A DNA stretch of 64,000 bases from NCBI GenBank assembly GCA_036172455.1, contig JAXKVY010000002.1, forward strand, positions 434,001 to 498,000. Direction: 5' to 3'. This stretch comes from Candidatus Izemoplasma sp. GTDB lineage: Bacteria; Bacillota_I; Bacilli_A; Izemoplasmatales; Izemoplasmataceae. Under the pieces are notes generated by a model, which searched no databases, had not been told where the DNA came from, and saw only the letters and a list, made by a program, of their open reading frames with translations. This document shows positions 1 through 64,000 of this stretch, piece after piece; within the stretch, counting starts at the first letter, position 1; each line of letters begins with the position of its first letter. The position numbers and the translations under genes are program-made.

Positions 1-1067
1 TCATTGACTTCCGCAGAACGGAAAATATCAAGTTGTGTCAAAAAGTCATATTCTATATCATTAGATAATACACCCGGTACAGTTTGTGTAATTAAATGAC
101 GGTATTCTTTTAATGATTCTGCCATCTTACGTGTCACTAAGGTATTCTTCTCAACAATGATTTCACCCGTATCTGGATCAACAAAATCATCAGCAAGTTT
201 ATTACCTATAACACGTTCAAAAACATCAAGTTTTTGATTGACTTTGAAACGTCCAACTTCCGCTAAGTCATAGCGTTTTGGATCAAACAAGCGTCCTTTT
301 AAGAACGTAATTGCTCCTTCAATCGTTGATGTTTCACCTTGACGTAATTTTGAGTATACTTCTTTAATCGCTTCATGGCTTGTCGTTGTTGAATCTTTAC
401 CAAGGGTGTTCAGTAAAAATTCGGTTTCACCATAAATGTCTAATATTTGCTCATTATTGATAAATCCAACAGCGCGTAAAATAGTGGTCAATGGAATTTT
501 TTTACTGCGATCAAGTTTGACATATAAGATGTCTTTTGATCCCATTTCAAATTCTAACCATGCACCACGGGTTGGAATCACCTGTCCAACAAACTTACTT
601 TTCAGTGTTTTCTTATCAATGTTTTCACTAAAAAACACACCAGCACTACGCACGATTTGTGATACTATGACACGTTCACTACCATTAATAATAAATGAAC
701 CATTTGGTGTCATCATTGGAAAATCGCCCATAAAGATGCGTTGTTCTTTGACTTCACCAGTTTCTTTATTCTCTAATCTTACGTTGACTCTTAGTGGACG
801 AGAATACGTCATATCCTTATCGCGTGATTCACTGATGTTATATTTAGGTTGATCAAATATAAAATCACCGAAAAACAAACTAATGTTTTCTATAAAGTTT
901 TGGATTGGTGAGATATCTCTAAATAGTTCTTTAAGACCTTGTTGAATGAACCAATCAAATGACTCCGTTTGGACACGGATCAAGTCTGGTAATTCAACAT
1001 TTGTTTTGACTTTCGAGTAATTTCTTCGCTGTCTTTTTTTACCATATTGAATTAATTTATAACTCAC
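1..1067 (-). CDS. rpoB: RNA polymerase beta subunit, N-terminal part (cut by window edge)
   Basis: Beta subunit of RNA polymerase; forms the catalytic core with beta-prime and the alpha dimer. About 355 N-terminal residues are visible, reading into the beta protrusion and lobe; stretches such as DLIRVQTESFDWF, NGSERVIVSQIVRSAGVFF and VGQVIPTRGAWLEFE are typical of RpoB. The start is GTG (1065-1067), giving VSYKLIQYGKKRQRR, preceded at about 5 bases by GGGGTGAAAG. The 3' end lies outside the window. It follows the L7/L12 gene and a methyltransferase gene as in Bacillus. Identity is certain; the GTG start is well supported by the Shine-Dalgarno site and by family N-termini. Confidence 0.97.
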   Translation of the reverse strand, partial: MSYKLIQYGKKRQRRNYSKVKTNVELPDLIRVQTESFDWFIQQGLKELFRDISPIQNFIENISLFFGDFIFDQPKYNISESRDKDMTYSRPLRVNVRLENKETGEVKEQRIFMGDFPMMTPNGSFIINGSERVIVSQIVRSAGVFFSENIDKKTLKSKFVGQVIPTRGAWLEFEMGSKDILYVKLDRSKKIPLTTILRAVGFINNEQILDIYGETEFLLNTLGKDSTTTSHEAIKEVYSKLRQGETSTIEGAITFLKGRLFDPKRYDLAEVGRFKVNQKLDVFERVIGNKLADDFVDPDTGEIIVEKNTLVTRKMAESLKEYRHLITQTVPGVLSNDIEYDFLTQLDIFRSAEVN

Positions 1068-1163
1068 TAACTTTCACCCCATTTAAAAAGTAAAAAATGT
1101 CTATATACGCAAAAAAGCGCGCGTTATCGCAATTTAATATATTATCACACTATCGTCAAATAG

Positions 1164-1751
1164 TCAAATGATTTTCGCGATTATTACATAAAATCCTTTG
1201 TCGCGCGTCACGATACGTACATCGTTGAATATACTGTTCAGTTTTTTTATTGCGGATTTTGCACCATGTTTTTTATGCATCACAATGACAAATTTACCAC
1301 CTGGGTTCAAATGCTCTTTGGTTTGTTCGAACAATCGATAAACAACACGTTTACCAGCATGAATTGGCGGGTTTAAAACTACCATATCATAACTTCTGTT
1401 AATATTCTCATAACCATCAGATTGCCATATTTTTTGTGATAGATTGTTTAATGTCAGATTATCTTTTGTCAGTGCAACAGCACGTTCATTGATATCAACC
1501 ATGTCAACATCAACATGAAACTTCTTTGTAAGATAGATGCCAATGATACCACTCCCACATCCTAAATCTAACACATGGGATGAATCATCAACTTCTATTG
1601 TATTTAAAAGAATTTGTGTGCCTAAATCCAAGTACCCTTTATTGAATACACCATGATCAGTGTAGACCGTAATTGGGATGTGATTGATATCAAAAGTAAC
1701 TTGCTTACGGTTACTTTTGACATCTGTATCGTTTGAAAAATAATGTGGCAT
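1164..1751 (-). CDS. ybxB: class I SAM-dependent methyltransferase, RsmC-like (YbxB type)
   Basis: A 195-residue methyltransferase probably acting on rRNA (the RsmC/RlmG family methylates guanine N2); the exact target is unknown. The SAM-binding motif DLGCGSGIIGIYL sits at about residues 63-75 and the catalytic NPPIHAG motif at about 127-133. AAGGAG lies upstream of the ATG. It is located between rplL and rpoB, the place held by ybxB in Bacillus subtilis, which strengthens the family call. It is separated from rplL by an intrinsic terminator, so it and rpoB may depend on read-through or on their own promoter. Confidence 0.85.
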   Translation of the reverse strand: MPHYFSNDTDVKSNRKQVTFDINHIPITVYTDHGVFNKGYLDLGTQILLNTIEVDDSSHVLDLGCGSGIIGIYLTKKFHVDVDMVDINERAVALTKDNLTLNNLSQKIWQSDGYENINRSYDMVVLNPPIHAGKRVVYRLFEQTKEHLNPGGKFVIVMHKKHGAKSAIKKLNSIFNDVRIVTRDKGFYVIIAKII

Positions 1752-1784
1752 TCTACCAACTCCTTATTTTTCTACCATAATAGG

Positions 1785-1810
1785 CAAAAAACCTGAGTTA
1801 AAACTCAGGT
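1785..1810 (-). terminator. intrinsic terminator after rplL
   Basis: Stem CCTGAGTT/AACTCAGG (1792-1809), with a TTTTTT run on the minus strand (1786-1791). It lies between rplL and the methyltransferase gene and probably lowers rpoB expression relative to L7/L12. Confidence 0.8.
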
Positions 1811-1827
1811 CATTTGTTTACATGTTG

Positions 1828-2193
1828 TTATTTAACTGTAACAGTTGCTCCAACTTCTTCTAATTGTTCTTTAATTTCGTTAGCTTCTTCAGGGCTAATT
1901 TCTTCTTTAATTGGTGCAGGTGCACTATCAACTAAAGCTTTTGCTTCTTTTAATCCTAAACCAGTAATTCCACGTACTGCTTTGATAACTGGAATTTTCT
2001 TAGCACCGAAATCTTCTAAGATTACAGATACTTCGGTAGGTCCTTGGTCTGCTTCAGCAGGTCCTGCAGCAGCTACAGCTACAGCACTTGGGTCAACACC
2101 AAATTCTTCTTTCATTAAGTCAACTAAGTCTTTTAATTCTAATAGCGTTTTTTCTTTTAACGCTTCAATGATTTCTTTGTTTTCTAAAGCCAT
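1828..2193 (-). CDS. rplL: 50S ribosomal protein L7/L12
   Basis: Stalk protein of the large subunit; dimers bind L10 and recruit the translational GTPases. The 121-residue length is normal. The N-terminal dimerisation domain (about 1-35) is followed by an Ala/Pro-rich hinge ([12 protein letters not shown]) and the C-terminal factor-binding domain with [20 protein letters not shown]. It sits 16 bases after rplJ and ends at a terminator, so rplJ-rplL form one unit controlled by the L10 leader. Confidence 0.98.
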
Positions 2194-2209
2194 TTTTCAT
2201 TCCTCCTAT

Positions 2210-2719
2210 TTATGCTTCTTCAGTTTCAGTTTCTTGTTCCTTGGTCATAAGATCAAGGGCGATTGCAATTTCTTTGATTGGTTGTAAGATTCCCGATGCA
2301 ATCATAGTCAATAGTTCTTCTCTTGATGGGATTGTTGCGATCTTTTGGATGTTTTCGTGATCCATGTACTCACCATCAACAACACCAACTTTTAATTCTA
2401 ATGCTTCATTATCTTTTGCAAATTCATAGATGACTTTTGCTGCTGAGACACTATCAGCGTTACTAAATGCAATAGCATTAGGTCCTGTTAATACATCCGC
2501 AACATTTTTGTAGCCAGCCATTTCTGTTGCTCGTCTTGAAATGTTATTTTTAATAACAGCCATTTCACAATCATTTTCGAGTAACGCCACACGTAACTTT
2601 GTTACCTGCTCAACAGTTAACCCACTGTAATCAACGATGACAAAACTATTGGCATTTTCCAAACGTTCTTTTAACGACTCGACTTGTTGTTTCTTCTTCT
2701 CAATTGCTTTTTGTGACAC
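2210..2719 (-). CDS. rplJ: 50S ribosomal protein L10
   Basis: Stalk base protein that anchors L7/L12 to 23S rRNA and, with L12, represses its own mRNA in many bacteria. 169 residues with the characteristic VIVDYSGLTVEQVTKLR and VIKNNISRRA segments; an acidic C-terminal tail (EQETETEEA). The start is GTG (2717-2719) preceded by GGAGGTGG at a proper distance. A 170-base leader separates it from rplA and carries the L10-binding RNA and an attenuator hairpin. Confidence 0.97.
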   Translation of the reverse strand: MSQKAIEKKKQQVESLKERLENANSFVIVDYSGLTVEQVTKLRVALLENDCEMAVIKNNISRRATEMAGYKNVADVLTGPNAIAFSNADSVSAAKVIYEFAKDNEALELKVGVVDGEYMDHENIQKIATIPSREELLTMIASGILQPIKEIAIALDLMTKEQETETEEA

Positions 2720-2745
2720 GCTTCCACCTCCATGAAATGTGATCC

Positions 2746-2780
2746 AAACAAAAACCTCTTATGTCATAGACAAAAGAGGT
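2746..2780 (-). terminator. attenuator hairpin in the rplJ leader
   Basis: Minus-strand stem ACCTCTT...AAGAGGT (2754-2780), extended by a TGTC/GACA inner stem, followed by TTTTTGTTT (2746-2753). Its place just before the rplJ ribosome binding site makes it a transcription attenuator linked to the L10 leader. Confidence 0.75.
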
Positions 2781-2870
2781 ATAAATATCTTATAACTCGT
2801 TTCTCTCGTTAGGATATTAAGCTTTATAAATAAAGCACCTAAGTCTTCGACATAACGTTTCTATTTGATT
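2781..2870 (-). ncRNA. L10 ribosomal-protein leader (L10-L12 binding site)
   Basis: On the minus strand the order CGAAGAC, TAGGTG, AAAGCTTAATATCCTA and ACGAGAG appears, matching the conserved elements known from L10 leader RNAs of Firmicutes (the AGAC, AGGTG and CTTAATAtCCT segments around a kink-turn). It precedes rplJ and is followed by a terminator-like hairpin, as expected for autoregulation by L10(L12)4. Boundaries are approximate. Confidence 0.8.
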
Positions 2871-2891
2871 GTTATTTGCTTACTTATTTTA

Positions 2892-3581
2892 TTACAAAAT
2901 GGTATCTTTGTCAACTTTGATACCAGGACCCATTGTCGATGCGACAGCTACATTTTGAATGTACACACCTTTAACGGTAGCAGGGCGTAATTTTACGATA
3001 GTATCATACATTGCTTTAAAGTTTTCTAGGATTTGATCAACGCTAAATGATACTTTCCCTAATGTAACATGAATGTTACCAACTTTATCAACGCGGTACT
3101 CTACTTTACCTGCTTTGATTTCTTCTACTGCTTTAGCAACGTCCATTGTGACAGTACCGGTTTTTGGATTAGGCATTAATCCTTTTGGTCCAAGTACACG
3201 ACCAAGACGACCGATTTTACTCATCATATCCGGTGTTGCGACTACTGTATCAAAATCCATCCATCCTTTTTGGATTTTTTGGATATATTCATCTTCACCT
3301 ACATAATCTGCGCCAGCTTCTTCAGCTTCTTTAGCTTTATCCCCTGTCGCAAATACTAATACACGTTTAGTTTTACCTGTCCCGTGTGGTAAGACGATTG
3401 CTCCGCGTAAATTTTGATCTGCTTTTCTTGTGTCTAGATTTAAACGCATTGCAAGTTCTACAGATGCATCAAATCCTTCAAAAGAAATTTCTTTAAGTAG
3501 ATTAATTGCTTCCCGTGCATCATATGCTTTTTCTTCTACACGTTCACTAGCAGCTAAGAATTTTTTTCCTTTTTTCGCCAT
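2892..3581 (-). CDS. rplA: 50S ribosomal protein L1
   Basis: Binds 23S rRNA helix 76-78 at the L1 stalk and helps release E-site tRNA; in many bacteria it represses its own operon. 229 residues, full length; the segments [22 protein letters not shown] and [21 protein letters not shown] are diagnostic. It follows rplK by 76 bases. The ATG has TTAGGAGG upstream. Confidence 0.98.
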
Positions 3582-3657
3582 TTTCTTTACCTCCTAAATG
3601 TGGTCTAACGGAAACTCCTCCCACAAATAGTTGTAGATTTATGTTACAACTAAATGT

Positions 3658-4095
3658 TTAATCTTCGATTAGGATTCCCATGTTTCTTGCGGTACCAGCT
3701 ACAATATTCATTGCTGCCTCAATATCATTTGCGTTCAAATCAGGCATTTTTACTTCTGCAATTTCTTTTAATTGTGCTTTTGTTACAGTACCAGCTTTTT
3801 CAGTTAATTGATCACCTGCACCTTTTTCAATACCAGCTGCTTTTTTAAGTAAATAACTTGCTGGTGGTGTTTTGGTGATGAATTTAAACGTTCTGTCTTC
3901 AAATACAGTGATTTCAACAGGAATTAAATCCCCCATTTGCTCCTTAGTTTCATTGTTGAATTTTGTACAAAATTCTTGAATGTTAACACCTGCTTGTCCT
4001 AATGCTGGACCGACTGGCGGCGCTGGGTTAGCTCTACCTGCTGGGATTTGTAATTTTACAACGGTTTTTACATCTTTTTTAGCCACGAAAGACAC
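3658..4095 (-). CDS. rplK: 50S ribosomal protein L11
   Basis: Component of the GTPase-associated centre; contacts elongation factors and, in stringent response, RelA. 145 residues with the usual proline-rich N-terminal segment [19 protein letters not shown], and the C-terminal RNA-binding domain ending GTARNMGI. First gene of the rplKA unit, separated from nusG by a terminator. Confidence 0.98.
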
Positions 4096-4145
4096 CTCCT
4101 CTTGCTTCGTGATGTGGTCATTGGACGATTAATCCTTCCACTCAA

Positions 4146-4181
4146 AAAATAGCATGCCATAATCCATGCCATGCTATTTTA
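4146..4181 (-). terminator. intrinsic terminator between nusG and rplK
   Basis: Minus-strand stem AAAATAGCATG/CATGCTATTTT with a T run at its end; located in the 118-base nusG-rplK gap. It suggests the secE-nusG and rplKA units are separately expressed. Confidence 0.75.
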
Positions 4182-4213
4182 CTATATTTATTAGTTCATT
4201 GTCAAGTCTTAAT

Positions 4214-4759
4214 CTATATTTTTTCAATATCATCAAATGACAGTTCGACAGGTGTTTGGCGACCGAACATATCCACCAACACTTTAAGTTCGCGTTTCTC
4301 TTCGTCAATCTCATCAACTTTACCAACTTGATTAGCAAATGGCCCCGTAATAACTTTGACGCTCTCGCCAACTTCTACATCGATTGTAGGTACTTCCATA
4401 AGCCCACATTTCTTCAAGATTGGATTGATTTCTTCAGGTGGTAATGGAACAGGTTTAGTACCGCCACCGCTTGAACCTAAAAATCCAGTAACACCAGGTG
4501 TATTACGGACCACAAACCATGAATCATCAGTTACAACCAATTCAATGAATACATAACCAGGGAAAATCTTAACCATTTTTTCTTTGGTAGTCCCATCTGC
4601 TTTTTTCTCAATACGTACTTCCTCAGGAATCACGACTTGGAAAATTTTATCTTCCATCTGCATTGATTCCATCCGACGTTCAAGATTTACCTTCACTGAA
4701 TTTTCATAACCAGAATAGGTTTGTACAACATACCATTGACGTTCTGGTTGATTACTCAT
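4214..4759 (-). CDS. nusG: transcription termination/antitermination protein NusG
   Basis: Elongation factor that binds the RNA polymerase clamp and links transcription with Rho or ribosomes. 181 residues: NGN domain at about 8-110 (RQWYVVQTYSGYENSVKVNL at its start, GVTGFLGSSGGG at its end) and a KOW domain at about 125-180 (VKVITGPFANQVGKVDEID). It follows secE by 4 bases, the usual secE-nusG pair. Confidence 0.97.
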   Translation of the reverse strand: MSNQPERQWYVVQTYSGYENSVKVNLERRMESMQMEDKIFQVVIPEEVRIEKKADGTTKEKMVKIFPGYVFIELVVTDDSWFVVRNTPGVTGFLGSSGGGTKPVPLPPEEINPILKKCGLMEVPTIDVEVGESVKVITGPFANQVGKVDEIDEEKRELKVLVDMFGRQTPVELSFDDIEKI

Positions 4760-4763
4760 TGTT

Positions 4764-5192
4764 TTACACTCCTAAAGTGCGAATCCACTCAAACAATGGA
4801 CGAAGTCCAAAATCTGCTAAGACGAAGAATAATGAAATGATAATAATAAATCCAAATACTCTTGCGCTGTGGTTTAAGATCATATCGCGACCAGGCCAGC
4901 TTACTTTACGCATTTCAGCAAAACTTGGTACGAAGAATGGCCAGATTGCCATTAAGAATGAGATTGCACCAATAATTATAACAAAGATACTGAAGATTGT
5001 TATTTTATATGGTTCATTGAAGATCCATAAATCAGTATATCTGATGGTTAACTCTCTTCCTTCAATTAAGTAAACACCTAATACAAGTACTAATATCCCT
5101 AAAACGCCTAATAATACGCGTTCGAATGGATATTCTTTCTTTAAAATCTCTAAGACTTTATTCGGTTTTAAATCTGTCGGTTTTTTTGCCAT
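4764..5192 (-). CDS. secE: preprotein translocase subunit SecE, long form with three membrane segments
   Basis: Clamps SecY in the SecYEG translocon. The conserved SecE core is at the C-terminal end: FAEMRKVSWPGRD at about residues 91-103 followed by a membrane helix. At 142 residues it is about twice the 60 residues common in Gram-positive bacteria; two additional hydrophobic segments (about 26-44 and 66-86) precede the core, a layout like that of enterobacterial SecE. It lies between rpmG and nusG. The call is certain; the role of the extra helices is unknown. Confidence 0.95.
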   Translation of the reverse strand: MAKKPTDLKPNKVLEILKKEYPFERVLLGVLGILVLVLGVYLIEGRELTIRYTDLWIFNEPYKITIFSIFVIIIGAISFLMAIWPFFVPSFAEMRKVSWPGRDMILNHSARVFGFIIIISLFFVLADFGLRPLFEWIRTLGV

Positions 5193-5204
5193 TTTTATTC
5201 TCTC

Positions 5205-5351
5205 CTATTTGCTTTCCTTGTGGAGTGTGTGTTTTCCACAATGTTTGCAATATTTTTTCGTTTCAAATCGTTCTTTATCTTCTTTTTTCTTTTGTATACT
5301 GTAATTTCTCGATAAACACTCAGTACAAATTAAGATAACTTTTTGTCTCAT
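5205..5351 (-). CDS. rpmG: 50S ribosomal protein L33, zinc-ribbon form
   Basis: Small 48-residue protein of the large subunit near the E site. Starts [12 protein letters not shown]; the two pairs ICTEC and CKHCGKH form a Cys4 zinc ribbon, so this is the zinc-containing version. A longer reading with an upstream start has no family support; the ATG at 5349-5351 matches L33 N-termini. Lies 12 bases upstream of secE, as in Bacillus (rpmG-secE-nusG). Confidence 0.95.
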
Positions 5352-5406
5352 AATACCAACTCTCTTGCAAATATATAATTTAGCAAAATAATGCGACTTT
5401 GTCAAG

Positions 5407-5949
5407 TCACATCCCAAAATGTGCTTTTATTTTTTGTTTTGCTCGATAGACTGAATTGTACACCACTTTTTCTGGGATTTCTAGTCTTTTGCAAATATAA
5501 TCTACGCTATAATTTTTTATTTCCTTTAATATATAAATACTAAATTCACGATTTGTCAAGATATTTTCTATTTCTTTTTTATACAAATCATAATAAACAC
5601 TCTTATCTTGGGTATGATGATTGTGTTCAAAAATATAGTCGACATTCTCATAAAATATCTCGGTTCGTCTGACTTGCTTATTAATATATGTTATATACAT
5701 GCGATCTAAGTTCTGTTCAAAATAGCGTGTGAATGTCTTATTATAAGAGGTATCATAAGTTAAGATACTTTTATGAAGCATCATGTAGGCTTCTTGAACC
5801 ATGTCGTCATACATGTACGCTAGGTTATAATATCCTATCTTTTTCGAAATTAACGGCGAGTATTTCTCAAACATAAGTTCTAAGGCATCATTGTTTCCCT
5901 CACGGATTTGGTCGATGATCTTAAAATCATTATGTTTGTAAATCGTCAT
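5407..5949 (-). CDS. sigH: sigma-70 family RNA polymerase sigma factor (SigH position)
   Basis: Promoter-recognition subunit of RNA polymerase. 180 residues; a region-2 like segment ([20 protein letters not shown], about 47-66, the core-binding and -10 recognition region) and a C-terminal helix-turn-helix like region 4 ([18 protein letters not shown], about 157-174). It lies between rlmB and rpmG, the place of sigH in Bacillus, which is the main support for this name; the sequence is divergent and it could be a lineage-specific alternative sigma factor. It ends with TGA, evidence that UGA is a stop here. The regulon is unknown. Confidence 0.75.
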
Positions 5950-5958
5950 ACTGCCTCC

Positions 5959-6672
5959 TTATTTATTATGTTTTTTGTGGTATATTTCTTGCATAATGAT
6001 ACCCGCTGAGACACTGGCATTTAAACTATTCACATGTCCCCCCATCGGGATATTAACAATAAAGTCACAATTTTTCTTTACAAGACGGCTCATCCCTTTA
6101 CCCTCACTTCCAATAACAACACATAGATTCATATCAACATCTAATTGTTGGATAGTTTGCTTGGCTTCCATGTCAGTTCCTGCAATCCAGAACCCAGAAT
6201 CCTTCAATGTTTTAATGGTATTGTTTAGGTTTGTCACTTGGACAACATCCACATATTCTATAGCGCCTGTAGAAACTTTTATAACGGTGTCTGTTAAATG
6301 CACACTGCGGTGTTTTGGAACAATCACAGCGTCCACATCAAATGCATCGGCACTTCTTAAAATAGCGCCTAAATTATGAGGGTCTTCTAACCCATCTAAC
6401 ATGATAATGACCTTATTCTCTTTTTGTTTACTTAAGACATGCTCTAAAGCAAGCATTCTATAGTCTTCAACTTCTGCGAGTATATTTTGGTGGACACGAT
6501 CATACAATCCTTCTAACTCATCTTTCCGTTTATACTCTATTTGAATACCAGCCTTTTGAGCCATGTTAATAACATCATTACGATTGTTTTCAAGGGTATA
6601 CAGTCTATAAATTTTTCGCTTTGCCTTGATGGCTTCGCGAATGACATTTAATCCTGTGATTTTGGTTGCCAT
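5959..6672 (-). CDS. rlmB: TrmH-family 23S rRNA 2'-O-methyltransferase RlmB
   Basis: SPOUT-class enzyme that methylates the ribose of a guanosine in 23S rRNA helix 92 (G2251 in E. coli). 237 residues from the ATG at 6672, which has AGGAAGTG at the right spacing; a longer start lacks this. An N-terminal substrate-binding domain (about 1-75) precedes the SPOUT domain with NLGAILRSADAF, IGSEGKGMS and PMGGHVNSLNAS, the three TrmH motifs forming the knotted SAM site. It precedes the sigma factor gene as yacO precedes sigH in Bacillus. Confidence 0.92.
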   Translation of the reverse strand: MATKITGLNVIREAIKAKRKIYRLYTLENNRNDVINMAQKAGIQIEYKRKDELEGLYDRVHQNILAEVEDYRMLALEHVLSKQKENKVIIMLDGLEDPHNLGAILRSADAFDVDAVIVPKHRSVHLTDTVIKVSTGAIEYVDVVQVTNLNNTIKTLKDSGFWIAGTDMEAKQTIQQLDVDMNLCVVIGSEGKGMSRLVKKNCDFIVNIPMGGHVNSLNASVSAGIIMQEIYHKKHNK

Positions 6673-6743
6673 TTTATCACTTCCTACGATTTTTATTGTA
6701 ACACACATTCAATACTTTTCCTATTGAAAAAAGGAGAAAGTTA

Positions 6744-6772
6744 TTGTACTGAAAGCGTTTTACGTGTATAAT
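6744..6772 (+). promoter_or_regulatory. promoter of the cysteine desulfidase-like gene with a possible cre site
   Basis: TTGTAC (6744-6749), 17 bases, TATAAT (6767-6772). The spacer holds TGAAAGCGTTTTAC (6750-6763), which agrees with 12 of 14 positions of the CcpA cre consensus; carbon-catabolite control is possible but unproven. Confidence 0.65.
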
Positions 6773-6798
6773 GGATAAGTGAATTTTGAGGTGAGTTT

Positions 6799-8064
6799 AT
6801 GGATAATTATCAAGCAATGAGAATCTTAAATGCAAATATTACTAAAACCATGGGATGTACTGATATTGGTGTTGTTGGATACATCGCTTCAATCGGGGCT
6901 TATGCACTGAGAAACAAGACCATCAAAAGCATTCATTTAATCATGAGTGAAGAGCTTTATAAAAACAGTGTTAATGTCGGTGTCCCTGGACTTCGTAAGA
7001 GTGGTCTTGAAGAAGCCCTTGCGCTCGGCATTTTATTAAAAGACCCTAAAAAACAACTCAGTGTCTTTGAGAGTGTTACAGATGATGATATTGGCGAAGT
7101 TCAATCCCTTTTAGAGGCTATTGACGTTACGATTGAACATCGCGCCTTCGACGATACCGTCCTTTATGAAGAGCTCACAATGACATCTCATGAAGGCGAC
7201 ACTATGAAAATTATTATTAAAGATGCCTATGACAATGTCATTAAAGTCGTTAGAAATAAAGAGGCGTTAAAGGAATTCGAACGCACCGCCTTATTGGAAC
7301 GCGTAAACAAATATACTATTGATAATTATGACGAAATACTAACTTATGTCCACAAAAATAACTTTGATGGTTTAGACGAACTGTTCGAGACTGCTAAAAA
7401 CCAGTATGAAAACGCCCGTAAAGCAATTAAAGAAGAAAAAGGGAATTATCTAAGTGAAGATATAAAAGGTCCACAGCGCCAATGCCTATATGATTTAAGT
7501 AATTTCTTACGCAAACATATCACTGTCCCTTCTCGTAAACGGATGCTGGGTGATATTTATACAGTCTATGGTGTTGCTGGCAGTGGTAACTTAGGTATTG
7601 GAACCTTAATTACACCGATGTTTCTTTCCGATGTTTTCGAATTAGATGATTCACAAACCAAGCAACTTGTGGTCTTATCATTTCTAACAAGCGTCTATGT
7701 CAAACAACAAATGAGTGTTGTGACAGTCCTATGCGGCACAGGACATGCGACTGGGTGTAGTGCTGCTGCAGTTACCGCATTCTTAAAAGATGGTAGCGAC
7801 CAACAAATCAAAGATGCCATCAACTTATATTTATCATCTTCAATGGGATATGTTTGTGATGGTGCTAAATTATCCTGCACGTACAAAGTATCCTTTGCCG
7901 CCATGAACGGTATGATTGCTGGCAAAATGTCTCTTGATCATCCTGGCACATGTGATGGTACTGGTCTTAATAATCAAGATTTAGATAAAACAATTGCTAA
8001 TCTTGGGAAACTAAATAACGAAATTTTAAAGGGTGCAAATAAAGGAATCATTGAGTTAATTTAA
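6799..8064 (+). CDS. L-cysteine desulfidase / L-serine dehydratase alpha-chain family protein (UPF0597, CyuA-like)
   Basis: Members of this family use a [4Fe-4S] cluster to remove sulfide or water from cysteine or serine, giving pyruvate and ammonia. 421 residues; conserved cysteine motifs are visible as MGCTDIG (about residue 19), CGTGHATGCSAA (about 313-324) and GYVCDGAKLSC (about 352-362), the expected cluster ligands; SGNLGIGTL is a family glycine motif. It has its own promoter and terminator and is divergent from rlmB. Cysteine catabolism is the favoured role because CyuA-type proteins share this fold and length; serine as a substrate cannot be excluded. Confidence 0.82.
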   Translation: MDNYQAMRILNANITKTMGCTDIGVVGYIASIGAYALRNKTIKSIHLIMSEELYKNSVNVGVPGLRKSGLEEALALGILLKDPKKQLSVFESVTDDDIGEVQSLLEAIDVTIEHRAFDDTVLYEELTMTSHEGDTMKIIIKDAYDNVIKVVRNKEALKEFERTALLERVNKYTIDNYDEILTYVHKNNFDGLDELFETAKNQYENARKAIKEEKGNYLSEDIKGPQRQCLYDLSNFLRKHITVPSRKRMLGDIYTVYGVAGSGNLGIGTLITPMFLSDVFELDDSQTKQLVVLSFLTSVYVKQQMSVVTVLCGTGHATGCSAAAVTAFLKDGSDQQIKDAINLYLSSSMGYVCDGAKLSCTYKVSFAAMNGMIAGKMSLDHPGTCDGTGLNNQDLDKTIANLGKLNNEILKGANKGIIELI

Positions 8065-8072
8065 TCCATATC

Positions 8073-8112
8073 AAAAAAAGATATCAACTGTTCAAAAGTT
8101 GATATCTTTTAA
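8073..8112. terminator. bidirectional intrinsic terminator between convergent genes
   Basis: Stem AAAAGATATCAACT/AGTTGATATCTTTT with A and T runs on both flanks; serves the desulfidase-like gene (plus) and hppA (minus). Confidence 0.85.
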
Positions 8113-8126
8113 TTTAATTGTGTTTT

Positions 8127-10298
8127 CTAGAAAATACCTAATCCAAATGCAGCTGCGAAGACTAATGAAATAGTTGTCATTAATTTGATCAAAATATCAA
8201 TTGATGGTCCAGCAGTATCTTTAAATGGATCCCCTACAGTATCTCCTGTGACACTTGCTTTATGGGCAATACTCCCTTTACCACCGAACTCGCCGGTTTC
8301 AATCAGTTTTTTCGCATTGTCCCAAGCACCACCAGCATTAGCCATAAAAATGGCTAACATAATTCCGGTTGCTAATGTCCCAGCAAGCAGGCCTCCAAGC
8401 ACTTCTGCCCCAAATAAGAAACCAACGGTTAGTGGTGTCATAATTGCAAGTAATGCTGGTACTACCATTTCTCTTAGCGCTGCAGCTGTAGATATTTCAA
8501 CACATCGTGCATAATCAGGTTTATCTTTACCCTCTAAAATACCTGGTATCTCACGAAATTGTCGTCTGACTTCTTCGATCATTTTATTCGCTGCTTTACC
8601 CACTGATTTAATAACCATTGATGAGAAGAAGAAAGCAAGCATCGCACCAACAATTAAACCAGCCATAACCTCTGGTGTTGCAATATCAATTACCGCTAAA
8701 TTAGCTTTGCGGATGAAAGCACTAAATAGAGCTATAGATGTCATCGCTGCAGATCCTATCGCAAACCCTTTTTCAATCGCCGCAGTCGTATTACCCACTG
8801 AGTCAAGCTGATCGGTAATGGCTCTGACACGTTTATCAAGTCCACTCATTTCAGCAATTCCACCTGCGTTATCAGCAATTGGTCCATACGCATCGACACT
8901 AATGGTAATTCCTGCTGTTGATAACATACCGACTGCGCCAAGTCCAACACCAAATAGTCCGCCAACTAAATAAGATGATACAATTCCTATGGCTAAGATA
9001 ATAATAGGAATTAATGTAGACTCCATTCCCGTAGAAATCCCAGCAATAATATTGGTCGCGTGACCTGTTTCTGATTGTTTCGCGATATTCACAACGTGTT
9101 TATATTCTGCTGCAGTATAATATTCGGATACAAGTCCAATCAATACGCCAACTGATAATCCAATAATAATACTAATAAACGGTGCATAAACAAAGGCAAA
9201 GTTTCTAATATTCATAAAAATCCCACTAGGATCAGTATATAATGTAGAATTAATTGTGTCTTTAAAAATAAAGTTAGTGATAAAGGTAAATAGAATAAAT
9301 AGTCCAGCACTCACATAAGTCCCCATTTTCAATGCTTTAAATGGGCTTTTTCCTTCTTTACCTTTTACAAAGAACGAGCCAATAATAGAAGATAACACAC
9401 CACTAAAAGCAACGGTCGTAACGAATAGAATACCATTCATTCTTTCTGCTGATGTAAAGATTAAAGCTGCAATGGTAGCCGCCCCAATAACACTTGATAC
9501 ATACGACTCTAATAAGTCACTTCCCATACCAGCTACATCACCAACATTGTCACCAACGTTATCTGCGATAACGGCTGGATTACGTGGATCATCTTCTGGA
9601 ATTTCGGCTTCAATTTTTCCAACAAGGTCAGCCGCAACATCGGCTGCTTTGGTGTAAATTCCCCCACCAACACGACCGAATAATGCAATCGATGAGGCTC
9701 CCAAACTATAGCCAGCTGCGTAGGTAATTGCTTCGTATGGATCAAGTCCAAATGCAAATGATAAGGCAAGTACAATGAACAGCCCTAAGAGGCCAAATCC
9801 AACAACACTCATTCCCATGACACTTCCACCTTTAAACGCAACATCAAGCGCTTTAATAATGCCACTTTCTTCTGCGGCAGTGGTTGTACGTGAGTTTGCA
9901 TGAGTTGCACTTTTCATTCCGACATATCCAGCCAATAAACTAAAAAGTGACCCTAAAACAAATGCTAAAGATGTTCCAAGAGCGTAAAACAGATCAGAAT
10001 ACTGTGTTTGTTCAACCACAATGTTACTATTACTGTTTTCGGTTAATCCAGAAATGTGATCATATCCAAAATAAAAACCAACAAAGATAACGATAGAAGC
10101 AATTACAATATAAGAAAAGATTACCTTATATTCACTTCTTAGGAACGCGTGTGCTCCTTCTTTAATGTAAGAGCTAATTTCTTTAACACGGTCCTTACCT
10201 TCATTGAAACCTAAAATTGTTCTGTACAAATAAAAAGCATAGCCTAATGCGGCAATTGATATTAAAATTCCTAATGATAAAAATAACACTGTATTCAT
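8127..10298 (-). CDS. hppA: membrane-bound ion-translocating pyrophosphatase (K+-dependent type)
   Basis: Couples pyrophosphate hydrolysis to H+ or Na+ export across the membrane. 723 residues with about 16 membrane helices. Active-site motifs are present: [38 protein letters not shown] and, near the C terminus, [18 protein letters not shown]. The segment [10 protein letters not shown] has alanine where K+-independent enzymes have lysine, which marks it as K+-dependent. The ion cannot be read with certainty. Own promoter; convergent with the upstream gene's terminator. Confidence 0.95.
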
Positions 10299-10324
10299 GT
10301 AATTCCCTCCGTTTCATATGTATT

Positions 10325-10354
10325 ATTATACTTGGTTTATGAAAGTATTGTCAA
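10325..10354 (-). promoter_or_regulatory. promoter of hppA
   Basis: On the minus strand TTGACA (10349-10354), 18 bases, TATAAT (10325-10330), 27 bases ahead of the hppA ATG; CGGAGGG serves as ribosome binding site. Confidence 0.8.
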
Positions 10355-10401
10355 GAAGTCATCCGACTAATCTTTTATATTAAAACACTCTTTATAACCT
10401 T

Positions 10402-10430
10402 TAAAAAAAATGCACCACTATTGGTGCATT
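10402..10430 (-). terminator. intrinsic terminator after the DinB-like pseudogene
   Basis: Minus-strand stem AATGCACC/GGTGCATT (10409-10430) followed by a run of eight T. It sits just after the reconstructed stop of the pseudogene, suggesting it once ended that gene's transcript. Confidence 0.75.
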
Positions 10431-10441
10431 GTTTACCTTAA

Positions 10442-10912
10442 TTAAGTACCATAATAATCAATCCATTTTAAGCTGAATGATATTGGCTTAAAAAATGGTT
10501 CAATCAACCAACATTGTACATGATATGACGCACTTGCATTAAGACATCGTCTAGGTTTGTCAATGTCTCATAAAGAGGGTTTTTTCATATAAGAACATGC
10601 TATCATGATCAAAAAATTACTTACCCGTCGTTTTACATCTATTAAAAAGTGATTTATATCAGCTTTATCTAGATTTTTTTTAGCCTTTTCTTCTAATTCT
10701 GGGAAGTAGATAGCTTGATTATATGGTTGTTTGAAAGGCTTTTTCTTTAATCGGAACCAAAAATAAGATCCCATTAATGCATGATATATTTCTTGCCATA
10801 CATAATGTCCATCCAGCTCTTTCTTTAATAATTGATCATGCGTTTTATCAATGACCTGTTCCAGCATGTCTAATGCGAGGAAGTATTGTTTTTCTAATTG
10901 CTGAATTACATA
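10442..10912 (-). pseudogene. DinB-superfamily protein, broken by frameshifts
   Basis: Reading three frames in turn rebuilds one DinB-like four-helix protein. The N-terminal piece contains QQLEKQYFLALDMLEQV and GHYVWQEIYHALMGSYFWF, typical of the DinB metal-site helix; the open frame then stops at KKPSL after a run of six A. In another frame the expected continuation appears: NPLYETLTNLDDVLMQVRH followed by IMYNVG. A further shift gives WLIEPFFKPISFSLKWIDYYGT and a stop at 10442-10444. The start also seems damaged: GAGGTGAT is followed by ATG and an immediate TAA, whereas the good frame lacks an ATG. DinB-like proteins are often metal-dependent thiol transferases. It is probably non-functional. 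Confidence 0.8.
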
Positions 10913-10933
10913 TCACCTCAGACAAAGTATATC

Positions 10934-10970
10934 ATAAAAAAACACATGAATCCGACGTCATTCATGTGTT
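10934..10970 (-). terminator. intrinsic terminator after mrnC
   Basis: Minus-strand stem AACACATGAAT/ATTCATGTGTT (10941-10970) followed by seven T; the stem overlaps the mrnC stop region. Confidence 0.85.
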
Positions 10971-11318
10971 AAACACTTTATCTAATAAAGCATCAATACG
11001 GTCCATTTTATGCGATAAATGTAAATATCCTAACAGCGCTTCAAATCCTGTGGCAGTTTGGTAATCTACACGCGACATATTTGTCGGTTTTCTTGAGGTA
11101 GCGTTACGTCCTTTTTTGAAGATTCTTATTTCTTCTTCTGTCAACGTATCTTCAATATCTCGATAGGCTTTTGCTTGACCTATGGCACTCGTATACTTAG
11201 TTGCGGCTTGGTGTAAATGCTCAACTTTTTCAATACCACTATTTAATAAATGGATCCGTACTTTTTGTTCAAAAACAGCGTCTCCTATATAAGCTAATGT
11301 TACGCCATTATAAGTCAT
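10962..11318 (-). CDS. mrnC: mini-ribonuclease III (23S rRNA maturation)
   Basis: Dimeric RNase III-like enzyme lacking a double-strand RNA-binding domain; trims the ends of 23S rRNA precursor. 118 residues, near the usual 130; the family signature LAYIGDAVFEQKVR is at about 8-21, including the catalytic Asp, and KGRNA/FEALLGYLHL follow. It overlaps the end of cysS by one base (TAATG), the same cysS-mrnC pairing as in Bacillus. Confidence 0.92.
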   Translation of the reverse strand: MTYNGVTLAYIGDAVFEQKVRIHLLNSGIEKVEHLHQAATKYTSAIGQAKAYRDIEDTLTEEEIRIFKKGRNATSRKPTNMSRVDYQTATGFEALLGYLHLSHKMDRIDALLDKVFNT

Positions 11319-12652
11319 TATAAAATACCTTTTTCTTGTAACTCTGAACGGATTTTGTCTGCTTTTTCAAAATCTTTATCCTGACGGGCATGTTCCCAGT
11401 CGCGGTAAAGTTGTTTATCATCTTTAGGCATTGGGCTAAGTCCTGGCCGCAAGGCAAAGACACTAAATATCTCATCCATAACTTCTAACACCGAACGTAA
11501 TAATTCTAAATCATCTGTTTGACGGATAAACTGGTTAGCTAACTTAACAAGTTCTTGTAATACTGTAATAGCGTTTGGCGTATTAAAGTCATGATCCATT
11601 GCCGTTAGAAAATCATTGTAAAGTTCTAATAGCTTAGGATGAATTTTGCCTGATCCTTGCAACATATCACCTAAATCTAGTTTTACATAGATTTGTTTGT
11701 ACACACGCATAATTTTATCCCATTCAGTTTGATATGTCTCTAAGACATCTTCGGTATATTGAATTGGACTTCTATAATGGGTTGACAGGGTAAATAATCG
11801 AAAGACATTCGGGTCTATGTCTAAATCTTTGACTAAGATGACGTTCCCCTCACTTTTACTCATTTTCCCTTCCCCAATGTTTAATAATCCGTTATGCATC
11901 CAATAGTTTGCGATGGTGTGATTATTTAAAACTAACGATTGGGCTATTTCATTTTCATGATGCGGAAACATTAATCCACTCCCACCACCATGAATATCTA
12001 TTTTTTCACCAAATACATCATCAATCATCGCCACACATTCGGTATGCCATCCTGGTCTACCTTCTCCAAATGGCGCATCAAATGTGATTCCTACATCTGT
12101 TTTTTTCCATAAGGTAAAATCAAGAGGATTTTCTTTCTTCTCATTAACATGAATTCTCGCACCAGTCTCTAAATCTTCGATTCTCTGATTGGATAAGTAT
12201 CCATAATCACGTGCTCTATCAACTCTAAAATAGACATCTCCATCCACTTGATAAGCAAAGCCTTTATCAATCATTTGTTGGATATAATCAATGATGTGAT
12301 CCATATATTCTGTGACACGTGGTTTTATATAGTCAGTTTTAGAATGAACTTTTTCAACATCCTTTAAAAAAGCATCGATGAAGTGGTTCGTGATTTCTTT
12401 TTCTGTTTTTTCTAATTCAATCGCTTTGGTAATTATTTTATCATCAACGTCTGTGAAGTTAGATACATATTTCACGTCATAGCCGCGATGTTCAAAATAG
12501 CGTCTAACTGTATCAAAAAAGATAACAGGCCGCGCATTTCCTATATGAATATAATTATATACCGTTGGACCACACACATACATGTTCACTTGACCTTTAT
12601 GGATTGGCTCAAACTCTTCTAACTGATTGGTATAAGAATTAAATATCTTCAT
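11318..12652 (-). CDS. cysS: cysteinyl-tRNA synthetase
   Basis: Class I synthetase that charges tRNA-Cys. 444 residues from the ATG at 12652, which has AAAGGAG at 8 bases; an in-frame GTG nine bases earlier lies too close to that site. HIGH-like motif YIHIGNARP at about 38-46, KMSKSEGN at about 266-273; the zinc ligands are seen in YVCGPTVYNY, WHTECVAM and FPHHENE. First gene of the cysS-mrnC pair. Confidence 0.97.
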   Translation of the reverse strand: MKIFNSYTNQLEEFEPIHKGQVNMYVCGPTVYNYIHIGNARPVIFFDTVRRYFEHRGYDVKYVSNFTDVDDKIITKAIELEKTEKEITNHFIDAFLKDVEKVHSKTDYIKPRVTEYMDHIIDYIQQMIDKGFAYQVDGDVYFRVDRARDYGYLSNQRIEDLETGARIHVNEKKENPLDFTLWKKTDVGITFDAPFGEGRPGWHTECVAMIDDVFGEKIDIHGGGSGLMFPHHENEIAQSLVLNNHTIANYWMHNGLLNIGEGKMSKSEGNVILVKDLDIDPNVFRLFTLSTHYRSPIQYTEDVLETYQTEWDKIMRVYKQIYVKLDLGDMLQGSGKIHPKLLELYNDFLTAMDHDFNTPNAITVLQELVKLANQFIRQTDDLELLRSVLEVMDEIFSVFALRPGLSPMPKDDKQLYRDWEHARQDKDFEKADKIRSELQEKGIL

Positions 12653-12723
12653 CGCTTTCACTCCTTTATATTTGCAAGTATAAGTTTACCCCTTTTTGTA
12701 AGCTTTGTCAATTAAAGCATAAG

Positions 12724-12753
12724 CACAAAAAAACAGGAGCTTAGCTCCTGTTT
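12724..12753 (-). terminator. intrinsic terminator after the cold shock gene
   Basis: Minus-strand near-perfect stem AAACAGGAGCT/AGCTCCTGTTT with TTTTTTT following. Confidence 0.88.
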
Positions 12754-12764
12754 GTTAATTCTTA

Positions 12765-12962
12765 TTAAAGTTTTACAACGTTTGCTGCTTGAGGACCTCT
12801 GTCTCCTTCAACAACTTCGAATTCAACCTCTTGTCCTTCGTCTAAACTCTTGAACCCTTCAGCTTGAATTGCGCTGTAGTGAACAAAGATATCTAAACCT
12901 TCTTCAGATGTAATGAATCCATAACCTTTTTCAGAATTAAACCATTTTACAGTACCTGTCAT
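12765..12962 (-). CDS. cspA: cold shock domain protein
   Basis: Single-stranded nucleic-acid binding beta-barrel of 65 residues, an RNA chaperone. RNP1 motif KGYGFIT (about 12-18) and RNP2 motif DIFVHYS (about 24-30) are intact. Monocistronic, with its own promoter, an untranslated leader of about 30 bases with AAAGGAG, and a terminator. Confidence 0.97.
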
Positions 12963-13001
12963 TAAAATAAATCTCCTTTTCTTTCTTTTGTTTCTATCAT
13001 T

Positions 13002-13030
13002 ATTATATAATAGATTATTATGAAATGCAA
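13002..13030 (-). promoter_or_regulatory. promoter of the cold shock gene
   Basis: Minus strand: TTGCAT (13025-13030), 17 bases, TATAAT (13002-13007). Confidence 0.75.
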
Positions 13031-13069
13031 ATGCTTTTACGTAAATAGGTCACACTTTGGCGCATAACT

Positions 13070-13741
13070 CTATAATGTAGTAATGTTACTAACCTGTTTT
13101 TGGTCTTCATTTTCTTGTCTTTTTATCGCGATATAGACAAAATATGTATAAAAAACAGGAACAACCGCTATCATCAGAAGTTTCAGGGCGGTGTAGGTAA
13201 AGTAAGATGCTCGTAGACCAAGTGTTCTATAGATACTACGCCGAATAAATGTATCAACAACAGGAATCTGTAAGAACATCATTATAAGTATGATGATACA
13301 GGTCACTCTAACTGTTTGATTACTTTCATAATGAAAATACGTAATAACGTTTATCAATGCATAGAGAATTATCCCTATCCATAACACTGTGAACATAGTT
13401 CCAATGATCATTAAGAATGAATTATTTATATTTAACATGGTAAAATTATACTGCCCAGTAACAAGCATCATTAAGGCCTCTAATGCGATGAGTCCTAAAA
13501 TAGCGCTATAAGCATATAGAATCTTTTTGCCAGATTCACGGATATAACCAAACTGAACGATTGTGAATGGAAAAACAAGTCGAACCGCAACAGTGATTAA
13601 GATAATTAGACCTGTTATGCGATTAAACACCTCTAAACTAGAAATTCTGCGAAATCCGAAAGCTAAAATACTATTCGGAACTAGTACACCTAATTCGAGC
13701 ATAATGAATACTATTAATGGAATAATTATTTCTTTTTTCAT
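13070..13741 (-). CDS. polytopic membrane protein of unknown function
   Basis: 223 residues with six or seven hydrophobic segments (roughly 5-27, 42-65, 75-93, 106-132, 145-162, 183-204) and a short charged C-terminal tail (KRQENEDQKQ). I do not recognise a family; no enzyme motif or solute-channel signature is visible. Two ATG codons lie close to the start with a weak AGGTGACGAT ahead. It stands between gltX and the cold shock gene; no operon partner is clear. Confidence 0.65.
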   Translation of the reverse strand: MKKEIIIPLIVFIMLELGVLVPNSILAFGFRRISSLEVFNRITGLIILITVAVRLVFPFTIVQFGYIRESGKKILYAYSAILGLIALEALMMLVTGQYNFTMLNINNSFLMIIGTMFTVLWIGIILYALINVITYFHYESNQTVRVTCIIILIMMFLQIPVVDTFIRRSIYRTLGLRASYFTYTALKLLMIAVVPVFYTYFVYIAIKRQENEDQKQVSNITTL

Positions 13742-13916
13742 ATCGTCACCTCATTAGAGCATCTATTGACTTCTATTATGGGAATCATTTATCCACTTAC
13801 AGTCAACAAAGATGTATGCGGAAAGACAATACAGTAGTACTGATAAGATTTCCATAAATATCCATACATCAAGTAAAACAAGATTAAAGCTATAGGATAC
13901 TTAAGTATATCGCTCT
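13742..13916. other. intergenic region downstream of gltX with a long imperfect inverted repeat
   Basis: GATGTATG (13811-13818) pairs with CATACATC (13863-13870), and GGAAA (13820-13824) with TTTCC (13849-13853). No open frame with a ribosome binding site was seen. On the minus strand the outer stem is followed by only a weak T run, so it is at best a poor terminator for gltX, or a structured RNA. Confidence 0.4.
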
Positions 13917-15341
13917 TTATTTTATTACTTTATCCAATCTTTCTAAAACTGAATCTTTACCCAGTAAAGCGAGTGCTTTAGGTAAATCTGGTCCATGCAT
14001 CTGTGCAGTGGTTGCGATTCGTAAAGGCATATATAACATTTTACCTTTTGCGCCAGATTCTTTTTGTGTGAGTTTGATTAACTCTTTTATTGTATTTGGG
14101 TCAAAACTTTCTGCTTTTGTGATTAACTTTTTGAATACTGTTAACGTCTCATTAACGCCTTCTTGTTCTAAAAACTCTACCATTTCTTGATCAAGTTCAA
14201 ATGGTTGATTAAAGAATTCGTCATATAAGGTTACAATTTCTCTCCCGTAACTCATACGATCTTGTAACATCGTAACAAGTTGTTCAATCCATTCACTATC
14301 TTTTTCTTGAGCAATCCCAGCATCAATTAAATGCGGCATACATAGTTCGACAGCATCTTCAGCATTTAATTTCTTTATATATCGGTTATTAATGAAGGCT
14401 AATTTTTCTGTATCAAACTTGGCAGGTGATGTAGATAACCGTTTTTCATCAAACATTTGAATTAATTGTTGTTTATTTAAAATTTCTTTTTTTCCTTGAG
14501 GCGACCATCCCAACAATGAAATAAAATTAAATAAAGCATCCGGTAAATAGCCAAGTTCTTGATACTGTCCAATGTATTGGATAATTGAGTGATCACGCTT
14601 TGATAACTTTTTATTGTTTTCATTAACGATTAAAGTCATATGGCCAAAGATTGGAATATCCCAATCAAAGGCGCGGTAAATCATCATTTGTTTTGGGGTG
14701 TTAGTAATATGATCTTCTCCTCTTAATACATGACTTATTTTCATGAGGTGGTCATCAATAACACAGGCAAAATTATAGGTTGGTATTCCATTTTGTTTAA
14801 CCATTACCCAGTCACCAATATCCTCACTTTGAAAGGTAACCTCACCTTTAACAAGATCATTAAATGTATAGCTTTCATCGTCAGGCACTTTGAATCTTAG
14901 TGTATATGGGAGATCCTTCTCTTCCTCTAGATAAAGACATTTTCGTGAATAGTGCAATTTATCTTTACCGGCTTTAATCATTTGTTCACGTTCTTCTGCA
15001 AGTTCTTCTGCAGTACAATAACATTTATAAGCAAGACCACGTTCTAACAATTCTTCTGCGAACTGCTTATAAATATCAAGTCTTTCTAATTGACGATACG
15101 GCCCATATCCACCATCTTGGTCAATCGATTCGTCCCAATCGATTCCTAGCCATTTTAAATACTTAAGTTGCGACTCTAATCCACCTTCTACATTTCTAGC
15201 GGTATCCGTATCTTCTATCCGGACAATAAAATTTCCTTTATGATGTTTAGCAAATAAATAATTAAACAGTGCTGTTCTAGCATTTCCTATATGCAAGTGT
15301 CCTGTAGGACTTGGCGCATATCTTACGCGTACATTTTTCAT
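13917..15341 (-). CDS. gltX: glutamyl-tRNA synthetase
   Basis: Class I synthetase charging tRNA-Glu. 474 residues: [20 protein letters not shown] carries the HIGH motif near residues 16-19 and KLSKRDHS is the KMSKS-equivalent at about 243-250. The C-terminal anticodon-binding region reaches the expected length. A zinc-like cysteine group (YKCYC near 107) is present. Only one GluRS is in the window, so I cannot say whether it is discriminating or also charges tRNA-Gln. Confidence 0.96.
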
Positions 15342-15408
15342 ATTATCGACTCCTTAGTGCGTTAAAAATATTATAGTATAGTTATACCCTTTTTACAACC
15401 TAATCATT

Positions 15409-15440
15409 AAAAAAACACAACGTGGGATGTTGTGTTTTTT
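15409..15440 (-). terminator. intrinsic terminator after rpsI
   Basis: AAAAAACACAAC/GTTGTGTTTTTT stem with T run on the minus strand; ends the rplM-rpsI unit. Confidence 0.85.
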
Positions 15441-15454
15441 GTTGGCAATAAATA

Positions 15455-15850
15455 TTAACGTTTACTGAATTGTGGAGAACGACGTGCTTTTTTAAGACCG
15501 TATTTTTTACGTTCTTTAACACGCGGATCACGTGTAATTAAGCCCGCTACTTTTAAGGTTTTACGGTAATCAGGGTTTACTTCAAGTAATGCGCGTGTAA
15601 GTCCATGACGGATTGCTCCGGCTTGTCCTGAAATTCCGCCACCTTTAACGTTTACCTCGATGTCAAAAGTCTTCATGTTTTCAGTCAGTGCGAGTGGTTG
15701 TTCAACATCTAAACGTACAGCTGCAGATGGAATATAATCATCAAAACGACGATTGTTGATAATGAATTTACCAGTTCCAGGCGTTAACATAACACGTGCA
15801 ACAGAGCGTTTTCTACGTCCTGTTCCTCTATATACTACTTCTTTAGCCAT
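15455..15850 (-). CDS. rpsI: 30S ribosomal protein S9
   Basis: Small-subunit head protein whose C-terminal arginine tail reaches the P-site tRNA. 131 residues; [21 protein letters not shown] and the end RRSPQFSKR are diagnostic. It follows rplM by 11 bases. Confidence 0.98.
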
Positions 15851-15861
15851 GTTTATTCCTC

Positions 15862-16296
15862 CTAACCTTTCAATTCATACGCAACAGGTTGTTGCGCTGC
15901 ATGCTTATGCTCGTTCCCAGCATAAACAAATAGTTTTTTACCAACTTGACGTCCTAATTTACCTTTCGGTAACATACCTTTAACAGCATGCTCAACAATA
16001 CGTTCAGGGAACGTGTTGTTTAAATCACGAGCCGTAGGTTGTTTTAATCCACCTGGATAACGAGAATGTCTGTAATATTTCTTTTGATCCCATTTGTTTC
16101 CAGTCAGTTCAACGTCTTTTGCATTAATTACAATAACGTAATCTCCGCAATCTACATGTGGTGTAAATGTTGGTTTGTGTTTTCCACGAAGTAATGTTGC
16201 GACTTCTGTCGCTAAACGACCAACGCGTTTACCTTTCGCATCAACAACAAGCCAACGACGCTTGATATTGTCTTTATTTGCCATAAATGTTTTCAT
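15862..16296 (-). CDS. rplM: 50S ribosomal protein L13
   Basis: Early-assembly protein of the large subunit. 144 residues; [19 protein letters not shown] and [19 protein letters not shown] are family signatures. Transcribed from a clear promoter with a candidate autoregulatory leader. In Bacillus this pair follows truA; here truA is 18 kb away. Confidence 0.98.
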
Positions 16297-16348
16297 AACT
16301 AGCCTCCAATAATTTTATTGTGGGCGTGGGTGTAAATGTACCGGTCTA
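16297..16348 (-). ncRNA. candidate L13 autoregulatory leader
   Basis: The short 5' UTR of rplM has ACCGGTACATTTACACCCACGC, then CAATAA/TTATTG forming a hairpin that directly abuts the GGAGG site. A leader binding L13 is known before rplM in Firmicutes; the match here rests on location and local structure only. Confidence 0.5.
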
Positions 16349-16349
16349 T

Positions 16350-16378
16350 ATAATATAGTATTTCCCTGAGTTTGTCAA
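16350..16378 (-). promoter_or_regulatory. promoter of rplM-rpsI
   Basis: Minus strand: consensus TTGACA (16373-16378), 17 bases, TATTAT (16350-16355). Confidence 0.85.
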
Positions 16379-16406
16379 CTTATTTTACTTGTTGATTTCT
16401 TGTTTT

Positions 16407-17012
16407 TTATAACATTTTTGTTTTTCTGAGTACCCATAAAACGCCCGGACTTAACACCAAAATAATCCCAAATATAATAAGATAAAAATTCGGTCCTATG
16501 TAAAAGTGATCTTGTGGATATGTATGTGTATCTAATTCAAATGTCTCTGACGTGACATCGTAATAATAATAGACATTTCCACCACTTAAAGTGTCATTTG
16601 CTTCAAGTAAGTCAGCGACATTTTTCTCATCTGATATAGCAACTGTTCTACCCTCTTGATCATAGGCAATGATCTTATAAGATGCAATATTTTGATTGGG
16701 CAGATCATAAAATCGCGCATGGCATTCACTGATTTCTACAGAGGCATTTGGGTAATAAGCCGAGTAACTCATATATCCTGTATTGTTTAAATATTCTAGA
16801 TGAGTAATATCTGTGACATGCATGAAGTTTTGTGTGTTAATCTCTGTATTAAGTGTATACACCGATTCATCGATCAACAAATCAAAATAAATCCTCTTCT
16901 CACAGTCATCTGTCGCGACTGTGACTGGTGAATACACAAATGCAACATCCGCGCTAACCGATTGAACAATAAACAACATACCTAAAATAACACTAGTAAA
17001 TAATCGTTTCAT
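16407..17012 (-). CDS. secreted or membrane-anchored protein of unknown function
   Basis: 201 residues from the ATG at 17012, which has GGAAGGGTG upstream; starting there gives a clean signal peptide (MKRLFTSVILGMLFIVQSVSA). An extracytoplasmic region of about 140 residues follows, then one C-terminal helix (about 172-192) and a basic tail (RKTKML), so type I membrane topology is predicted. Two cysteines (in DDCEKR and SECHAR) could form a disulfide. No known domain is recognised. It starts 41 bases after the end of the broken GGDEF gene and may have been co-transcribed with it. Confidence 0.65.
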   Translation of the reverse strand: MKRLFTSVILGMLFIVQSVSADVAFVYSPVTVATDDCEKRIYFDLLIDESVYTLNTEINTQNFMHVTDITHLEYLNNTGYMSYSAYYPNASVEISECHARFYDLPNQNIASYKIIAYDQEGRTVAISDEKNVADLLEANDTLSGGNVYYYYDVTSETFELDTHTYPQDHFYIGPNFYLIIFGIILVLSPGVLWVLRKTKML

Positions 17013-17053
17013 CGATTCACCCTTCCATTTTATTGTTAGCCTTAAATACAAAC

Positions 17054-18591
17054 TTATGCATCTTGGTTGTTATCCATTTCCATATCATATAATACGGCAC
17101 GATTACGACCTGTTTCTTTGGCATAATAAAGAGCTTTATCTGCTTCATGTATTAATGAATCAATCGTACTTTCTTCAGTGTACTCAGTCACACCAAGTGA
17201 TACCGTAATATTGATGTTCGCAATATTTGAGTTTTCAATAAGATGTTTCAATTGTTTAGCTTTCTTAAGCGCTTTATCTTTTGGTGTGTTGACTAACACA
17301 ATAATAAATTCCTCGCCACCAAATCTAGCAATGATATCTTCTTGACGAATATGATTATCAATTGTATTCACAAGGTTTTCAAGGACCTCATCACCTTTTA
17401 AGTGTCCATAAGTATCATTAATGTCTTTAAATAAATCAATATCTAACAAAAGCATACTAAATGGGTTTCCTGTCCGTTTTGTTCGAGCAATTTCATTTTC
17501 TAAAAATTGATCTAAATAGCGTCTATTATAACTCCCTGTTAAAGGGTCGTGTTGACTAATGTTTTTTAACCGTCTGCGACCAATATCAATCACTAAAATA
17601 AACGCAAAAGAACTCCATACAAAGAGCGTTGCGCCGATGGCATATGAAATATAGCGCATTTGAAGCTGGGCAAATATGTTACCTGAATAGGTACTTATGA
17701 AATATCCTATCTCATTTCCTTCGATATTTTCTATTGGAATAAAGACAAAATCATAGTTTGATCCTTCATGTTCACCATTGATATATTTTTCTTCATATGT
17801 AGTTAAGTCCAGTCGACTTTGACTGATATCACCCAATCTTTATTGAAAAGGTAATCCGGCAATACATTAAAATCAGACTCTTCAAAATATCGTCTTTCAA
17901 CATAATACTCATCAGAGAAACTCATTGTGTAATCATTAAATACATCCGCATCAATATACTCATCAATTAAGCGTTTCAACAATGACCATATAGTCTTTGT
18001 TATCAAACCGATGTGATAGTTCTTGTAAAGTTTCTGTAACGGAGATACTAAAATCTACTGTCCCAATATGCTCACCTTGATAAGTTAGGGGAAAGAGAAA
18101 ATGATACTGATTACTGGTATCTCGCATTTCAAAACCTGAAATAAAAGAGGCTTCTTGATTCACATATTCAACACTATACCGATCTGTCTTTTCACCATAT
18201 ATACTAGGTTCATGCATTTGTAAAAACAGTGTCCCGTCAGGTAAATAAAAGCTAAATTGATCAATATTATAGGTCTCCATAACAGTAAAGTCCGGTAAGT
18301 AATAATCATACAATTCATCCCGGATGGCATTTCTTGTATTTTCGTTTCCCTTCACTGCTTCATTATATCGAAATAAGATGCTCTCATCGAGAATTAAATC
18401 CTGATAGTAATAGTGTGTGAATTCTTCATAATGATCGATTCTTCCATTTAATTGAATTGATAATTCATCGTATGCATTATCAAAATAGCATCTCTATCTT
18501 GTTTGTATCCAAGAATAATAAATGCCAACATAATCCCATATACAATAATAAAGATTCCAACAATAATGATGACTCTTTTTTTATTGCGCAT
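17054..18591 (-). pseudogene. membrane sensor diguanylate cyclase (GGDEF), split by three frameshifts
   Basis: The pieces join into one protein. An ATG at 18591 opens a piece with a membrane helix (RVIIIVGIFIIVYGIMLAF). A shift near 18480-18490 leads to an extracellular sensor-like region (YDELSIQLNGRIDHYEEF, later SFYLPDGTLFLQ). A second shift near 17972-17985 leads to LLKRLIDEYIDADVF, and a third near 17815-17825 to SRLDLTTYEEKY, a second helix (about 17600-17660) and a cytoplasmic GGDEF domain. The domain keeps HDPLTGSYNRRYLD, the active-site RFGGEEF and an RQED inhibitory site five residues before it. The enzyme family makes c-di-GMP from GTP. The 3' piece (17054-17836) could still make a 260-residue product, but has no good start. 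Confidence 0.85.
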
Positions 18592-18611
18592 GACTATGGT
18601 TCACCTCATTT

Positions 18612-18641
18612 TGAGAAAAACGCCAACTTTTGTCGGCGTTT
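18612..18641 (-). terminator. intrinsic terminator after metG
   Basis: Minus-strand stem AAACGCCGAC/GTTGGCGTTT (one G-U pair) with TTTTT following; only 20 bases before the GGDEF gene start. Confidence 0.85.
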
Positions 18642-18654
18642 GTGTGGATTGTTT

Positions 18655-20607
18655 TTATGAAATTTTATCGCCTTTGTCAAGTTCGTTAACAGTTAAGACT
18701 TCTAATAATTGCTTATTCTTCCCTGCAAGAATCATTCCTTCACTCAGTTCCCCTCTTAATTTTACTGGTTTCAGATTTTTAATAACGACAACTTTTTTAC
18801 CCGTAAATTCCTCAGCGCTATAGTATGGTTTAATCCCTGAGACAATTTGTCTAACACGATCACCAGTATCAATTTGACTTACTAATAATCGATCAGCGTT
18901 CGGATGGGGCTTACTTGATACTACTTTCCCTACAACTATGTCTAATTTCGTGAAGTCTTCAATTGTTGCATAGTCTACTTGTTGTTTTGTTTTAGTGTTC
19001 TTCTCTTTTGGGGCAACGGGTTGTTTTTTAGGAGGTGTTAACATATTTTTGATGTATGTTTCTTCTTCCGCTTGATCAAGTCTCGGAAAGATTGGTACAG
19101 GCTTATCTGTGACGTGAACATCTGTTAATTGCCCAAACGCTAAACTTTCCCATGTTTGATAGTTATCATCAATATTAAGTTGTTCAAACAATGCATCTGA
19201 TGCCTTTAATAAGATAGGTTTCAATAAAATACCAATGATTCTAATACTTTCAACCAAGGTATATAGGCAACCATTAAGTGCCGCTTGCTTCTCTTCATCT
19301 CTTGATAATATCCATGGTTCAGTTTCATCAATATACTTATTGGTTCTTGAGACTAATGTCCATACTGTCTTAATCGCATCACTAATATCAAGTTTCTCCA
19401 TTGACTGTTCATAAGACTGAATTGTTTGTGCAATCATTGCCTTCAAGTCGGCGTCAACTTCAAAGAAACTCTTTGTCGGTTTTGTTAGTTTCGAATCAAA
19501 ATATTTATTTATCATTGTAATTGTTCTGTTCACAAGATTTCCAAAATCATTGGCTAAGTCATAATTGATTCTAGCCACAAAATCTTCTGGTGTAAACACA
19601 CCATCTCCCGAATAAGGAATCTCCCGCAATAAGTAATATCTGACAGGATCTAATCCATATCGTTCGATAAGTTGATTTGGATAGACAACTTTACCTTTTG
19701 ATTTACTCATTTTACCATCTTTCATCATATACCATCCATGGGCATATAATTTAAAGGTAACGTCAATCCCTAATGCTTTTAACATAATTGGCCAATAAAT
19801 GGCATGAAATCTTAATATATCTTTTCCAACTACATGGACTACTTCATCACCATGCCAGTATTTTTGGAATTTATCATCATTATCACTACCATATCCTAAG
19901 GCAGTAATATAATTGCTTAAAGCATCAATCCAAACATAAATAACATGTTCAGGATTACTTTTTACTGATACGCCCCAGTCAAAGCTTGTGCGTGATACGC
20001 TTAGGTCTTGCAAACCTGACTCAATAAAACGTACAACCTCATTTTTACGTGATTCTGGGGTGATGAAGTCTGGGTGTTCATCGATATAGTCTAATAACCA
20101 ATCTTGGTACTTAGACAGTTTTAAAAAGTATGATTCTTCTTTGACAAGTTTTGTTTTACGTCCACAATCTGGGCAAATATGTCCCTCTTCTAATTGGGTT
20201 TCAGTAAAGAAAGATTCATCATGAATACAATAGTATCCTTCATAATGTCCTAAGTAAATGTCTCCTTGTTTTAACAAAGTGTCAAATATTTGGGCCACAA
20301 CCGTTTCATGACGTTCTTCAGTCGTCCGAATAAAATCATCATACTCAATATCTAAAACATCCCATAATTTTTTTGTTTCATCGGCAATATAATCAACATG
20401 TTCTTGTGGGCTGATTCCTCGTTCATTTGCGACTGTCTCCACTTTTTGTCCATGTTCATCCATACCCGTTAAATACCATGTATCAAATCCACGCATCTTT
20501 TTATAGCGTGCCATTGTATCACATAGCACAGTCGTATAGGAATTACCGATATGTAATTTCCCACTTGGATAATAAATTGGGGTTGTTATATAAAATGTTT
20601 TACTCAT
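18655..20607 (-). CDS. metG: methionyl-tRNA synthetase with C-terminal tRNA-binding domain
   Basis: Class I synthetase charging initiator and elongator tRNA-Met. 650 residues from the ATG at 20607, which has AGGAGTG at 9 bases. HIGH-like PSGKLHIGNSY at about 14-24; KMSKSKG near 299; one zinc knuckle (HICPDCGRK). An EMAP/Trbp111-like domain fills the last ~110 residues (FTKLDIVVGKVVSSKPHPNADRLL), as in the dimeric Bacillus enzyme. Last gene of the tmk-to-metG operon. Confidence 0.97.
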   Translation of the reverse strand: MSKTFYITTPIYYPSGKLHIGNSYTTVLCDTMARYKKMRGFDTWYLTGMDEHGQKVETVANERGISPQEHVDYIADETKKLWDVLDIEYDDFIRTTEERHETVVAQIFDTLLKQGDIYLGHYEGYYCIHDESFFTETQLEEGHICPDCGRKTKLVKEESYFLKLSKYQDWLLDYIDEHPDFITPESRKNEVVRFIESGLQDLSVSRTSFDWGVSVKSNPEHVIYVWIDALSNYITALGYGSDNDDKFQKYWHGDEVVHVVGKDILRFHAIYWPIMLKALGIDVTFKLYAHGWYMMKDGKMSKSKGKVVYPNQLIERYGLDPVRYYLLREIPYSGDGVFTPEDFVARINYDLANDFGNLVNRTITMINKYFDSKLTKPTKSFFEVDADLKAMIAQTIQSYEQSMEKLDISDAIKTVWTLVSRTNKYIDETEPWILSRDEEKQAALNGCLYTLVESIRIIGILLKPILLKASDALFEQLNIDDNYQTWESLAFGQLTDVHVTDKPVPIFPRLDQAEEETYIKNMLTPPKKQPVAPKEKNTKTKQQVDYATIEDFTKLDIVVGKVVSSKPHPNADRLLVSQIDTGDRVRQIVSGIKPYYSAEEFTGKKVVVIKNLKPVKLRGELSEGMILAGKNKQLLEVLTVNELDKGDKIS

Positions 20608-20671
20608 ATGAATCACTCCTAGTATCTTGTTTTCATTATATATGTTCATGTATTTTTTTCAACTTATGTCA

Positions 20672-21511
20672 TTATGTTTTATGGTATAACTGGTACACAT
20701 CATTTTTTGGTAAATCATGACGTTTTGCAATGACCTTGATCGCTTCTTTTGATGAAACACCCTGATCAATCAAAGCGTACACTTCATCTAAAAGATTCAC
20801 CTCTTGATCCTTTGGTTCATCTTGAAAGCCTTCTAAGATAAGTACAAGTTCCCCTTTTAGTGGTGGGAGGTCTTGAAGTTCTTTTAAAGTACCACTGATT
20901 GTCTCTTCATAGCGTTTCGTGAGTTCACGGGCTATAACAACTTTCCGGTCTCCAAAGACATGATAAAGCGTTTCTAATGTACTGTTTATGCGATGAGGAC
21001 TTTCGTAGAAGATTAATGTATAGGGTTCTTTTCTTAATCCTTCACATGCGGTTTTTAGTTTACTTGATTTTGTTGGTAAAAAGCCATAAAAGATAAATGG
21101 ATGTGTCGGTAAGGCACTCACACTTAATCCGGTTAAAAAGGCACTTGGGCCAGGAATACTGACAACAACAAACCCACTTTCTTTGACAAGATTAACAACA
21201 CTATATCCAGGATCGCTAATTAAAGGTGTCCCTGCATCACTAATGAGGGCTATGGATAAGCCTGATCTTAAGTCGTTTAATATATGGTGCTGTTTCGTGG
21301 TTTTATTATGATCATGATAACTATCTAAAGGTTTATCAATTTGATAGTGTTCAAGCAACGTACGTGACGTTCTTGTATCTTCACAATATATTTTATCGAC
21401 CGACTTCAGTGTGTTGATTGCCCGAAAAGTCATATCGTCTAAATTACCAATTGGTGTTGCGACAAGATATAAAGTAGCACGATCACTCTCAAAATGTTTA
21501 GTCCGTTTCAT
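20672..21511 (-). CDS. rsmI: 16S rRNA (cytidine 1402-2'-O)-methyltransferase
   Basis: SAM-dependent enzyme that modifies C1402 in the decoding centre. 279 residues from the ATG at 21511, preceded by AAGAGG; longer in-frame starts would lie deep within the preceding gene. Motifs: LYLVATPIGNLDDMTFRA, YCEDTRTSRTLL, LISDAGTPLISDPG, and PGPSAFLTGLSVS are those of the RsmI tetrapyrrole-methylase-like fold. Overlaps the end of the yabB-like gene by 14 bases. Confidence 0.96.
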   Translation of the reverse strand: MKRTKHFESDRATLYLVATPIGNLDDMTFRAINTLKSVDKIYCEDTRTSRTLLEHYQIDKPLDSYHDHNKTTKQHHILNDLRSGLSIALISDAGTPLISDPGYSVVNLVKESGFVVVSIPGPSAFLTGLSVSALPTHPFIFYGFLPTKSSKLKTACEGLRKEPYTLIFYESPHRINSTLETLYHVFGDRKVVIARELTKRYEETISGTLKELQDLPPLKGELVLILEGFQDEPKDQEVNLLDEVYALIDQGVSSKEAIKVIAKRHDLPKNDVYQLYHKT

Positions 21512-22283
21512 GTGAATCCTCTTTTCCAAAATTAAAGATTCGATTAATCTCATCGGTATATCCTTTATCATTATGCACATAAAGTGGTTCTAATAATGAT
21601 AGTTCAGCATTTGAGTTATTTACAGCCTCGATTAAGACCATATTACTCTCTTTACCTTTTTTCGGGTAGACAAACCGCATACGTTTTATGCCAAACTGAT
21701 GGCGGTTCAAGGTATCTAATATCTCTAGTAAACGTTTGGTCCGGTGAACCATGTATAACGAGCCTTTGGTTTTTAATAACCGTTTAGCCTCATAGACGAT
21801 ATCTTCTAAAGTCACCTTCACTTCATGTCTAGCGATAGTTTTAAATGTTGATTCGTTGATATGAGAAGATGCCTTGTATTTAAAGAATGGTGGATTACAG
21901 GTCACAATATCAAACTGGCTATTCTCAAATGCTTGATGAATCTGATTAATGTCTTTGTGTAAAACAGTTATTTGATGCGTTAACTGATTCAACTCAACAC
22001 TTCTTTTTGCCAAATCCACAGCAGCTTCTTGTATGTCAACAGCGGTGATGTGCGCATCTGTTTTCAATGTCAAAAATAACGGGATAGGCGCATTACCTGT
22101 CCCTAAATCTATAATTTCTTTGGTTTTTGTTAAGGGAATGACAAAATCAGCTAGGAGGGTAGAGTCCAAGCTGAAATTAAACACATCAGGACGTTGTATA
22201 ATTTTTAAATGCTCATATCCAAGTAACTCGTGAATGACCTCTTCTGACTTATTCCTCGTAGCCATTTGAATCATCACCATCAA
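21498..22283 (-). CDS. yabB: tRNA1(Val) N6-adenine methyltransferase-like protein (YabB/TrmN6 family)
   Basis: Class I methyltransferase of the family that modifies adenosine in tRNA. About 254-261 residues; motif I IDLGTGNAPIPLFL and the N6-adenine signature TCNPPFFK are present. The start is uncertain: ATG at 22283 has a weak AAAGAG, and ATG at 22262 (MATRNKSEEV) lies closer to the family N-terminus. Both overlap the end of ricT. Position between ricT and rsmI matches yabB in Bacillus. Confidence 0.88.
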   Translation of the reverse strand: MMVMIQMATRNKSEEVIHELLGYEHLKIIQRPDVFNFSLDSTLLADFVIPLTKTKEIIDLGTGNAPIPLFLTLKTDAHITAVDIQEAAVDLAKRSVELNQLTHQITVLHKDINQIHQAFENSQFDIVTCNPPFFKYKASSHINESTFKTIARHEVKVTLEDIVYEAKRLLKTKGSLYMVHRTKRLLEILDTLNRHQFGIKRMRFVYPKKGKESNMVLIEAVNNSNAELSLLEPLYVHNDKGYTDEINRIFNFGKEDSHETD

Positions 22284-23088
22284 ACTCTTTAATTGTGACT
22301 AACTCTTCAAGTTCATAACTTTTAACGCCATCTTCTTGTGTTAAAACTCGAACCGATTGGTTGATGACATTAACAGCAATCACTTTGGCATATCCATCCA
22401 CAGTTTCTACTTCACTACCAACTTTTGGCAATGTTTTTTTATACTCGTTATAGGTCTCATTCTCATAGCGAATACAACATAATAATTTGCCACAAAGTCC
22501 TGAAATATTATTAGGATTTAGTGATAGATTTTGATTTTTGGCCATTCGAATAGATACGGTTTCAAAATCGCCTAAAAATGTTGTACAACACAATAAGTAT
22601 CCACATGGTCCGATGCCACCTAAGAATTTAGCACCATCCCGTGTTCCTACTTGTCGCAATTCAATGCGTAAATGGAACTCGTTTGCTAGGTCTTTAACTA
22701 ACTCACGAAAATCAACGCGACCTTCTGCGTTGAAATAAATGATTAATTTGCTGCGGTCTAAGGTGTATTCAGCGCCAAGCAGTTTCATTTCTAACTGATT
22801 ATTATTGACATGTACTTGTGTGCGTTCTATCACACCTTTAATGTCTTTTTCATTTTGATAGTGATCCATCAAATCTTTATTGGTCGCTTTTCTTAAGATT
22901 GGTTTTAATGTAGAAATTATTTCTGAGTCTGCAATTTCTTTTTGTTCTTCAATAACTTCTCCAAGCTCTATCCCACGAACTGTTTCTACCACGACTTTGT
23001 CGTATTGTTCTAACTCAATATTATTAGGATCAAAATAATACTTTTTACCTACCGGTTTAAACCGGATTCCGACAACGGTATTTGCCAT
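22249..23088 (-). CDS. ricT: PSP1-domain protein RicT (YaaT)
   Basis: In Bacillus RicT joins RicA and RicF in an iron-sulfur complex that directs RNase Y to its targets. 279 residues from the ATG at 23088. The central PSP1 region contains cysteine clusters GGIGPCGYLLCCTTFLG and SGLCGKLLCCIRYE, the expected cluster ligands. It starts one base after the end of holB. Neither ricA nor ricF is in the window, so whether the full complex exists is unknown. Confidence 0.92.
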   Translation of the reverse strand: MANTVVGIRFKPVGKKYYFDPNNIELEQYDKVVVETVRGIELGEVIEEQKEIADSEIISTLKPILRKATNKDLMDHYQNEKDIKGVIERTQVHVNNNQLEMKLLGAEYTLDRSKLIIYFNAEGRVDFRELVKDLANEFHLRIELRQVGTRDGAKFLGGIGPCGYLLCCTTFLGDFETVSIRMAKNQNLSLNPNNISGLCGKLLCCIRYENETYNEYKKTLPKVGSEVETVDGYAKVIAVNVINQSVRVLTQEDGVKSYELEELVTIKEFDGDDSNGYEE

Positions 23089-23089
23089 A

Positions 23090-24079
23090 TTATTCACTTC
23101 TTTCTAATTCATAAAGTAGGTTATCATATGCTAAACGTTGATTGATGTATCGATCTAATCGAGAAGATACATCAAGCATATGTTCTAATTCTTCTATACG
23201 TCTGTTTTTAGTTTTTTGTTGACTTAAGTCTGACATTAAATCAAGATGTGCTTGATAGACTAAGTGTGTCATATCTCCTTCAAAATAATGTAGTATATCT
23301 TTGTGGAATAAAACCATGCATTGCATAAAGAGTTTTGATAATGTATTATCATACAAAATAAAATCTCCTTGATCATGAAATAACATCATAGCAGATTGTT
23401 GTGAATCAACAATTGCTCTATAAATATCAGGCACAAAATCAATGATTTCTTCAAATCCATCGATACTGGCAATCTCTTGTGCTTCATTAACGCTACTTGT
23501 TAAATGACTCAATATACTAGCTTTGTGTTTTTCATAGCCAATATCTGTTAACTCTTGTTTAACCACATTGGCAGATAATGAAGTGAAAGATACAATTTGT
23601 GTTCTTGAGATAATTGTTGGCAATAAGGCATTAATATTCGTTGTTGTTAAGATACCAACAATATTATCGTGTGGTTCTTCTAAAAACTTTAATAATGAGT
23701 TAGCGGCACTCACTTGTATCTTATCAATATCCTTTATAATATAGACTTTTTTTCCAGGTTCAATTGAAGTCTTTGAAAATTCTATTTGGAGATCAATAAT
23801 CTGTTGTTTACGAATTGTTGTCTTTTGCGACTCAACAATATACATATTGGGATGTGTATGATGCATAATACGTCGACAATTGTGACATGTTAGACAAGGC
23901 TTATTATCATTTTCGGACTGACATAATAACATTTGAGCAAAATAAATAGCTGTTTCAAACTGTTTTGCCCCAACAGCACCTTCAAAAAGGTACGCATGGC
24001 TTAAGCGTCCTTTTTTTACACTATTTTCAAGCAACTTAATAACTCGCCCTTGTGATTCTTTTATTGCATCAAATGCCAT
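23090..24079 (-). CDS. holB: DNA polymerase III delta-prime subunit
   Basis: Part of the clamp loader that places the beta clamp on DNA. 329 residues; the zinc module is the four cysteines in CQSENDNKPCLTCHNC; KVYIIKDIDKIQVSAANSLLKFLEEP is the conserved Walker-B and sensor region. The P-loop position reads EGAVGAKQ, degenerate as expected for delta-prime, which does not hydrolyse ATP. Between tmk and ricT as in Bacillus, but the small genes that lie between them there are missing. Confidence 0.94.
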   Translation of the reverse strand: MAFDAIKESQGRVIKLLENSVKKGRLSHAYLFEGAVGAKQFETAIYFAQMLLCQSENDNKPCLTCHNCRRIMHHTHPNMYIVESQKTTIRKQQIIDLQIEFSKTSIEPGKKVYIIKDIDKIQVSAANSLLKFLEEPHDNIVGILTTTNINALLPTIISRTQIVSFTSLSANVVKQELTDIGYEKHKASILSHLTSSVNEAQEIASIDGFEEIIDFVPDIYRAIVDSQQSAMMLFHDQGDFILYDNTLSKLFMQCMVLFHKDILHYFEGDMTHLVYQAHLDLMSDLSQQKTKNRRIEELEHMLDVSSRLDRYINQRLAYDNLLYELERSE

Positions 24080-24097
24080 AACATACTCCTTAAAGTA

Positions 24098-24718
24098 TTA
24101 TAATACAGTTTTAATAATCTGCAAAGTATCTTCAATTACAGATTCGATTGGGTTTTCTCCATTGACCACATAAAATCGTTCTTGATATTTTTTAGCTAAT
24201 ATTTGATAACCTTCATATACCTTTTTATGGAACGCTAACGTTTCCAAATCTAAACGGTCAATTTTGCGTTGGTTATTAAAAACCCGCTTTAAACCGACTT
24301 CTGGTTTAACATCAATAAAGATTGTTGCATCAGGTAAAGTTTGATTAATGGCAAAAGCATTTATATCATAAACTTGATCAATACCTAATTCTCTAGCATG
24401 TCCTTGATAAGCTAAAGATGAATCGATAAACCGATCGCATAAAATCACTTTATTGTCCTTTAAAGCCGGCAATATTTTTTGATGAAAGTGTTGGGCTCTT
24501 GATGCTGCGAATAATAACGCTTCAGCCCGACTGTCCATTTCTGTATTCTCTTTAGATAGAATGATATCACGAATCTGTTCTGCAATTTTGATACCACCTG
24601 GTTCTCTTGTTACTAGTATATCATATCCATCGGCTCTTAAAAATGCTTCGATGGCTTTTATAACTGATGTTTTTCCAGATCCTTCAGGACCTTCAAATGT
24701 AATAAATACTCCGCTCAT
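24098..24718 (-). CDS. tmk: thymidylate kinase
   Basis: Phosphorylates dTMP to dTDP. 206 residues from the ATG at 24718 with AGGAGTGAT at good distance. P-loop FEGPEGSGKTS (about 8-18), the DR(F/Y) motif CDRFIDSSLAYQG and the dTMP-site TREPGG are present. First gene of the operon that ends at metG. Confidence 0.96.
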   Translation of the reverse strand: MSGVFITFEGPEGSGKTSVIKAIEAFLRADGYDILVTREPGGIKIAEQIRDIILSKENTEMDSRAEALLFAASRAQHFHQKILPALKDNKVILCDRFIDSSLAYQGHARELGIDQVYDINAFAINQTLPDATIFIDVKPEVGLKRVFNNQRKIDRLDLETLAFHKKVYEGYQILAKKYQERFYVVNGENPIESVIEDTLQIIKTVL

Positions 24719-24844
24719 GCTTATCACTCCTAATTACAACGTTTATTATCGCACATTTTTTACAAATTTTAAATAACCTTTTACTATATTAATACATCTT
24801 TTATGTTATAATAAAAGGTAGAAATTTCATAAGGGTTGGTTAGT

Positions 24845-25513
24845 ATGCGTTTAGCAGTACAAAATCTAACATTTGGTTATGATTACCGTACAGTCTTAAA
24901 AGATGTATCTTTTAGGCTAAATACCGGTGATTTTTTGGTTATCATCGGTAATAATGGTAGTGGTAAATCTACATTAATCAAATGTATTTTAGGGATTAAC
25001 AAAGTAGCACATAATCAGATATTGATTGATGATGTAGATGTTAATCAATATAAAAATTTCAAGAATATTGGGTATGTCCCACAAAAATTCGATGATTTTA
25101 ATTACGAATTTCCAATTACCGTTAATGAAATACTAAACGCTTCTAGTTATTCTAACATTTCCGAAGATGAAAAACTAGAGCTTTTAGATAAAATCGGGAT
25201 TCTCGAATTGCAAAATGAAAATATCAATAACCTTTCAGGGGGACAGTTACAACGCGTCTTTATCGTACGTAGTTTGATGAACAATCCGAAATTATTAATC
25301 CTTGATGAACCAACAGTTGGAGTCGATCGCAAAAATGTCAAAAATTTCTATAAGACGGTTAATCAATTAAATGACGAAGGTATTACAATAATATTAATTA
25401 CGCACAATATCAAAGAAGCAAATGCGCATTTTACTCATGTGCTTTCATTACATAATGGCGAGGGAATTTTTAAGCCTGTTAATGAGGAGGATGAGAACAA
25501 TGATGCTAGCTGA
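24845..25513 (+). CDS. zinc/manganese-type ABC transporter, ATP-binding protein
   Basis: Energises import of a divalent metal with the permease next to it. 222 residues. Walker A GNNGSGKST (about 34-42), signature LSGGQLQR, Walker B LLILDEPTVGVD and the switch His in ITHNIKEA are intact. The start is the ATG at 24845 (MRLAVQNLTFGYD) with AAGGG upstream; an in-frame TTG nine bases earlier is an alternative. The C-terminal end overlaps the permease start by 14 bases. Substrate specificity (Zn, Mn or Fe) cannot be read; no binding-protein gene is adjacent. Confidence 0.88.
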   Translation: MRLAVQNLTFGYDYRTVLKDVSFRLNTGDFLVIIGNNGSGKSTLIKCILGINKVAHNQILIDDVDVNQYKNFKNIGYVPQKFDDFNYEFPITVNEILNASSYSNISEDEKLELLDKIGILELQNENINNLSGGQLQRVFIVRSLMNNPKLLILDEPTVGVDRKNVKNFYKTVNQLNDEGITIILITHNIKEANAHFTHVLSLHNGEGIFKPVNEEDENNDAS

Positions 25514-26399
25514 TCAAGCATTTATATTTGCCTTGTTTGAATATCCTTTCTTGCGTTACGCTTTAGCTACAGGTTTAATTATGGGATTTATCACACCTAT
25601 GATTGGATCATTTGTTGTAATAAGACGGTTGAGTTTTATCGCCGATACGCTTTCGCACTTTAGTTTAGCTGGACTTTCAATTGGAATCTTTTTAATAAAC
25701 ACTTTAGGATATACATTCATATCTGATCCACTTTATCTAGCGATTATCGCCAGTATTATTGGCGCTTTCATTATTGAGATACTACGTGGTTACTATCAAA
25801 ACTATAAAGAAATTAGCATGCCGATTGTATTGAGTTTAGGAACCGCTTTGAGTGTTTTATTTATCTCATTAAGTGGTGGATTTAATACAAGTATTTATAA
25901 CTTTTTATTCGGTAGTATTTTAACCGTTGGTGATCGTTATTTATCAATTATCATCGGTACTGCTTTACTTGTCATAATTCTCGTACTTGTTTATTATAAA
26001 CAAATCGTCATTGTTAGCTTTGATGAACTGTATGCGCGCTTACTGGGTATTAAAATTGGCATTTTCCAATTTATCTCTACATTTGTATTAGCGCTTGTCG
26101 TGTCATTATCTATCGCGACCGTAGGGGTATTACTAGTATCATCATTAATGATTATCCCTGTTGCTGCGGCGATGAAAATTGGCAAGAGCTTTAAAAATAC
26201 AATTGTAATTGCCATTATATTTAGCGAGTTATCGATCATGGGTGGCTTATGGTTATCTTATGAACTCAATATTGCGAGTGGTGCTACAATCGTATTAATC
26301 AATATTTTTATCCTCTTTATTGTTGGTATTTTAAAACGATTCTACGTCAACAAAAGAATAAAGAATCGACAAGCGCAATCAATGCAAGAAACTAATTAA
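25500..26399 (+). CDS. zinc/manganese-type ABC transporter, permease (ABC-3 family)
   Basis: 299 residues with about eight membrane helices; family motifs FITPMIGSFVVIRRLSFIADTLSH and VGVLLVSSLMIIPVAAA. The start chosen is the first of two adjacent ATGs at 25500, nine bases after GAGGAGG; in-frame ATGs further upstream lie in the ATPase gene without ribosome sites. Ends before a strong terminator, so the operon is two genes. Confidence 0.9.
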   Translation: MMLADQAFIFALFEYPFLRYALATGLIMGFITPMIGSFVVIRRLSFIADTLSHFSLAGLSIGIFLINTLGYTFISDPLYLAIIASIIGAFIIEILRGYYQNYKEISMPIVLSLGTALSVLFISLSGGFNTSIYNFLFGSILTVGDRYLSIIIGTALLVIILVLVYYKQIVIVSFDELYARLLGIKIGIFQFISTFVLALVVSLSIATVGVLLVSSLMIIPVAAAMKIGKSFKNTIVIAIIFSELSIMGGLWLSYELNIASGATIVLINIFILFIVGILKRFYVNKRIKNRQAQSMQETN

Positions 26400-26414
26400 A
26401 CCTATATATAAATG

Positions 26415-26450
26415 AAAAGAACTGAGGTGGAAAATCTCAGTTCTTTTCTG
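26415..26450 (+). terminator. intrinsic terminator after the metal ABC operon
   Basis: Stem AAAAGAACTGAG/CTCAGTTCTTTT (26415-26446). Confidence 0.85.
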
Positions 26451-26494
26451 TATCTATTTAGGCAAACGATACACAGTAATATTCACCTGATGTG

Positions 26495-26525
26495 TGAAAA
26501 ACAAAAGCGCATATTAATATGCGCT
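26495..26525 (-). terminator. terminator-like perfect palindrome downstream of the TauE/SafE gene
   Basis: AGCGCATATTAATATGCGCT (26506-26525) is a perfect 20-base palindrome; on the minus strand it is followed by TTTTGTTTTT, as an intrinsic terminator for the gene ending at 26689. The remaining intergenic bases (26451-26688) hold no frame with a ribosome site; TGACA/TGTCA (26616-26629) is a short inverted repeat of unknown role. Confidence 0.6.
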
Positions 26526-26688
26526 CGTTGTCCCCCTACGTGCATCTTCCAAAATCCACACACACCATGTTTCAATTACTACTTCTATTATATAAAACAA
26601 TAAGCCATATTGAAATGACAAAAGTGTCACTAATTTTTGAGTTTTGTTAATTTTGTGTCAAGCAAAAGGTGGATAATACATAATTTTT

Positions 26689-27414
26689 TTAAATATACAT
26701 TGAAATTGCTAGAAAAACAAGTATTACTAATATTACACGTTGAAATAATTGTTCGTTCATTTTATTACTTAAATGAACCCCAACTAAAAGCGCTAATGAT
26801 GCAAAAAGAGTGAAATACGCTGTGTTTAGTAAAATATCTACCGTATACATCTGTTTTATGATTAAGAAAATAACCGCGATGATACCCATAACAAGAAAAT
26901 GAAAAGCTAACGTGTTTTTAAATTTTATTTTATTAGCATTGACACTCGTTAGATAAAACACAACAGGTGGACCGTCAATGGATGCAATACCATTCCCTAG
27001 ACCACTAAATAATCCAACAATAGTTTTATTCATTGTTGTTTCACTAAGTTTAAAATGTAAATGAAATAATCTATTAATAACAGCAAATAGGATCAAGGTT
27101 CCTGCAATTATTTTAATCCAATCTCCACCTAAGGATTCAAGTAATGTGAGTCCAATAAAGGTTCCTACAATACCCAATAACGATATTGGCCAAACATAAG
27201 ATAGACTATGTGTTGAAAAGCCTTTATGTCTTACTAACAATAAAGTATTTAATACTACATTAAAAGTTAGCATCATAACAACTACTTCTTCAATGGGAAT
27301 AAAATAAATTAGTAATGGGATTGTGACTAAACTGCTACCAAATCCTGAAATGCCTTTTACCAACCCTGCAAAAATAGCAATAACTGCAATTATAAGAAGT
27401 TCAACCATTAGCAT
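26689..27414 (-). CDS. TauE/SafE-family membrane permease
   Basis: 241 residues with eight membrane helices in two pseudo-repeats; the two repeat motifs KGISGFGSSLVTIPLL (about 20-35) and GLGNGIASIDGPPVVFYL (about 138-155) identify the family, whose members export sulfite, sulfoacetate or similar organosulfur anions, though many are uncharacterised. The start ATG overlaps the stop of a 44-aa upstream gene (TAATG), so translation is probably coupled. Substrate unknown. Confidence 0.85.
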   Translation of the reverse strand: MLMVELLIIAVIAIFAGLVKGISGFGSSLVTIPLLIYFIPIEEVVVMMLTFNVVLNTLLLVRHKGFSTHSLSYVWPISLLGIVGTFIGLTLLESLGGDWIKIIAGTLILFAVINRLFHLHFKLSETTMNKTIVGLFSGLGNGIASIDGPPVVFYLTSVNANKIKFKNTLAFHFLVMGIIAVIFLIIKQMYTVDILLNTAYFTLFASLALLVGVHLSNKMNEQLFQRVILVILVFLAISMYI

Positions 27415-27548
27415 TAACGCGCAAAATTGAGAGAAGTTTTACCCTCAATCACGCTAATCTCCTTACAAAAATCTTTCGACCCATATAGAACAAACGCTAA
27501 TTCTTGTGAAGTCTTTGATCTGTGTATTTGTTTATCATTATTTGTCAT
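27414..27548 (-). CDS. 44-residue peptide coupled to the TauE/SafE permease
   Basis: ATG at 27546-27548 with AGGAGATAAT directly upstream; ends in TAA whose last A begins the permease ATG. The peptide starts MTNNDKQIHRSKTSQELAF and contains VLYGSKDFCKEISVIEGK; hydrophilic, one cysteine, no membrane segment. I do not recognise it. The excellent ribosome site and stop-start coupling support that it is translated; it may be a true small protein or a leader peptide that gates permease translation. Confidence 0.6.
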   Translation of the reverse strand: MTNNDKQIHRSKTSQELAFVLYGSKDFCKEISVIEGKTSLNFAR

Positions 27549-27595
27549 ATTATCTCCTCTTTCTAAAGTAAGTATAACATAATTTAGAGATAAGT

Positions 27596-27624
27596 TTTAC
27601 CTTAGTTTATTTTTTGGGTATAAT
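27596..27624 (+). promoter_or_regulatory. promoter of the flavoprotein remnant
   Basis: TTTACC (27596-27601), 17 bases, TATAAT (27619-27624). A minus-strand TATACT close by suggests a divergent promoter for the small peptide and permease. Confidence 0.65.
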
Positions 27625-27641
27625 ACGCGTAGGTGATAATT

Positions 27642-28016
27642 ATGAAAATTTTAGCATGTGTTGGTAGCAAACGCAAAAACGGAAACACACACACATTAGT
27701 AAAACAAGCAATGGAACAATTTGATTCTAGTAACAGCATTGATATCGTAACATTATCTGATTATAACTTTGAAGGATGTACAGGTTGCGAGGGCTGTGCT
27801 ATGACCAATGAATGTGTTATCCAAGATGATATGCAGATTCTTTATGGTAAGATAGATGCAGCTGATTTACTAATCCTAGCCTCTCCCACTTACTATTATA
27901 ATATTACAGCTGACATTTTTACATTTATTTAATAAAACTGATGCGAAGGAAAGTGATCAAGCACAACAACAAATAAATCACTTTGTCACAGAAATCAAGT
28001 CATCTATAAAAAAATA
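27642..28016 (+). pseudogene. NADPH-dependent FMN reductase / flavodoxin-like protein, truncated by deletion
   Basis: The ATG at 27642 has AGGTGATAATT upstream. The first 97 codons read MKILACVGSKRKNGNTHTLV (flavin phosphate loop), then a cysteine segment CTGCEGCAMTNECVIQDDM, and ADLLILASPTYYYNITADIFTFI, then a double stop. Family members run to about 180-200 residues. In another frame right after the stops, a plausible C-terminal end appears (FNKTDAKESDQAQQQINHF to a stop at 28014-28016), so an internal segment of about 60 codons is missing together with a frameshift. Probably inactive. Confidence 0.75.
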
Positions 28017-28074
28017 AATTATATAATAATTTAGCCCAACAGTGGGATATATATTGTTTGATTCAACGGCATTA

Positions 28075-28097
28075 TGTGATATCATATAAGTGTCACA
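28075..28097. promoter_or_regulatory. inverted repeat before the BusR-like regulator, possible operator
   Basis: TGTGA (28075-28079) and TCACA (28093-28097) flank 13 bases containing TATCAT, a plausible -10 with TTTGAT 17 bases upstream. It could mediate autoregulation; weak evidence. Confidence 0.4.
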
Positions 28098-28113
28098 AAA
28101 GGAGGATGTCCTG

Positions 28114-28743
28114 TTGAAAGAACCAAAAAATCTAGCTAAACATGTACAGATAGCATATGAAATAGCACAAAAGATAAATCAAAACATATTACAAGAAGGC
28201 GATAAACTACGGGGACGTAATTTAGCTGCAACAGAATACAAAGTCTCCTCAGAAACAGTTCGAAAAGCACTTGCGCTCCTTCAACAAAAAGGAGTCGTTA
28301 TTGTTAAAGAACAAAGTGGGGCCTTTGTCTTATCAGTAGAATATGCCAAAGATTTTGTGAAAGCTATCAAGGAAGATATGAAATTATCGAATCATGTGGA
28401 AAACATAAAAGAGTTATTAAAAGAAAACAAAGCAATAACGAAACAAATAGAAAAAGAGTTCCGATTAATTGATCTCACAAAACGCAAGAGTACAACCGAC
28501 TTGCCTTTTGATATTTTTAGTTTTAAAGTGACTAAAAATTGTCAATTGATTGGTAAAACGATGCAAGAATGTGCTTTTTTCCATAATACAGGAGCCACCT
28601 TGTTTGGTATGATTAAAAATAAACAAGTAATTTCTTCTGTTCCTAACTCAACTGTAATCGATGTAGACGATATTTTGTTTTTCTCAGGGGATGAAAAGAA
28701 AAAAGCGAAAACACTTACATATATAAAAGATATTTCTAGTTAA
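28114..28743 (+). CDS. busR: GntR-type regulator with C-terminal RCK_C (TrkA_C) domain, BusR-like
   Basis: 209 residues from a TTG start at 28114, eight bases after AAAGGAGG; an upstream in-frame GTG overlaps that site and is less likely. Residues about 10-75 form a GntR winged helix (AYEIAQKINQNILQEGDKL, then SSETVRKALALLQQKGVV). A linker coiled coil (about 85-125) leads to an RCK_C domain (FSFKVTKNCQLIGKTMQEC to DVDDILFFSGDEKK). This architecture is that of BusR of Streptococcus and Lactococcus, which binds c-di-AMP and represses the glycine betaine transporter. The genes immediately downstream code such a transporter, and a bipartite palindromic site overlaps their promoter. Confidence 0.85.
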   Translation: MKEPKNLAKHVQIAYEIAQKINQNILQEGDKLRGRNLAATEYKVSSETVRKALALLQQKGVVIVKEQSGAFVLSVEYAKDFVKAIKEDMKLSNHVENIKELLKENKAITKQIEKEFRLIDLTKRKSTTDLPFDIFSFKVTKNCQLIGKTMQECAFFHNTGATLFGMIKNKQVISSVPNSTVIDVDDILFFSGDEKKKAKTLTYIKDISS

Positions 28744-28761
28744 GCGCTATATACCTAGAAT

Positions 28762-28782
28762 AAGCCGTTTTCGGCTTTTTTT
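28762..28782 (+). terminator. intrinsic terminator after the BusR-like gene
   Basis: AAGCCG TTTT CGGCTT followed by TTTTT; separates the regulator from the transporter operon. Confidence 0.85.
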
Positions 28783-28809
28783 ACGCGTTTTTTTAAACCA
28801 CCAAAATCA

Positions 28810-28858
28810 TTGATTAACTGACAACTTTATGATAGTATTGTAATTGTCAGTTTGACAA
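28810..28858 (+). promoter_or_regulatory. promoter and bipartite operator of the betaine transporter operon
   Basis: Two similar 15-base elements, TTGATTAACTGACAA (28810-28824) and TTGTCAGTTTGACAA (28844-28858), lie 34 bases apart start to start. AACTGACAA/TTGTCAGTT is also an exact inverted repeat (28816-28824 and 28844-28852). TTGATT (28810-28815), 17 bases, TAGTAT (28833-28838) gives a promoter lying between and over the elements, so a bound tetramer would block transcription, as described for BusR. Confidence 0.7.
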
Positions 28859-28875
28859 GGAGGAGTTTTATACAA

Positions 28876-29835
28876 ATGAAAAAATTATTTTTATTATTAT
28901 CAGCGTTCGTTATTTCGCTTGGATTAAGTGCATGTGGCGGACCCGAAGAAAAAATTATCATGGGCGAAGGAAATTGGAACTCATTCGTTTTTCATAACCA
29001 AGTAGCCAAAATTATTATTGAAGAAGGATATGATTATTCAGTAGATATTGTTCCGGCAGATACTAACGTTTTAATACCTAGTTTAAAAGAGGGCGATGTT
29101 GACATTGCAATGGAAATCTGGAGTGATAACATTCCAACATATGATGAAGATATTAAAAATGGTGCCTACGTTGAGTTAAGTACTAACTTTGATGACAACC
29201 GTCAGGGACTATATATTCCTGCTTATCTTCAAGAAGAATATCCAGAATTAATATCTGTAAGAGATTTACTTGATTATCCAAATTTATTTCCAAATCCTGA
29301 AGGTGGAGATAAAAGTGTTATTTATGGTGGTCCTGAAGGTTGGAGCGCTACAACACACTTACATGACAAGATGGAAGCTTATGGTTTAAATGAAGAATTT
29401 GTGTTTAAAACAATTGATTCAAGTTCAACATTGAATGCAAGTTTGGCTGGAGCATATGCTAATGAAGAACCATGGGTTGGATATAATTGGGAACCAACAT
29501 GGGCTTTAGGTATGTATGATATGGTATTGTTGGAAGATTCTGCTTATAGTGCTGAAGATTTCGAAGCTGGAATAGGTGCTTTCCCAAGTGTTGATGTAAA
29601 TGTTGTTGTCAATACCGAGTTTGCTGATACTTATCCAGAATTAAATACATTCTTAAGCAATTATGAAACAACAAGTGATATCACATCAGAAGCCCTAGCT
29701 TATATGCAAGATAACGATGATGATACTGGTGAGTTAGCAGCAATTTACTTCTTAACAAATTATGAAAACCTATGGAGTGAATGGGTTACTGATGAAGCCT
29801 ATAACAATGTCATGGACTACATTAATAACAAATAA
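28876..29835 (+). CDS. opuAC: glycine betaine-type ABC transporter, substrate-binding lipoprotein
   Basis: 319 residues from the ATG at 28876 with AAGGAGG. Signal peptide and lipobox LSAC (cleavage before Cys20), so it is tethered to the outer face. The mature protein has the OpuAC fold features: aromatic residues in EIWSDN, GPEGWSATTHLH and WVGYNWEPTW that can build the quaternary-amine cage, and GIGAFPSVDVNVVVN. The N-terminal longer reading has no ribosome site. First gene of opuAC-AB-AA; the order is reversed relative to Bacillus opuA. Exact ligand (betaine, proline betaine, carnitine) is inference. Confidence 0.88.
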   Translation: MKKLFLLLSAFVISLGLSACGGPEEKIIMGEGNWNSFVFHNQVAKIIIEEGYDYSVDIVPADTNVLIPSLKEGDVDIAMEIWSDNIPTYDEDIKNGAYVELSTNFDDNRQGLYIPAYLQEEYPELISVRDLLDYPNLFPNPEGGDKSVIYGGPEGWSATTHLHDKMEAYGLNEEFVFKTIDSSSTLNASLAGAYANEEPWVGYNWEPTWALGMYDMVLLEDSAYSAEDFEAGIGAFPSVDVNVVVNTEFADTYPELNTFLSNYETTSDITSEALAYMQDNDDDTGELAAIYFLTNYENLWSEWVTDEAYNNVMDYINNK

Positions 29836-29854
29836 CTAAAAACTACATAATAGA

Positions 29855-29884
29855 AAATGCAACCTTCATAGGGTTGCATTTCTA
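29855..29884 (+). terminator. hairpin between binding-protein and permease genes
   Basis: AAATGCAACC/GGTTGCATTT stem with a weak following T stretch (TTTCTAT). Likely a partial terminator or mRNA-stabilising hairpin that keeps the binding protein in excess over the membrane parts. Confidence 0.65.
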
Positions 29885-29905
29885 TCGATTTAAAGGAGTG
29901 ATTTT

Positions 29906-30763
29906 ATGTTTAATTTTCCAAAAGCCTTAGAATTTTCAATTGCTGGGTTTATTGATGCCATAGTAGATTGGATCCTTACGAATTTAGATGGCCTATTTGA
30001 ATTAATATCGACGATAATTATCTATGTATTTTATTACGTTGAAACATTTTTAAACTTTATACCTTGGTGGGCAATGATTCTTGTTATTATTTATGCAGGA
30101 TATAAACTATATAACTATAAAATGGGTCTCACCTTAGGACTACTATTATTCTTAATAGGCGTTTTTGGGCTGTGGGAAATGATGATTTATACACTAGCAA
30201 TCGTATTGATTTCAGTACTTGTTAGTTTACTTGTCGGGATTCCTACAGGGATATTTATGGCTAAAAGTACACGGGTTGAGAAAATCCTATTACCTATATT
30301 AGATGCCATGCAGACAATGCCCAGTTTTGTATACTTAATACCAGCCGTCATGTTATTTGGTCTTGGTAAAGTACCTGCAGTTTTCGCAACAACAATTTAT
30401 GCTATTCCACCGGTTATTCGTTTAACTTTCTTAGGAATATCAAATGTTGATAAAGAAGTTCGTGAAGCTGGTATGGCGTTTGGATCAACACCATTCCAAC
30501 TATTATTTAAGATAGAATTACCTCAAGCATTATCAACAATAATGACTGGGGTCAACCAAACAACAATGATGGCTATGGCAATGGTTGTTATTTCGTCAAT
30601 GATTGGTGCAGAAGGAATTGGACAAGAAGTACTCGTCGCAATTCGTAACTTAGAAGTTGGACGTGGTTTCCAAGCTGGATTCGCCGTTGTTTTCCTTGCG
30701 ATTTTACTTGATCGCTTATTACAAGGAACAACCAAGATATTACAAGGAGGCGATGAAGTATGA
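29906..30763 (+). CDS. opuAB: glycine betaine-type ABC transporter, permease
   Basis: 285 residues, AAAGGAGTG eight bases before ATG. An amphipathic N-terminal part, then about six or seven membrane helices; the ABC permease signature region includes EAGMAFGSTPFQLLFKIELPQAL (about 190-212, the EAA loop), and EGIGQEVLVAIRNLEVGRGF is typical of ProW/OpuAB. Its stop overlaps the ATPase ATG (ATGA). Confidence 0.92.
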   Translation: MFNFPKALEFSIAGFIDAIVDWILTNLDGLFELISTIIIYVFYYVETFLNFIPWWAMILVIIYAGYKLYNYKMGLTLGLLLFLIGVFGLWEMMIYTLAIVLISVLVSLLVGIPTGIFMAKSTRVEKILLPILDAMQTMPSFVYLIPAVMLFGLGKVPAVFATTIYAIPPVIRLTFLGISNVDKEVREAGMAFGSTPFQLLFKIELPQALSTIMTGVNQTTMMAMAMVVISSMIGAEGIGQEVLVAIRNLEVGRGFQAGFAVVFLAILLDRLLQGTTKILQGGDEV

Positions 30764-31947
30764 AAAAAGTAAAGCGTAAAAACAAAATTGAAGTAGAAAA
30801 CCTACAACTTATATTTGGAAAAGGCAAAGCAAAACAAAAAGCCATTAAAATGATTGAAGATGGTGCCTCTAATGAAGAAATTAGAGAAGAGACAGGATGT
30901 GCGGTTGGTATTAGAAATATTGACCTTAACATTAAAGAAGGCGAACTATTTGTTATTGTTGGACTTAGTGGAAGTGGAAAATCAAGTTTCTTAAGATGTT
31001 TTAATAAACTGAATAATCCAAACCGAGGAGAAATTAGAATTGATGGCGAAAATATCTTATCTTATGATAAAGAACAATTACGTAAACTACGCCGGAATCA
31101 AATCGGAATGGTTTTCCAACACTTTGGTTTACTTAGTCACCGTACAATTTTAGACAATGTTGCTTACGGATTAGAAGTTCAAGGTCTTGATGAAGAAACA
31201 CGCCAAGAAAAAGCTTACGAGGCCAACAAAATTGTTGGACTAGAAGGTTGGGAAGATTACTATCCACACCAATTAAGTGGTGGTATGAAACAACGTGTAG
31301 GGCTCGCTAGAGCCATTGCAACTGAACCTGAAATATTATTAATGGATGAACCCTATAGTGCACTTGACCCACTCATTAGACGCGATATGCAAAATGAGTT
31401 GTTAAATCTTGAAGAGTATATCGATAAAACGATTATCTTTATTACCCATGATATGAACGAAGCATTTAAAATGGGAGATCGGATCGCATTACTTAAAGAT
31501 GGTGAAATCGTTCAAATGGGTAAACCTATGTCATTCTTTGATGATCCAAAAAATGACTATGTTAAAGACTTTATCGCAGATGTTGATAAGGGTCAAGTAT
31601 TAAAAGCTAAACAGGTCATGGACGATGCAGAAATCGACTTTAAAGAAGATGATGACAGAAACGTTGTATTGAAAACACTCGAAAGAGAAAATCTTCAAAT
31701 TGGCTTTGTCGTTGATGATGAAAACAAACTAGTTGGTCGGATATCACTAGAAGATGTTAAGAAATCACGTGCTAAGACCATAAAAAGTCTTATTGAAACT
31801 GATATTCAATCGTTCTATCGCCAACGTTTCATTAAGGAAATCTTACCCCTCGTTGGTGAAACTGAATACTCAGTCCCTATTGTTGATTCAAAGAATCGAC
31901 TTAGAGGAACCATCAACAAAGAAGTTATTATTAACGCATTAATATAA
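30760..31947 (+). CDS. opuAA: glycine betaine-type ABC transporter, ATPase with CBS domains
   Basis: 395 residues. OpuAA/ProV-type N-terminal extension (KIEVENLQLIFGKG...EETGCAVGIRNIDL), Walker A GLSGSGKSS, signature LSGGMKQRVG, Walker B LLMDEPYSALDP, switch His in ITHDMNEA. From about residue 275 two CBS repeats follow (VLKAKQVMDDAEIDF; later YSVPIVDSKNRLRGTINKE). CBS pairs in OpuA-type ATPases sense ionic strength or bind c-di-AMP, so transport could be inhibited by the same ligand that acts on the regulator. Terminator follows. Confidence 0.93.
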   Translation: MKKVKRKNKIEVENLQLIFGKGKAKQKAIKMIEDGASNEEIREETGCAVGIRNIDLNIKEGELFVIVGLSGSGKSSFLRCFNKLNNPNRGEIRIDGENILSYDKEQLRKLRRNQIGMVFQHFGLLSHRTILDNVAYGLEVQGLDEETRQEKAYEANKIVGLEGWEDYYPHQLSGGMKQRVGLARAIATEPEILLMDEPYSALDPLIRRDMQNELLNLEEYIDKTIIFITHDMNEAFKMGDRIALLKDGEIVQMGKPMSFFDDPKNDYVKDFIADVDKGQVLKAKQVMDDAEIDFKEDDDRNVVLKTLERENLQIGFVVDDENKLVGRISLEDVKKSRAKTIKSLIETDIQSFYRQRFIKEILPLVGETEYSVPIVDSKNRLRGTINKEVIINALI

Positions 31948-31953
31948 AAATTT

Positions 31954-31986
31954 AGATACTCAGCTAAACGCTGAGTATCTTTTTTA
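31954..31986 (+). terminator. intrinsic terminator after the betaine transporter operon
   Basis: AGATACTCAGC/GCTGAGTATCT (31954-31980) then TTTTTT; an A-rich left flank may serve the convergent SDR gene too. Confidence 0.88.
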
Positions 31987-32679
31987 TTCGGGGTACATCA
32001 TTTTTCTTGTTACACCACCATCGATCGTGATAATTTCACCATTGATGAAATCATTACTGGGATCCGTTAGAAATAGTACTCCCTTTATGATATCTTCTAC
32101 TTTGCCAACTCGATTAGATAAATGGAAATCATGGTCAATATCTCTTAAATCATCATCATGGCTATTTATCCAACCAGGGGCAATCCCATTGACCGTTATG
32201 TCTTTTTCTTTAAGTGTTACCGCTAACCCATGTACTAAAGATGAGAGTCCCCCTTTAGATACAGTGTATCCAATTGTATTCTTTTCTGACATAACAGCTC
32301 GTGTTGAACTGAGAACAATAATGCGACCGTGATTTCCTTTAAACCGCTTAGCATAGTCCTGAGCTATTTGAATATGACCAACTAAATTAGTATTAATAAC
32401 CGTTTTTATATCAGTTATAGATTGATTTAAAAAAGGTGATTGATCAAACGTTGCTGCATTTAAAATAATAATGTCTATATGGTGTTCTATATTACTTAAT
32501 ACTTGATTTAATGCTTTTTCATCAGCAATGTCACATGCAATATATTTATAATTAGGTTGATTGCTTTTACTTGGCTCTAAAATATCAATATTAATCACAT
32601 AATCGCCCTCTTCCAAGTAGCGAGTCACTATCCCTTCTCCAATACCTTTTGATCCTCCAGTAATTAATATAGTTCTCAT
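31984..32679 (-). CDS. short-chain dehydrogenase/reductase
   Basis: 231 residues, classical SDR. Cofactor motif TGGSKGIGEG (7-16), CDIADE acidic site, NAAT (N-terminal to LNA), catalytic Ser in VLSSTRA, catalytic YTVSK, and the PGW segment GIAPGWINS. The acidic residue after beta-2 (NIDIL) favours NAD over NADP. Substrate unknown; no linked pathway genes. Divergent from the M28 peptidase gene. Confidence 0.88.
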   Translation of the reverse strand: MRTILITGGSKGIGEGIVTRYLEEGDYVINIDILEPSKSNQPNYKYIACDIADEKALNQVLSNIEHHIDIIILNAATFDQSPFLNQSITDIKTVINTNLVGHIQIAQDYAKRFKGNHGRIIVLSSTRAVMSEKNTIGYTVSKGGLSSLVHGLAVTLKEKDITVNGIAPGWINSHDDDLRDIDHDFHLSNRVGKVEDIIKGVLFLTDPSNDFINGEIITIDGGVTRKMMYPE

Positions 32680-32798
32680 TTCATCAACTCCTTTTAAACC
32701 TATTATACAACATTATTCAAAAAACATCATTCATTCTTAAGCGATTCATTATTGTATGATAGAATAGTAGTAAATAGCTGTGAAAGGATGATTCAACT

Positions 32799-33983
32799 AT
32801 GATAACAAAGATTCGTGAACGCGCATTTACCTTGGCACAAAAGATCATTGATAAAACTGGACCAAGATTAGCCGGAACAGAGGCATCGTTACAAGCCGCA
32901 GAAATTCTAAAAAATCGATTAAATGCGTTTTGTGATAAGACTGAATTTGATTCTTTTCATCTTCATAAAGGGGCTTTTCTAGGATGGATCCGTTTGCTTG
33001 TTTTGGCTTATACTGTTGGGGTTATATTGCTTTGGTTAGGTTATCCTACAATTGCCTTTATTTTAGCCTTAATAAGTATCTTAATACTTGTGCTTCAATT
33101 CTTCTTATACCTACCCATTATTGATTCTTTATATCCGAAAAAAGAAGGAAGGAATGTGATTGGATATATTAATCCAGAAAAAGAGATCAAACGTCAGATC
33201 ATAATTAGTGGTCATCACGACAGTGCCCGTATTTTTAATTTTTTTATTCACCAACCCAAATTGTATAATTTACGTGTGACAGGTTCCATTGCGCTTGTTA
33301 TTTTATTAACTATAACCTCACTAGTTATGATGCTAATTAATATGCCCATTGGAGAGTTAATCATTGTAATCATTCTAACTGCTGGCTTATTACTAGTCCT
33401 ACAGATGTGGTTCTTCGCTTCTCATAAAGGAACACCAGGAGCTGGAGATAACCTAATAGCCAGTACAATGGCTATTGAACTTGGAAAATACTTTAGCGAT
33501 TATACACTAGAACATACGCGTATTATAATTGCTAGTTTTGATGCGGAGGAAGAAGGTTTACGTGGTGCTAGAGCATTCGCAAAACATCATAAGGTATTAT
33601 TGAATAAATACCCTACCACATTATTGAATACTGACTGTGCCTATAATCTGGACGATTTGTTTTTCTTAACCAGTGATATTAATGGCGCCGTAGATTTAGA
33701 TACTCCACTGGCCAAAGATTTAGTTAATATCGCTGAAAAGCAAGGCTACAAAACATGCCATAAACCAATTGCATTTCTAACAGGTGGAACTGATGCGGCT
33801 GAACTAGCCAAAGTTGGTATCAAAGCAACAACGTTAATTGGCATGCCTTGGGATAATAATTCCCGCTCAAGTGTGTATCATACACCAAATGATACACTGG
33901 ATAGTGTTGATCCAAAAGTTATCGAAGCTGCTATTTCTATTTTTAAAGAATATATTGAGAATGAGGATACATTAACTAGCTAA
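32799..33983 (+). CDS. M28-family metallopeptidase with membrane segments inside the catalytic domain
   Basis: 394 residues. The di-zinc ligands of M28 peptidases are all visible: His140 in GHHDS, Asp217 in GAGDN, Glu250/Glu251 in FDAEEEGL (general base and ligand), Asp279 in NTDCAYN, and a C-terminal His in SVYHTPNDT. No signal peptide. Hydrophobic pairs at about 62-80/82-104 and 160-182/184-205 give an even number of helices; the second pair is inserted between the first and second zinc ligand. Predicted topology keeps the active site on one (probably cytoplasmic) side. GAAAGG precedes the ATG; terminator follows. Substrate unknown. Confidence 0.85.
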   Translation: MITKIRERAFTLAQKIIDKTGPRLAGTEASLQAAEILKNRLNAFCDKTEFDSFHLHKGAFLGWIRLLVLAYTVGVILLWLGYPTIAFILALISILILVLQFFLYLPIIDSLYPKKEGRNVIGYINPEKEIKRQIIISGHHDSARIFNFFIHQPKLYNLRVTGSIALVILLTITSLVMMLINMPIGELIIVIILTAGLLLVLQMWFFASHKGTPGAGDNLIASTMAIELGKYFSDYTLEHTRIIIASFDAEEEGLRGARAFAKHHKVLLNKYPTTLLNTDCAYNLDDLFFLTSDINGAVDLDTPLAKDLVNIAEKQGYKTCHKPIAFLTGGTDAAELAKVGIKATTLIGMPWDNNSRSSVYHTPNDTLDSVDPKVIEAAISIFKEYIENEDTLTS

Positions 33984-33984
33984 T

Positions 33985-34023
33985 AAAAATGAGTACATTT
34001 TAATGAATGTACTCATTTTTTTA
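33985..34023 (+). terminator. intrinsic terminator after the M28 peptidase gene
   Basis: AAATGAGTACATT/AATGTACTCATTT stem then TTTT. Confidence 0.88.
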
Positions 34024-34299
34024 TGTGATAAAATCCAACTAAGCCTAAGTCTTGATATACTTTTGATCTAAGTCCTTCAAAAAACTTCTTTTACTCATCT
34101 GTATTGTCAGTTGTTAAGACTAAAAGATCTTAAATGTAACTAGTGGTTTCGCCATCACATATAACATTGATTAGTCTAATAAGTTTGCCATCATCATAAG
34201 CCGCATAAACAGCTAATGAGTGTTTAATCGCTTTTAGTAACTTAGTTAAATTATTAGTAGAGTGATTCCATCCATTATCTAAATAGAGAGTTTTTATAA
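34013..34299 (-). pseudogene. GNAT acetyltransferase remnant
   Basis: Directly after truA, AAGGGAGAAGTT is followed by ATA (34297-34299) where an ATG is expected, then KTLYLDNGWNHSTNNLTKLL, KHSLAVYAAYDDGKLIRLIN and VICDGETTSYI, which is the usual N-terminal half of a GNAT protein (aromatic-Gly-Trp, Ser, AYDDGKL and DG motifs). Then come a stop, DLLVL, a gap where the acetyl-CoA loop (Q/RxxGxG/A) should be, another stop, and a C-terminal-like KKFFEGLRSKVYQDLGLVGF. Lost start, two stops and an internal deletion show real decay. This remnant fills most of the truA to M28 gap. Confidence 0.75.
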
Positions 34300-34307
34300 C
34301 TTCTCCC

Positions 34308-35366
34308 TTAAATATTAATGGTTTCTATTGAATCATTACTATCCTCGTAAAATACCTTATTCAAGTATAACCCTGATGGATTTGCTAATGTCTTGATAAT
34401 TTCGTTATCTCTCTCATCAAACACATCTTTCAAAGCATAGTCTACTTTTCCTTGTGCAATCATAACACTAGCCCCAACAATATATCTCACCATATGTCTT
34501 AAAAAACCTTTGGCTTTAATAATGATATGGATTTTATGCTGAGTGACTTGATGAACATGTATTTCATCAACAGTACGGATTGTGTTTGTCGTCTGTGGCC
34601 GTTTGCTAAAACCATAAAAATCATGGGTTCCAATAACATCATTTAATATGTTTTTTAAATGATCAAAATTCACAGATCCAATAAACCATTCATTATGGGT
34701 TAATGTTGCATCGTACGGGCCTGTATTCAACTTATAGAGATATTCTTTTTGCTGAACATCAAAGCGTGCGTGAAATGCTTTAGGTACATTCATTATGTTA
34801 TATGCGTAGATATCATCTGGTAATATTGCATTGATAATATATTGATATTTCTCAATGGGCATTAAACTAGATGTATCAAAATGGATAACTTGAGCAATTG
34901 CATTTACGTGTCGATCAGTACGGCCACTACTAACCACTTTAATGGATTCTTTTAAGGCTTCTTTTAATGTCTTTTCTATGACAGATTGAATGGTAACATG
35001 GTGATTCTGTTTTTGAAAACCGTGGTACATATGCCCATTATAGGATAATGACATCTTAATGCGGTTACGTCCATCATCAGGCATTTGATAGTAATGTACT
35101 ATATTACCGTTTTTTATTGTGAATTTAGCAGCATATTGTTTACCACCAGTCGCGAATCGAGTATAATATTTAGCGCCATACTGCGTAATATCTATAACTT
35201 TATAATCGGTAAACTTTGTAAAAAAGTATGTTGTAAATGCGTCGATATTTGGAAATTGATGCGTGTGTTGAATATTAGCTTGAAAGAGTGTTTTATCTAC
35301 GCAATCAAATAATTTTTCCTTATCCTTATTCTGCAATGCGAGATAAAAATCTTCAATCAGTTTCAT
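34308..35366 (-). CDS. truA: tRNA pseudouridine synthase A with an extra N-terminal NTF2/SnoaL-like domain
   Basis: TruA makes pseudouridine at positions 38-40 of the anticodon arm. Residues about 103-352 are TruA: MSLSYNGHMYHGFQKQ, the catalytic Asp151 in SSGRTDRHVNAIAQVIHF, FHARFDVQQKEYLYKL, and KGFLRHMVRYIVG. The first ~98 residues (MKLIEDFYLALQNKDKEKLF ... GGKQYAAKFTIKNGNIVHYY) look like an NTF2/SnoaL-type alpha+beta cone. The internal Met105 has no ribosome site, while the upstream ATG at 35366 overlaps the ecfT stop, so the fusion is read as one protein. What the extra domain does is unknown. Confidence 0.9.
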   Translation of the reverse strand: MKLIEDFYLALQNKDKEKLFDCVDKTLFQANIQHTHQFPNIDAFTTYFFTKFTDYKVIDITQYGAKYYTRFATGGKQYAAKFTIKNGNIVHYYQMPDDGRNRIKMSLSYNGHMYHGFQKQNHHVTIQSVIEKTLKEALKESIKVVSSGRTDRHVNAIAQVIHFDTSSLMPIEKYQYIINAILPDDIYAYNIMNVPKAFHARFDVQQKEYLYKLNTGPYDATLTHNEWFIGSVNFDHLKNILNDVIGTHDFYGFSKRPQTTNTIRTVDEIHVHQVTQHKIHIIIKAKGFLRHMVRYIVGASVMIAQGKVDYALKDVFDERDNEIIKTLANPSGLYLNKVFYEDSNDSIETINI

Positions 35367-36331
35367 AGGCCCATCACCCTTAAAATAATGGCTAGGGGGA
35401 TGGTTAATGATGTAATGATAATGGTAACTGTATCAATTGTTTGCCAAGTTAATAAGTGTAATCGTGTACGTTTCTTTCCTGGCACAAAGTTACGTGCTTC
35501 CATTGCATTAGCCAACTCATCACTTCGTTTAAAACTAATAATGAACATAGGCACGAGTAAACTGACTATCTGAACAACTTTATCTTTTAATTTACCTTCT
35601 GAGAAATCGACACCACGAGATGCTTGAGCCAACATAATTTTATTAGCTTCATCCAATAATGTTGGAATATAACGTAAAGCAATACTAATAATTAAGGCAA
35701 TCTCTTCTGCACTAATTTTGATGATTGATAACGGTTTTAATAGTTGTTCTAAGCCTAATGTTAAATCTGTAGGTTTAGTAGTTAGCGTAAGTATGGTTGA
35801 TAGCGTTACAATAATAATTAGTCGGACCATAATAAAGAATGCACCTTGAAGCCCGCCTGTATAGACAACTAACTGTCCTTCACGCAATAAGTCACCAATA
35901 GGTAGTAAGATGAATACACTAATGACCGTAACTACCATAAGTAAGAAGTATATTACACCAAATGGAATAAACCGTTTTGTAATAAACCAAAACAAAACCA
36001 CAGCAACGGCTATACCAATAGTGTAATAACTATAATGAAGCGTTTCATCAAGAACGACCTGCCCTGTTTGAATAAACAGGATTTGAAATGTAAATGTGAA
36101 AAAGAGTAAAACAATAATCGGTCGTAGTCCTTTAACAATTCGGCCAATCGGGATACCGCCAATTTTTAAAATAACTAAAAGACCCATTAATAATATAAGG
36201 ATCTGTATTATATCTGTCAGAATAAAGGTTGAAATCATCAGTAAAATTAATGCCATAATTTTACTTCTTGGATCCATTTTATACAAAAAACTAGTACCTG
36301 GTATATATTGACCGATAACGATATTATTCAT
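35363..36331 (-). CDS. ecfT: ECF transporter transmembrane component
   Basis: Shared membrane scaffold of energy-coupling-factor vitamin transporters. 322 residues with about six to eight helices; the two coupling Ala-Arg type motifs are LAQASRGVDF and ANAMEARNF. Longer than typical ~265 residues, due to extra hydrophobic segments in the first half. Its TGA stop overlaps the truA ATG. The substrate-specific S components lie elsewhere. Confidence 0.93.
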   Translation of the reverse strand: MNNIVIGQYIPGTSFLYKMDPRSKIMALILLMISTFILTDIIQILILLMGLLVILKIGGIPIGRIVKGLRPIIVLLFFTFTFQILFIQTGQVVLDETLHYSYYTIGIAVAVVLFWFITKRFIPFGVIYFLLMVVTVISVFILLPIGDLLREGQLVVYTGGLQGAFFIMVRLIIIVTLSTILTLTTKPTDLTLGLEQLLKPLSIIKISAEEIALIISIALRYIPTLLDEANKIMLAQASRGVDFSEGKLKDKVVQIVSLLVPMFIISFKRSDELANAMEARNFVPGKKRTRLHLLTWQTIDTVTIIITSLTIPLAIILRVMGL

Positions 36332-37191
36332 CGAATCACATCCTTAATTCGCTCAAAAAGTTCGTCCATATTTTTGGGGAATGGACGAATAGATATCTCA
36401 TACCGTTCTTCAAGTTGCTTTGTCATTTTAATCAAATCAGGCTCTTCTAAATTCCACTCTGCGAGTGATTGATTATTAAATAATGCTTCCGATGTCCCGT
36501 CGTAAACGAGTTTTCCATCGCGCATAACTAGAACTCTTGATGCGATTTTATGAACAATATTCATGTCATGTGTAATGATGATGATTGTTTTATTATATGT
36601 TTCATGAATTGATTTAAATAAATCAATCAATGCGTCTCTTCCTTTAGGGTCCAAACCGCTTGTCGGCTCATCTAAAACCAGTATATCAGGTTGCATTGCG
36701 AGAATACCCGCAATGGATATACGTTTTTTCTCTCCGCCACTTAAATTAAAAGGACTGCGGTCGAGATACGATTCATCTAGGCCTACTTGTTTGATCGCAG
36801 TTTTTGCTCGCGCTTTGGCTTCTTCTTTTGATGTATTAAAGTTCATTGGGCCAAACATAATATCCTTCTCTACTGTTTCTTCAAATAATTGGTATTCCGG
36901 AAACTGAAAAACTAAGCCCACCTTTTGTCTTAATGGGGTTAACTTTTGTTTCTTTGCTTTTTTCTTATCAGCGTCTATTTTTACACCATATATTTCAACT
37001 TGACCAGATGATGGTTTTATTAGTGCATTCATATGTTGTACAAGTGTTGATTTACCACTTCCTGTTTCACCAATCAACGCAATAAATTCACCAGTCCCTT
37101 TTATTGTAAGGTTCACATTTTTAAGCGCCTCGAATGTACTACTATCAGGACTATGATATTGATAACTTACTTCTGTAAACTTAATTGCCAT
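36328..37191 (-). CDS. ecfA2: ECF transporter ATP-binding protein EcfA2
   Basis: 287 residues. Walker A GETGSGKST, Q-loop FQFPEYQLFEE, signature LSGGEKKR, Walker B LVLDEPTSGLDPKG, switch His in ITHDMN. The FPEYQLF Q-loop and GGEKKR signature separate it from EcfA1. It overlaps ecfA1 by 25 bases and ecfT by 4. Confidence 0.95.
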   Translation of the reverse strand: MAIKFTEVSYQYHSPDSSTFEALKNVNLTIKGTGEFIALIGETGSGKSTLVQHMNALIKPSSGQVEIYGVKIDADKKKAKKQKLTPLRQKVGLVFQFPEYQLFEETVEKDIMFGPMNFNTSKEEAKARAKTAIKQVGLDESYLDRSPFNLSGGEKKRISIAGILAMQPDILVLDEPTSGLDPKGRDALIDLFKSIHETYNKTIIIITHDMNIVHKIASRVLVMRDGKLVYDGTSEALFNNQSLAEWNLEEPDLIKMTKQLEERYEISIRPFPKNMDELFERIKDVIR

Positions 37192-37967
37192 AAATAGTCC
37201 CTCAATTCTTCATTCACAATCCCGGCAGACGCAATCTTGTGATAGAGTTTTAACGATGGTAATAACTCTAAATTTGATTCATTTAGTGTATCTTTATCTT
37301 GTAACACGATTTTTGTTTCATCATGTTTTAATACTCTGCCTTCTTTTAAAACAATAATCTCATCAGACATAATTGCTTCTTTCATGTCGTGTGTAATTGT
37401 AATGATCGTTTTCCCCTGTTTTTTTAATGTTTTGATAAAGTTCAATACATCATCGCGTCCATGTGGGTCTAACATAGATGTCGCTTCATCAAAAATAATA
37501 ATATCCGTATCCATAGCTAATATGCCGGCTATCGCAACACGTTGCTTTTGGCCACCACTTAACTGATGGGGTTCTTTACTAAGGTAATCTTGCATACCTA
37601 CTTGTTTCGCATATTTATCTATTCGATGGATAATTTCTTCTCGTGTAAAACACAAGTTCTCCATTCCAAATGCAATATCATCTTCGACAGTCACCCCAAC
37701 AAACTGATTATCTGGGTTTTGAAAGACAATACCGACTTTTTCACGTATTTCATGAACGGTCTCTTCAGTTAATATTATGTCATCAACTGTAATCGTCCCG
37801 TTCTTTGCTTTTAGTAAACCAACAATAAGTTTAGCTAATGTTGATTTACCACTCCCGTTATGTCCTAAAATACTTACCCAACTACCTTTTTCTATTGAAA
37901 AAGATACATCGGTTAGAACATGGGGTTGGTTGTGATATCCAAAGGATACATTTTCTACTGTAATCAT
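37167..37967 (-). CDS. ecfA1: ECF transporter ATP-binding protein EcfA1
   Basis: 266 residues from the ATG at 37967 (MITVENVSFGYHN), nine bases after GGAG; another ATG six bases earlier is too close to that site. Walker A GHNGSGKST, Q-loop FQNPDNQFVG, signature LSGGQKQR, Walker B IIFDEATSMLDPHG. First gene of ecfA1-ecfA2-ecfT-truA, the order seen in Bacillus after rplQ, but here moved 11 kb away from rplQ. Confidence 0.95.
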   Translation of the reverse strand: MITVENVSFGYHNQPHVLTDVSFSIEKGSWVSILGHNGSGKSTLAKLIVGLLKAKNGTITVDDIILTEETVHEIREKVGIVFQNPDNQFVGVTVEDDIAFGMENLCFTREEIIHRIDKYAKQVGMQDYLSKEPHQLSGGQKQRVAIAGILAMDTDIIIFDEATSMLDPHGRDDVLNFIKTLKKQGKTIITITHDMKEAIMSDEIIVLKEGRVLKHDETKIVLQDKDTLNESNLELLPSLKLYHKIASAGIVNEELRDYLWQLSLQK

Positions 37968-38031
37968 GCGCATCAACTCCACAAGTCATTATATCAAAAA
38001 GAAGCTTCTTTTACACTGATAATAATAAATT

Positions 38032-39267
38032 CTAATCATCTTTGATGATTATTTTCATTCTGTCACCTTCACGCTTTATCCAGATGTTGTCAACCTGACA
38101 AACACCTTCATCTTTCTTAGCGTTAAAACAGTCTAGTAAAGTATCATATTCCGTTGACAACTTAATCTTTAACATATGATTTAGCGTATCAATAGATACA
38201 TCATTATCGACATAATATGTAAACTCGTTTTCTTTTTCAATAGGATCAAGCACCTGGTCATGTTCGTCGTAAATGTTTCCGACTATTTCTTCTAAAATAT
38301 CTTCTAGCGAGGTTACGCCAACAAATTTTCCCTCTTCTGTCATTAAACACGCTAAATGCATGCTATTACGCTTCATCTTACGAAGCAAAAGATTAATCTT
38401 TATATCTTCAAAGACAATCAATGGTCTATGCATAATTTCATGGATGTGTTTAGAACTATGGTGATGCAAGGCATCTAATAGATCCTTAACGATTAACACC
38501 CCTATAATCGCGTCCGTATCAATGTGATAAACGGGAATCCGAGAATATTGAGAATCAATTGCACATTCGATTATGTCTTCCATCGATAAGGTATCGTCAA
38601 TCATTGTCACATTGTCTTTAGGTGTCATAATCATATTGGCCATTAAATCATCAAACTGAAATACTCTTTCTAAAATAGCCTGTTCTTGCTTTTCATATAA
38701 GCCTGCCATATTGCCATACAGGATCATTTCTTTTATGTCACGTTCACTAATCTCTTCATCAATTGCTTGACGCTTAATTCCAAACACCCTTAACACAAGT
38801 TTGGTAGATTGTGTCAATAGCCATACAAAAGGCCGCGTAATAATCATTGAATAATATATAATTGGCGCTGTTAACTTACTTATCACAATATGGTTACTTA
38901 ACGCAATACGTTTAGGTACTAGTTCACCAAAAATCAATGTAATATATGAGAGTAAAAAAGTAACGATAACTAAACTAATTGTTTCACTAATAGGGATACC
39001 AAGCTGGTTAATAAGCAAAGCAAAATCGACTTTTAAATTTGCCCCCGCAAACGCACTCGATAAAAAACCAGCCAATGTAATCATGACTTGAATGGTTGAT
39101 AAGTATCGTGTTGAATTGTGTTTTAATCCTTTTAAATAATTTTTAATTTTAGAATCTGACATTCTTTCTATTTCTCTGTTGGTTAATTTTACAAGAGCCA
39201 TTTCCGCTCCTGCAAAGAATCCATTTACTAAGGTTAGGATGAGGATAAGAAAAAGTATCCAAAACAT
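38032..39267 (-). CDS. CNNM/CorC-family protein (DUF21, CBS pair, CorC/HlyC domain)
   Basis: 411 residues from the ATG at 39267 with AAAGGAGTG. DUF21 membrane domain about 1-190 (four hydrophobic segments; NGFFAGAEMALVKL and FGELVPKRIAL), a CBS pair about 200-325 (MANMIMTPKDNVTMI and IHEIMHRPLIVF, DILEEIVGNIYDEHD) and the C-terminal CorC_HlyC transporter-associated domain (about 340-411). Members are linked to Mg2+ or other divalent cation export. Monocistronic, upstream of the ECF operon by 64 bases. Confidence 0.88.
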   Translation of the reverse strand: MFWILFLILILTLVNGFFAGAEMALVKLTNREIERMSDSKIKNYLKGLKHNSTRYLSTIQVMITLAGFLSSAFAGANLKVDFALLINQLGIPISETISLVIVTFLLSYITLIFGELVPKRIALSNHIVISKLTAPIIYYSMIITRPFVWLLTQSTKLVLRVFGIKRQAIDEEISERDIKEMILYGNMAGLYEKQEQAILERVFQFDDLMANMIMTPKDNVTMIDDTLSMEDIIECAIDSQYSRIPVYHIDTDAIIGVLIVKDLLDALHHHSSKHIHEIMHRPLIVFEDIKINLLLRKMKRNSMHLACLMTEEGKFVGVTSLEDILEEIVGNIYDEHDQVLDPIEKENEFTYYVDNDVSIDTLNHMLKIKLSTEYDTLLDCFNAKKDEGVCQVDNIWIKREGDRMKIIIKDD

Positions 39268-39320
39268 GTTAATCACTCCTTTAAGTCAACTTTTATTATA
39301 CATCATTATAACAATTAATG

Positions 39321-39355
39321 AAACAAGAAAACAGGTACCAAAATGGTCACCTGTT
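39321..39355 (-). terminator. terminator-like hairpin downstream of the GH94 gene
   Basis: Minus-strand stem AACAGGT...ACCTGTT with inner ACC/GGT pairing, followed by TTCTTGTTTC. The remaining 39356-39476 stretch holds no gene that I can support. Confidence 0.65.
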
Positions 39356-39476
39356 AGTTGATCGTTCACTACCCTTATTTAGCATGAACGTATGACCGGG
39401 TCAAAAATATAAGAGTAGAGTGTTGTGTCCGATCCATCACAACTTTATTATTATTAGTCTCTAAGACTAGTGAACA

Positions 39477-42080
39477 CTATTGATTGTTTAATCTTTCAAG
39501 TTCAATTGATAATACATTATCTTGGATAGGTTCAGTAATGATAACCCCTTTTTCGGTTCGTTCAAAAGCATATGCTTTATTTACGCCCTCGACACTCTTA
39601 ATTTGGTATTCTCCGTAATCAAGATGATCTTTATTTTGGTAAATGAAGGTAACAGAGGTATTATTAATCATAGTCTTTACACTTGCACGACAATTCAAAA
39701 ATTCTTCTTTAGTAAGTTTTGGCGTTAAGACAAGGCTACCATAACGTCCTTTAATTCCAAAAATTTCGGTAACAAGGGTCAATAAGTACCAACTAGCTGA
39801 ACCTGTTAAATATGGATACATTCCACGACCACGTGCATCGACATATTCTGGAAGGCCAGGGTACATCTTAGCTTTTCTGATGTCGCTCACGAAATTATAA
39901 ATGGTTGATAATACTTTACGTCCTGCTTGAATATATCCTCTTTGATATAATGCATTGGCATACATCACAGCCATGTGACTGAACATAGCGCCATTTTCTT
40001 TATGTCCAAACCCAAAGCCAAAGAGTCTTCCCATGTTGGTTTTAACTTCATCAAAGTTGGTATTTAAGCGGTATCCCCCTACAGTTGGGTCATACAAATA
40101 CCTATCCGATGCTTGTATAATTTGATCGATTTGTTCATCAGTCGCAGCCCCACTCATAATTGCAAATACTTGTGGCGTTAATGTCATATCTTTGTTTGAT
40201 ATATTATCAAGTGGTAATCCATTATTATCATAATATCCATTAAACCACCCCTCGGATTCATTGGCTAAGAATTCATTCTCCCTAACTTGAGATAATAACT
40301 CCTCTCCGAGTTGATTTAAGTGTTTCGCTACTTTTAGTGTATTGTATGTTTTTGTTTCTAATGAACCTGTACTTACACGATCAAAGTATTGACTTAAAAT
40401 GTCTTGTTTAGTTTGTACTCCTTCTACTTTTGCTGCATGTAAAAGGATATCAAGTGCTGAGAATAATGTTATCGTTGCATGGCCTAAAGATTCAAGATGT
40501 TTTAAAATCATTGCTAATGTTTTAAGATTGCTTCCATAAAGTGCTGTAAAAGCAATTGATTCTCCTTTGTCACTAGCCATGTCTAGTCCGTCATTCCAAT
40601 CCGCATCTTCTAAACGAATATTACCATGTTTACCTACATTGAAATAAGGTATAATATTTTGGACCAATAGATGTTCTAAAATAGTCCCTTTAATATCATT
40701 ACGAATTGTTTTTTTGGTCTTCTTTGTATAGTGTGTAAACTCATCATCAAAATAGGAGACATTTTCGAATAAGATATCTATATCACCTGTTTTATCAACA
40801 TAAAGTTTTGTTGTTAACAATGGCCAACTTCCATGATCCATCCATACGCGTGGGATGTTATTGCGATCTGACTTAAACTCGCCTGGCTCATCACCAATAA
40901 TTGTTGCATTACTCCCGTCAACACGTACACCATTAAAGTTATTGATCAAGGCCTCTCGAACACTAGAAGCATCCATCAAAATTAAAGATAATTGATCTTG
41001 CCATAAATCACGCCAACCTCTCCCCCCTTTTCCATAGTCGTGATGTGGAAGGAATGAGTTACCATATAAACGTCTTAATGTTGGTTGGATCGTCACCCAT
41101 TACAACCAAGCAGAATAAGCATCGTCTTGAATTGAAGTTTCTAATTGGTTAGTTAAGTTTGTCCAATATAATTTAGCTTGAACTTTTTGCTCTTCATACA
41201 TTTCTTCAGTAAGCGAAGACTGATTTAACTTACTGTTGATGCCTAATGCAAAATATAGTGTAAATGATTCATTCGGTTCAACAGATATCTCATTAAACTC
41301 AAATCCACCTGTCATCTCATAGCCAGTAAATGTGTCCCCTGGTTTATATGTATTTTGCCGTTCATTTTTTACAACACTCGGTGTTAATAATGACTGTCCC
41401 TCACCGATAAACTCTTCTAAAAGAGGCCAATAATTTTTTAAAATAGTATCATGTGTTAAATACTGAATATCATAACGATTTTGATTCAAATGATGACCAC
41501 GCTCATCAAACAAGAATGTTGGTTGATTTGTCATGCCAGTCTTGTGTAGGGTTAACTTGTTAAGTAATGCTGATACATGACGATGATCCCGTAAATTATC
41601 AGCACTTCGGCTATACATTGGAACATTTAAAACTGGTTTTAAGGTTAATGGTTTTGAAGAAGTATTTGTTAGTATAACTTTATGATACTCAACCGTATCA
41701 TCTTTTCCGATAAAACTTTCAATCTCAGCATCAAAAAGTTGTTGTTTGCGGGTTATTTTATGGATTAAAAAATCTGCCTCTAATGTCACCTTATCAGGTG
41801 TTAACATTTGTTTTGGGGTATTCCCAGTGATACTCCATGTAAACTCATCATTGACACGAAAATAAACGTTTCGGTTCATAAATGAATTATGTGAATCCTC
41901 ATTACTTGTTGGTAATAAGAAAAAACTATTTTGATCAATGTTTAAACTTCCATTTAAAGAAGGTGTGATTGATCCCTTCAGTCCTAAATCATTACAAAGT
42001 GGAAAGTATGTATAACTTAACTGGTCAACATTATTAACTTGAAATGATCCATCATGGTTTAGTATTAATTTAGCATTCAT
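39477..42080 (-). pseudogene. GH94-family glycoside phosphorylase interrupted by one in-frame stop
   Basis: One reading frame of 867 codons is broken only by TAA at 41100-41102 (codon 327). Before it: MNAKLILNHDGSFQVNN, a GH94 N-terminal beta-sandwich, ending DDAYSAWL. After it: WVTIQPTLRRLYGNSFLPHH, GRGWRDLWQD and the catalytic region DADWNDGLDMASDKGES with the general-acid Asp. Homologues have a residue at the stop, within the linker helix. GH94 enzymes cleave beta-linked disaccharides such as cellobiose or laminaribiose with phosphate; a laminaribiose phosphorylase is known from Acholeplasma. Strong promoter, operator and AGGAGATG remain. Either a recent nonsense mutation, read-through, or two interacting fragments (a GTG at 41096 could start the second, without a good ribosome site). 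Confidence 0.85.
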
Positions 42081-42105
42081 AATTCATCTCCTATCTATAT
42101 CAATA

Positions 42106-42120
42106 TTAAACGGTGTTTAA
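42106..42120. promoter_or_regulatory. LacI-type operator before the GH94 gene
   Basis: TTAAACGGTGTTTAA is an inverted repeat (TTAAAC/GTTTAA around GGT) located just after the -10 box, over the likely transcription start. It fits repression by the LacI-type protein encoded directly upstream. Confidence 0.7.
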
Positions 42121-42128
42121 TCCATTGT

Positions 42129-42157
42129 ATTATATTATAAAAACCGATTTCTGTAAA
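42129..42157 (-). promoter_or_regulatory. promoter of the GH94 gene
   Basis: Minus strand: TTTACA (42152-42157), 17 bases, TATAAT (42129-42134). Confidence 0.85.
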
Positions 42158-42164
42158 GGGCTAT

Positions 42165-42197
42165 CAAAAACAAGACAAATTTATTTGTCTTGTTTTA
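42165..42197 (-). terminator. intrinsic terminator of the LacI-type gene
   Basis: AAAACAAGACAAAT/ATTTGTCTTGTTTT; the regulator's stop codon lies in the loop region. T-rich on the minus strand. Confidence 0.8.
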
Positions 42198-43200
42198 TTG
42201 TCGATTCTCTTTCAATCAATTTAACGGGTATTTTTATCTGCATTTCTTCCAATTCTTTATCGGAATCAATCATTATTAGGAGTTTTTTAGCAGCAGTTTC
42301 TCCAATTTGCTTGGTATCTTGCCTAATAGTTGTTAGTTTTGGTGACAGATACTTTACAAAATCGATATCATCAAAGCCGATAATACTGATATCTTGTGGG
42401 ACTCTTATTCCCGCTTCTTGAAAAGCTTTCATAGCACCTAATGCAATCTGGTCACTAGCACAGAATATAGCTGTAGGCAATGCGTTTAAAGCCATTAATT
42501 TTCTGGCTGCTTGATACCCCGATTCATAGGAATAATAATCCGCTGTTACAATGAAGCGCTTATCAATATTTAAGCCATGCCTACGCATCGCATCAAGATA
42601 TCCTTCATATCGCTCATTACCTGCGATAGAGAATTTACTTCCTCGGATATGACCAATTTTAGTATGATTCAAGTCAACAAAATGGTCAACAGCAAGTTTA
42701 GCCCCCAACTCATTATCACTAATAACCGTATATAAATGGTCGTGATACAAATCTGTTGTGATACAGGCTACATCGGAGTCAATCAATTCTTTCAAATTGG
42801 GATTCGTCGCGGTACTTGTTACAATAAACACGCCATCAATATTCTTTTGTGCGCAATATTCTAAATAGGTCATCTCTCTATTACCAAGATTGGTGATGAC
42901 AAATGAAATTTCATAACCTCTTCTTTCTACGTATGCTTTAAACGCTTGTAGAATACTTGAGAAATAATGGTGTTCAAGCCCAATCCCTAAGTTTTCAGAA
43001 TAAATCACGCCAATAGTATATGAGGTTTTTGTTTTCAATTTAGATGCGTTACTGTTCGGAAAATACCTTACTTTATTTGCATAATCCACCACACGCTTTT
43101 TCATCCGCTCACTAATTCCACCACTATTATTTAACGCTTTAGACACTGTACTGGGCGCGACACCCAATTCCTCTGCGATATCATAAATTGTTTTTTTCAT
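42181..43200 (-). CDS. LacI-family transcriptional regulator
   Basis: 339 residues. N-terminal helix-turn-helix TIYDIAEELGVAPSTVSKALN (4-24) with hinge helix (NSNASKLKTK), then a periplasmic-binding-like effector domain (YTIGVIYSENLGIGLEHHYF; IIGFDDIDFVKYLSPKLTTIRQD at the dimer region). The neighbouring GH94 gene with a palindromic site over its start is the obvious target; the effector is probably a beta-linked gluco-oligosaccharide (inference). Confidence 0.92.
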   Translation of the reverse strand: MKKTIYDIAEELGVAPSTVSKALNNSGGISERMKKRVVDYANKVRYFPNSNASKLKTKTSYTIGVIYSENLGIGLEHHYFSSILQAFKAYVERRGYEISFVITNLGNREMTYLEYCAQKNIDGVFIVTSTATNPNLKELIDSDVACITTDLYHDHLYTVISDNELGAKLAVDHFVDLNHTKIGHIRGSKFSIAGNERYEGYLDAMRRHGLNIDKRFIVTADYYSYESGYQAARKLMALNALPTAIFCASDQIALGAMKAFQEAGIRVPQDISIIGFDDIDFVKYLSPKLTTIRQDTKQIGETAAKKLLIMIDSDKELEEMQIKIPVKLIERESTIKQDK

Positions 43201-43215
43201 ACTCTAATCACCATA

Positions 43216-43314
43216 CTACTCTTCGTCTTTTTTATCTAATCCTACAATAATTGCTCCTAAAATAACAATAAACAAAATGATTAATAAAATTCCACCTATA
43301 ACCATAATACTCAT
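43216..43314 (-). CDS. 32-residue single-span membrane peptide
   Basis: ATG at 43312-43314 after GAGAGGGGGAC; reads MSIMVIGGILLIILFIVILG then AIIVGLDKKDEE and stop. One helix of about 22 residues, with an acidic/basic tail on the cytoplasmic side. Upstream on the minus strand TATAAT (43364-43369) gives a possible promoter. Located 15 bases before the LacI-type start, so the two may be co-transcribed. No family recognised; small size limits certainty. Confidence 0.6.
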   Translation of the reverse strand: MSIMVIGGILLIILFIVILGAIIVGLDKKDEE

Positions 43315-43405
43315 ATGAAGTCCCCCTCTCACTAATAACCAATGTGGACCTTACTTTGAGTTAATTATAACATAATTTAACTAATAAATTAATAAAAAAG
43401 AGTGC

Positions 43406-43434
43406 TTTATATGTTTATAGTTAAATGATATAAT
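43406..43434 (+). promoter_or_regulatory. promoter of the ABC-2 exporter operon
   Basis: TTTATA (43406-43411), 17 bases, TATAAT (43429-43434); AAGGAGG follows at 43441. Confidence 0.6.
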
Positions 43435-43455
43435 TACGATAAGGAGGTCGTCTAA

Positions 43456-44331
43456 ATGAAAACTGTAATTGACTTTAAAAATCTCACAAAATACTATGGT
43501 GATGTCTGTGGCTGTAAAGACATTGATTTTTCTGTAAAAGAAGGCGAAATCTTTGGTTTTATTGGTCCTAACGGAGCAGGCAAAAGCACCACCTTAAGAA
43601 CGATGTTAGGGCTTTTGTTCCCGACAAGTGGTAGTGTTGATATTTTTGGTAAAGATGCGATTGAACACGGTCCTGAATTACGCAAGGCTATTGGGTATCT
43701 ACCCAGTGAGATATTTTATTATGAGAATATGAAAGTAAAAGATTTACTCCATTATGCGGCGAGTTTTTATGATGGTGATTATACATCCCGCATTGAAGAA
43801 CTAGCTTCTTTAATGGAACTTGACTTGACAAGAAAAATAAGTGATTTAAGTTTTGGTAATAAGAAGAAAGTTGGTATTGTTCAAGGCTTATTGCATAAAC
43901 CGAAGTTAATCATTTTAGATGAACCTACTAGTGGATTAGATCCCTTGATGCAACAAAAATTCTTTGATTTAATCAAGAAAGAAAATAAAGAAGGCGCAAC
44001 AATCTTATTTTCATCACATATTTTAAGCGAGGTTCAAGCATTATGTAATCGTGTTGGTATTATTAAAAACGGAGAGATAATCGACATACAAGATATACAA
44101 GAACTTAAAAAAGAAACATATAAAAAAATTACTTTAATGGGTAACGAATTACCTAATAACCCCTATGATTTAGATGGTATTTCAAACTGGGAAATCATCG
44201 ATCATCAGGTTACGTTTTTATTTAATGGGAAAGTGAATCAGCTGTTGGCTTTATTAAATGACAAAGCATTAGATGATGTATTAATAGAAAACCCTACGCT
44301 TGAAGAAATCTTCATGCATTACTATGAGTAG
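43456..44331 (+). CDS. ABC-2 type transporter, ATP-binding protein
   Basis: 291 residues. Walker A GPNGAGKST (about 37-45), signature LSFGNKKKVGI (variant of LSGGQ with Phe), Walker B LIILDEPTSGLDP, switch His in SSHILSEV. C-terminal ~80 residues form the small accessory domain common in exporters of the drug/bacteriocin-immunity group. Eight bases separate it from the first permease; the three genes form one operon ending in a shared terminator. Substrate unknown. Confidence 0.9.
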   Translation: MKTVIDFKNLTKYYGDVCGCKDIDFSVKEGEIFGFIGPNGAGKSTTLRTMLGLLFPTSGSVDIFGKDAIEHGPELRKAIGYLPSEIFYYENMKVKDLLHYAASFYDGDYTSRIEELASLMELDLTRKISDLSFGNKKKVGIVQGLLHKPKLIILDEPTSGLDPLMQQKFFDLIKKENKEGATILFSSHILSEVQALCNRVGIIKNGEIIDIQDIQELKKETYKKITLMGNELPNNPYDLDGISNWEIIDHQVTFLFNGKVNQLLALLNDKALDDVLIENPTLEEIFMHYYE

Positions 44332-44339
44332 GTGAGCGT

Positions 44340-45140
44340 ATGAATGTCCTACGTTTTGAAGTAAAGAAATTATGGTTATTTACCCTTTTTTGGAGTATTG
44401 GATTAGTTTTTGGCCTGCTACTTTATATGGCTTTTTTCCCTACAATGGCCGCAGACCCAAGTGCAATGAATGCAATTCTCGAAAACTTCCCAGGAGAATT
44501 TCTTAGTTTCTTTGGGCTTGATTCTGCACTTCCCTTTAATACAATCCTTGGATACTATGCCTTAACGATAAGTTTTATTATGGGCGCAATCGCAATACAT
44601 GCCAGTTATTTAGGATTATCTATATTGAGTATTGAAGAACGTGAGTTAACTGCTGATTTTTTGATGACACGACCAATATCACGTCAGTCATTATTTATCC
44701 AGAAATTAGGGGCGGCGTGTTTCCACCTTGGCGTTGTTTATATTGTAATAAATATAAGTTCAATCCTAAGTGTCATGTTGTTTCGCTCAGGTCAGTCAGT
44801 AGATTACACTAAATTACTAACCTTTACGACAAGTTTACTTTTTTTCCAACTCTTCTTCTTATCATTAGGTATACTAGTTAGTTTAGTTATCCCAAAATTT
44901 GATAATGTGGTTAGTTACGCAATGGGTATTGGTTTTGGCCTGTTTATTATATCTTCTTTTGGTGATATGCTGTCGATTGATATCGTATCCTATTTTACAG
45001 CATACGGATATTTCAATCCAAACGAGGTATTAGTAAATGGGCTATCGATTATATCAATGCTTTTAAATACGCTTTGGATTGTGATTACAATAGGCATTGC
45101 TTTTAAATTATATCTAACACGTAATATCCATACTGTTTAG
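44340..45140 (+). CDS. ABC-2 type transporter, permease 1
   Basis: 266 residues, six predicted helices (roughly 10-32, 70-100, 120-150, 165-187, 195-215, 235-260). IEERELTADFLMTRPISRQSLFIQKL is the cytoplasmic loop typical of ABC-2 permeases (compare the sister protein). GTGAGCGT precedes the ATG. Works with the ATPase and the next permease as a heterodimer. Confidence 0.82.
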   Translation: MNVLRFEVKKLWLFTLFWSIGLVFGLLLYMAFFPTMAADPSAMNAILENFPGEFLSFFGLDSALPFNTILGYYALTISFIMGAIAIHASYLGLSILSIEERELTADFLMTRPISRQSLFIQKLGAACFHLGVVYIVINISSILSVMLFRSGQSVDYTKLLTFTTSLLFFQLFFLSLGILVSLVIPKFDNVVSYAMGIGFGLFIISSFGDMLSIDIVSYFTAYGYFNPNEVLVNGLSIISMLLNTLWIVITIGIAFKLYLTRNIHTV

Positions 45141-45150
45141 GAGGAATATC

Positions 45151-45939
45151 ATGCCACTTTTTATATTTGAAATTAAACGACGTTTAAAATCACTCTTAAT
45201 ATGGTATTTTGCGCTATTCATTATCATGATTGTTGCGAGCGTTGAATTTAGTGTTTATCAAGGAGACGAATCAATACGTGAGGCCATGGTTGCCTTTGAA
45301 CCGTTTTTCAAAGCGCTTGGTGTTGAGAATTTAAACTTTACCACTGCAATAGGCTTCTTGGCCATTTTTAGTATATACATTTATCTTCCATTGACAATCT
45401 TTAGTGGGTTATTAGGCTTAACTATATTATCAAAAGAAGAACACAAAAAGACAAGTGAATTTTTATTGACATTACCATTAAAAAGAACTACTGTATTAAC
45501 TCAAAAGTTATTATCTGGTGTTTTACTCACTGTCATACTAAATATGTTATTACATTTTACTATTCTAGCTATTTTTTACCAATATAACCCAACAATTGAA
45601 TTGATTAGTTTTGTGTTTCATATGAGCCTAGGGGTTCTTATCATACAGCTAATCTTTTTCAGTATTGCATTCATGCTAGGTATTATTGTCGCCCGTGAAA
45701 AAGTACTCAATGGTGTCTTTTTAACGTTGCTCATTAGTACGTTTATTCTAAACATGTTGATTGGCTATCTTGATAATGCCTATTTTCTTCCTTACCTAAC
45801 CCCTTTTTATTACTTTAGAGCAAGTCTAATGGTAAGTGGAGAGTTTAAAATCAGTTATATGATTCTGTCTTTACTACTGATCGGTTTATCCTTAGGATAC
45901 ACGTATTACTACTATCCCAAGAAAAATATTACACTGTAG
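45151..45939 (+). CDS. ABC-2 type transporter, permease 2
   Basis: 262 residues with six helices; loop EEHKKTSEFLLTLPLKRTTVLTQKL parallels that of permease 1, showing an old duplication. AGGAGG lies before the ATG, ten bases after the previous gene. Confidence 0.82.
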   Translation: MPLFIFEIKRRLKSLLIWYFALFIIMIVASVEFSVYQGDESIREAMVAFEPFFKALGVENLNFTTAIGFLAIFSIYIYLPLTIFSGLLGLTILSKEEHKKTSEFLLTLPLKRTTVLTQKLLSGVLLTVILNMLLHFTILAIFYQYNPTIELISFVFHMSLGVLIIQLIFFSIAFMLGIIVAREKVLNGVFLTLLISTFILNMLIGYLDNAYFLPYLTPFYYFRASLMVSGEFKISYMILSLLLIGLSLGYTYYYYPKKNITL

Positions 45940-45952
45940 AAATAGTGTCCAA

Positions 45953-45990
45953 ATAAAAAATGACAACTTCTTTTAAGTTGTCATTTTTAT
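45953..45990. terminator. bidirectional terminator between exporter and encapsulin genes
   Basis: Stem AAAAATGACAACTT/AAGTTGTCATTTTT with A and T tracts at both ends. Confidence 0.88.
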
Positions 45991-46003
45991 TACTTTTTAT
46001 GTA

Positions 46004-46798
46004 TTATGATTTCAGTTTAAAATAGGCAATGAGTGCTTCATCGGAAATGCGTGTCGTGAAAGCATTCATAATGAATAACTCAACTTCTTTATCCGTTGCC
46101 GATTTGAAGCCTACTTTGTAGTCTTGACCAACAACAAGTTCTAAATCTTCATGATTAAACGGAACAAGTAAGGCACCTTCTAAAACAGAAGAATAAACAA
46201 CGTCACCGCCAATAAGATTTTTCACTAGATCTATTAATAGGCGTCCGCCGTGTGCTTTTTGTAATGCTTTATACACTTTTTTACCAACAATCATAGTATA
46301 AGGTGCTTCAGCAAAACTATCTTGAAGTGCTAATACACCTTCAGAAATAGCATCAAATAAGGCTTCTGGATCCAGTTTCATATCAAATTTATGTTCTGCT
46401 AAATCAACTAATCCATCGATGCGAGCATCTTTATTCCCATAATAAATAGTCTTTTCTTCAAATAAAGCAATTTCTTTAGCTGCGTCTTCTAATGCATCTA
46501 AATCAGCATCTTTTGCGCCACGATCAATGTTATCTAATTCCCAACGATCCAGTTTGAAATAAATACGGGTTTCAATCAGCGGTTTTACGTCATAAAGCCC
46601 TGCCTCTACTTTACCTTCTGACTTGCATACATTCAATCGTCCCATTGAGATGCTTTCTTTTTCAAGTCCTAACGGTCCATTGACAAACAATGCTTTACGT
46701 GATGTTAAATTATTTTTCACCGCATCACTAGCAGTTTCATTAATTTCTGCCCATGCTTCCGCAGAAATGGGAGCTAAACTTTGTTTAAATAAATCCAT
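46004..46798 (-). CDS. enc: encapsulin shell protein (family 1)
   Basis: HK97-fold protein that self-assembles into an icosahedral protein compartment. 264 residues, the usual size. The N-terminal MDLFKQSLAPISAEAWAEI helix, the E-loop region (VEAGLYDVKPLIETRIYFKL), the P-domain and the C-terminal ELFIMNAFTTRISDEAL are typical of family-1 shells. It follows its cargo gene by 10 bases on the same strand, so shell and cargo are co-expressed. Phage capsid origin is the general view for this family; no phage genes are nearby. Confidence 0.94.
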   Translation of the reverse strand: MDLFKQSLAPISAEAWAEINETASDAVKNNLTSRKALFVNGPLGLEKESISMGRLNVCKSEGKVEAGLYDVKPLIETRIYFKLDRWELDNIDRGAKDADLDALEDAAKEIALFEEKTIYYGNKDARIDGLVDLAEHKFDMKLDPEALFDAISEGVLALQDSFAEAPYTMIVGKKVYKALQKAHGGRLLIDLVKNLIGGDVVYSSVLEGALLVPFNHEDLELVVGQDYKVGFKSATDKEVELFIMNAFTTRISDEALIAYFKLKS

Positions 46799-46808
46799 AC
46801 GTCTCCTC

Positions 46809-47147
46809 CTACTCTTTCATAGAACCAACGGCTAAATCTTTTTCTTCTGTTGCTTCTTCACCTTCTTCATGATGACCGATTGGTCCTTCTTTAAATAAGT
46901 TTTCTCTTAATTCAGTATCTAGTTCAGGAATTCTTCGACGAAGATATTCTAATGCCATACAAGCATGCTCTAACTCTTCATCACGATTATGTTTCAATAT
47001 GCTCTTTAACGACTCGTCGCTTGTTACTGCCATGCGTTGGTTATACCAATCCACAGCTTCAAACTCCTCAATTAAACTTTTGAATGCACGTGTTAAATCA
47101 CGCGTCTTTTCATCTAATACCTCATAAGGTTCATGATATTGATCCAA
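46809..47147 (-). CDS. encapsulated ferritin-like protein (EncFtn)
   Basis: 112 residues. Half-ferritin of two helices that dimerises to build the ferroxidase site; oxidises Fe(II) for storage in the encapsulin lumen. Visible metal ligands: Glu27/Glu28/Glu30 in IEEFEAVDWYNQR and the ExxH pair Glu58-His61 in DEELEHACMALEYLRRR. The C-terminal tail DLAVGSMKE resembles the encapsulin targeting peptide (consensus D-L-T/A-V-G-S-L). The start codon is TTG (47145-47147) with AGGAGG eight bases before; a weakly used start that may set the cargo dose. Upstream TATAAT lies around 47180. Confidence 0.93.
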   Translation of the reverse strand: MDQYHEPYEVLDEKTRDLTRAFKSLIEEFEAVDWYNQRMAVTSDESLKSILKHNRDEELEHACMALEYLRRRIPELDTELRENLFKEGPIGHHEEGEEATEEKDLAVGSMKE

Positions 47148-47254
47148 TGTAATTCCTCCTTTTTTTATTTTACATTATTATTATAACATATTTGTACTAA
47201 TAATAAAGCCTTTTGATTATATATGCTATAATAAATCTGAAAGAGGCGAAACGT

Positions 47255-47995
47255 ATGACAAAAGACATGACATGGATAAAAACTGGGTATTTTGCTCATC
47301 GCGGACTTTACAATGATAAAGATATTCCTGAGAATTCAATGGCCGCATTTGAAGAAGCAATCGCACATGGCTATGATATTGAGTGCGATGTCCGTTTAAC
47401 CAAGGACAATCGATTGGTTGTTTTTCATGATGCATCATTATTTCGTATGACTGGTAAAAAAGCTCACGTCCGTACGCAAACATTGTCCGATATTAAGCGT
47501 CTAACACTACTTGATACAAGTGAACGGGTTCGTACATTAAGAGATGTTCTTACAAGCTTACCACAAGATACTTCTTATCTTATTGAACTTAAACCTTACC
47601 GTTCTGCTAGACGTCTTGTTAACGTATTTTTAAAAGAAATAGAGGGATTAAAAATCCGATATGCCGTACATTCATTTGATCCTTTTGTTATATATCAATT
47701 TAAGAAAAAAGTGCCTAACATCATTCGAGGACAAATTGCAGAAACATTTCCTGGTAAGAGAGGATTAATGTATTTTTTATTAAAGCATATGGCTTTTAAT
47801 TGTATCTCAAAACCAGATTTTATTAATTATCGATTTGAAGATTTACCGCGTAAGCGGTTGGATCGGTTAAAACAAAAAGGTATACCCATTCTATCATTTT
47901 CTGCCCGAAGCGAAGAGGACTTAACGTTTGTAAGAAATCACTATGATAATGCTGTATTTGAGCATTTCAAACCAAAAAAAGAGTATAACGAATAA
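47255..47995 (+). CDS. glycerophosphodiester phosphodiesterase
   Basis: Hydrolyses glycerophosphodiesters to glycerol-3-phosphate and an alcohol; part of lipid turnover. 246 residues from the ATG at 47255, after AGAGGCG. TIM-barrel motifs: YFAHRGLYN (catalytic His), PENSMAAFEEAI, the ECDVRLTKD metal site, VVFHD (second His) and LIELKP. No signal peptide, so cytoplasmic. Convergent with the next membrane protein gene. Confidence 0.92.
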   Translation: MTKDMTWIKTGYFAHRGLYNDKDIPENSMAAFEEAIAHGYDIECDVRLTKDNRLVVFHDASLFRMTGKKAHVRTQTLSDIKRLTLLDTSERVRTLRDVLTSLPQDTSYLIELKPYRSARRLVNVFLKEIEGLKIRYAVHSFDPFVIYQFKKKVPNIIRGQIAETFPGKRGLMYFLLKHMAFNCISKPDFINYRFEDLPRKRLDRLKQKGIPILSFSARSEEDLTFVRNHYDNAVFEHFKPKKEYNE

Positions 47996-48018
47996 ATTAT
48001 TCGTTATACTCTATTGTT
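47981..48018. terminator. palindromic bidirectional terminator that contains both stop codons
   Basis: A 15-base arm GAGTATAACGAATAA and its reverse complement are separated by a single base; each arm contains one gene's stop. T runs follow on both strands. Both proteins therefore end in EYNE. Confidence 0.85.
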
Positions 48019-48578
48019 TTTCTATGAGTATTTGCAACATGCATATCAGAAATTTTATAATACGCTATAACTTGTAATATATAAATAACGATAAGTAAGA
48101 TTAAACGATAAAAGACAAAGTATTGAGCCAATAAGACTTGTAATGGCCAAATATAGTAAAAATGAAATCCTATATTGTTTAGGAAAACAAAACCTGCGAG
48201 CGCAACAAGCGGTTGAAGCATGTAGCGATTATTATAGTGTGTGGCCGCATAAATACCCAAGTAAACAAATGTAATTAAACTAATCATAAATGCTAAAAAC
48301 ACAATCCAAGATGTTGAGTTAGGTGCAATTTGATTACAAATCATCACGATTAAAAGAGCTGGTATCGTAACTCGAATAATCTTATAGTGTGAAAAATCTA
48401 TCAATACTAATATGTAAAACACCGAAGAACTAAGCAACATTAAAATCAGTAACCCAGTAGGTAAATTTAACACATTGTACATCGTATATCCACACAATCC
48501 AGGTCCTGTAAAAATCTTAATGAGTAGCGTAACTAAATTCGCGGCTATTAATACAGCAAACTTGTGAATAGTTGTCAT
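47997..48578 (-). CDS. polytopic membrane protein of unknown function
   Basis: 193 residues from the ATG at 48578, with AAAAGGGAG ahead; the longer reading up to 48683 lacks a ribosome site. About six hydrophobic segments (roughly 8-26, 38-60, 68-90, 97-118, 128-145, 155-177). Contains ICNQIAPNSTSWIVF and HFYYIWPLQVLLAQY. No family recognised. It shares a palindromic end with the convergent phosphodiesterase gene. Confidence 0.65.
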   Translation of the reverse strand: MTTIHKFAVLIAANLVTLLIKIFTGPGLCGYTMYNVLNLPTGLLILMLLSSSVFYILVLIDFSHYKIIRVTIPALLIVMICNQIAPNSTSWIVFLAFMISLITFVYLGIYAATHYNNRYMLQPLVALAGFVFLNNIGFHFYYIWPLQVLLAQYFVFYRLILLIVIYILQVIAYYKISDMHVANTHRKTIEYNE

Positions 48579-48688
48579 AACAATCTCCCTTTTCATAGTA
48601 TAATGGGTCTTTTTTAAGAATAAAACATCGTGCCTTTTGGCTTTAAAATAGCTAGAAAAACTTTTTTTATTTTTTTTAATCATTGTGC

Positions 48689-48716
48689 TTTACTTTCTTT
48701 TTTAACGTGTTATAAT
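48689..48716 (+). promoter_or_regulatory. promoter of the 31-residue gene
   Basis: TTTACT (48689-48694), 16 bases, TATAAT (48711-48716). Confidence 0.65.
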
Positions 48717-48761
48717 ATCCTCTGGCTTGATAAAAAAACTACCAATAAAGGGGGAGTAATC

Positions 48762-48857
48762 ATGTACATTACGCATATGGAAAACGTTATGATTTTTGAA
48801 CAAACACGTTTAGAACACAGAGAAAAAATCAAAAAAGTAGACAAGCATAATCGCTAA
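48762..48857 (+). CDS. 31-residue peptide with its own promoter and terminator
   Basis: ATG at 48762 six bases after AAAGGGGGAG; reads MYITHMENVMIFEQTRLEHR then EKIKKVDKHNR and stop. Mostly charged, likely helical in its second half. Promoter, strong ribosome site and terminator within 200 bases argue for real expression. I do not recognise it. Confidence 0.6.
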   Translation: MYITHMENVMIFEQTRLEHREKIKKVDKHNR

Positions 48858-48890
48858 AAAAGAGTTCGCTTAATTGGGAATTCTTTTTTA
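48855..48890 (+). terminator. intrinsic terminator of the 31-residue gene
   Basis: AAAAGAGTTC/GAATTCTTTT (one G-U pair) then TTTTATT. Confidence 0.7.
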
Positions 48891-48958
48891 TTATATCACA
48901 TTATTTATAATTAAACACAATTATTTATAATATAATTTCGTTATTTGCATGCACATAA

Positions 48959-48989
48959 CAAAAAAGCTAACCGAGGTTAGCTTTTTTAA
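48959..48989 (-). terminator. intrinsic terminator of the S10-spc-alpha supercluster
   Basis: AAAAAGCTAACC/GGTTAGCTTTTTT; last element after rplQ. Confidence 0.9.
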
Positions 48990-48990
48990 T

Positions 48991-49353
48991 TTAGTCAACA
49001 AATTCAATGATTGCCATTTCTGTTGAATCACCACGGCGAGGTCCCATTTTATAAATGCGAGTGTATCCGCCATCGCGATCTGCGAAGCGTGGTGCGATAT
49101 CATCAAAAAGTTTTTGTAGTGCGTTTTTATTTTCACCAGCATCTATAGGTCTTACTGTTTGACCAGCTTGACGGCGTGATGCAAGTGTATTTTTCTTACC
49201 AAGAGTTACCATTTTGTCCGCTAGACGTTTTAACTCTTTTGCTTTTGTCGCAGTTGTTGTGATGCGTTCATGAATGATTAATTGTGTCACTAAATCACGA
49301 AGCATCGCTTTACGTTGATCACTTCTACGATTTAATTTTCGATATCCGCTCAT
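48991..49353 (-). CDS. rplQ: 50S ribosomal protein L17
   Basis: 120 residues; [23 protein letters not shown] and [18 protein letters not shown] are diagnostic. It ends the ribosomal supercluster. In Bacillus the ecf genes follow; here they are elsewhere. Confidence 0.98.
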
Positions 49354-49365
49354 GAATTCTACCTC

Positions 49366-50325
49366 CTATGTATGTCTTGCAAGTGATAGATTCAATTCAT
49401 CTAGTTTAGTCTTCACTTCTTTAAGCGATTTTTTACCTAAGTTACGTACTTTCATCATATCTTCTTCTGTTTTCTGAGTTAACTCTTCAACAGTGTTGAT
49501 ACCCGCACGTTTTAAGCAATTATATGACCGTACTGATAAGTCTAAATCTTCAATTTGCATTTCTAAGATTTGAGAGTTTTGTTCGTCTTCACGTTCAACC
49601 ATAAACTCTTCTTCTTTAACTTTTTCACTTAATTCAACCATAACATTCAAGTGTTCAATCATCATTTTAGATGCAACAGCGATTGCTTGTTGAGGTGTTA
49701 CAGCGCCATTAGTCCAGATTTCAAGCATTAATTTATCATGTCCAGCATCCCCACTAGACGCAGGGCTAACATCATAATTAACGCGTGTAACTGGTGTATA
49801 AATACTATCGATTGGAATAACCCCAATCATGCTTCGATTGATAAATTGTTTGTTTTCATCAGCGCTAACGTAACCAATCCCACGTCTTGCGGTCATGACC
49901 ATACGGAATTTCCCAGCGCTTACGGTTGCGATATGTTGATCTTCATTGATGATCTTCACTTCATTATCGCAAATAATATCTTTTGCAGTAACTACTTGAG
50001 GTCCGTCAACATAGATTTCCAATCGTTTTTCTACATCTGGATCGTCATTATCAATACTTAGTACAACTTCTTTTAAATTCAATACGATACTTGTTACATC
50101 TTCAACCACACCGTCAATGCTCGAATATTCATGGTCAACACCATCAATTTCTACATTAACAATCGCAGCACCTGGTAAAGAAGATAAAAGAATACGACGC
50201 ATTGAGTTTCCTAATGTAATTCCATACCCTCGTTCAAGTGGGGTAATTAGGAACTTTCCATAGGTATTATCGTCATCAAGTAATTCGATCGATGTATTTG
50301 GTTTCTCGAATTTTAAATCTTTCAA
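49366..50325 (-). CDS. rpoA: RNA polymerase alpha subunit
   Basis: Scaffold dimer for RNA polymerase assembly. 319 residues: N-terminal domain about 1-230 (GITLGNSMRRILLSSLPGAAI) and C-terminal domain about 250-315 with LDLSVRSYNCLKRAGINTVEEL, which touches UP elements and regulators. Confidence 0.98.
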   Translation of the reverse strand: MKDLKFEKPNTSIELLDDDNTYGKFLITPLERGYGITLGNSMRRILLSSLPGAAIVNVEIDGVDHEYSSIDGVVEDVTSIVLNLKEVVLSIDNDDPDVEKRLEIYVDGPQVVTAKDIICDNEVKIINEDQHIATVSAGKFRMVMTARRGIGYVSADENKQFINRSMIGVIPIDSIYTPVTRVNYDVSPASSGDAGHDKLMLEIWTNGAVTPQQAIAVASKMMIEHLNVMVELSEKVKEEEFMVEREDEQNSQILEMQIEDLDLSVRSYNCLKRAGINTVEELTQKTEEDMMKVRNLGKKSLKEVKTKLDELNLSLARHT

Positions 50326-50353
50326 TAGATTCCCTCCTTTAGATTACTACGGT

Positions 50354-50755
50354 TTATTTATGAGGTCGTTTTGGTGGACGACACCCGTTGTGTGGAATTG
50401 GTGTAACGTCGTTAATTGCAGTAATGTCTAATCCTGCAGTTTGTAAACTACGAATTGCTGCTTCACGTCCAGGACCTGGACCTTTAACAGAAACTTCAAC
50501 ACGTTTTACACCGTGATCCATAGCTGCTTTAGCGCATGCTTCTGATGCTAACTGTGCAGCAAATGGTGTTGATTTACGACTACCTTTATATCCTAATGCA
50601 CCCGCACTGCTCCAAGCAATTGCGTTTCCATCTCGATCTGTAATCGTAATGATTGTATTATTGAAAGTCGAATGAATATGTGCCACTCCGGAAGGAATAT
50701 TTTTTCTCACACGACGTTTCTTTTTAACTCTTTTTTTAACTTGTTTACGTGCCAT
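50354..50755 (-). CDS. rpsK: 30S ribosomal protein S11
   Basis: 133 residues; platform protein. [18 protein letters not shown] near residue 22 and the end THNGCRP-type segment ([16 protein letters not shown]). 15 bases after rpsM. Confidence 0.98.
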
Positions 50756-50770
50756 TATTGTCTTCCTCCT

Positions 50771-51136
50771 TTATTTTTTCTTGTTCGCTACTGTACGTTT
50801 TGGACCTTTACTTGTCCGTGCGTTATTGCGTGTCTTTTGTCCGCGTACAGGAAGCCCTTTACGATGACGCATTCCTCGATAACTTCCAATTTCTTTTAAA
50901 CGTTTAATATTCATATTAACTTCTCTTCGTAAGTCACCTTCAACCTTTACAGTTTCGACTTCACTACGAATACGAGATAATTCGTCTTCTGTTAAATCTT
51001 TTGTTCTTGTACTTTCATTTACATCTGCTTTTGCTAAAATATCTTGTGCAGTTGACTTTCCGATTCCATAAACATATGTTAACGAAATAACAATACGCTT
51101 ATCGCGTGGGATATCAACACCTGCTATACGTGCCAT
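50771..51136 (-). CDS. rpsM: 30S ribosomal protein S13
   Basis: 121 residues; head protein that contacts L5 and P-site t[23 protein letters not shown] and the basic tail [19 protein letters not shown]. Confidence 0.98.
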
Positions 51137-51153
51137 TTATCGTGCACCTCCTA

Positions 51154-51267
51154 TTAACCTTGTCTTTGTTTGTGCTTTGGATTTTCACAAATAACCATAA
51201 CTTTACCTTTACGCTTGATTATTTTACATTTATCGCACATTTTTTTTACACTTGGTCTTACTTTCAT
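51154..51267 (-). CDS. rpmJ: 50S ribosomal protein L36
   Basis: 37 residues, begins [20 protein letters not shown] and ends [12 protein letters not shown]. The Cys-X2-Cys plus Cys/His pair form the zinc site of the C+ form. 23 bases after infA. Confidence 0.97.
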
Positions 51268-51290
51268 AATAATTTTCCTCCTTTGGAGCG

Positions 51291-51518
51291 CTAATTTCTC
51301 TTTTTATGACGGTAAGTAATTCGCCCACGTGTTAAATCGTACGGAGACATTTCCACCGTGACTTTGTCGCCTGGTAGAATGCGAATGTAATACATACGGA
51401 TTTTACCAGAAACGTGTGCTTTTACTTTATGACCGTTCTCTAACTCAACCAAAAATTCTGTATTTGGTAATGCCTCGACAACAGTACCTTCAAACTCAAT
51501 TTTTTCTTCTTTAGCCAT
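51291..51518 (-). CDS. infA: translation initiation factor IF-1
   Basis: 75 residues, OB-fold; blocks the A site during initiation. [28 protein letters not shown] and [14 protein letters not shown] are typical. Confidence 0.97.
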
Positions 51519-51528
51519 AATTCCTCCT

Positions 51529-52278
51529 TTAAACCGTTGTTAAAAGAATAGGTTTATCCTCGGTAATCACAATCGAATGCTCATAATGAGCACTAAGTGA
51601 TCCATCTATTGTAACCGCAGTCCAATTATCTTTTAGTACTTTAACCTCTTTACGACCCATGTTAATCATTGGTTCTATCGCAAATGTCATACCTGGTTTT
51701 AATAAGGTTCCTTTGCCAGGAAGTCCAAAGTTTGGTATTTGAGGATCTTCATGTAACTCTTTACCGAGTCCATGTCCTACAAATTCTCGCACAACACTAT
51801 ATCCATGTCTCTCAGCATATGTTTGAATCGCATGTGAGATATCTGATAATCGATTGCCTGCTTTAGCCTGTTCTAATCCTTTAAATAATGATGCTTTTGT
51901 TACGTCCATGAGACGTTTTGCCTCATCACTAATGTCACCAACTGCATATGTCCAAGCACTATCTCCGTGATATCCTTTGTAATACGCACCAATATCGACA
52001 CTGATGATGTCACCTTCTTGAAGGATGACTTGCTTATTTGGAATACCATGTACCACTTGTTCGTTAACACTTGTACAAGCACTACCCGGAAACCCACCAT
52101 ATCCTTTAAAGGATGGGGTTGCACCATGGTCACGAACTACCTGTTCTACCACTTGATCTATCTCTAATGTAGATATCCCTGGTTGAATCATTTTACTCAC
52201 CGCTTCATGGGCAAGCGCAACAATTTTACCAGCTTCTCTCATAATATCTATTTCACGCGGTGATTTAATCGTAACCAT
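51529..52278 (-). CDS. map: methionine aminopeptidase type I
   Basis: 249 residues; removes the N-terminal Met from new proteins. Metal ligands are seen: Asp in [14 protein letters not shown] (both Asp), His in [10 protein letters not shown], Glu in FAIEPM and Glu in YEHSIVIT. Its ATG overlaps the adk stop by one base. Confidence 0.97.
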
Positions 52279-52934
52279 TATAAATCCTCCAAAACCATCA
52301 TAATATCTTCTGTTACTTGGTCAAAGGCTTGCATACCATTAACATGGTATAAGATACCTTTTTCCTCATAGTAATCAAGTAATGGCTTTGTTTTTGTTTC
52401 ATATATTTCAAGGCGATTTTGCACTGATTCGTGGGAATCATCTTGACGTTGGTAAAGTTCGCCACCACATTCATCACAGACACCAGGTGTCTTCGGTGGT
52501 TTAAACTTTAAGTGATAGGTTTCTCCACAATTACGACAGACACGACGATGCTCCATGCGTTCAAATAACACATCATGACTCGATAAAATATTGATTACAG
52601 CATCAAGCTGTGTATCCATTTTATCTAACATCTGATCTAGCGCAACGGCTTGATTAACTGTCCGTGGATAACCATCTAGTATAAAACTACTTTTTGCATC
52701 TTCTTTTTCGAGACGTTTACGAACAACTTGGTTGGTGATGTCATCACTTACTAAATTGCCATTCTTAATGTACTTCATTGCTTCAATACCAACGGAATCG
52801 CCAGCATTGTAGGCATCTCTGAACATCTGTCCTGTTGAGATACTAGGCATATCATACTTCTCTTTAATTAATTTTGATTGGCTACCTTTCCCAGCACCTG
52901 GAGGACCCATTACTAGTATCTTCAGAGAAAACAC
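52278..52934 (-). CDS. adk: adenylate kinase, zinc-containing lid
   Basis: ATP + AMP to 2 ADP. P-loop [17 protein letters not shown] motif; lid domain with four zinc cysteines (CRNCGETYH and CDECGGE). 218 residues if started at GTG 52934 ([13 protein letters not shown]). That GTG has no ribosome site, while GATAGGTG lies six bases before an in-frame CTG (giving [10 protein letters not shown]), so the true start is unclear. Directly after secY. Confidence 0.95.
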
Positions 52935-54248
52935 CTATCTAATGAATCCTGAGTAAGTTTGCTCTTGCGCTTGGGTTTTGATTTGTTTTGTAGTTTCGAT
53001 AGCCACACCTACAACAATCAATAAGCTTGTTCCACCAATTTGCACATAAGCTGGAAGATCAAAGATCATCGCTAGAAAAATTGGTAGTGACGCAACAAAT
53101 ACTAAGTATGTTGCTCCGATAATTGTAATTCTAAACAATGTTTTAGAAATATAGTTTTCAGTATCAACTCCAGGTCTAACACCTGGAATATATGCTTGTT
53201 GTTTTTGTAAGTTATCCGCTACTTTTTCTGGATTAATTTGAACAAATGCATAGAAAAATGCAAAGATAAAAATAAGTCCAACATACACAACATATCCAAG
53301 TGGACGTTGATATGTAAAGAGTTCATTCATCCAAGTTCCAAAGAGCGTTGCATTTAATTCTGGTATAAAGTTTAAGATTGTTGATGGAATACTCAAAATA
53401 GTAACCGCAAAGATAACTGGAATAACACCCGCAGAGTTAATTTTTAATGGGATGTTTGATTCGTTTTTACCTTTAAAACGTTGTCCTGCTGGACGATTTG
53501 AGTACTGAATTGGTACTTTTCTATAAGATGATTGCATTATGGTAACGAATAAGATTACGGCAATATAAATAAATAAGACTAAGGCAAAGATTAAGTAAGA
53601 CTCAACATTTGCAGTTGCTGCTGTAACATACTCGCCAACTAAACTCGAAATCATGCTTGGCATACCACTAACGATCCCAGCAACGATAATCATACTGGTT
53701 CCATTCCCAATACCATACATGGTAATTTGATCAGAAAGCCAAAGTAAGAATGCTGTCCCAGCGGTCATAACAATCGCTAAGTAAGTGTAGGTAACAAAGG
53801 TAACTTGGAAATCACCAATATCAAAGATACTGTCTCCTGTTAAACGGAAACCATATGTCATAGCTAATGCTTGAATAAATGCTAATCCAATAGCTAAATA
53901 ACGTGTTAATTGGTTGATTTTACGTTTACCCGTTTCGCCTTCTTCTTGCCATTCTTTTAAGATTGGCACAATGTCCATTTGTAATAACTGAACAACGATC
54001 GATGCGGTAATGTAAGGCCCAATACCAAGGGCTATAATACTGTAATTCTTTAATGCATTACCTGTGAATGCATTCGCGATGCCTAGAATACCACTGTCAG
54101 CTTGTTCAAAAAAGCTACTAATGATATCAGGGTTAACGAGGGGGATGTGAATATAAGTTGCTGTCTTATAAATGAGAAAAGCAAAAAGCGTAAATAAAAT
54201 CTTTTTCATTACTTCTTTATTTTTTAATGCCGCAACTATAGTCTGCAT
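52935..54248 (-). CDS. secY: preprotein translocase subunit SecY
   Basis: 437 residues, ten membrane helices forming the protein-conducting channel with the long SecE encoded earlier. Helix 2/plug region (TGNALKNYSIIALGIGPYITASIVVQ), SNRPAGQRFKGKNESNIPLK cytoplasmic loop and IPGVRPGVDTENY are diagnostic. Starts immediately after rplO. Confidence 0.98.
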   Translation of the reverse strand: MQTIVAALKNKEVMKKILFTLFAFLIYKTATYIHIPLVNPDIISSFFEQADSGILGIANAFTGNALKNYSIIALGIGPYITASIVVQLLQMDIVPILKEWQEEGETGKRKINQLTRYLAIGLAFIQALAMTYGFRLTGDSIFDIGDFQVTFVTYTYLAIVMTAGTAFLLWLSDQITMYGIGNGTSMIIVAGIVSGMPSMISSLVGEYVTAATANVESYLIFALVLFIYIAVILFVTIMQSSYRKVPIQYSNRPAGQRFKGKNESNIPLKINSAGVIPVIFAVTILSIPSTILNFIPELNATLFGTWMNELFTYQRPLGYVVYVGLIFIFAFFYAFVQINPEKVADNLQKQQAYIPGVRPGVDTENYISKTLFRITIIGATYLVFVASLPIFLAMIFDLPAYVQIGGTSLLIVVGVAIETTKQIKTQAQEQTYSGFIR

Positions 54249-54689
54249 CTAAATCACCTCGACGCTTCCACCAACTGCTTCTATTTTTTCTTGCGCAGAT
54301 TGACTGAATTTGTTTGCCTTGACTTCTAGTTTAACAGTTAATTCACCGTCACCTAAAACTTTAAGTCCATCAAGGTTGCGTTTGATAATACCATCATTAC
54401 GTAATAATTCAGGTGTAATAACAGTACCCTCTTTATAATCATTTAATTCTTTAACGTTCACAACTGCGTATTCTTTACGGAAGTGATTGTTGAATCCAAC
54501 TTTACGTAGGCGTTTGAATAATGGTGTTTGCCCACCTTCAAATCCTGGACGAGTTCCGCCTCCTGAGCGTGAATTTTGTCCTTTAGTCCCGCGACCAGCA
54601 GTTTTACCTAAACCGCTTCCTGGACCTCTACCTTTACGTTTTCTGTTATTTGTTGAACCAGGAGTTGGTCTTAAGTTATTTAAATCCAT
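54249..54689 (-). CDS. rplO: 50S ribosomal protein L15
   Basis: 146 residues; glycine/arginine-rich N-terminal half ([19 protein letters not shown]) and globular C-terminal half. 11 bases after rpmD. Confidence 0.98.
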
Positions 54690-54700
54690 GGTTTTCCCTC

Positions 54701-54880
54701 CTACTTCTCTTGTACTTCTACTAAGTGTGAGATTGAACGTACCATACCACGAATGGTAGGTGTATCTTGTTTAACAACTGTTTTTCTCATCTTTTTTAAG
54801 CCAAGTGCTTTAACGGTTTTACGGTGGTTTGGTTTTGCACCGTTAGCACTTTTCACTAACGTGATATGTAATTCAGCCAT
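54701..54880 (-). CDS. rpmD: 50S ribosomal protein L30
   Basis: 59 residues: [20 protein letters not shown], then [19 protein letters not shown], ending SHLVEVQEK. Its ATG overlaps the rpsE stop by one base (TAATG). Confidence 0.97.
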
Positions 54881-55407
54881 TAGTGTAAAATCTCCTCAAC
54901 GCTCATACCACGTGTACGTGCAACTTGTTCCGCAGTTCTTAAGCGATCAATTGCATCGAATGTAGCACGAACGATATTAATTGGCGTATTTGACCCTAAG
55001 TTTTTACTTAAGATATCTTCAACACCAGCTAACTCAAGTACGGCACGCACTGCACCACCAGCAATGACTCCAGTCCCGCCAACAGCAGGTTTTAAGAATA
55101 CTTCTCCACCTGAATGTTTTCCAACAATTTGATGTGGGATTGTTTTTCCGTACATTGGTACTTTAACTAAATTATTTTTGGCATCTTGGATTGCTTTCTT
55201 AATCGCATCTGGTACTTCTTGAGCTTTACCAGTACCGAATCCAACTTTACCTTTTTTATCACCGATTACAACAAGTGCACTAAAGCGGAAACGACGTCCA
55301 CCTTTTACAACTTTTGTAACACGGCTAATATTGACAACTCGCTCTTCGTATTGCTTTGGTTGGCGTCTACGGCGAGGTCTTCTTCTACGATTTTTCTTGT
55401 CTTGCAT
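54880..55407 (-). CDS. rpsE: 30S ribosomal protein S5
   Basis: 175 residues, with an arginine-rich N-terminal tail ([14 protein letters not shown]) followed by the double-strand RNA-binding-like domain ([21 protein letters not shown]) and a C-terminal domain with [16 protein letters not shown]. Involved in accuracy of decoding. Confidence 0.98.
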
Positions 55408-55419
55408 TGGCTAACCTCC

Positions 55420-55782
55420 TTAGAATTTCAATCCTGCATCACGTGCAGCATCAGCTAATGCTTTAACGCGACCGTGGTATCTATACCCACTACGATCAAA
55501 GACAACATTATTGATATTGTTTTCAAGCGCGCGTTTAGCGATTTTTTCTCCAACCACTTTTGCAGCTTCAACATTTCCACCATTGTCTACTTTGTCATCT
55601 TTTTCAATCGTTGATGCGCTTGCAAGTGTCACCGCGTTAATATCATCGATTACTTGTGCATATAAATGTTTGTTAGAACGATATACACTTAAACGTGGAC
55701 GAAGTGGTGTCCCGACCAATGATTTTCTTGCTCGTAAGTGACGTTTTTGACGCATTTTATTTCTCGATTTTTTCTTAATCAT
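55420..55782 (-). CDS. rplR: 50S ribosomal protein L18
   Basis: 120 residues from the ATG at 55782 with [37 protein letters not shown] binds 5S rRNA. 18 bases after rplF. Confidence 0.97.
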
Positions 55783-55800
55783 AATCAACACTCCTAACTG

Positions 55801-56337
55801 CTACTTAGCAGTTTTTCCTTCTTTTCTACGTACGTGTTCATCGACGTAGCGAATTCCTTTTCCAAGATAAGGTTCAGGTGGACGAACCTTTCTTACATTT
55901 GCAGAGAATTCTCCGACTTGTTGTTTATCAATACCTGAAATAGTAATTGCTGTATTTTTCTCAACATTTACATCTAATCCTTCAGGGATTTCCATTTCAA
56001 CATCGTGTGAATATCCAGCACTAATTACAAGTGTTTTACCTTTAACTTGTGCACGGTATCCAACACCGATCATTTTTAAATCCTTTTTATAACCTTGAGT
56101 CACACCGTCAACCATATTATTTATTACGGCACGGGTAGTTCCGTGAATCGAACGGTGAGATTTTGACTCAGATGGTCTTTCTACGATAACTTCCTGATCA
56201 GTCACTGAAACACTCATGTCTTCATGATGTGTAAATTCAAGTGATCCTTTAGGACCCTTAACAGTAACCAAGTTTCCGTCAACTGTGACAGTAACACCTT
56301 CAGGAATAGCCACCGGCTTTTTACCAATACGACTCAT
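55801..56337 (-). CDS. rplF: 50S ribosomal protein L6
   Basis: 178 residues from [17 protein letters not shown]; upstream in-frame codons belong to the rpsH end region. Two repeated domains; C-terminal [17 protein letters not shown]. Confidence 0.98.
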
Positions 56338-56356
56338 TTTTTTACCTCCTGTTTGA

Positions 56357-56752
56357 TTACCATACGTATGCGATGATTTCGCCACCAACACGTTGTTTAC
56401 GTGCCTCACGGTCTGTCATAACACCTTGAGATGTTGAAATCACGGCAATACCTAGTCCATTTAATACTTTAGGAATTTCGTTTGTTTTTGCATATACTCT
56501 AAGACCGGGCTTAGAAATACGCTTTAATCCTTTTACAACGCGTTCGTTTTGCATATATTTCATGGTGACGCGAAGCACATCTTGAGGATGTTTATTTATA
56601 ATGTTATAATCTGTGATATATCCTTCTTTTTTTAACAACTCTGCAATTTCATTTTTGAGCTTTGAAGCAGGAATATCCACTTTCGCTTTTTTCATTTGGT
56701 TTGCATTCCGGATACGGGTTAACATATCTGCGATAGGATCTGTCATTACCAT
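56357..56752 (-). CDS. rpsH: 30S ribosomal protein S8
   Basis: 131 residues. [19 protein letters not shown] and [18 protein letters not shown] are diagnostic. The GGAAGGAGG site lies eight bases before the first ATG, which supports the MVM start. Confidence 0.98.
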
Positions 56753-56797
56753 TTATTTTTCCTCCTTCCAATTGCTTGGAATATAGTTTATTTTAGC

Positions 56798-56983
56798 TTA
56801 CCAGCTTGCTTTTTTAACGCCTGGTATTTGTCCTTTATATGCCAATTCACGGAAACAAATACGGCATAATTTAAATTTTTTGTAAACGCCATGAGGTCTC
56901 CCACAACGTTGACAGCGTGTATATTCTCTTGAAGAGAATTTCGCTTTCTTTTGTTGTTTTACAACCATTGATTTTTTTGCCAT
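56798..56983 (-). CDS. rpsZ: 30S ribosomal protein S14, zinc type
   Basis: 61 residues, short zinc-containing form with CQRCGRPHG and CRICFRELA. Typical of Firmicutes. Confidence 0.97.
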
Positions 56984-56994
56984 TAGTTTCCTCC

Positions 56995-57534
56995 TTATTT
57001 CTTAAACGGCATTCCGAGTTGTTTGAGCAATTCTAACCCTTCGATGTCTGAATTAGCCGTTGTAACAATCACGATATCCATACCGCGAACACGGTTAACT
57101 TTATCATAGTTAATCTCAGGGAAAATTAATTGTTCTTTAACACCTAGTGTATAATTTCCACGACCATCAAACGCTTTGTTTGACACCCCTTGGAAGTCTC
57201 TAACACGTGGCAATGCCACAGCGATTAATTTATCTAAAAATTGATACATTCTTTCACCGCGTAATGTCACTTTACATCCAATTGCCATACCTTCACGAAT
57301 TTTGAAGTTCGCAATTGATTTTTTAGCTTTTGTAATAACTGGCTTTTGTCCAGTTAATGTCATTAATTCTTCAACTGCGTCATCTAATGCTTTGGCATTA
57401 TCTTTCGCATCTCCAACACCCATGTTGACAACGATTTTATCAACTTTTGGTGCTTCCATAATTGATGAATAATCAAATTTCTCAACCAATGCTTGACGCA
57501 CTGATGTATTGTATGTTTCTTGTAAGCGATTCAT
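56995..57534 (-). CDS. rplE: 50S ribosomal protein L5
   Basis: 179 residues; binds 5S rRNA and contacts P-site t[23 protein letters not shown] and [22 protein letters not shown]. Confidence 0.98.
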
Positions 57535-57554
57535 GCTAAAAGCCTCCTTTCTGA

Positions 57555-57884
57555 TTAGTCTAATACCTCACCAGATTTTTTAGAATATCTTACTTTACGT
57601 GTGACGTCTTCTTTTTTAACTTTCTCAGTGATAGTTTTATAACCAACACGTGTTGGTCCATTTTTACCATCAACAAGCATTACATTTGATGCGTGAATTG
57701 GTGCTTCATATTCCATGATGCCACCTTCTGGATTATTTTGAGTAGGTTTCGCATGTTTTTTAATAATATTAACACCTTCAACGATCACTTTATTCGTTTT
57801 TGGAAAAACTTTTAACACTTTTCCCTCACGATTGAGGTTTGCACCGCTAATAACTCTAACAGTATCGCCTTTTTTAATTTTCAT
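57555..57884 (-). CDS. rplX: 50S ribosomal protein L24
   Basis: 109 residues; KOW motif [22 protein letters not shown] at residues 4-25, an assembly-initiator protein. Confidence 0.97.
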
Positions 57885-57900
57885 TCTGTAACCTCCTACT

Positions 57901-58269
57901 CTATAATACTTCTGGAGCTAGTGAAACAATTTTCATAAATCCTGCTTCACGTAACTCACGTGCTACTGGTCCAAAAATACGGGTTCCGCGTGGACTCTTG
58001 TCGTCACGAACAATTACAGCAGCATTATCATCGAATTTTATATAGCTTCCATCTTTACGACGAACGCCTTTTTTCGTACGTACAATTACAGCACGTAAAA
58101 CGTCTCCTTTTTTAACCATTCCACCAGGAGTTGCTTGTTTTACGGTAACTGTTATAATATCGCCAACGTTGGCGTATTTGCGTCCTGTTCCCCCTAAAAT
58201 CTTAACTGCTAAGACTTCACGAGCACCAGAATTATCCGCTACTTTTAATCTTGATTCTTGTTGAATCAT
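57901..58269 (-). CDS. rplN: 50S ribosomal protein L14
   Basis: 122 residues; [20 protein letters not shown] and [20 protein letters not shown]. 33 bases after rpsQ. Confidence 0.98.
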
Positions 58270-58302
58270 CCTAAGAACCTCCTTTAAGCTCTCCTACATT
58301 TA

Positions 58303-58557
58303 TTAAGAGCGTGTTTCCACAACATCTAATAAACGGAATCTTTTCGTTTTTGACAATGGACGTGTTTCCATAATACGTACTTTGTCGCCAACTCTTGCTT
58401 TGTTGAGTTCGTCATGACAAGTGTATTTTTTCGATTGTTTAACACGTTTTCCATATAATGGATGTTTTTTGTATATTTCAACTAATACAGAAATTGTCTT
58501 ATCGTTTTGATCAGCGACAACCATTCCTGTTAATACTCTACGACTATTACGTTCCAT
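58303..58557 (-). CDS. rpsQ: 30S ribosomal protein S17
   Basis: 84 residues, OB-fold; [22 protein letters not shown] and [20 protein letters not shown]. Confidence 0.97.
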
Positions 58558-58572
58558 ATTGATCTCTCACCT

Positions 58573-58761
58573 CTATTTAGCGCGCTCGTTAAGCACAGTT
58601 TTCATGCGAGCGATCGCTTTCTTTACTTTTCCAATGCGAGCAGTATTCTCAAGTTGACCTGTCGCTTGTTGAAAACGAAGATCAAATAGTTCCTTTTTCA
58701 ACTCAGATATTTCTTCATTGATTTGCGTAGTGTCCCATTCTCTAATTTCATTAGCCTTCAT
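58573..58761 (-). CDS. rpmC: 50S ribosomal protein L29
   Basis: 62 residues from [33 protein letters not shown] is the family core. Start is within the end of rplP (11-base overlap), AGTGGTGATT upstream. Confidence 0.96.
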
Positions 58762-59179
58762 TAGAATCACCACTTTCTCGTTTTACAATTTTCGTTCTTA
58801 CTGGTAATTTGTGAGAAGCTAAGCGCAATGCTTCACGCGCGATTTCTTCACTTACACCACCAACTTCGAACATGATTGTTCCACGTTTTACTACTGCTAC
58901 AAATCCGTCAGGAGCTCCTTTACCAGAACCCATACGAACTTCTAATGGTTTCGCTGTTTTCGCCATATGTGGGAAAATACGAATCCAAACTTTACCTTGA
59001 CGTTTCATAAAACGTGTTAATGCGATACGAGCTGACTCAATTTGACGGCTGCTTATCCAAGCACCATCTAATGATTTTAACCCGTAATCACCAAAATTTA
59101 TTTCAATGCCACCTTTTGCTCTACCTTCATATGATACACGATGAGGACGGCGATATTTCGTTCTTTTCGGAGTTAACAT
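58751..59179 (-). CDS. rplP: 50S ribosomal protein L16
   Basis: 142 residues; near the A-site tRNA and peptidyl centre. [36 protein letters not shown]. Overlaps rpsC by one base. Confidence 0.98.
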
Positions 59180-59832
59180 TAGTTTCTCCCTCCTCTTTTT
59201 TTAGCCGGTAGAATTTCGCCTTTATAGATCCAAACTTTAACACCAAGTTTTCCATAGGTTGTGTTTGCTTCAACAGCAGCATAATCGATATCTGCACGGA
59301 ATGTATGTAATGGAACATTTCCTTCAGAATATCCTTCACTACGTGCCATTTCAGCTCCACCTAAACGACCTGATACTAATGTTTTACATCCTTTAGCGCC
59401 AGCGCGCATAGCACGTTGGATAGCCATTTTTTGGACGCGTCTAAATGAAGCACGGTTTTCTAATTGGCTCGCGATATTTTCTGCGACCAATTTCGCATCT
59501 AAATCCGGCTTTTTGATTTCTTGGATATTTAAATATACTTCTTTACCTGTTAAGTTTTGTAGTTTTTCAACAACGGCATTCTTAATGCTGCTGCCACGAC
59601 CGAAAACCATTCCTGGTTTTGCTGTGTGGACAGAAACGATAATGCGGTTTTTCATACGCTCTATTTCAATTCTTGAAACTGCTGCATTTCTATAAAAATC
59701 TTCTAATAATTCGCGAATCTTAAGATCTTCATGTAATAAATCAGCTACGTCATTTTTATCCGCATACCAGCGAGAATCCCAATCTTTAATAATTCCTAAT
59801 CTCAATCCGACTGGACTTACTTTTTGACCCAA
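59179..59832 (-). CDS. rpsC: 30S ribosomal protein S3
   Basis: 217 residues; mRNA entry helicase activity. [26 protein letters not shown] domain (about 45-110) and C-terminal [17 protein letters not shown]. Confidence 0.98.
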
Positions 59833-59846
59833 TGTGATTCCCTCCT

Positions 59847-60182
59847 TTACTCTTTCTCAGCCACAACAGCTGTGATGTGACTAGTACGTTTATTAATAGC
59901 GGTAGCTCTACCTTGTGCGCGTGGTCTAAAACGTTTCAACGTAGGGCCTTCACCGACATATATCTCTTTGACGAAAAGGTTATCTGTGTCCATGTTGTAA
60001 TTATGTTCTGCGTTGGCAACTGCAGACTTAATTAACTTGGCAACAACTGGCGCAGCTTTTTTAGGTGTAAGTTGGCAGATAGCTAATGCCTCTGGAACAT
60101 CTTTACCTCTAACTAAATCAAGCACCAATTTCACTTTACGAGAAGAGATTCTAACCATTTTTGATTGTGCTCTGGCTTCCAT
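59847..60182 (-). CDS. rplV: 50S ribosomal protein L22
   Basis: 111 residues; exit-tunnel beta hairpin is within [22 protein letters not shown]. Overlaps rpsS stop by one base. Confidence 0.98.
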
Positions 60183-60475
60183 TATGCTTTGCCTCCTCGT
60201 TTAGTTGCTTTCTTTTCTTCTTTGTTATGTCCTTTGAAAGATCGTGTTGGAGCGAACTCTCCTAATTTATGTCCAACCATATCTTCTGTAACATATACAG
60301 GGATATGCTCTTTTCCGTTATATACTGCAATTGTATGTCCAACAAACTCAGGGAAAATCGTCGAACGACGTGACCAAGTTTGTACAACACGCTTCTTGCT
60401 TTGCTCGTTTAAAGCTTCAATTTTATTCATCAAATGATCGTCACAAAAAGGTCCTTTTTTTAATGAACGTGCCAT
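60182..60475 (-). CDS. rpsS: 30S ribosomal protein S19
   Basis: 97 residues; [52 protein letters not shown]. Confidence 0.98.
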
Positions 60476-60492
60476 ATTGAGTTCCTCCTCTC

Positions 60493-61320
60493 CTATTTAC
60501 GACGGCTAACGATTAAACGATCGCTAGCTTTTTTCGATTTTCTAGTTTTAAGTCCAAGGGCTGGTTTACCCCAAGGTGTAACAGGTGATTTCAGACCGAT
60601 AGGCTGACGTCCCTCTCCACCACCATGTGGGTGATCGTTTGGATTCATTACTGATCCACGAACAGTAGGTTTAATACCTCTGTGTCTATTTTTACCAGCT
60701 TTACCGCGGTTAACTAATTCATAGTCTTGGTTACCAACTTCACCGATGGTAGCTTTACAAGTTCCTAGAATTTTACGACGTTCTCCACTTGCTAATTTAA
60801 CAAGCACATAACGTTCTTCACGGCCAATAATTTGTGCTTTCGCACCTGCACTACGTGCAATTTGTCCACCTTTACCAGGTTTCATTTCCAAGTTGTGGAT
60901 AAACCGTCCAACTGGAATTTTATTTAGTGGTAATGCATTCCCTACAACGATATCTGCATTATCACCTGATTCTAAAGTCATACCTACTTTAAGTCCTTTA
61001 GGTGCAATGATATAGCGTTTTTCTCCATCTGCGTAATGTAACAATGCAATGTTAGCACTACGGTTTGGATCATATTCGATTGTAGCTACTTTTGCAGGAA
61101 TATTGTCTTTATCACGTTTGAAATCGATGATCCGGTATTTACGTTTCGCTCCACCACCATGATGGCGAACCGTAATTCTACCTTGACTGTTACGACCTGA
61201 CTTTTTAGGAAGTGGTTTTAATAACGACTTCTCTGGTTTATTCGTTGTGATTTCAGAATAATCCAAGCTTGTCATATGTCGTTGTCCGTTGGTCATCGCT
61301 TTATATTTCTTTAAAGCCAT
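60493..61320 (-). CDS. rplB: 50S ribosomal protein L2
   Basis: 275 residues; needed for subunit joining and peptidyl transferase. [20 protein letters not shown], and the C-terminal [20 protein letters not shown]. Confidence 0.98.
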
Positions 61321-61338
61321 ATGAAATCCTCCTTAACT

Positions 61339-61623
61339 TTATGCTTCGAAGATTTCAATCTTGTCACCATCAGCTAATGTAACAATAGCCTTTGTAATGA
61401 CAGGTTTGAAACCTTGGTGTTGCCCAACACGTTTTTTCTTGCGGGCACTCTTAAGCTTATTTACTTTAGTGACAGTCACATCAAATAACTCTTCAATAGC
61501 TTTTCTAATTTGAATTTTATTTGCGCGCTTGTCAACGCTAAATGTATATTTGTTTTGTTCTTCAGAAAGTAACATTGTTTTTTCTGTGATAATTGGGTGT
61601 TTGATAATTTCACTCGCTCTCAT
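61339..61623 (-). CDS. rplW: 50S ribosomal protein L23
   Basis: 94 residues; tunnel-exit site for trigger factor and [17 protein letters not shown] and [21 protein letters not shown]. Overlaps rplD by one base. Confidence 0.98.
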
Positions 61624-62246
61624 TATCCAAGCACCTCCTCATAATTTTTCACAGCAGCTTCTGTTAACACAACTGTTTTATAATTTAATAAATCATAAAC
61701 ACTTGCATGAGCAACAGTTGCTAATGTGATGTTTGGAATGTTACGTGCTGCTAAAATTAGATTGTCGTTTAACGCATCAACAACAATAATAACTTTACCT
61801 TCTAGTTTTAGGTTATTAAGTACCGCAACCATTTCCTTTGTTTTCATACTCTCTAATGCTAAGTCTTTAACAATAACTAATTGCTCATCTTGCAACTTAG
61901 AGCTTAATACGCTTTTTAATGCTAAACGTCTTACTTTGCGATTTACTTTTAATTTATATTTACGTGGTGTAGGACCAAATACTGTTCCTCCACCAACCCA
62001 TAAAGGTGAACGGTTTGAACCAGCACGAGCTCGTCCTGTCCCTTTTTGTCTCCAAGGTTTTGCGCCACCTCCGGAAACTTCACTACGTCCTTTCACTTTA
62101 TGTGTTCCTTGACGCATACCAGCACGTTGTGATTTAACAACTTCATAAACTGCTTGTGTGTTAGGTTTAATCCCGAACACAGCATCATTTAATGTGATGT
62201 CACCAGCAACGTTACCGCTTTGATTCATCAATGCAACTTTTGGCAT
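61623..62246 (-). CDS. rplD: 50S ribosomal protein L4
   Basis: 207 residues; tunnel-lining loop [25 protein letters not shown] at about 54-78. In some bacteria L4 represses the S10 operon through the leader. Confidence 0.98.
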
Positions 62247-62270
62247 TTTAAATCCTCCTTTCGAAAGTGG

Positions 62271-62969
62271 TTATTCTTGAGCTTCTTCAGCTTCGGTTTC
62301 AGTTTTAACGATATAATCTTCTGGATTTAGTGCGTCAACAGGTTCTTGGCTAACAGCACGTTTAACGAAGACTAATCCTTTTTTAGGTCCTGGAATAGAC
62401 CCTTTAACTAGAAGTAAATTACGGTCTAAATCGACTTTAACAACTTCTAAGTTTTGAATTGTAACAGTTTCATGTCCCATATGTCCTGGTAAGTTTTTAC
62501 CTGGGCGAACATGATTTGGATCAATTGGTCCCATTGTCCCTGGTCCACGGTGATAGTGACTACCGTGACTCATTGGTCCGCGTGATTGATTATGACGCTT
62601 AATTGAACCAGCAAATCCTTTTCCTTTTGAAGTTCCCGTTACATCAATAACTTCGCCTTCTTCAAATATATTTACCCTAATCTCTTGACCTACTTCAAAG
62701 TTATACATTTCATTTCCTCTAACTTCTCTTAAGTAGCGCTTAGGATCCGCATCAGCAGCTGCTAAATGACCTAATTCAGATTTATTAGCTAACTTCATAC
62801 GTTTGTTTTTGAAGCCTAATTGGATGGCTTCATATCCATCTTTTTCTAAAGTTTTCTTTTGAAGAACAACATTTGGTTCACAACTTACAACTGTAACAGG
62901 TACTAATTCACCCGCGTCGCTGAAAACTTGTGTCATTCCAACTTTTGTCCCTAAGATACCTTTGGCCAT
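62271..62969 (-). CDS. rplC: 50S ribosomal protein L3
   Basis: 232 residues; [18 protein letters not shown] and [26 protein letters not shown]. The C-terminal end has an acidic extension of about 15 residues ([11 protein letters not shown]). Confidence 0.98.
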
Positions 62970-62995
62970 GAGTAAACCTCCTTAAATTTGTTTAA

Positions 62996-63301
62996 TTATT
63001 TTAATACAATGTCAACACCAGATGGTAAATCTAGGTGCATCAAACTATCGATCGTAGCCGGAGTAGGATCCGTAATATCGATTAGACGTTTGTGAGTACG
63101 TCTTTCAAATTGTTCACGAGATTTTTTGTTAACGTGAACTGAACGCAAGATTGTGAAGATTTCTTTTTCAGTTGGCAGTGGTACAGGTCCGCTAATTTTA
63201 GCACCTGTTTTCTTTGCCGTTCTTACAATTTTTTGCGCTGATTGATCTAATAATCTGTGATCATAAGATTTCAATCTAATTCTAATTTTTTGATTTGCCA
63301 T
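62996..63301 (-). CDS. rpsJ: 30S ribosomal protein S10
   Basis: 101 residues from [20 protein letters not shown] (ATG at 63301, AAAGGAGG ahead). [21 protein letters not shown] is typical. Upstream in-frame codons belong to the leader. First gene of the supercluster; also the NusE antitermination subunit. Confidence 0.98.
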
Positions 63302-63428
63302 GTTTTCCTCCTTTTTATGCCTATTCTCTTGTAATAGACTTGCTCCATGGAAATTACCTGACGACCAAGACAACGCCTCTCGGTGTGTCAGCAACCTCCC
63401 ACTTCGTTGCCTGACTCAGACGTGAGTC
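63302..63428 (-). ncRNA. structured leader of the S10 operon
   Basis: About 125 bases between promoter and rpsJ contain stems GACTCA/TGAGTC, GCAAC/GTTGC, and a GACA...TGTC stem. A leader controlled by L4 is known in gamma-proteobacteria; whether this RNA binds L4 or another protein is unknown. Confidence 0.55.
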
Positions 63429-63434
63429 TTAGAC

Positions 63435-63463
63435 ATATTACCAAAAAAGATTTACCAATGCAA
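63435..63463 (-). promoter_or_regulatory. promoter of the S10 supercluster
   Basis: Minus strand: TTGCAT (63458-63463), 17 bases, TAATAT (63435-63440). Confidence 0.75.
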
Positions 63464-63538
63464 GTACTTTTCTCACTTTTTTTAAAATTCCTTCCTTATT
63501 ATATATATAGGGCTTATTTCGGTATTAAAATAAGAAAA

Positions 63539-63568
63539 TTGCATAATATACTATCTATGTGATATACT
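63539..63568 (+). promoter_or_regulatory. promoter of the Crp/Fnr-type regulator
   Basis: TTGCAT (63539-63544), 18 bases, TATACT (63563-63568). Confidence 0.7.
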
Positions 63569-63573
63569 CTTTA

Positions 63574-63589
63574 TGTAACATATGTTACA
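63574..63589. promoter_or_regulatory. palindromic operator of Crp/Fnr type
   Basis: TGTAACATATGTTACA, a perfect 16-base palindrome with the TGT-N10-ACA layout of Crp/Fnr-family sites, placed over the expected transcription start. It suggests autorepression. Confidence 0.7.
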
Positions 63590-63604
63590 AAAAGGAGTGG
63601 TTTG

Positions 63605-64000
63605 ATGCAATTACATCAGGTACCATTACTAAAAAGCGCAAAAGTTGATTTGAGACAAATTGATATCGTATCCTATCCCAAAGGATATACGATTGAACAA
63701 GAGGGTGCAATGAGTACTTATATTGGGATTGTTTTAAGTGGATCTATTGTTATCAAGTCCTATTCTCTTGCAGGTCATACGTTCATTATTCGTTCACTCT
63801 ATGAAGGGATGATGTATGGTGATGTATTAATATTTGGCAGCCACAGTAAGGCCTATCCAGGCACTTTGATCGCAAGAGAACATACCCAAATTGCCAAGAT
63901 TAATAACCAACTGTTTAAACGGTGGCTTAGTGAATCAGAAACACTGCTAAGTAACTATTTAAAACTACTAAGTGATAAGACCTACGAAGTAAACAACAAA
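63605..64000 (+). CDS. Crp/Fnr-family transcriptional regulator (cut by window edge)
   Basis: 132 residues visible from MQLHQVPLLKSAKVDLRQID (AAAAGGAGTG upstream). The cyclic-nucleotide-binding-like beta-roll is seen (GYTIEQEGAMSTYIGIVLSG, later YEGMMYGDVLIFG); the dimer helix starts at the end; the DNA-binding domain lies beyond the window. No cysteine cluster in the visible part, so a Fnr-type iron-sulfur sensor is unlikely. The palindrome before the gene is a likely own target. Confidence 0.88.
   Translation, partial: MQLHQVPLLKSAKVDLRQIDIVSYPKGYTIEQEGAMSTYIGIVLSGSIVIKSYSLAGHTFIIRSLYEGMMYGDVLIFGSHSKAYPGTLIAREHTQIAKINNQLFKRWLSESETLLSNYLKLLSDKTYEVNNK

Follow-up and report, generated by a model that had tools for sequence, protein, structure and literature searches.

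A BusR-type regulator and a predicted operator with 23-bp half-site spacing at a betaine transporter operon of Candidatus Izemoplasma

BusR of Streptococcus agalactiae (structures 7b5t, 7b5y, and 7oz3) recognizes the motif 5'-GAC-N22-GTC-3', with half-sites 22 bp apart at each of the four sites determined by experiment (PMC8517857). The protein has been described as a molecular ruler; the published spacing test consisted only of changes of +5 and -10 bp, both of which prevented binding (PMC8517857). In L. lactis, the busR gene lies directly upstream of the betaine operon, whose ABC transporter it represses (PMC5919688). There the permease carries the binding domain as a fusion, and the first account of BusR had it respond to ionic strength (PMC10243994). 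We analyzed a related locus in a 64,000-nucleotide window of the genome of Candidatus Izemoplasma sp. (contig JAXKVY010000002.1, positions 434,001 to 498,000; coordinates below are those of the window), where the regulator gene adjoins the betaine operon as in L. lactis, whereas in GBS it is located 655 kb from the operon (PMC5919688).

Domain profiles and coordinates agreed with the initial annotation of a GntR-RCK_C regulator gene ahead of opuAC-AB-AA: all four genes are on the plus strand, and those after the regulator encode, in this order, OpuAC, a BPD permease, and a CBS-containing ABC ATPase. The regulator gene (28114 to 28743) encodes 209 amino acids with a GntR domain at residues 20 to 80 and a TrkA_C/RCK_C domain at residues 143 to 203 (numbered from GTG 28090), and both profile matches were above the cutoff (PF00392, E = 1.6e-13; PF02080, E = 6.7e-9). 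Translation likely starts at TTG 28114 rather than at GTG 28090, because an AGGAGG sequence is found at 28100 to 28105 and the relative L013, which is 90% identical, has an ATG start at the equivalent position. A terminator-like hairpin followed by a T run (28762 to 28777) lies downstream of the regulator gene. The first gene of the operon, opuAC (28876 to 29835), encodes a betaine-binding protein of 319 amino acids (PF04069, E = 1e-48) with the lipobox LSAC, which confirmed that the binding protein is a separate lipoprotein encoded first, in contrast to the fused arrangement of L. lactis busA. It is followed by opuAB (30763 is its last position, 29906 its first), a permease of 285 amino acids without a fused binding domain that matched PF00528 and choline/betaine permease families, and by opuAA (30760 to 31947), an ATPase of 395 amino acids with a C-terminal CBS region (TIGR01186, above the cutoff). 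A hairpin between opuAC and opuAB (29854 to 29882) scored as a terminator-like site on the minus strand only, while the terminator-like hairpin at the end of the operon (31954 to 31980) is usable on both strands. The regulator and lipoprotein genes adjoin in 14 of the 18 regulator-bearing genomes of the order, and a separate lipoprotein encoded first is the usual gene order on the window's side of the family. Just upstream of the regulator gene, an FMN-reductase gene (27633 to 28017) is present as a remnant of 99 amino acids followed by a short piece of the C terminus; the copy in L013 (1196 to 1789) is intact, with 197 amino acids.

The assignment of the regulator as a BusR-type GntR-RCK_C protein is well supported by both sequence and predicted fold, as the initial annotation had proposed. 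Its best PDB sequence match was SgaBusR of S. agalactiae (7b5t; E = 3e-20, residues 16 to 212; approximately 28% identity), followed by 7wjg, named S. mutans BusR in the fold search. The AlphaFold model, built from 34 aligned sequences (pLDDT, 87.6), showed a winged helix, one helix at residues 75 to 127, and an RCK_C domain, and in this single-chain model the predicted long helix has 53 residues, a length that matches BusR. In a fold search with the model, all 13 best PDB chains were BusR; the RCK_C dimer with bound c-di-AMP (7b5u) could be superposed on the model at 1.4 to 1.6 Å. Full-chain TM-scores were low (0.37 to 0.54), which we attribute to the domains being angled differently around the long helix, and the agreement is thus one of the parts and their order. 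Six positions of SgaBusR weaken DNA binding when mutated (K36, R38, R53, K54, G70, and G72; PMC8517857); five of them are kept or conservatively replaced in the regulator (K36R, R38, R53, K54, and G72), whereas the wing residue G70 is Q.

As in S. agalactiae, an inverted GAC...GTC element overlies the promoter of the betaine transporter. The promoter, read by eye in a register that is common to the relatives, consists of TTGATT (28810 to 28815) and TAGTAT (28833 to 28838) separated by 17 nucleotides, with TG at 28830 to 28831. The conserved element is the inverted repeat AACTGACAA-N19-TTGTCAGTT (28816 to 28852, with 9-bp arms at 28816 to 28824 and 28844 to 28852), and it extends from directly after TTGATT to 14 bases beyond the end of the -10 box. 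Its left half-site, AACTGACAAC (28816 to 28825, plus strand), contains GAC at 28820 to 28822, and its right half-site, ATTGTCAGTT (28843 to 28852, minus strand), corresponds to GTC at 28846 to 28848, so that the window carries GAC-N23-GTC, with 23 bp between GAC and GTC instead of the 22 bp of SgaBusR. The initial annotation had described two 15-base elements 34 bases apart; these letters exist and share TTG and TGACAA, but the register was wrong and the repeat is inverted rather than direct. Read as a direct repeat, the two 15-mers matched at 9 of 15 positions, compared with 12 of 15, including a perfect 9-bp arm, when one of them was reverse-complemented. The relative L013 also ruled out the direct reading: its 37-bp operator differs from that of the window at two inner positions only and the inverted arms are identical letter for letter, whereas the second 15-mer has changed in its outer portion, from TTTGACAA to TTTGACGA.

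Across the 1.69-Mb genome, the pattern CTGACAAY-N17-RTTGTMAG is matched perfectly by the window operator alone. A 9-bp inverted repeat with a gap of 12 to 30 bp arose by chance in 1.7% of Markov-shuffled copies of the 132-bp intergenic region, and the repeat by itself is thus modestly significant; it is conservation in other genomes that secures the predicted operator. Further targets in the same genome were rejected: inexact matches were about as numerous as those to a backward control pattern, and the one at C7:29940 falls within an open reading frame. The bipartite operator over the promoter that had been proposed was borne out, as a predicted site, by its match to the published motif and by this conservation.

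Among 90 genomes of the order, 18 had a BusR-like protein at the thresholds used, as did 34 of the 395 genomes of the class. To compare operator spacing, we examined 26 loci and scored 10-base half-sites there at all spacings between 12 and 35, with weights set by eye from known half-sites and with spacing not forming part of the weights. The window's side of the family contributed 21 betaine-operon sites from 19 genomes, with both operons of G129 and both tandem sites of G146 included and L013 and G061 counted as one. A spacing of N23 scored best at 20 of these 21 sites, the exception being G023, where it ranked third. On the SgaBusR side, all eight sites, which came from six genomes, were N22. 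When loci were shuffled, their top scores had a median of 13.1, with 95% and 99% points of 17.4 and 19.8, and most sites scored close to the 99% point or higher. The lower-scoring sites (G082, G129, G205, G420, and G348 at 16.6 to 17.9 and G023 at 16.3) are also supported by their position.

The left half-site stands directly after the -35 box in N23 promoters, G130 and G348 show the same arrangement in their N22 promoters, and the extra base therefore lies downstream and not between the -35 and -10 boxes. In G146, the second tandem site is N23 although it has no recognizable promoter, and the second betaine operon of G129, in which the ATPase gene comes first, is N23 like the first; the G129 regulator adjoins neither operon and was paired with both by genome. 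Spacing thus tracks the regulator of the genome and not gene order or promoter. Six genomes (G076, G038, G062, G040, G072, and G075) carry a further N23 site at the promoter of the regulator gene itself. However, the sister species G073 and G077 carry N22 at this promoter (L018:1440 and L019:2120) and N23 at the betaine operon, so the 23-bp rule is not absolute on the window's side. Tandem operators, both N23, precede one betaine operon at L036:2335-2410 and recall pAB1 and pAB2 of S. agalactiae. Four loci of genus g9 (L024, L025, L027, and L029) encode family regulators without betaine genes at the locus; no operator was found at these loci, and ABC-permease-like membrane proteins adjoin the regulators.

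A 41-row tree that included BusR proteins placed the window regulator outside the clade of SgaBusR and S. mutans BusR. Regulators with N22 sites formed one side of a single branch (support, 100/98), which was recovered in all 200 bootstrap trees examined; the N22 label of SgaBusR came from the paper and that of S. mutans BusR from kinship, not from a site that was read. Regulators with N23 sites were placed around the N22 clade, and L037 of G129 fell near it with weak support (82/77). One change of spacing is the simplest reading of the tree, which is unrooted, so that the change could have gone in either direction. Lengthening of the coiled-coil was ruled out as the source of the N23 spacing: R53 and A164 are 111 residues apart in the window regulator, in SgaBusR, and in all N22 proteins, and 109, 111, or 112 residues apart in N23 proteins, with 109 in one N23 group. 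Other differences do follow the groups. Wing residue 70 is G in 6 of 7 N22 regulators and R, K, or Q in 17 of 18 N23 regulators, and further separating columns include 137 (P in all N22 regulators) and 180 (G180). These columns are candidates only, since ancestry alone could produce them.

Several components of c-di-AMP signaling are encoded in the genome. A diadenylate cyclase gene was found; the single protein is CdaA-like and scored just below the NCBIfam cutoff (179.4 versus 188.8 bits), and 47 of the 49 family genomes encode the cyclase domain. A GdpP phosphodiesterase and one TrkA/KtrA-like protein with RCK_C are also encoded, whereas the c-di-AMP riboswitch RF00379 gave no match in the genome. 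Compared with S. agalactiae BusR, the pocket of the regulator keeps H160, A164, and T165 but has A in place of N157 and Q in place of G154 and differs in the SPGP loop. The nearest relative of the regulator has Y at pocket position 160, and most of the loci L018 to L028 combine an intact operator with a pocket that has changed further. Because the pocket is only partly conserved, c-di-AMP is a likely rather than a firm ligand of the window regulator.

The initial annotation had also assigned a CBS pair to the ATPase, which was confirmed by PF00571 (E = 4e-9) and by an alignment of OpuAA with L. lactis OpuAA (7ahc; 7ahh is a further structure of this transporter) over residues 9 to 394 that included the whole CBS region (E = 8e-100). 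A lysine-rich stretch occupies the place of the L. lactis ionic-strength motif (K16, R17, and K19; PMC10243994). The CBS regions, however, are only 22% identical (26/117), and the L. lactis protein has extra residues at its C terminus that the window ATPase, which ends with its CBS part, lacks. DRaCALA gave no c-di-AMP binding signal for BusA of GBS (PMC5919688), whereas BusA of L. lactis bound c-di-AMP by cryo-EM, according to a review (PMC10243994), and sequence alone therefore cannot settle binding by these CBS domains.

Taken as a whole, the model that we favor, with a probability of roughly 0.78, is that a BusR-type repressor controls the adjoining betaine operon through the 23-bp-spaced operator with c-di-AMP as the signal. 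High solute or ionic content would raise c-di-AMP, which would bind the RCK_C dimer of the regulator. By analogy with BusR, a regulator tetramer would then grip AACTGACAA-N19-TTGTCAGTT, which begins just past the -35 box and ends near the expected start site; opuAC-AB-AA would be shut off until a fall in c-di-AMP relieved repression. Conservation establishes the operator, and the tetramer, its binding, repression, and the ligand would all follow the BusR precedent. In the window's branch the half-sites lie 23 instead of 22 bp apart, and the protein ruler is of no greater length; that c-di-AMP might inhibit OpuAA as well, acting on the CBS pair as it does in L. lactis OpuA, is a guess. A BusR-type circuit in a lineage where BusR control had not been studied is well supported and adds a little-studied, small-genome branch of Bacillota to those in which betaine uptake is under this control. 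As far as we searched, within the open-license literature, the lineage-wide 23-bp operator is new, though it may already have been described elsewhere.

c-di-AMP might not be the only signal, given that L. lactis BusR binding was first linked with ionic strength (PMC10243994). The same repressor and operator could serve an RCK_C domain that senses ionic strength or another nucleotide, and the loss of N157, G154, and the SPGP loop, the difference at position 160 between the two closest relatives, and the change of TGAT to THGL in related genera with an intact operator all fit such a signal. We nevertheless regard it as unlikely, since A164, T165, and H160 are kept, the genome encodes both the cyclase and GdpP, and polar-rim residues vary among N22 BusR proteins too. 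This comparison draws attention to related genera that retain the operator while their c-di-AMP pocket is altered. The repeat could also belong to another regulator or be a by-product of the promoter, with the adjoining gene controlling something else. This is very improbable: the half-sites fit the published BusR motif, adjoin the regulator gene in most genomes, and recur at the regulator's own promoter (with N23 in the six genomes named above), and the spacing shifts along with the regulator clade.

The meaning of the spacing is less certain. The BusR family may have two operator rulers, the window's lineage preferring 23 bp and the SgaBusR lineage 22 bp after one switch on the tree, with a coiled-coil of no greater length and a setting that resides elsewhere (wing, hinge, or induced DNA bend); we consider the odds for this proposal to be even. 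Alternatively, the 23-bp spacing could be inherited drift that the protein tolerates, and these regulators, perhaps all BusR proteins, would bind 22 and 23 bp alike. The N22 regulator promoters of G073 and G077, the equal or near-equal length of the protein ruler, and a published test restricted to +5 and -10 bp favor tolerance. Against it, free tolerance should yield mixtures over such divergence, but the two sides of the family are almost uniform in spacing, even at the promoterless site of G146 and the reordered operon of G129, and we therefore lean slightly away from this explanation. A natural 1-bp change of spacing together with matching proteins makes the determinant of the ruler testable by domain swaps between N22 and N23 regulators.

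Most diadenylate cyclase (DAC) domains read DGA, whereas the cyclase at L033:1770-2591 reads DGG, and an oxidoreductase-like gene comes after it. In the genome of the window, but outside the window itself (L112:577-3006), GdpP and ribosomal protein L9 share one frame of 809 amino acids, with GdpP PAS, GGDEF, DHH, and DHHA1 domains followed by the N and C domains of L9. Unless it results from a sequence error, this frame is a fusion, and fused GdpP-L9 proteins are annotated elsewhere.
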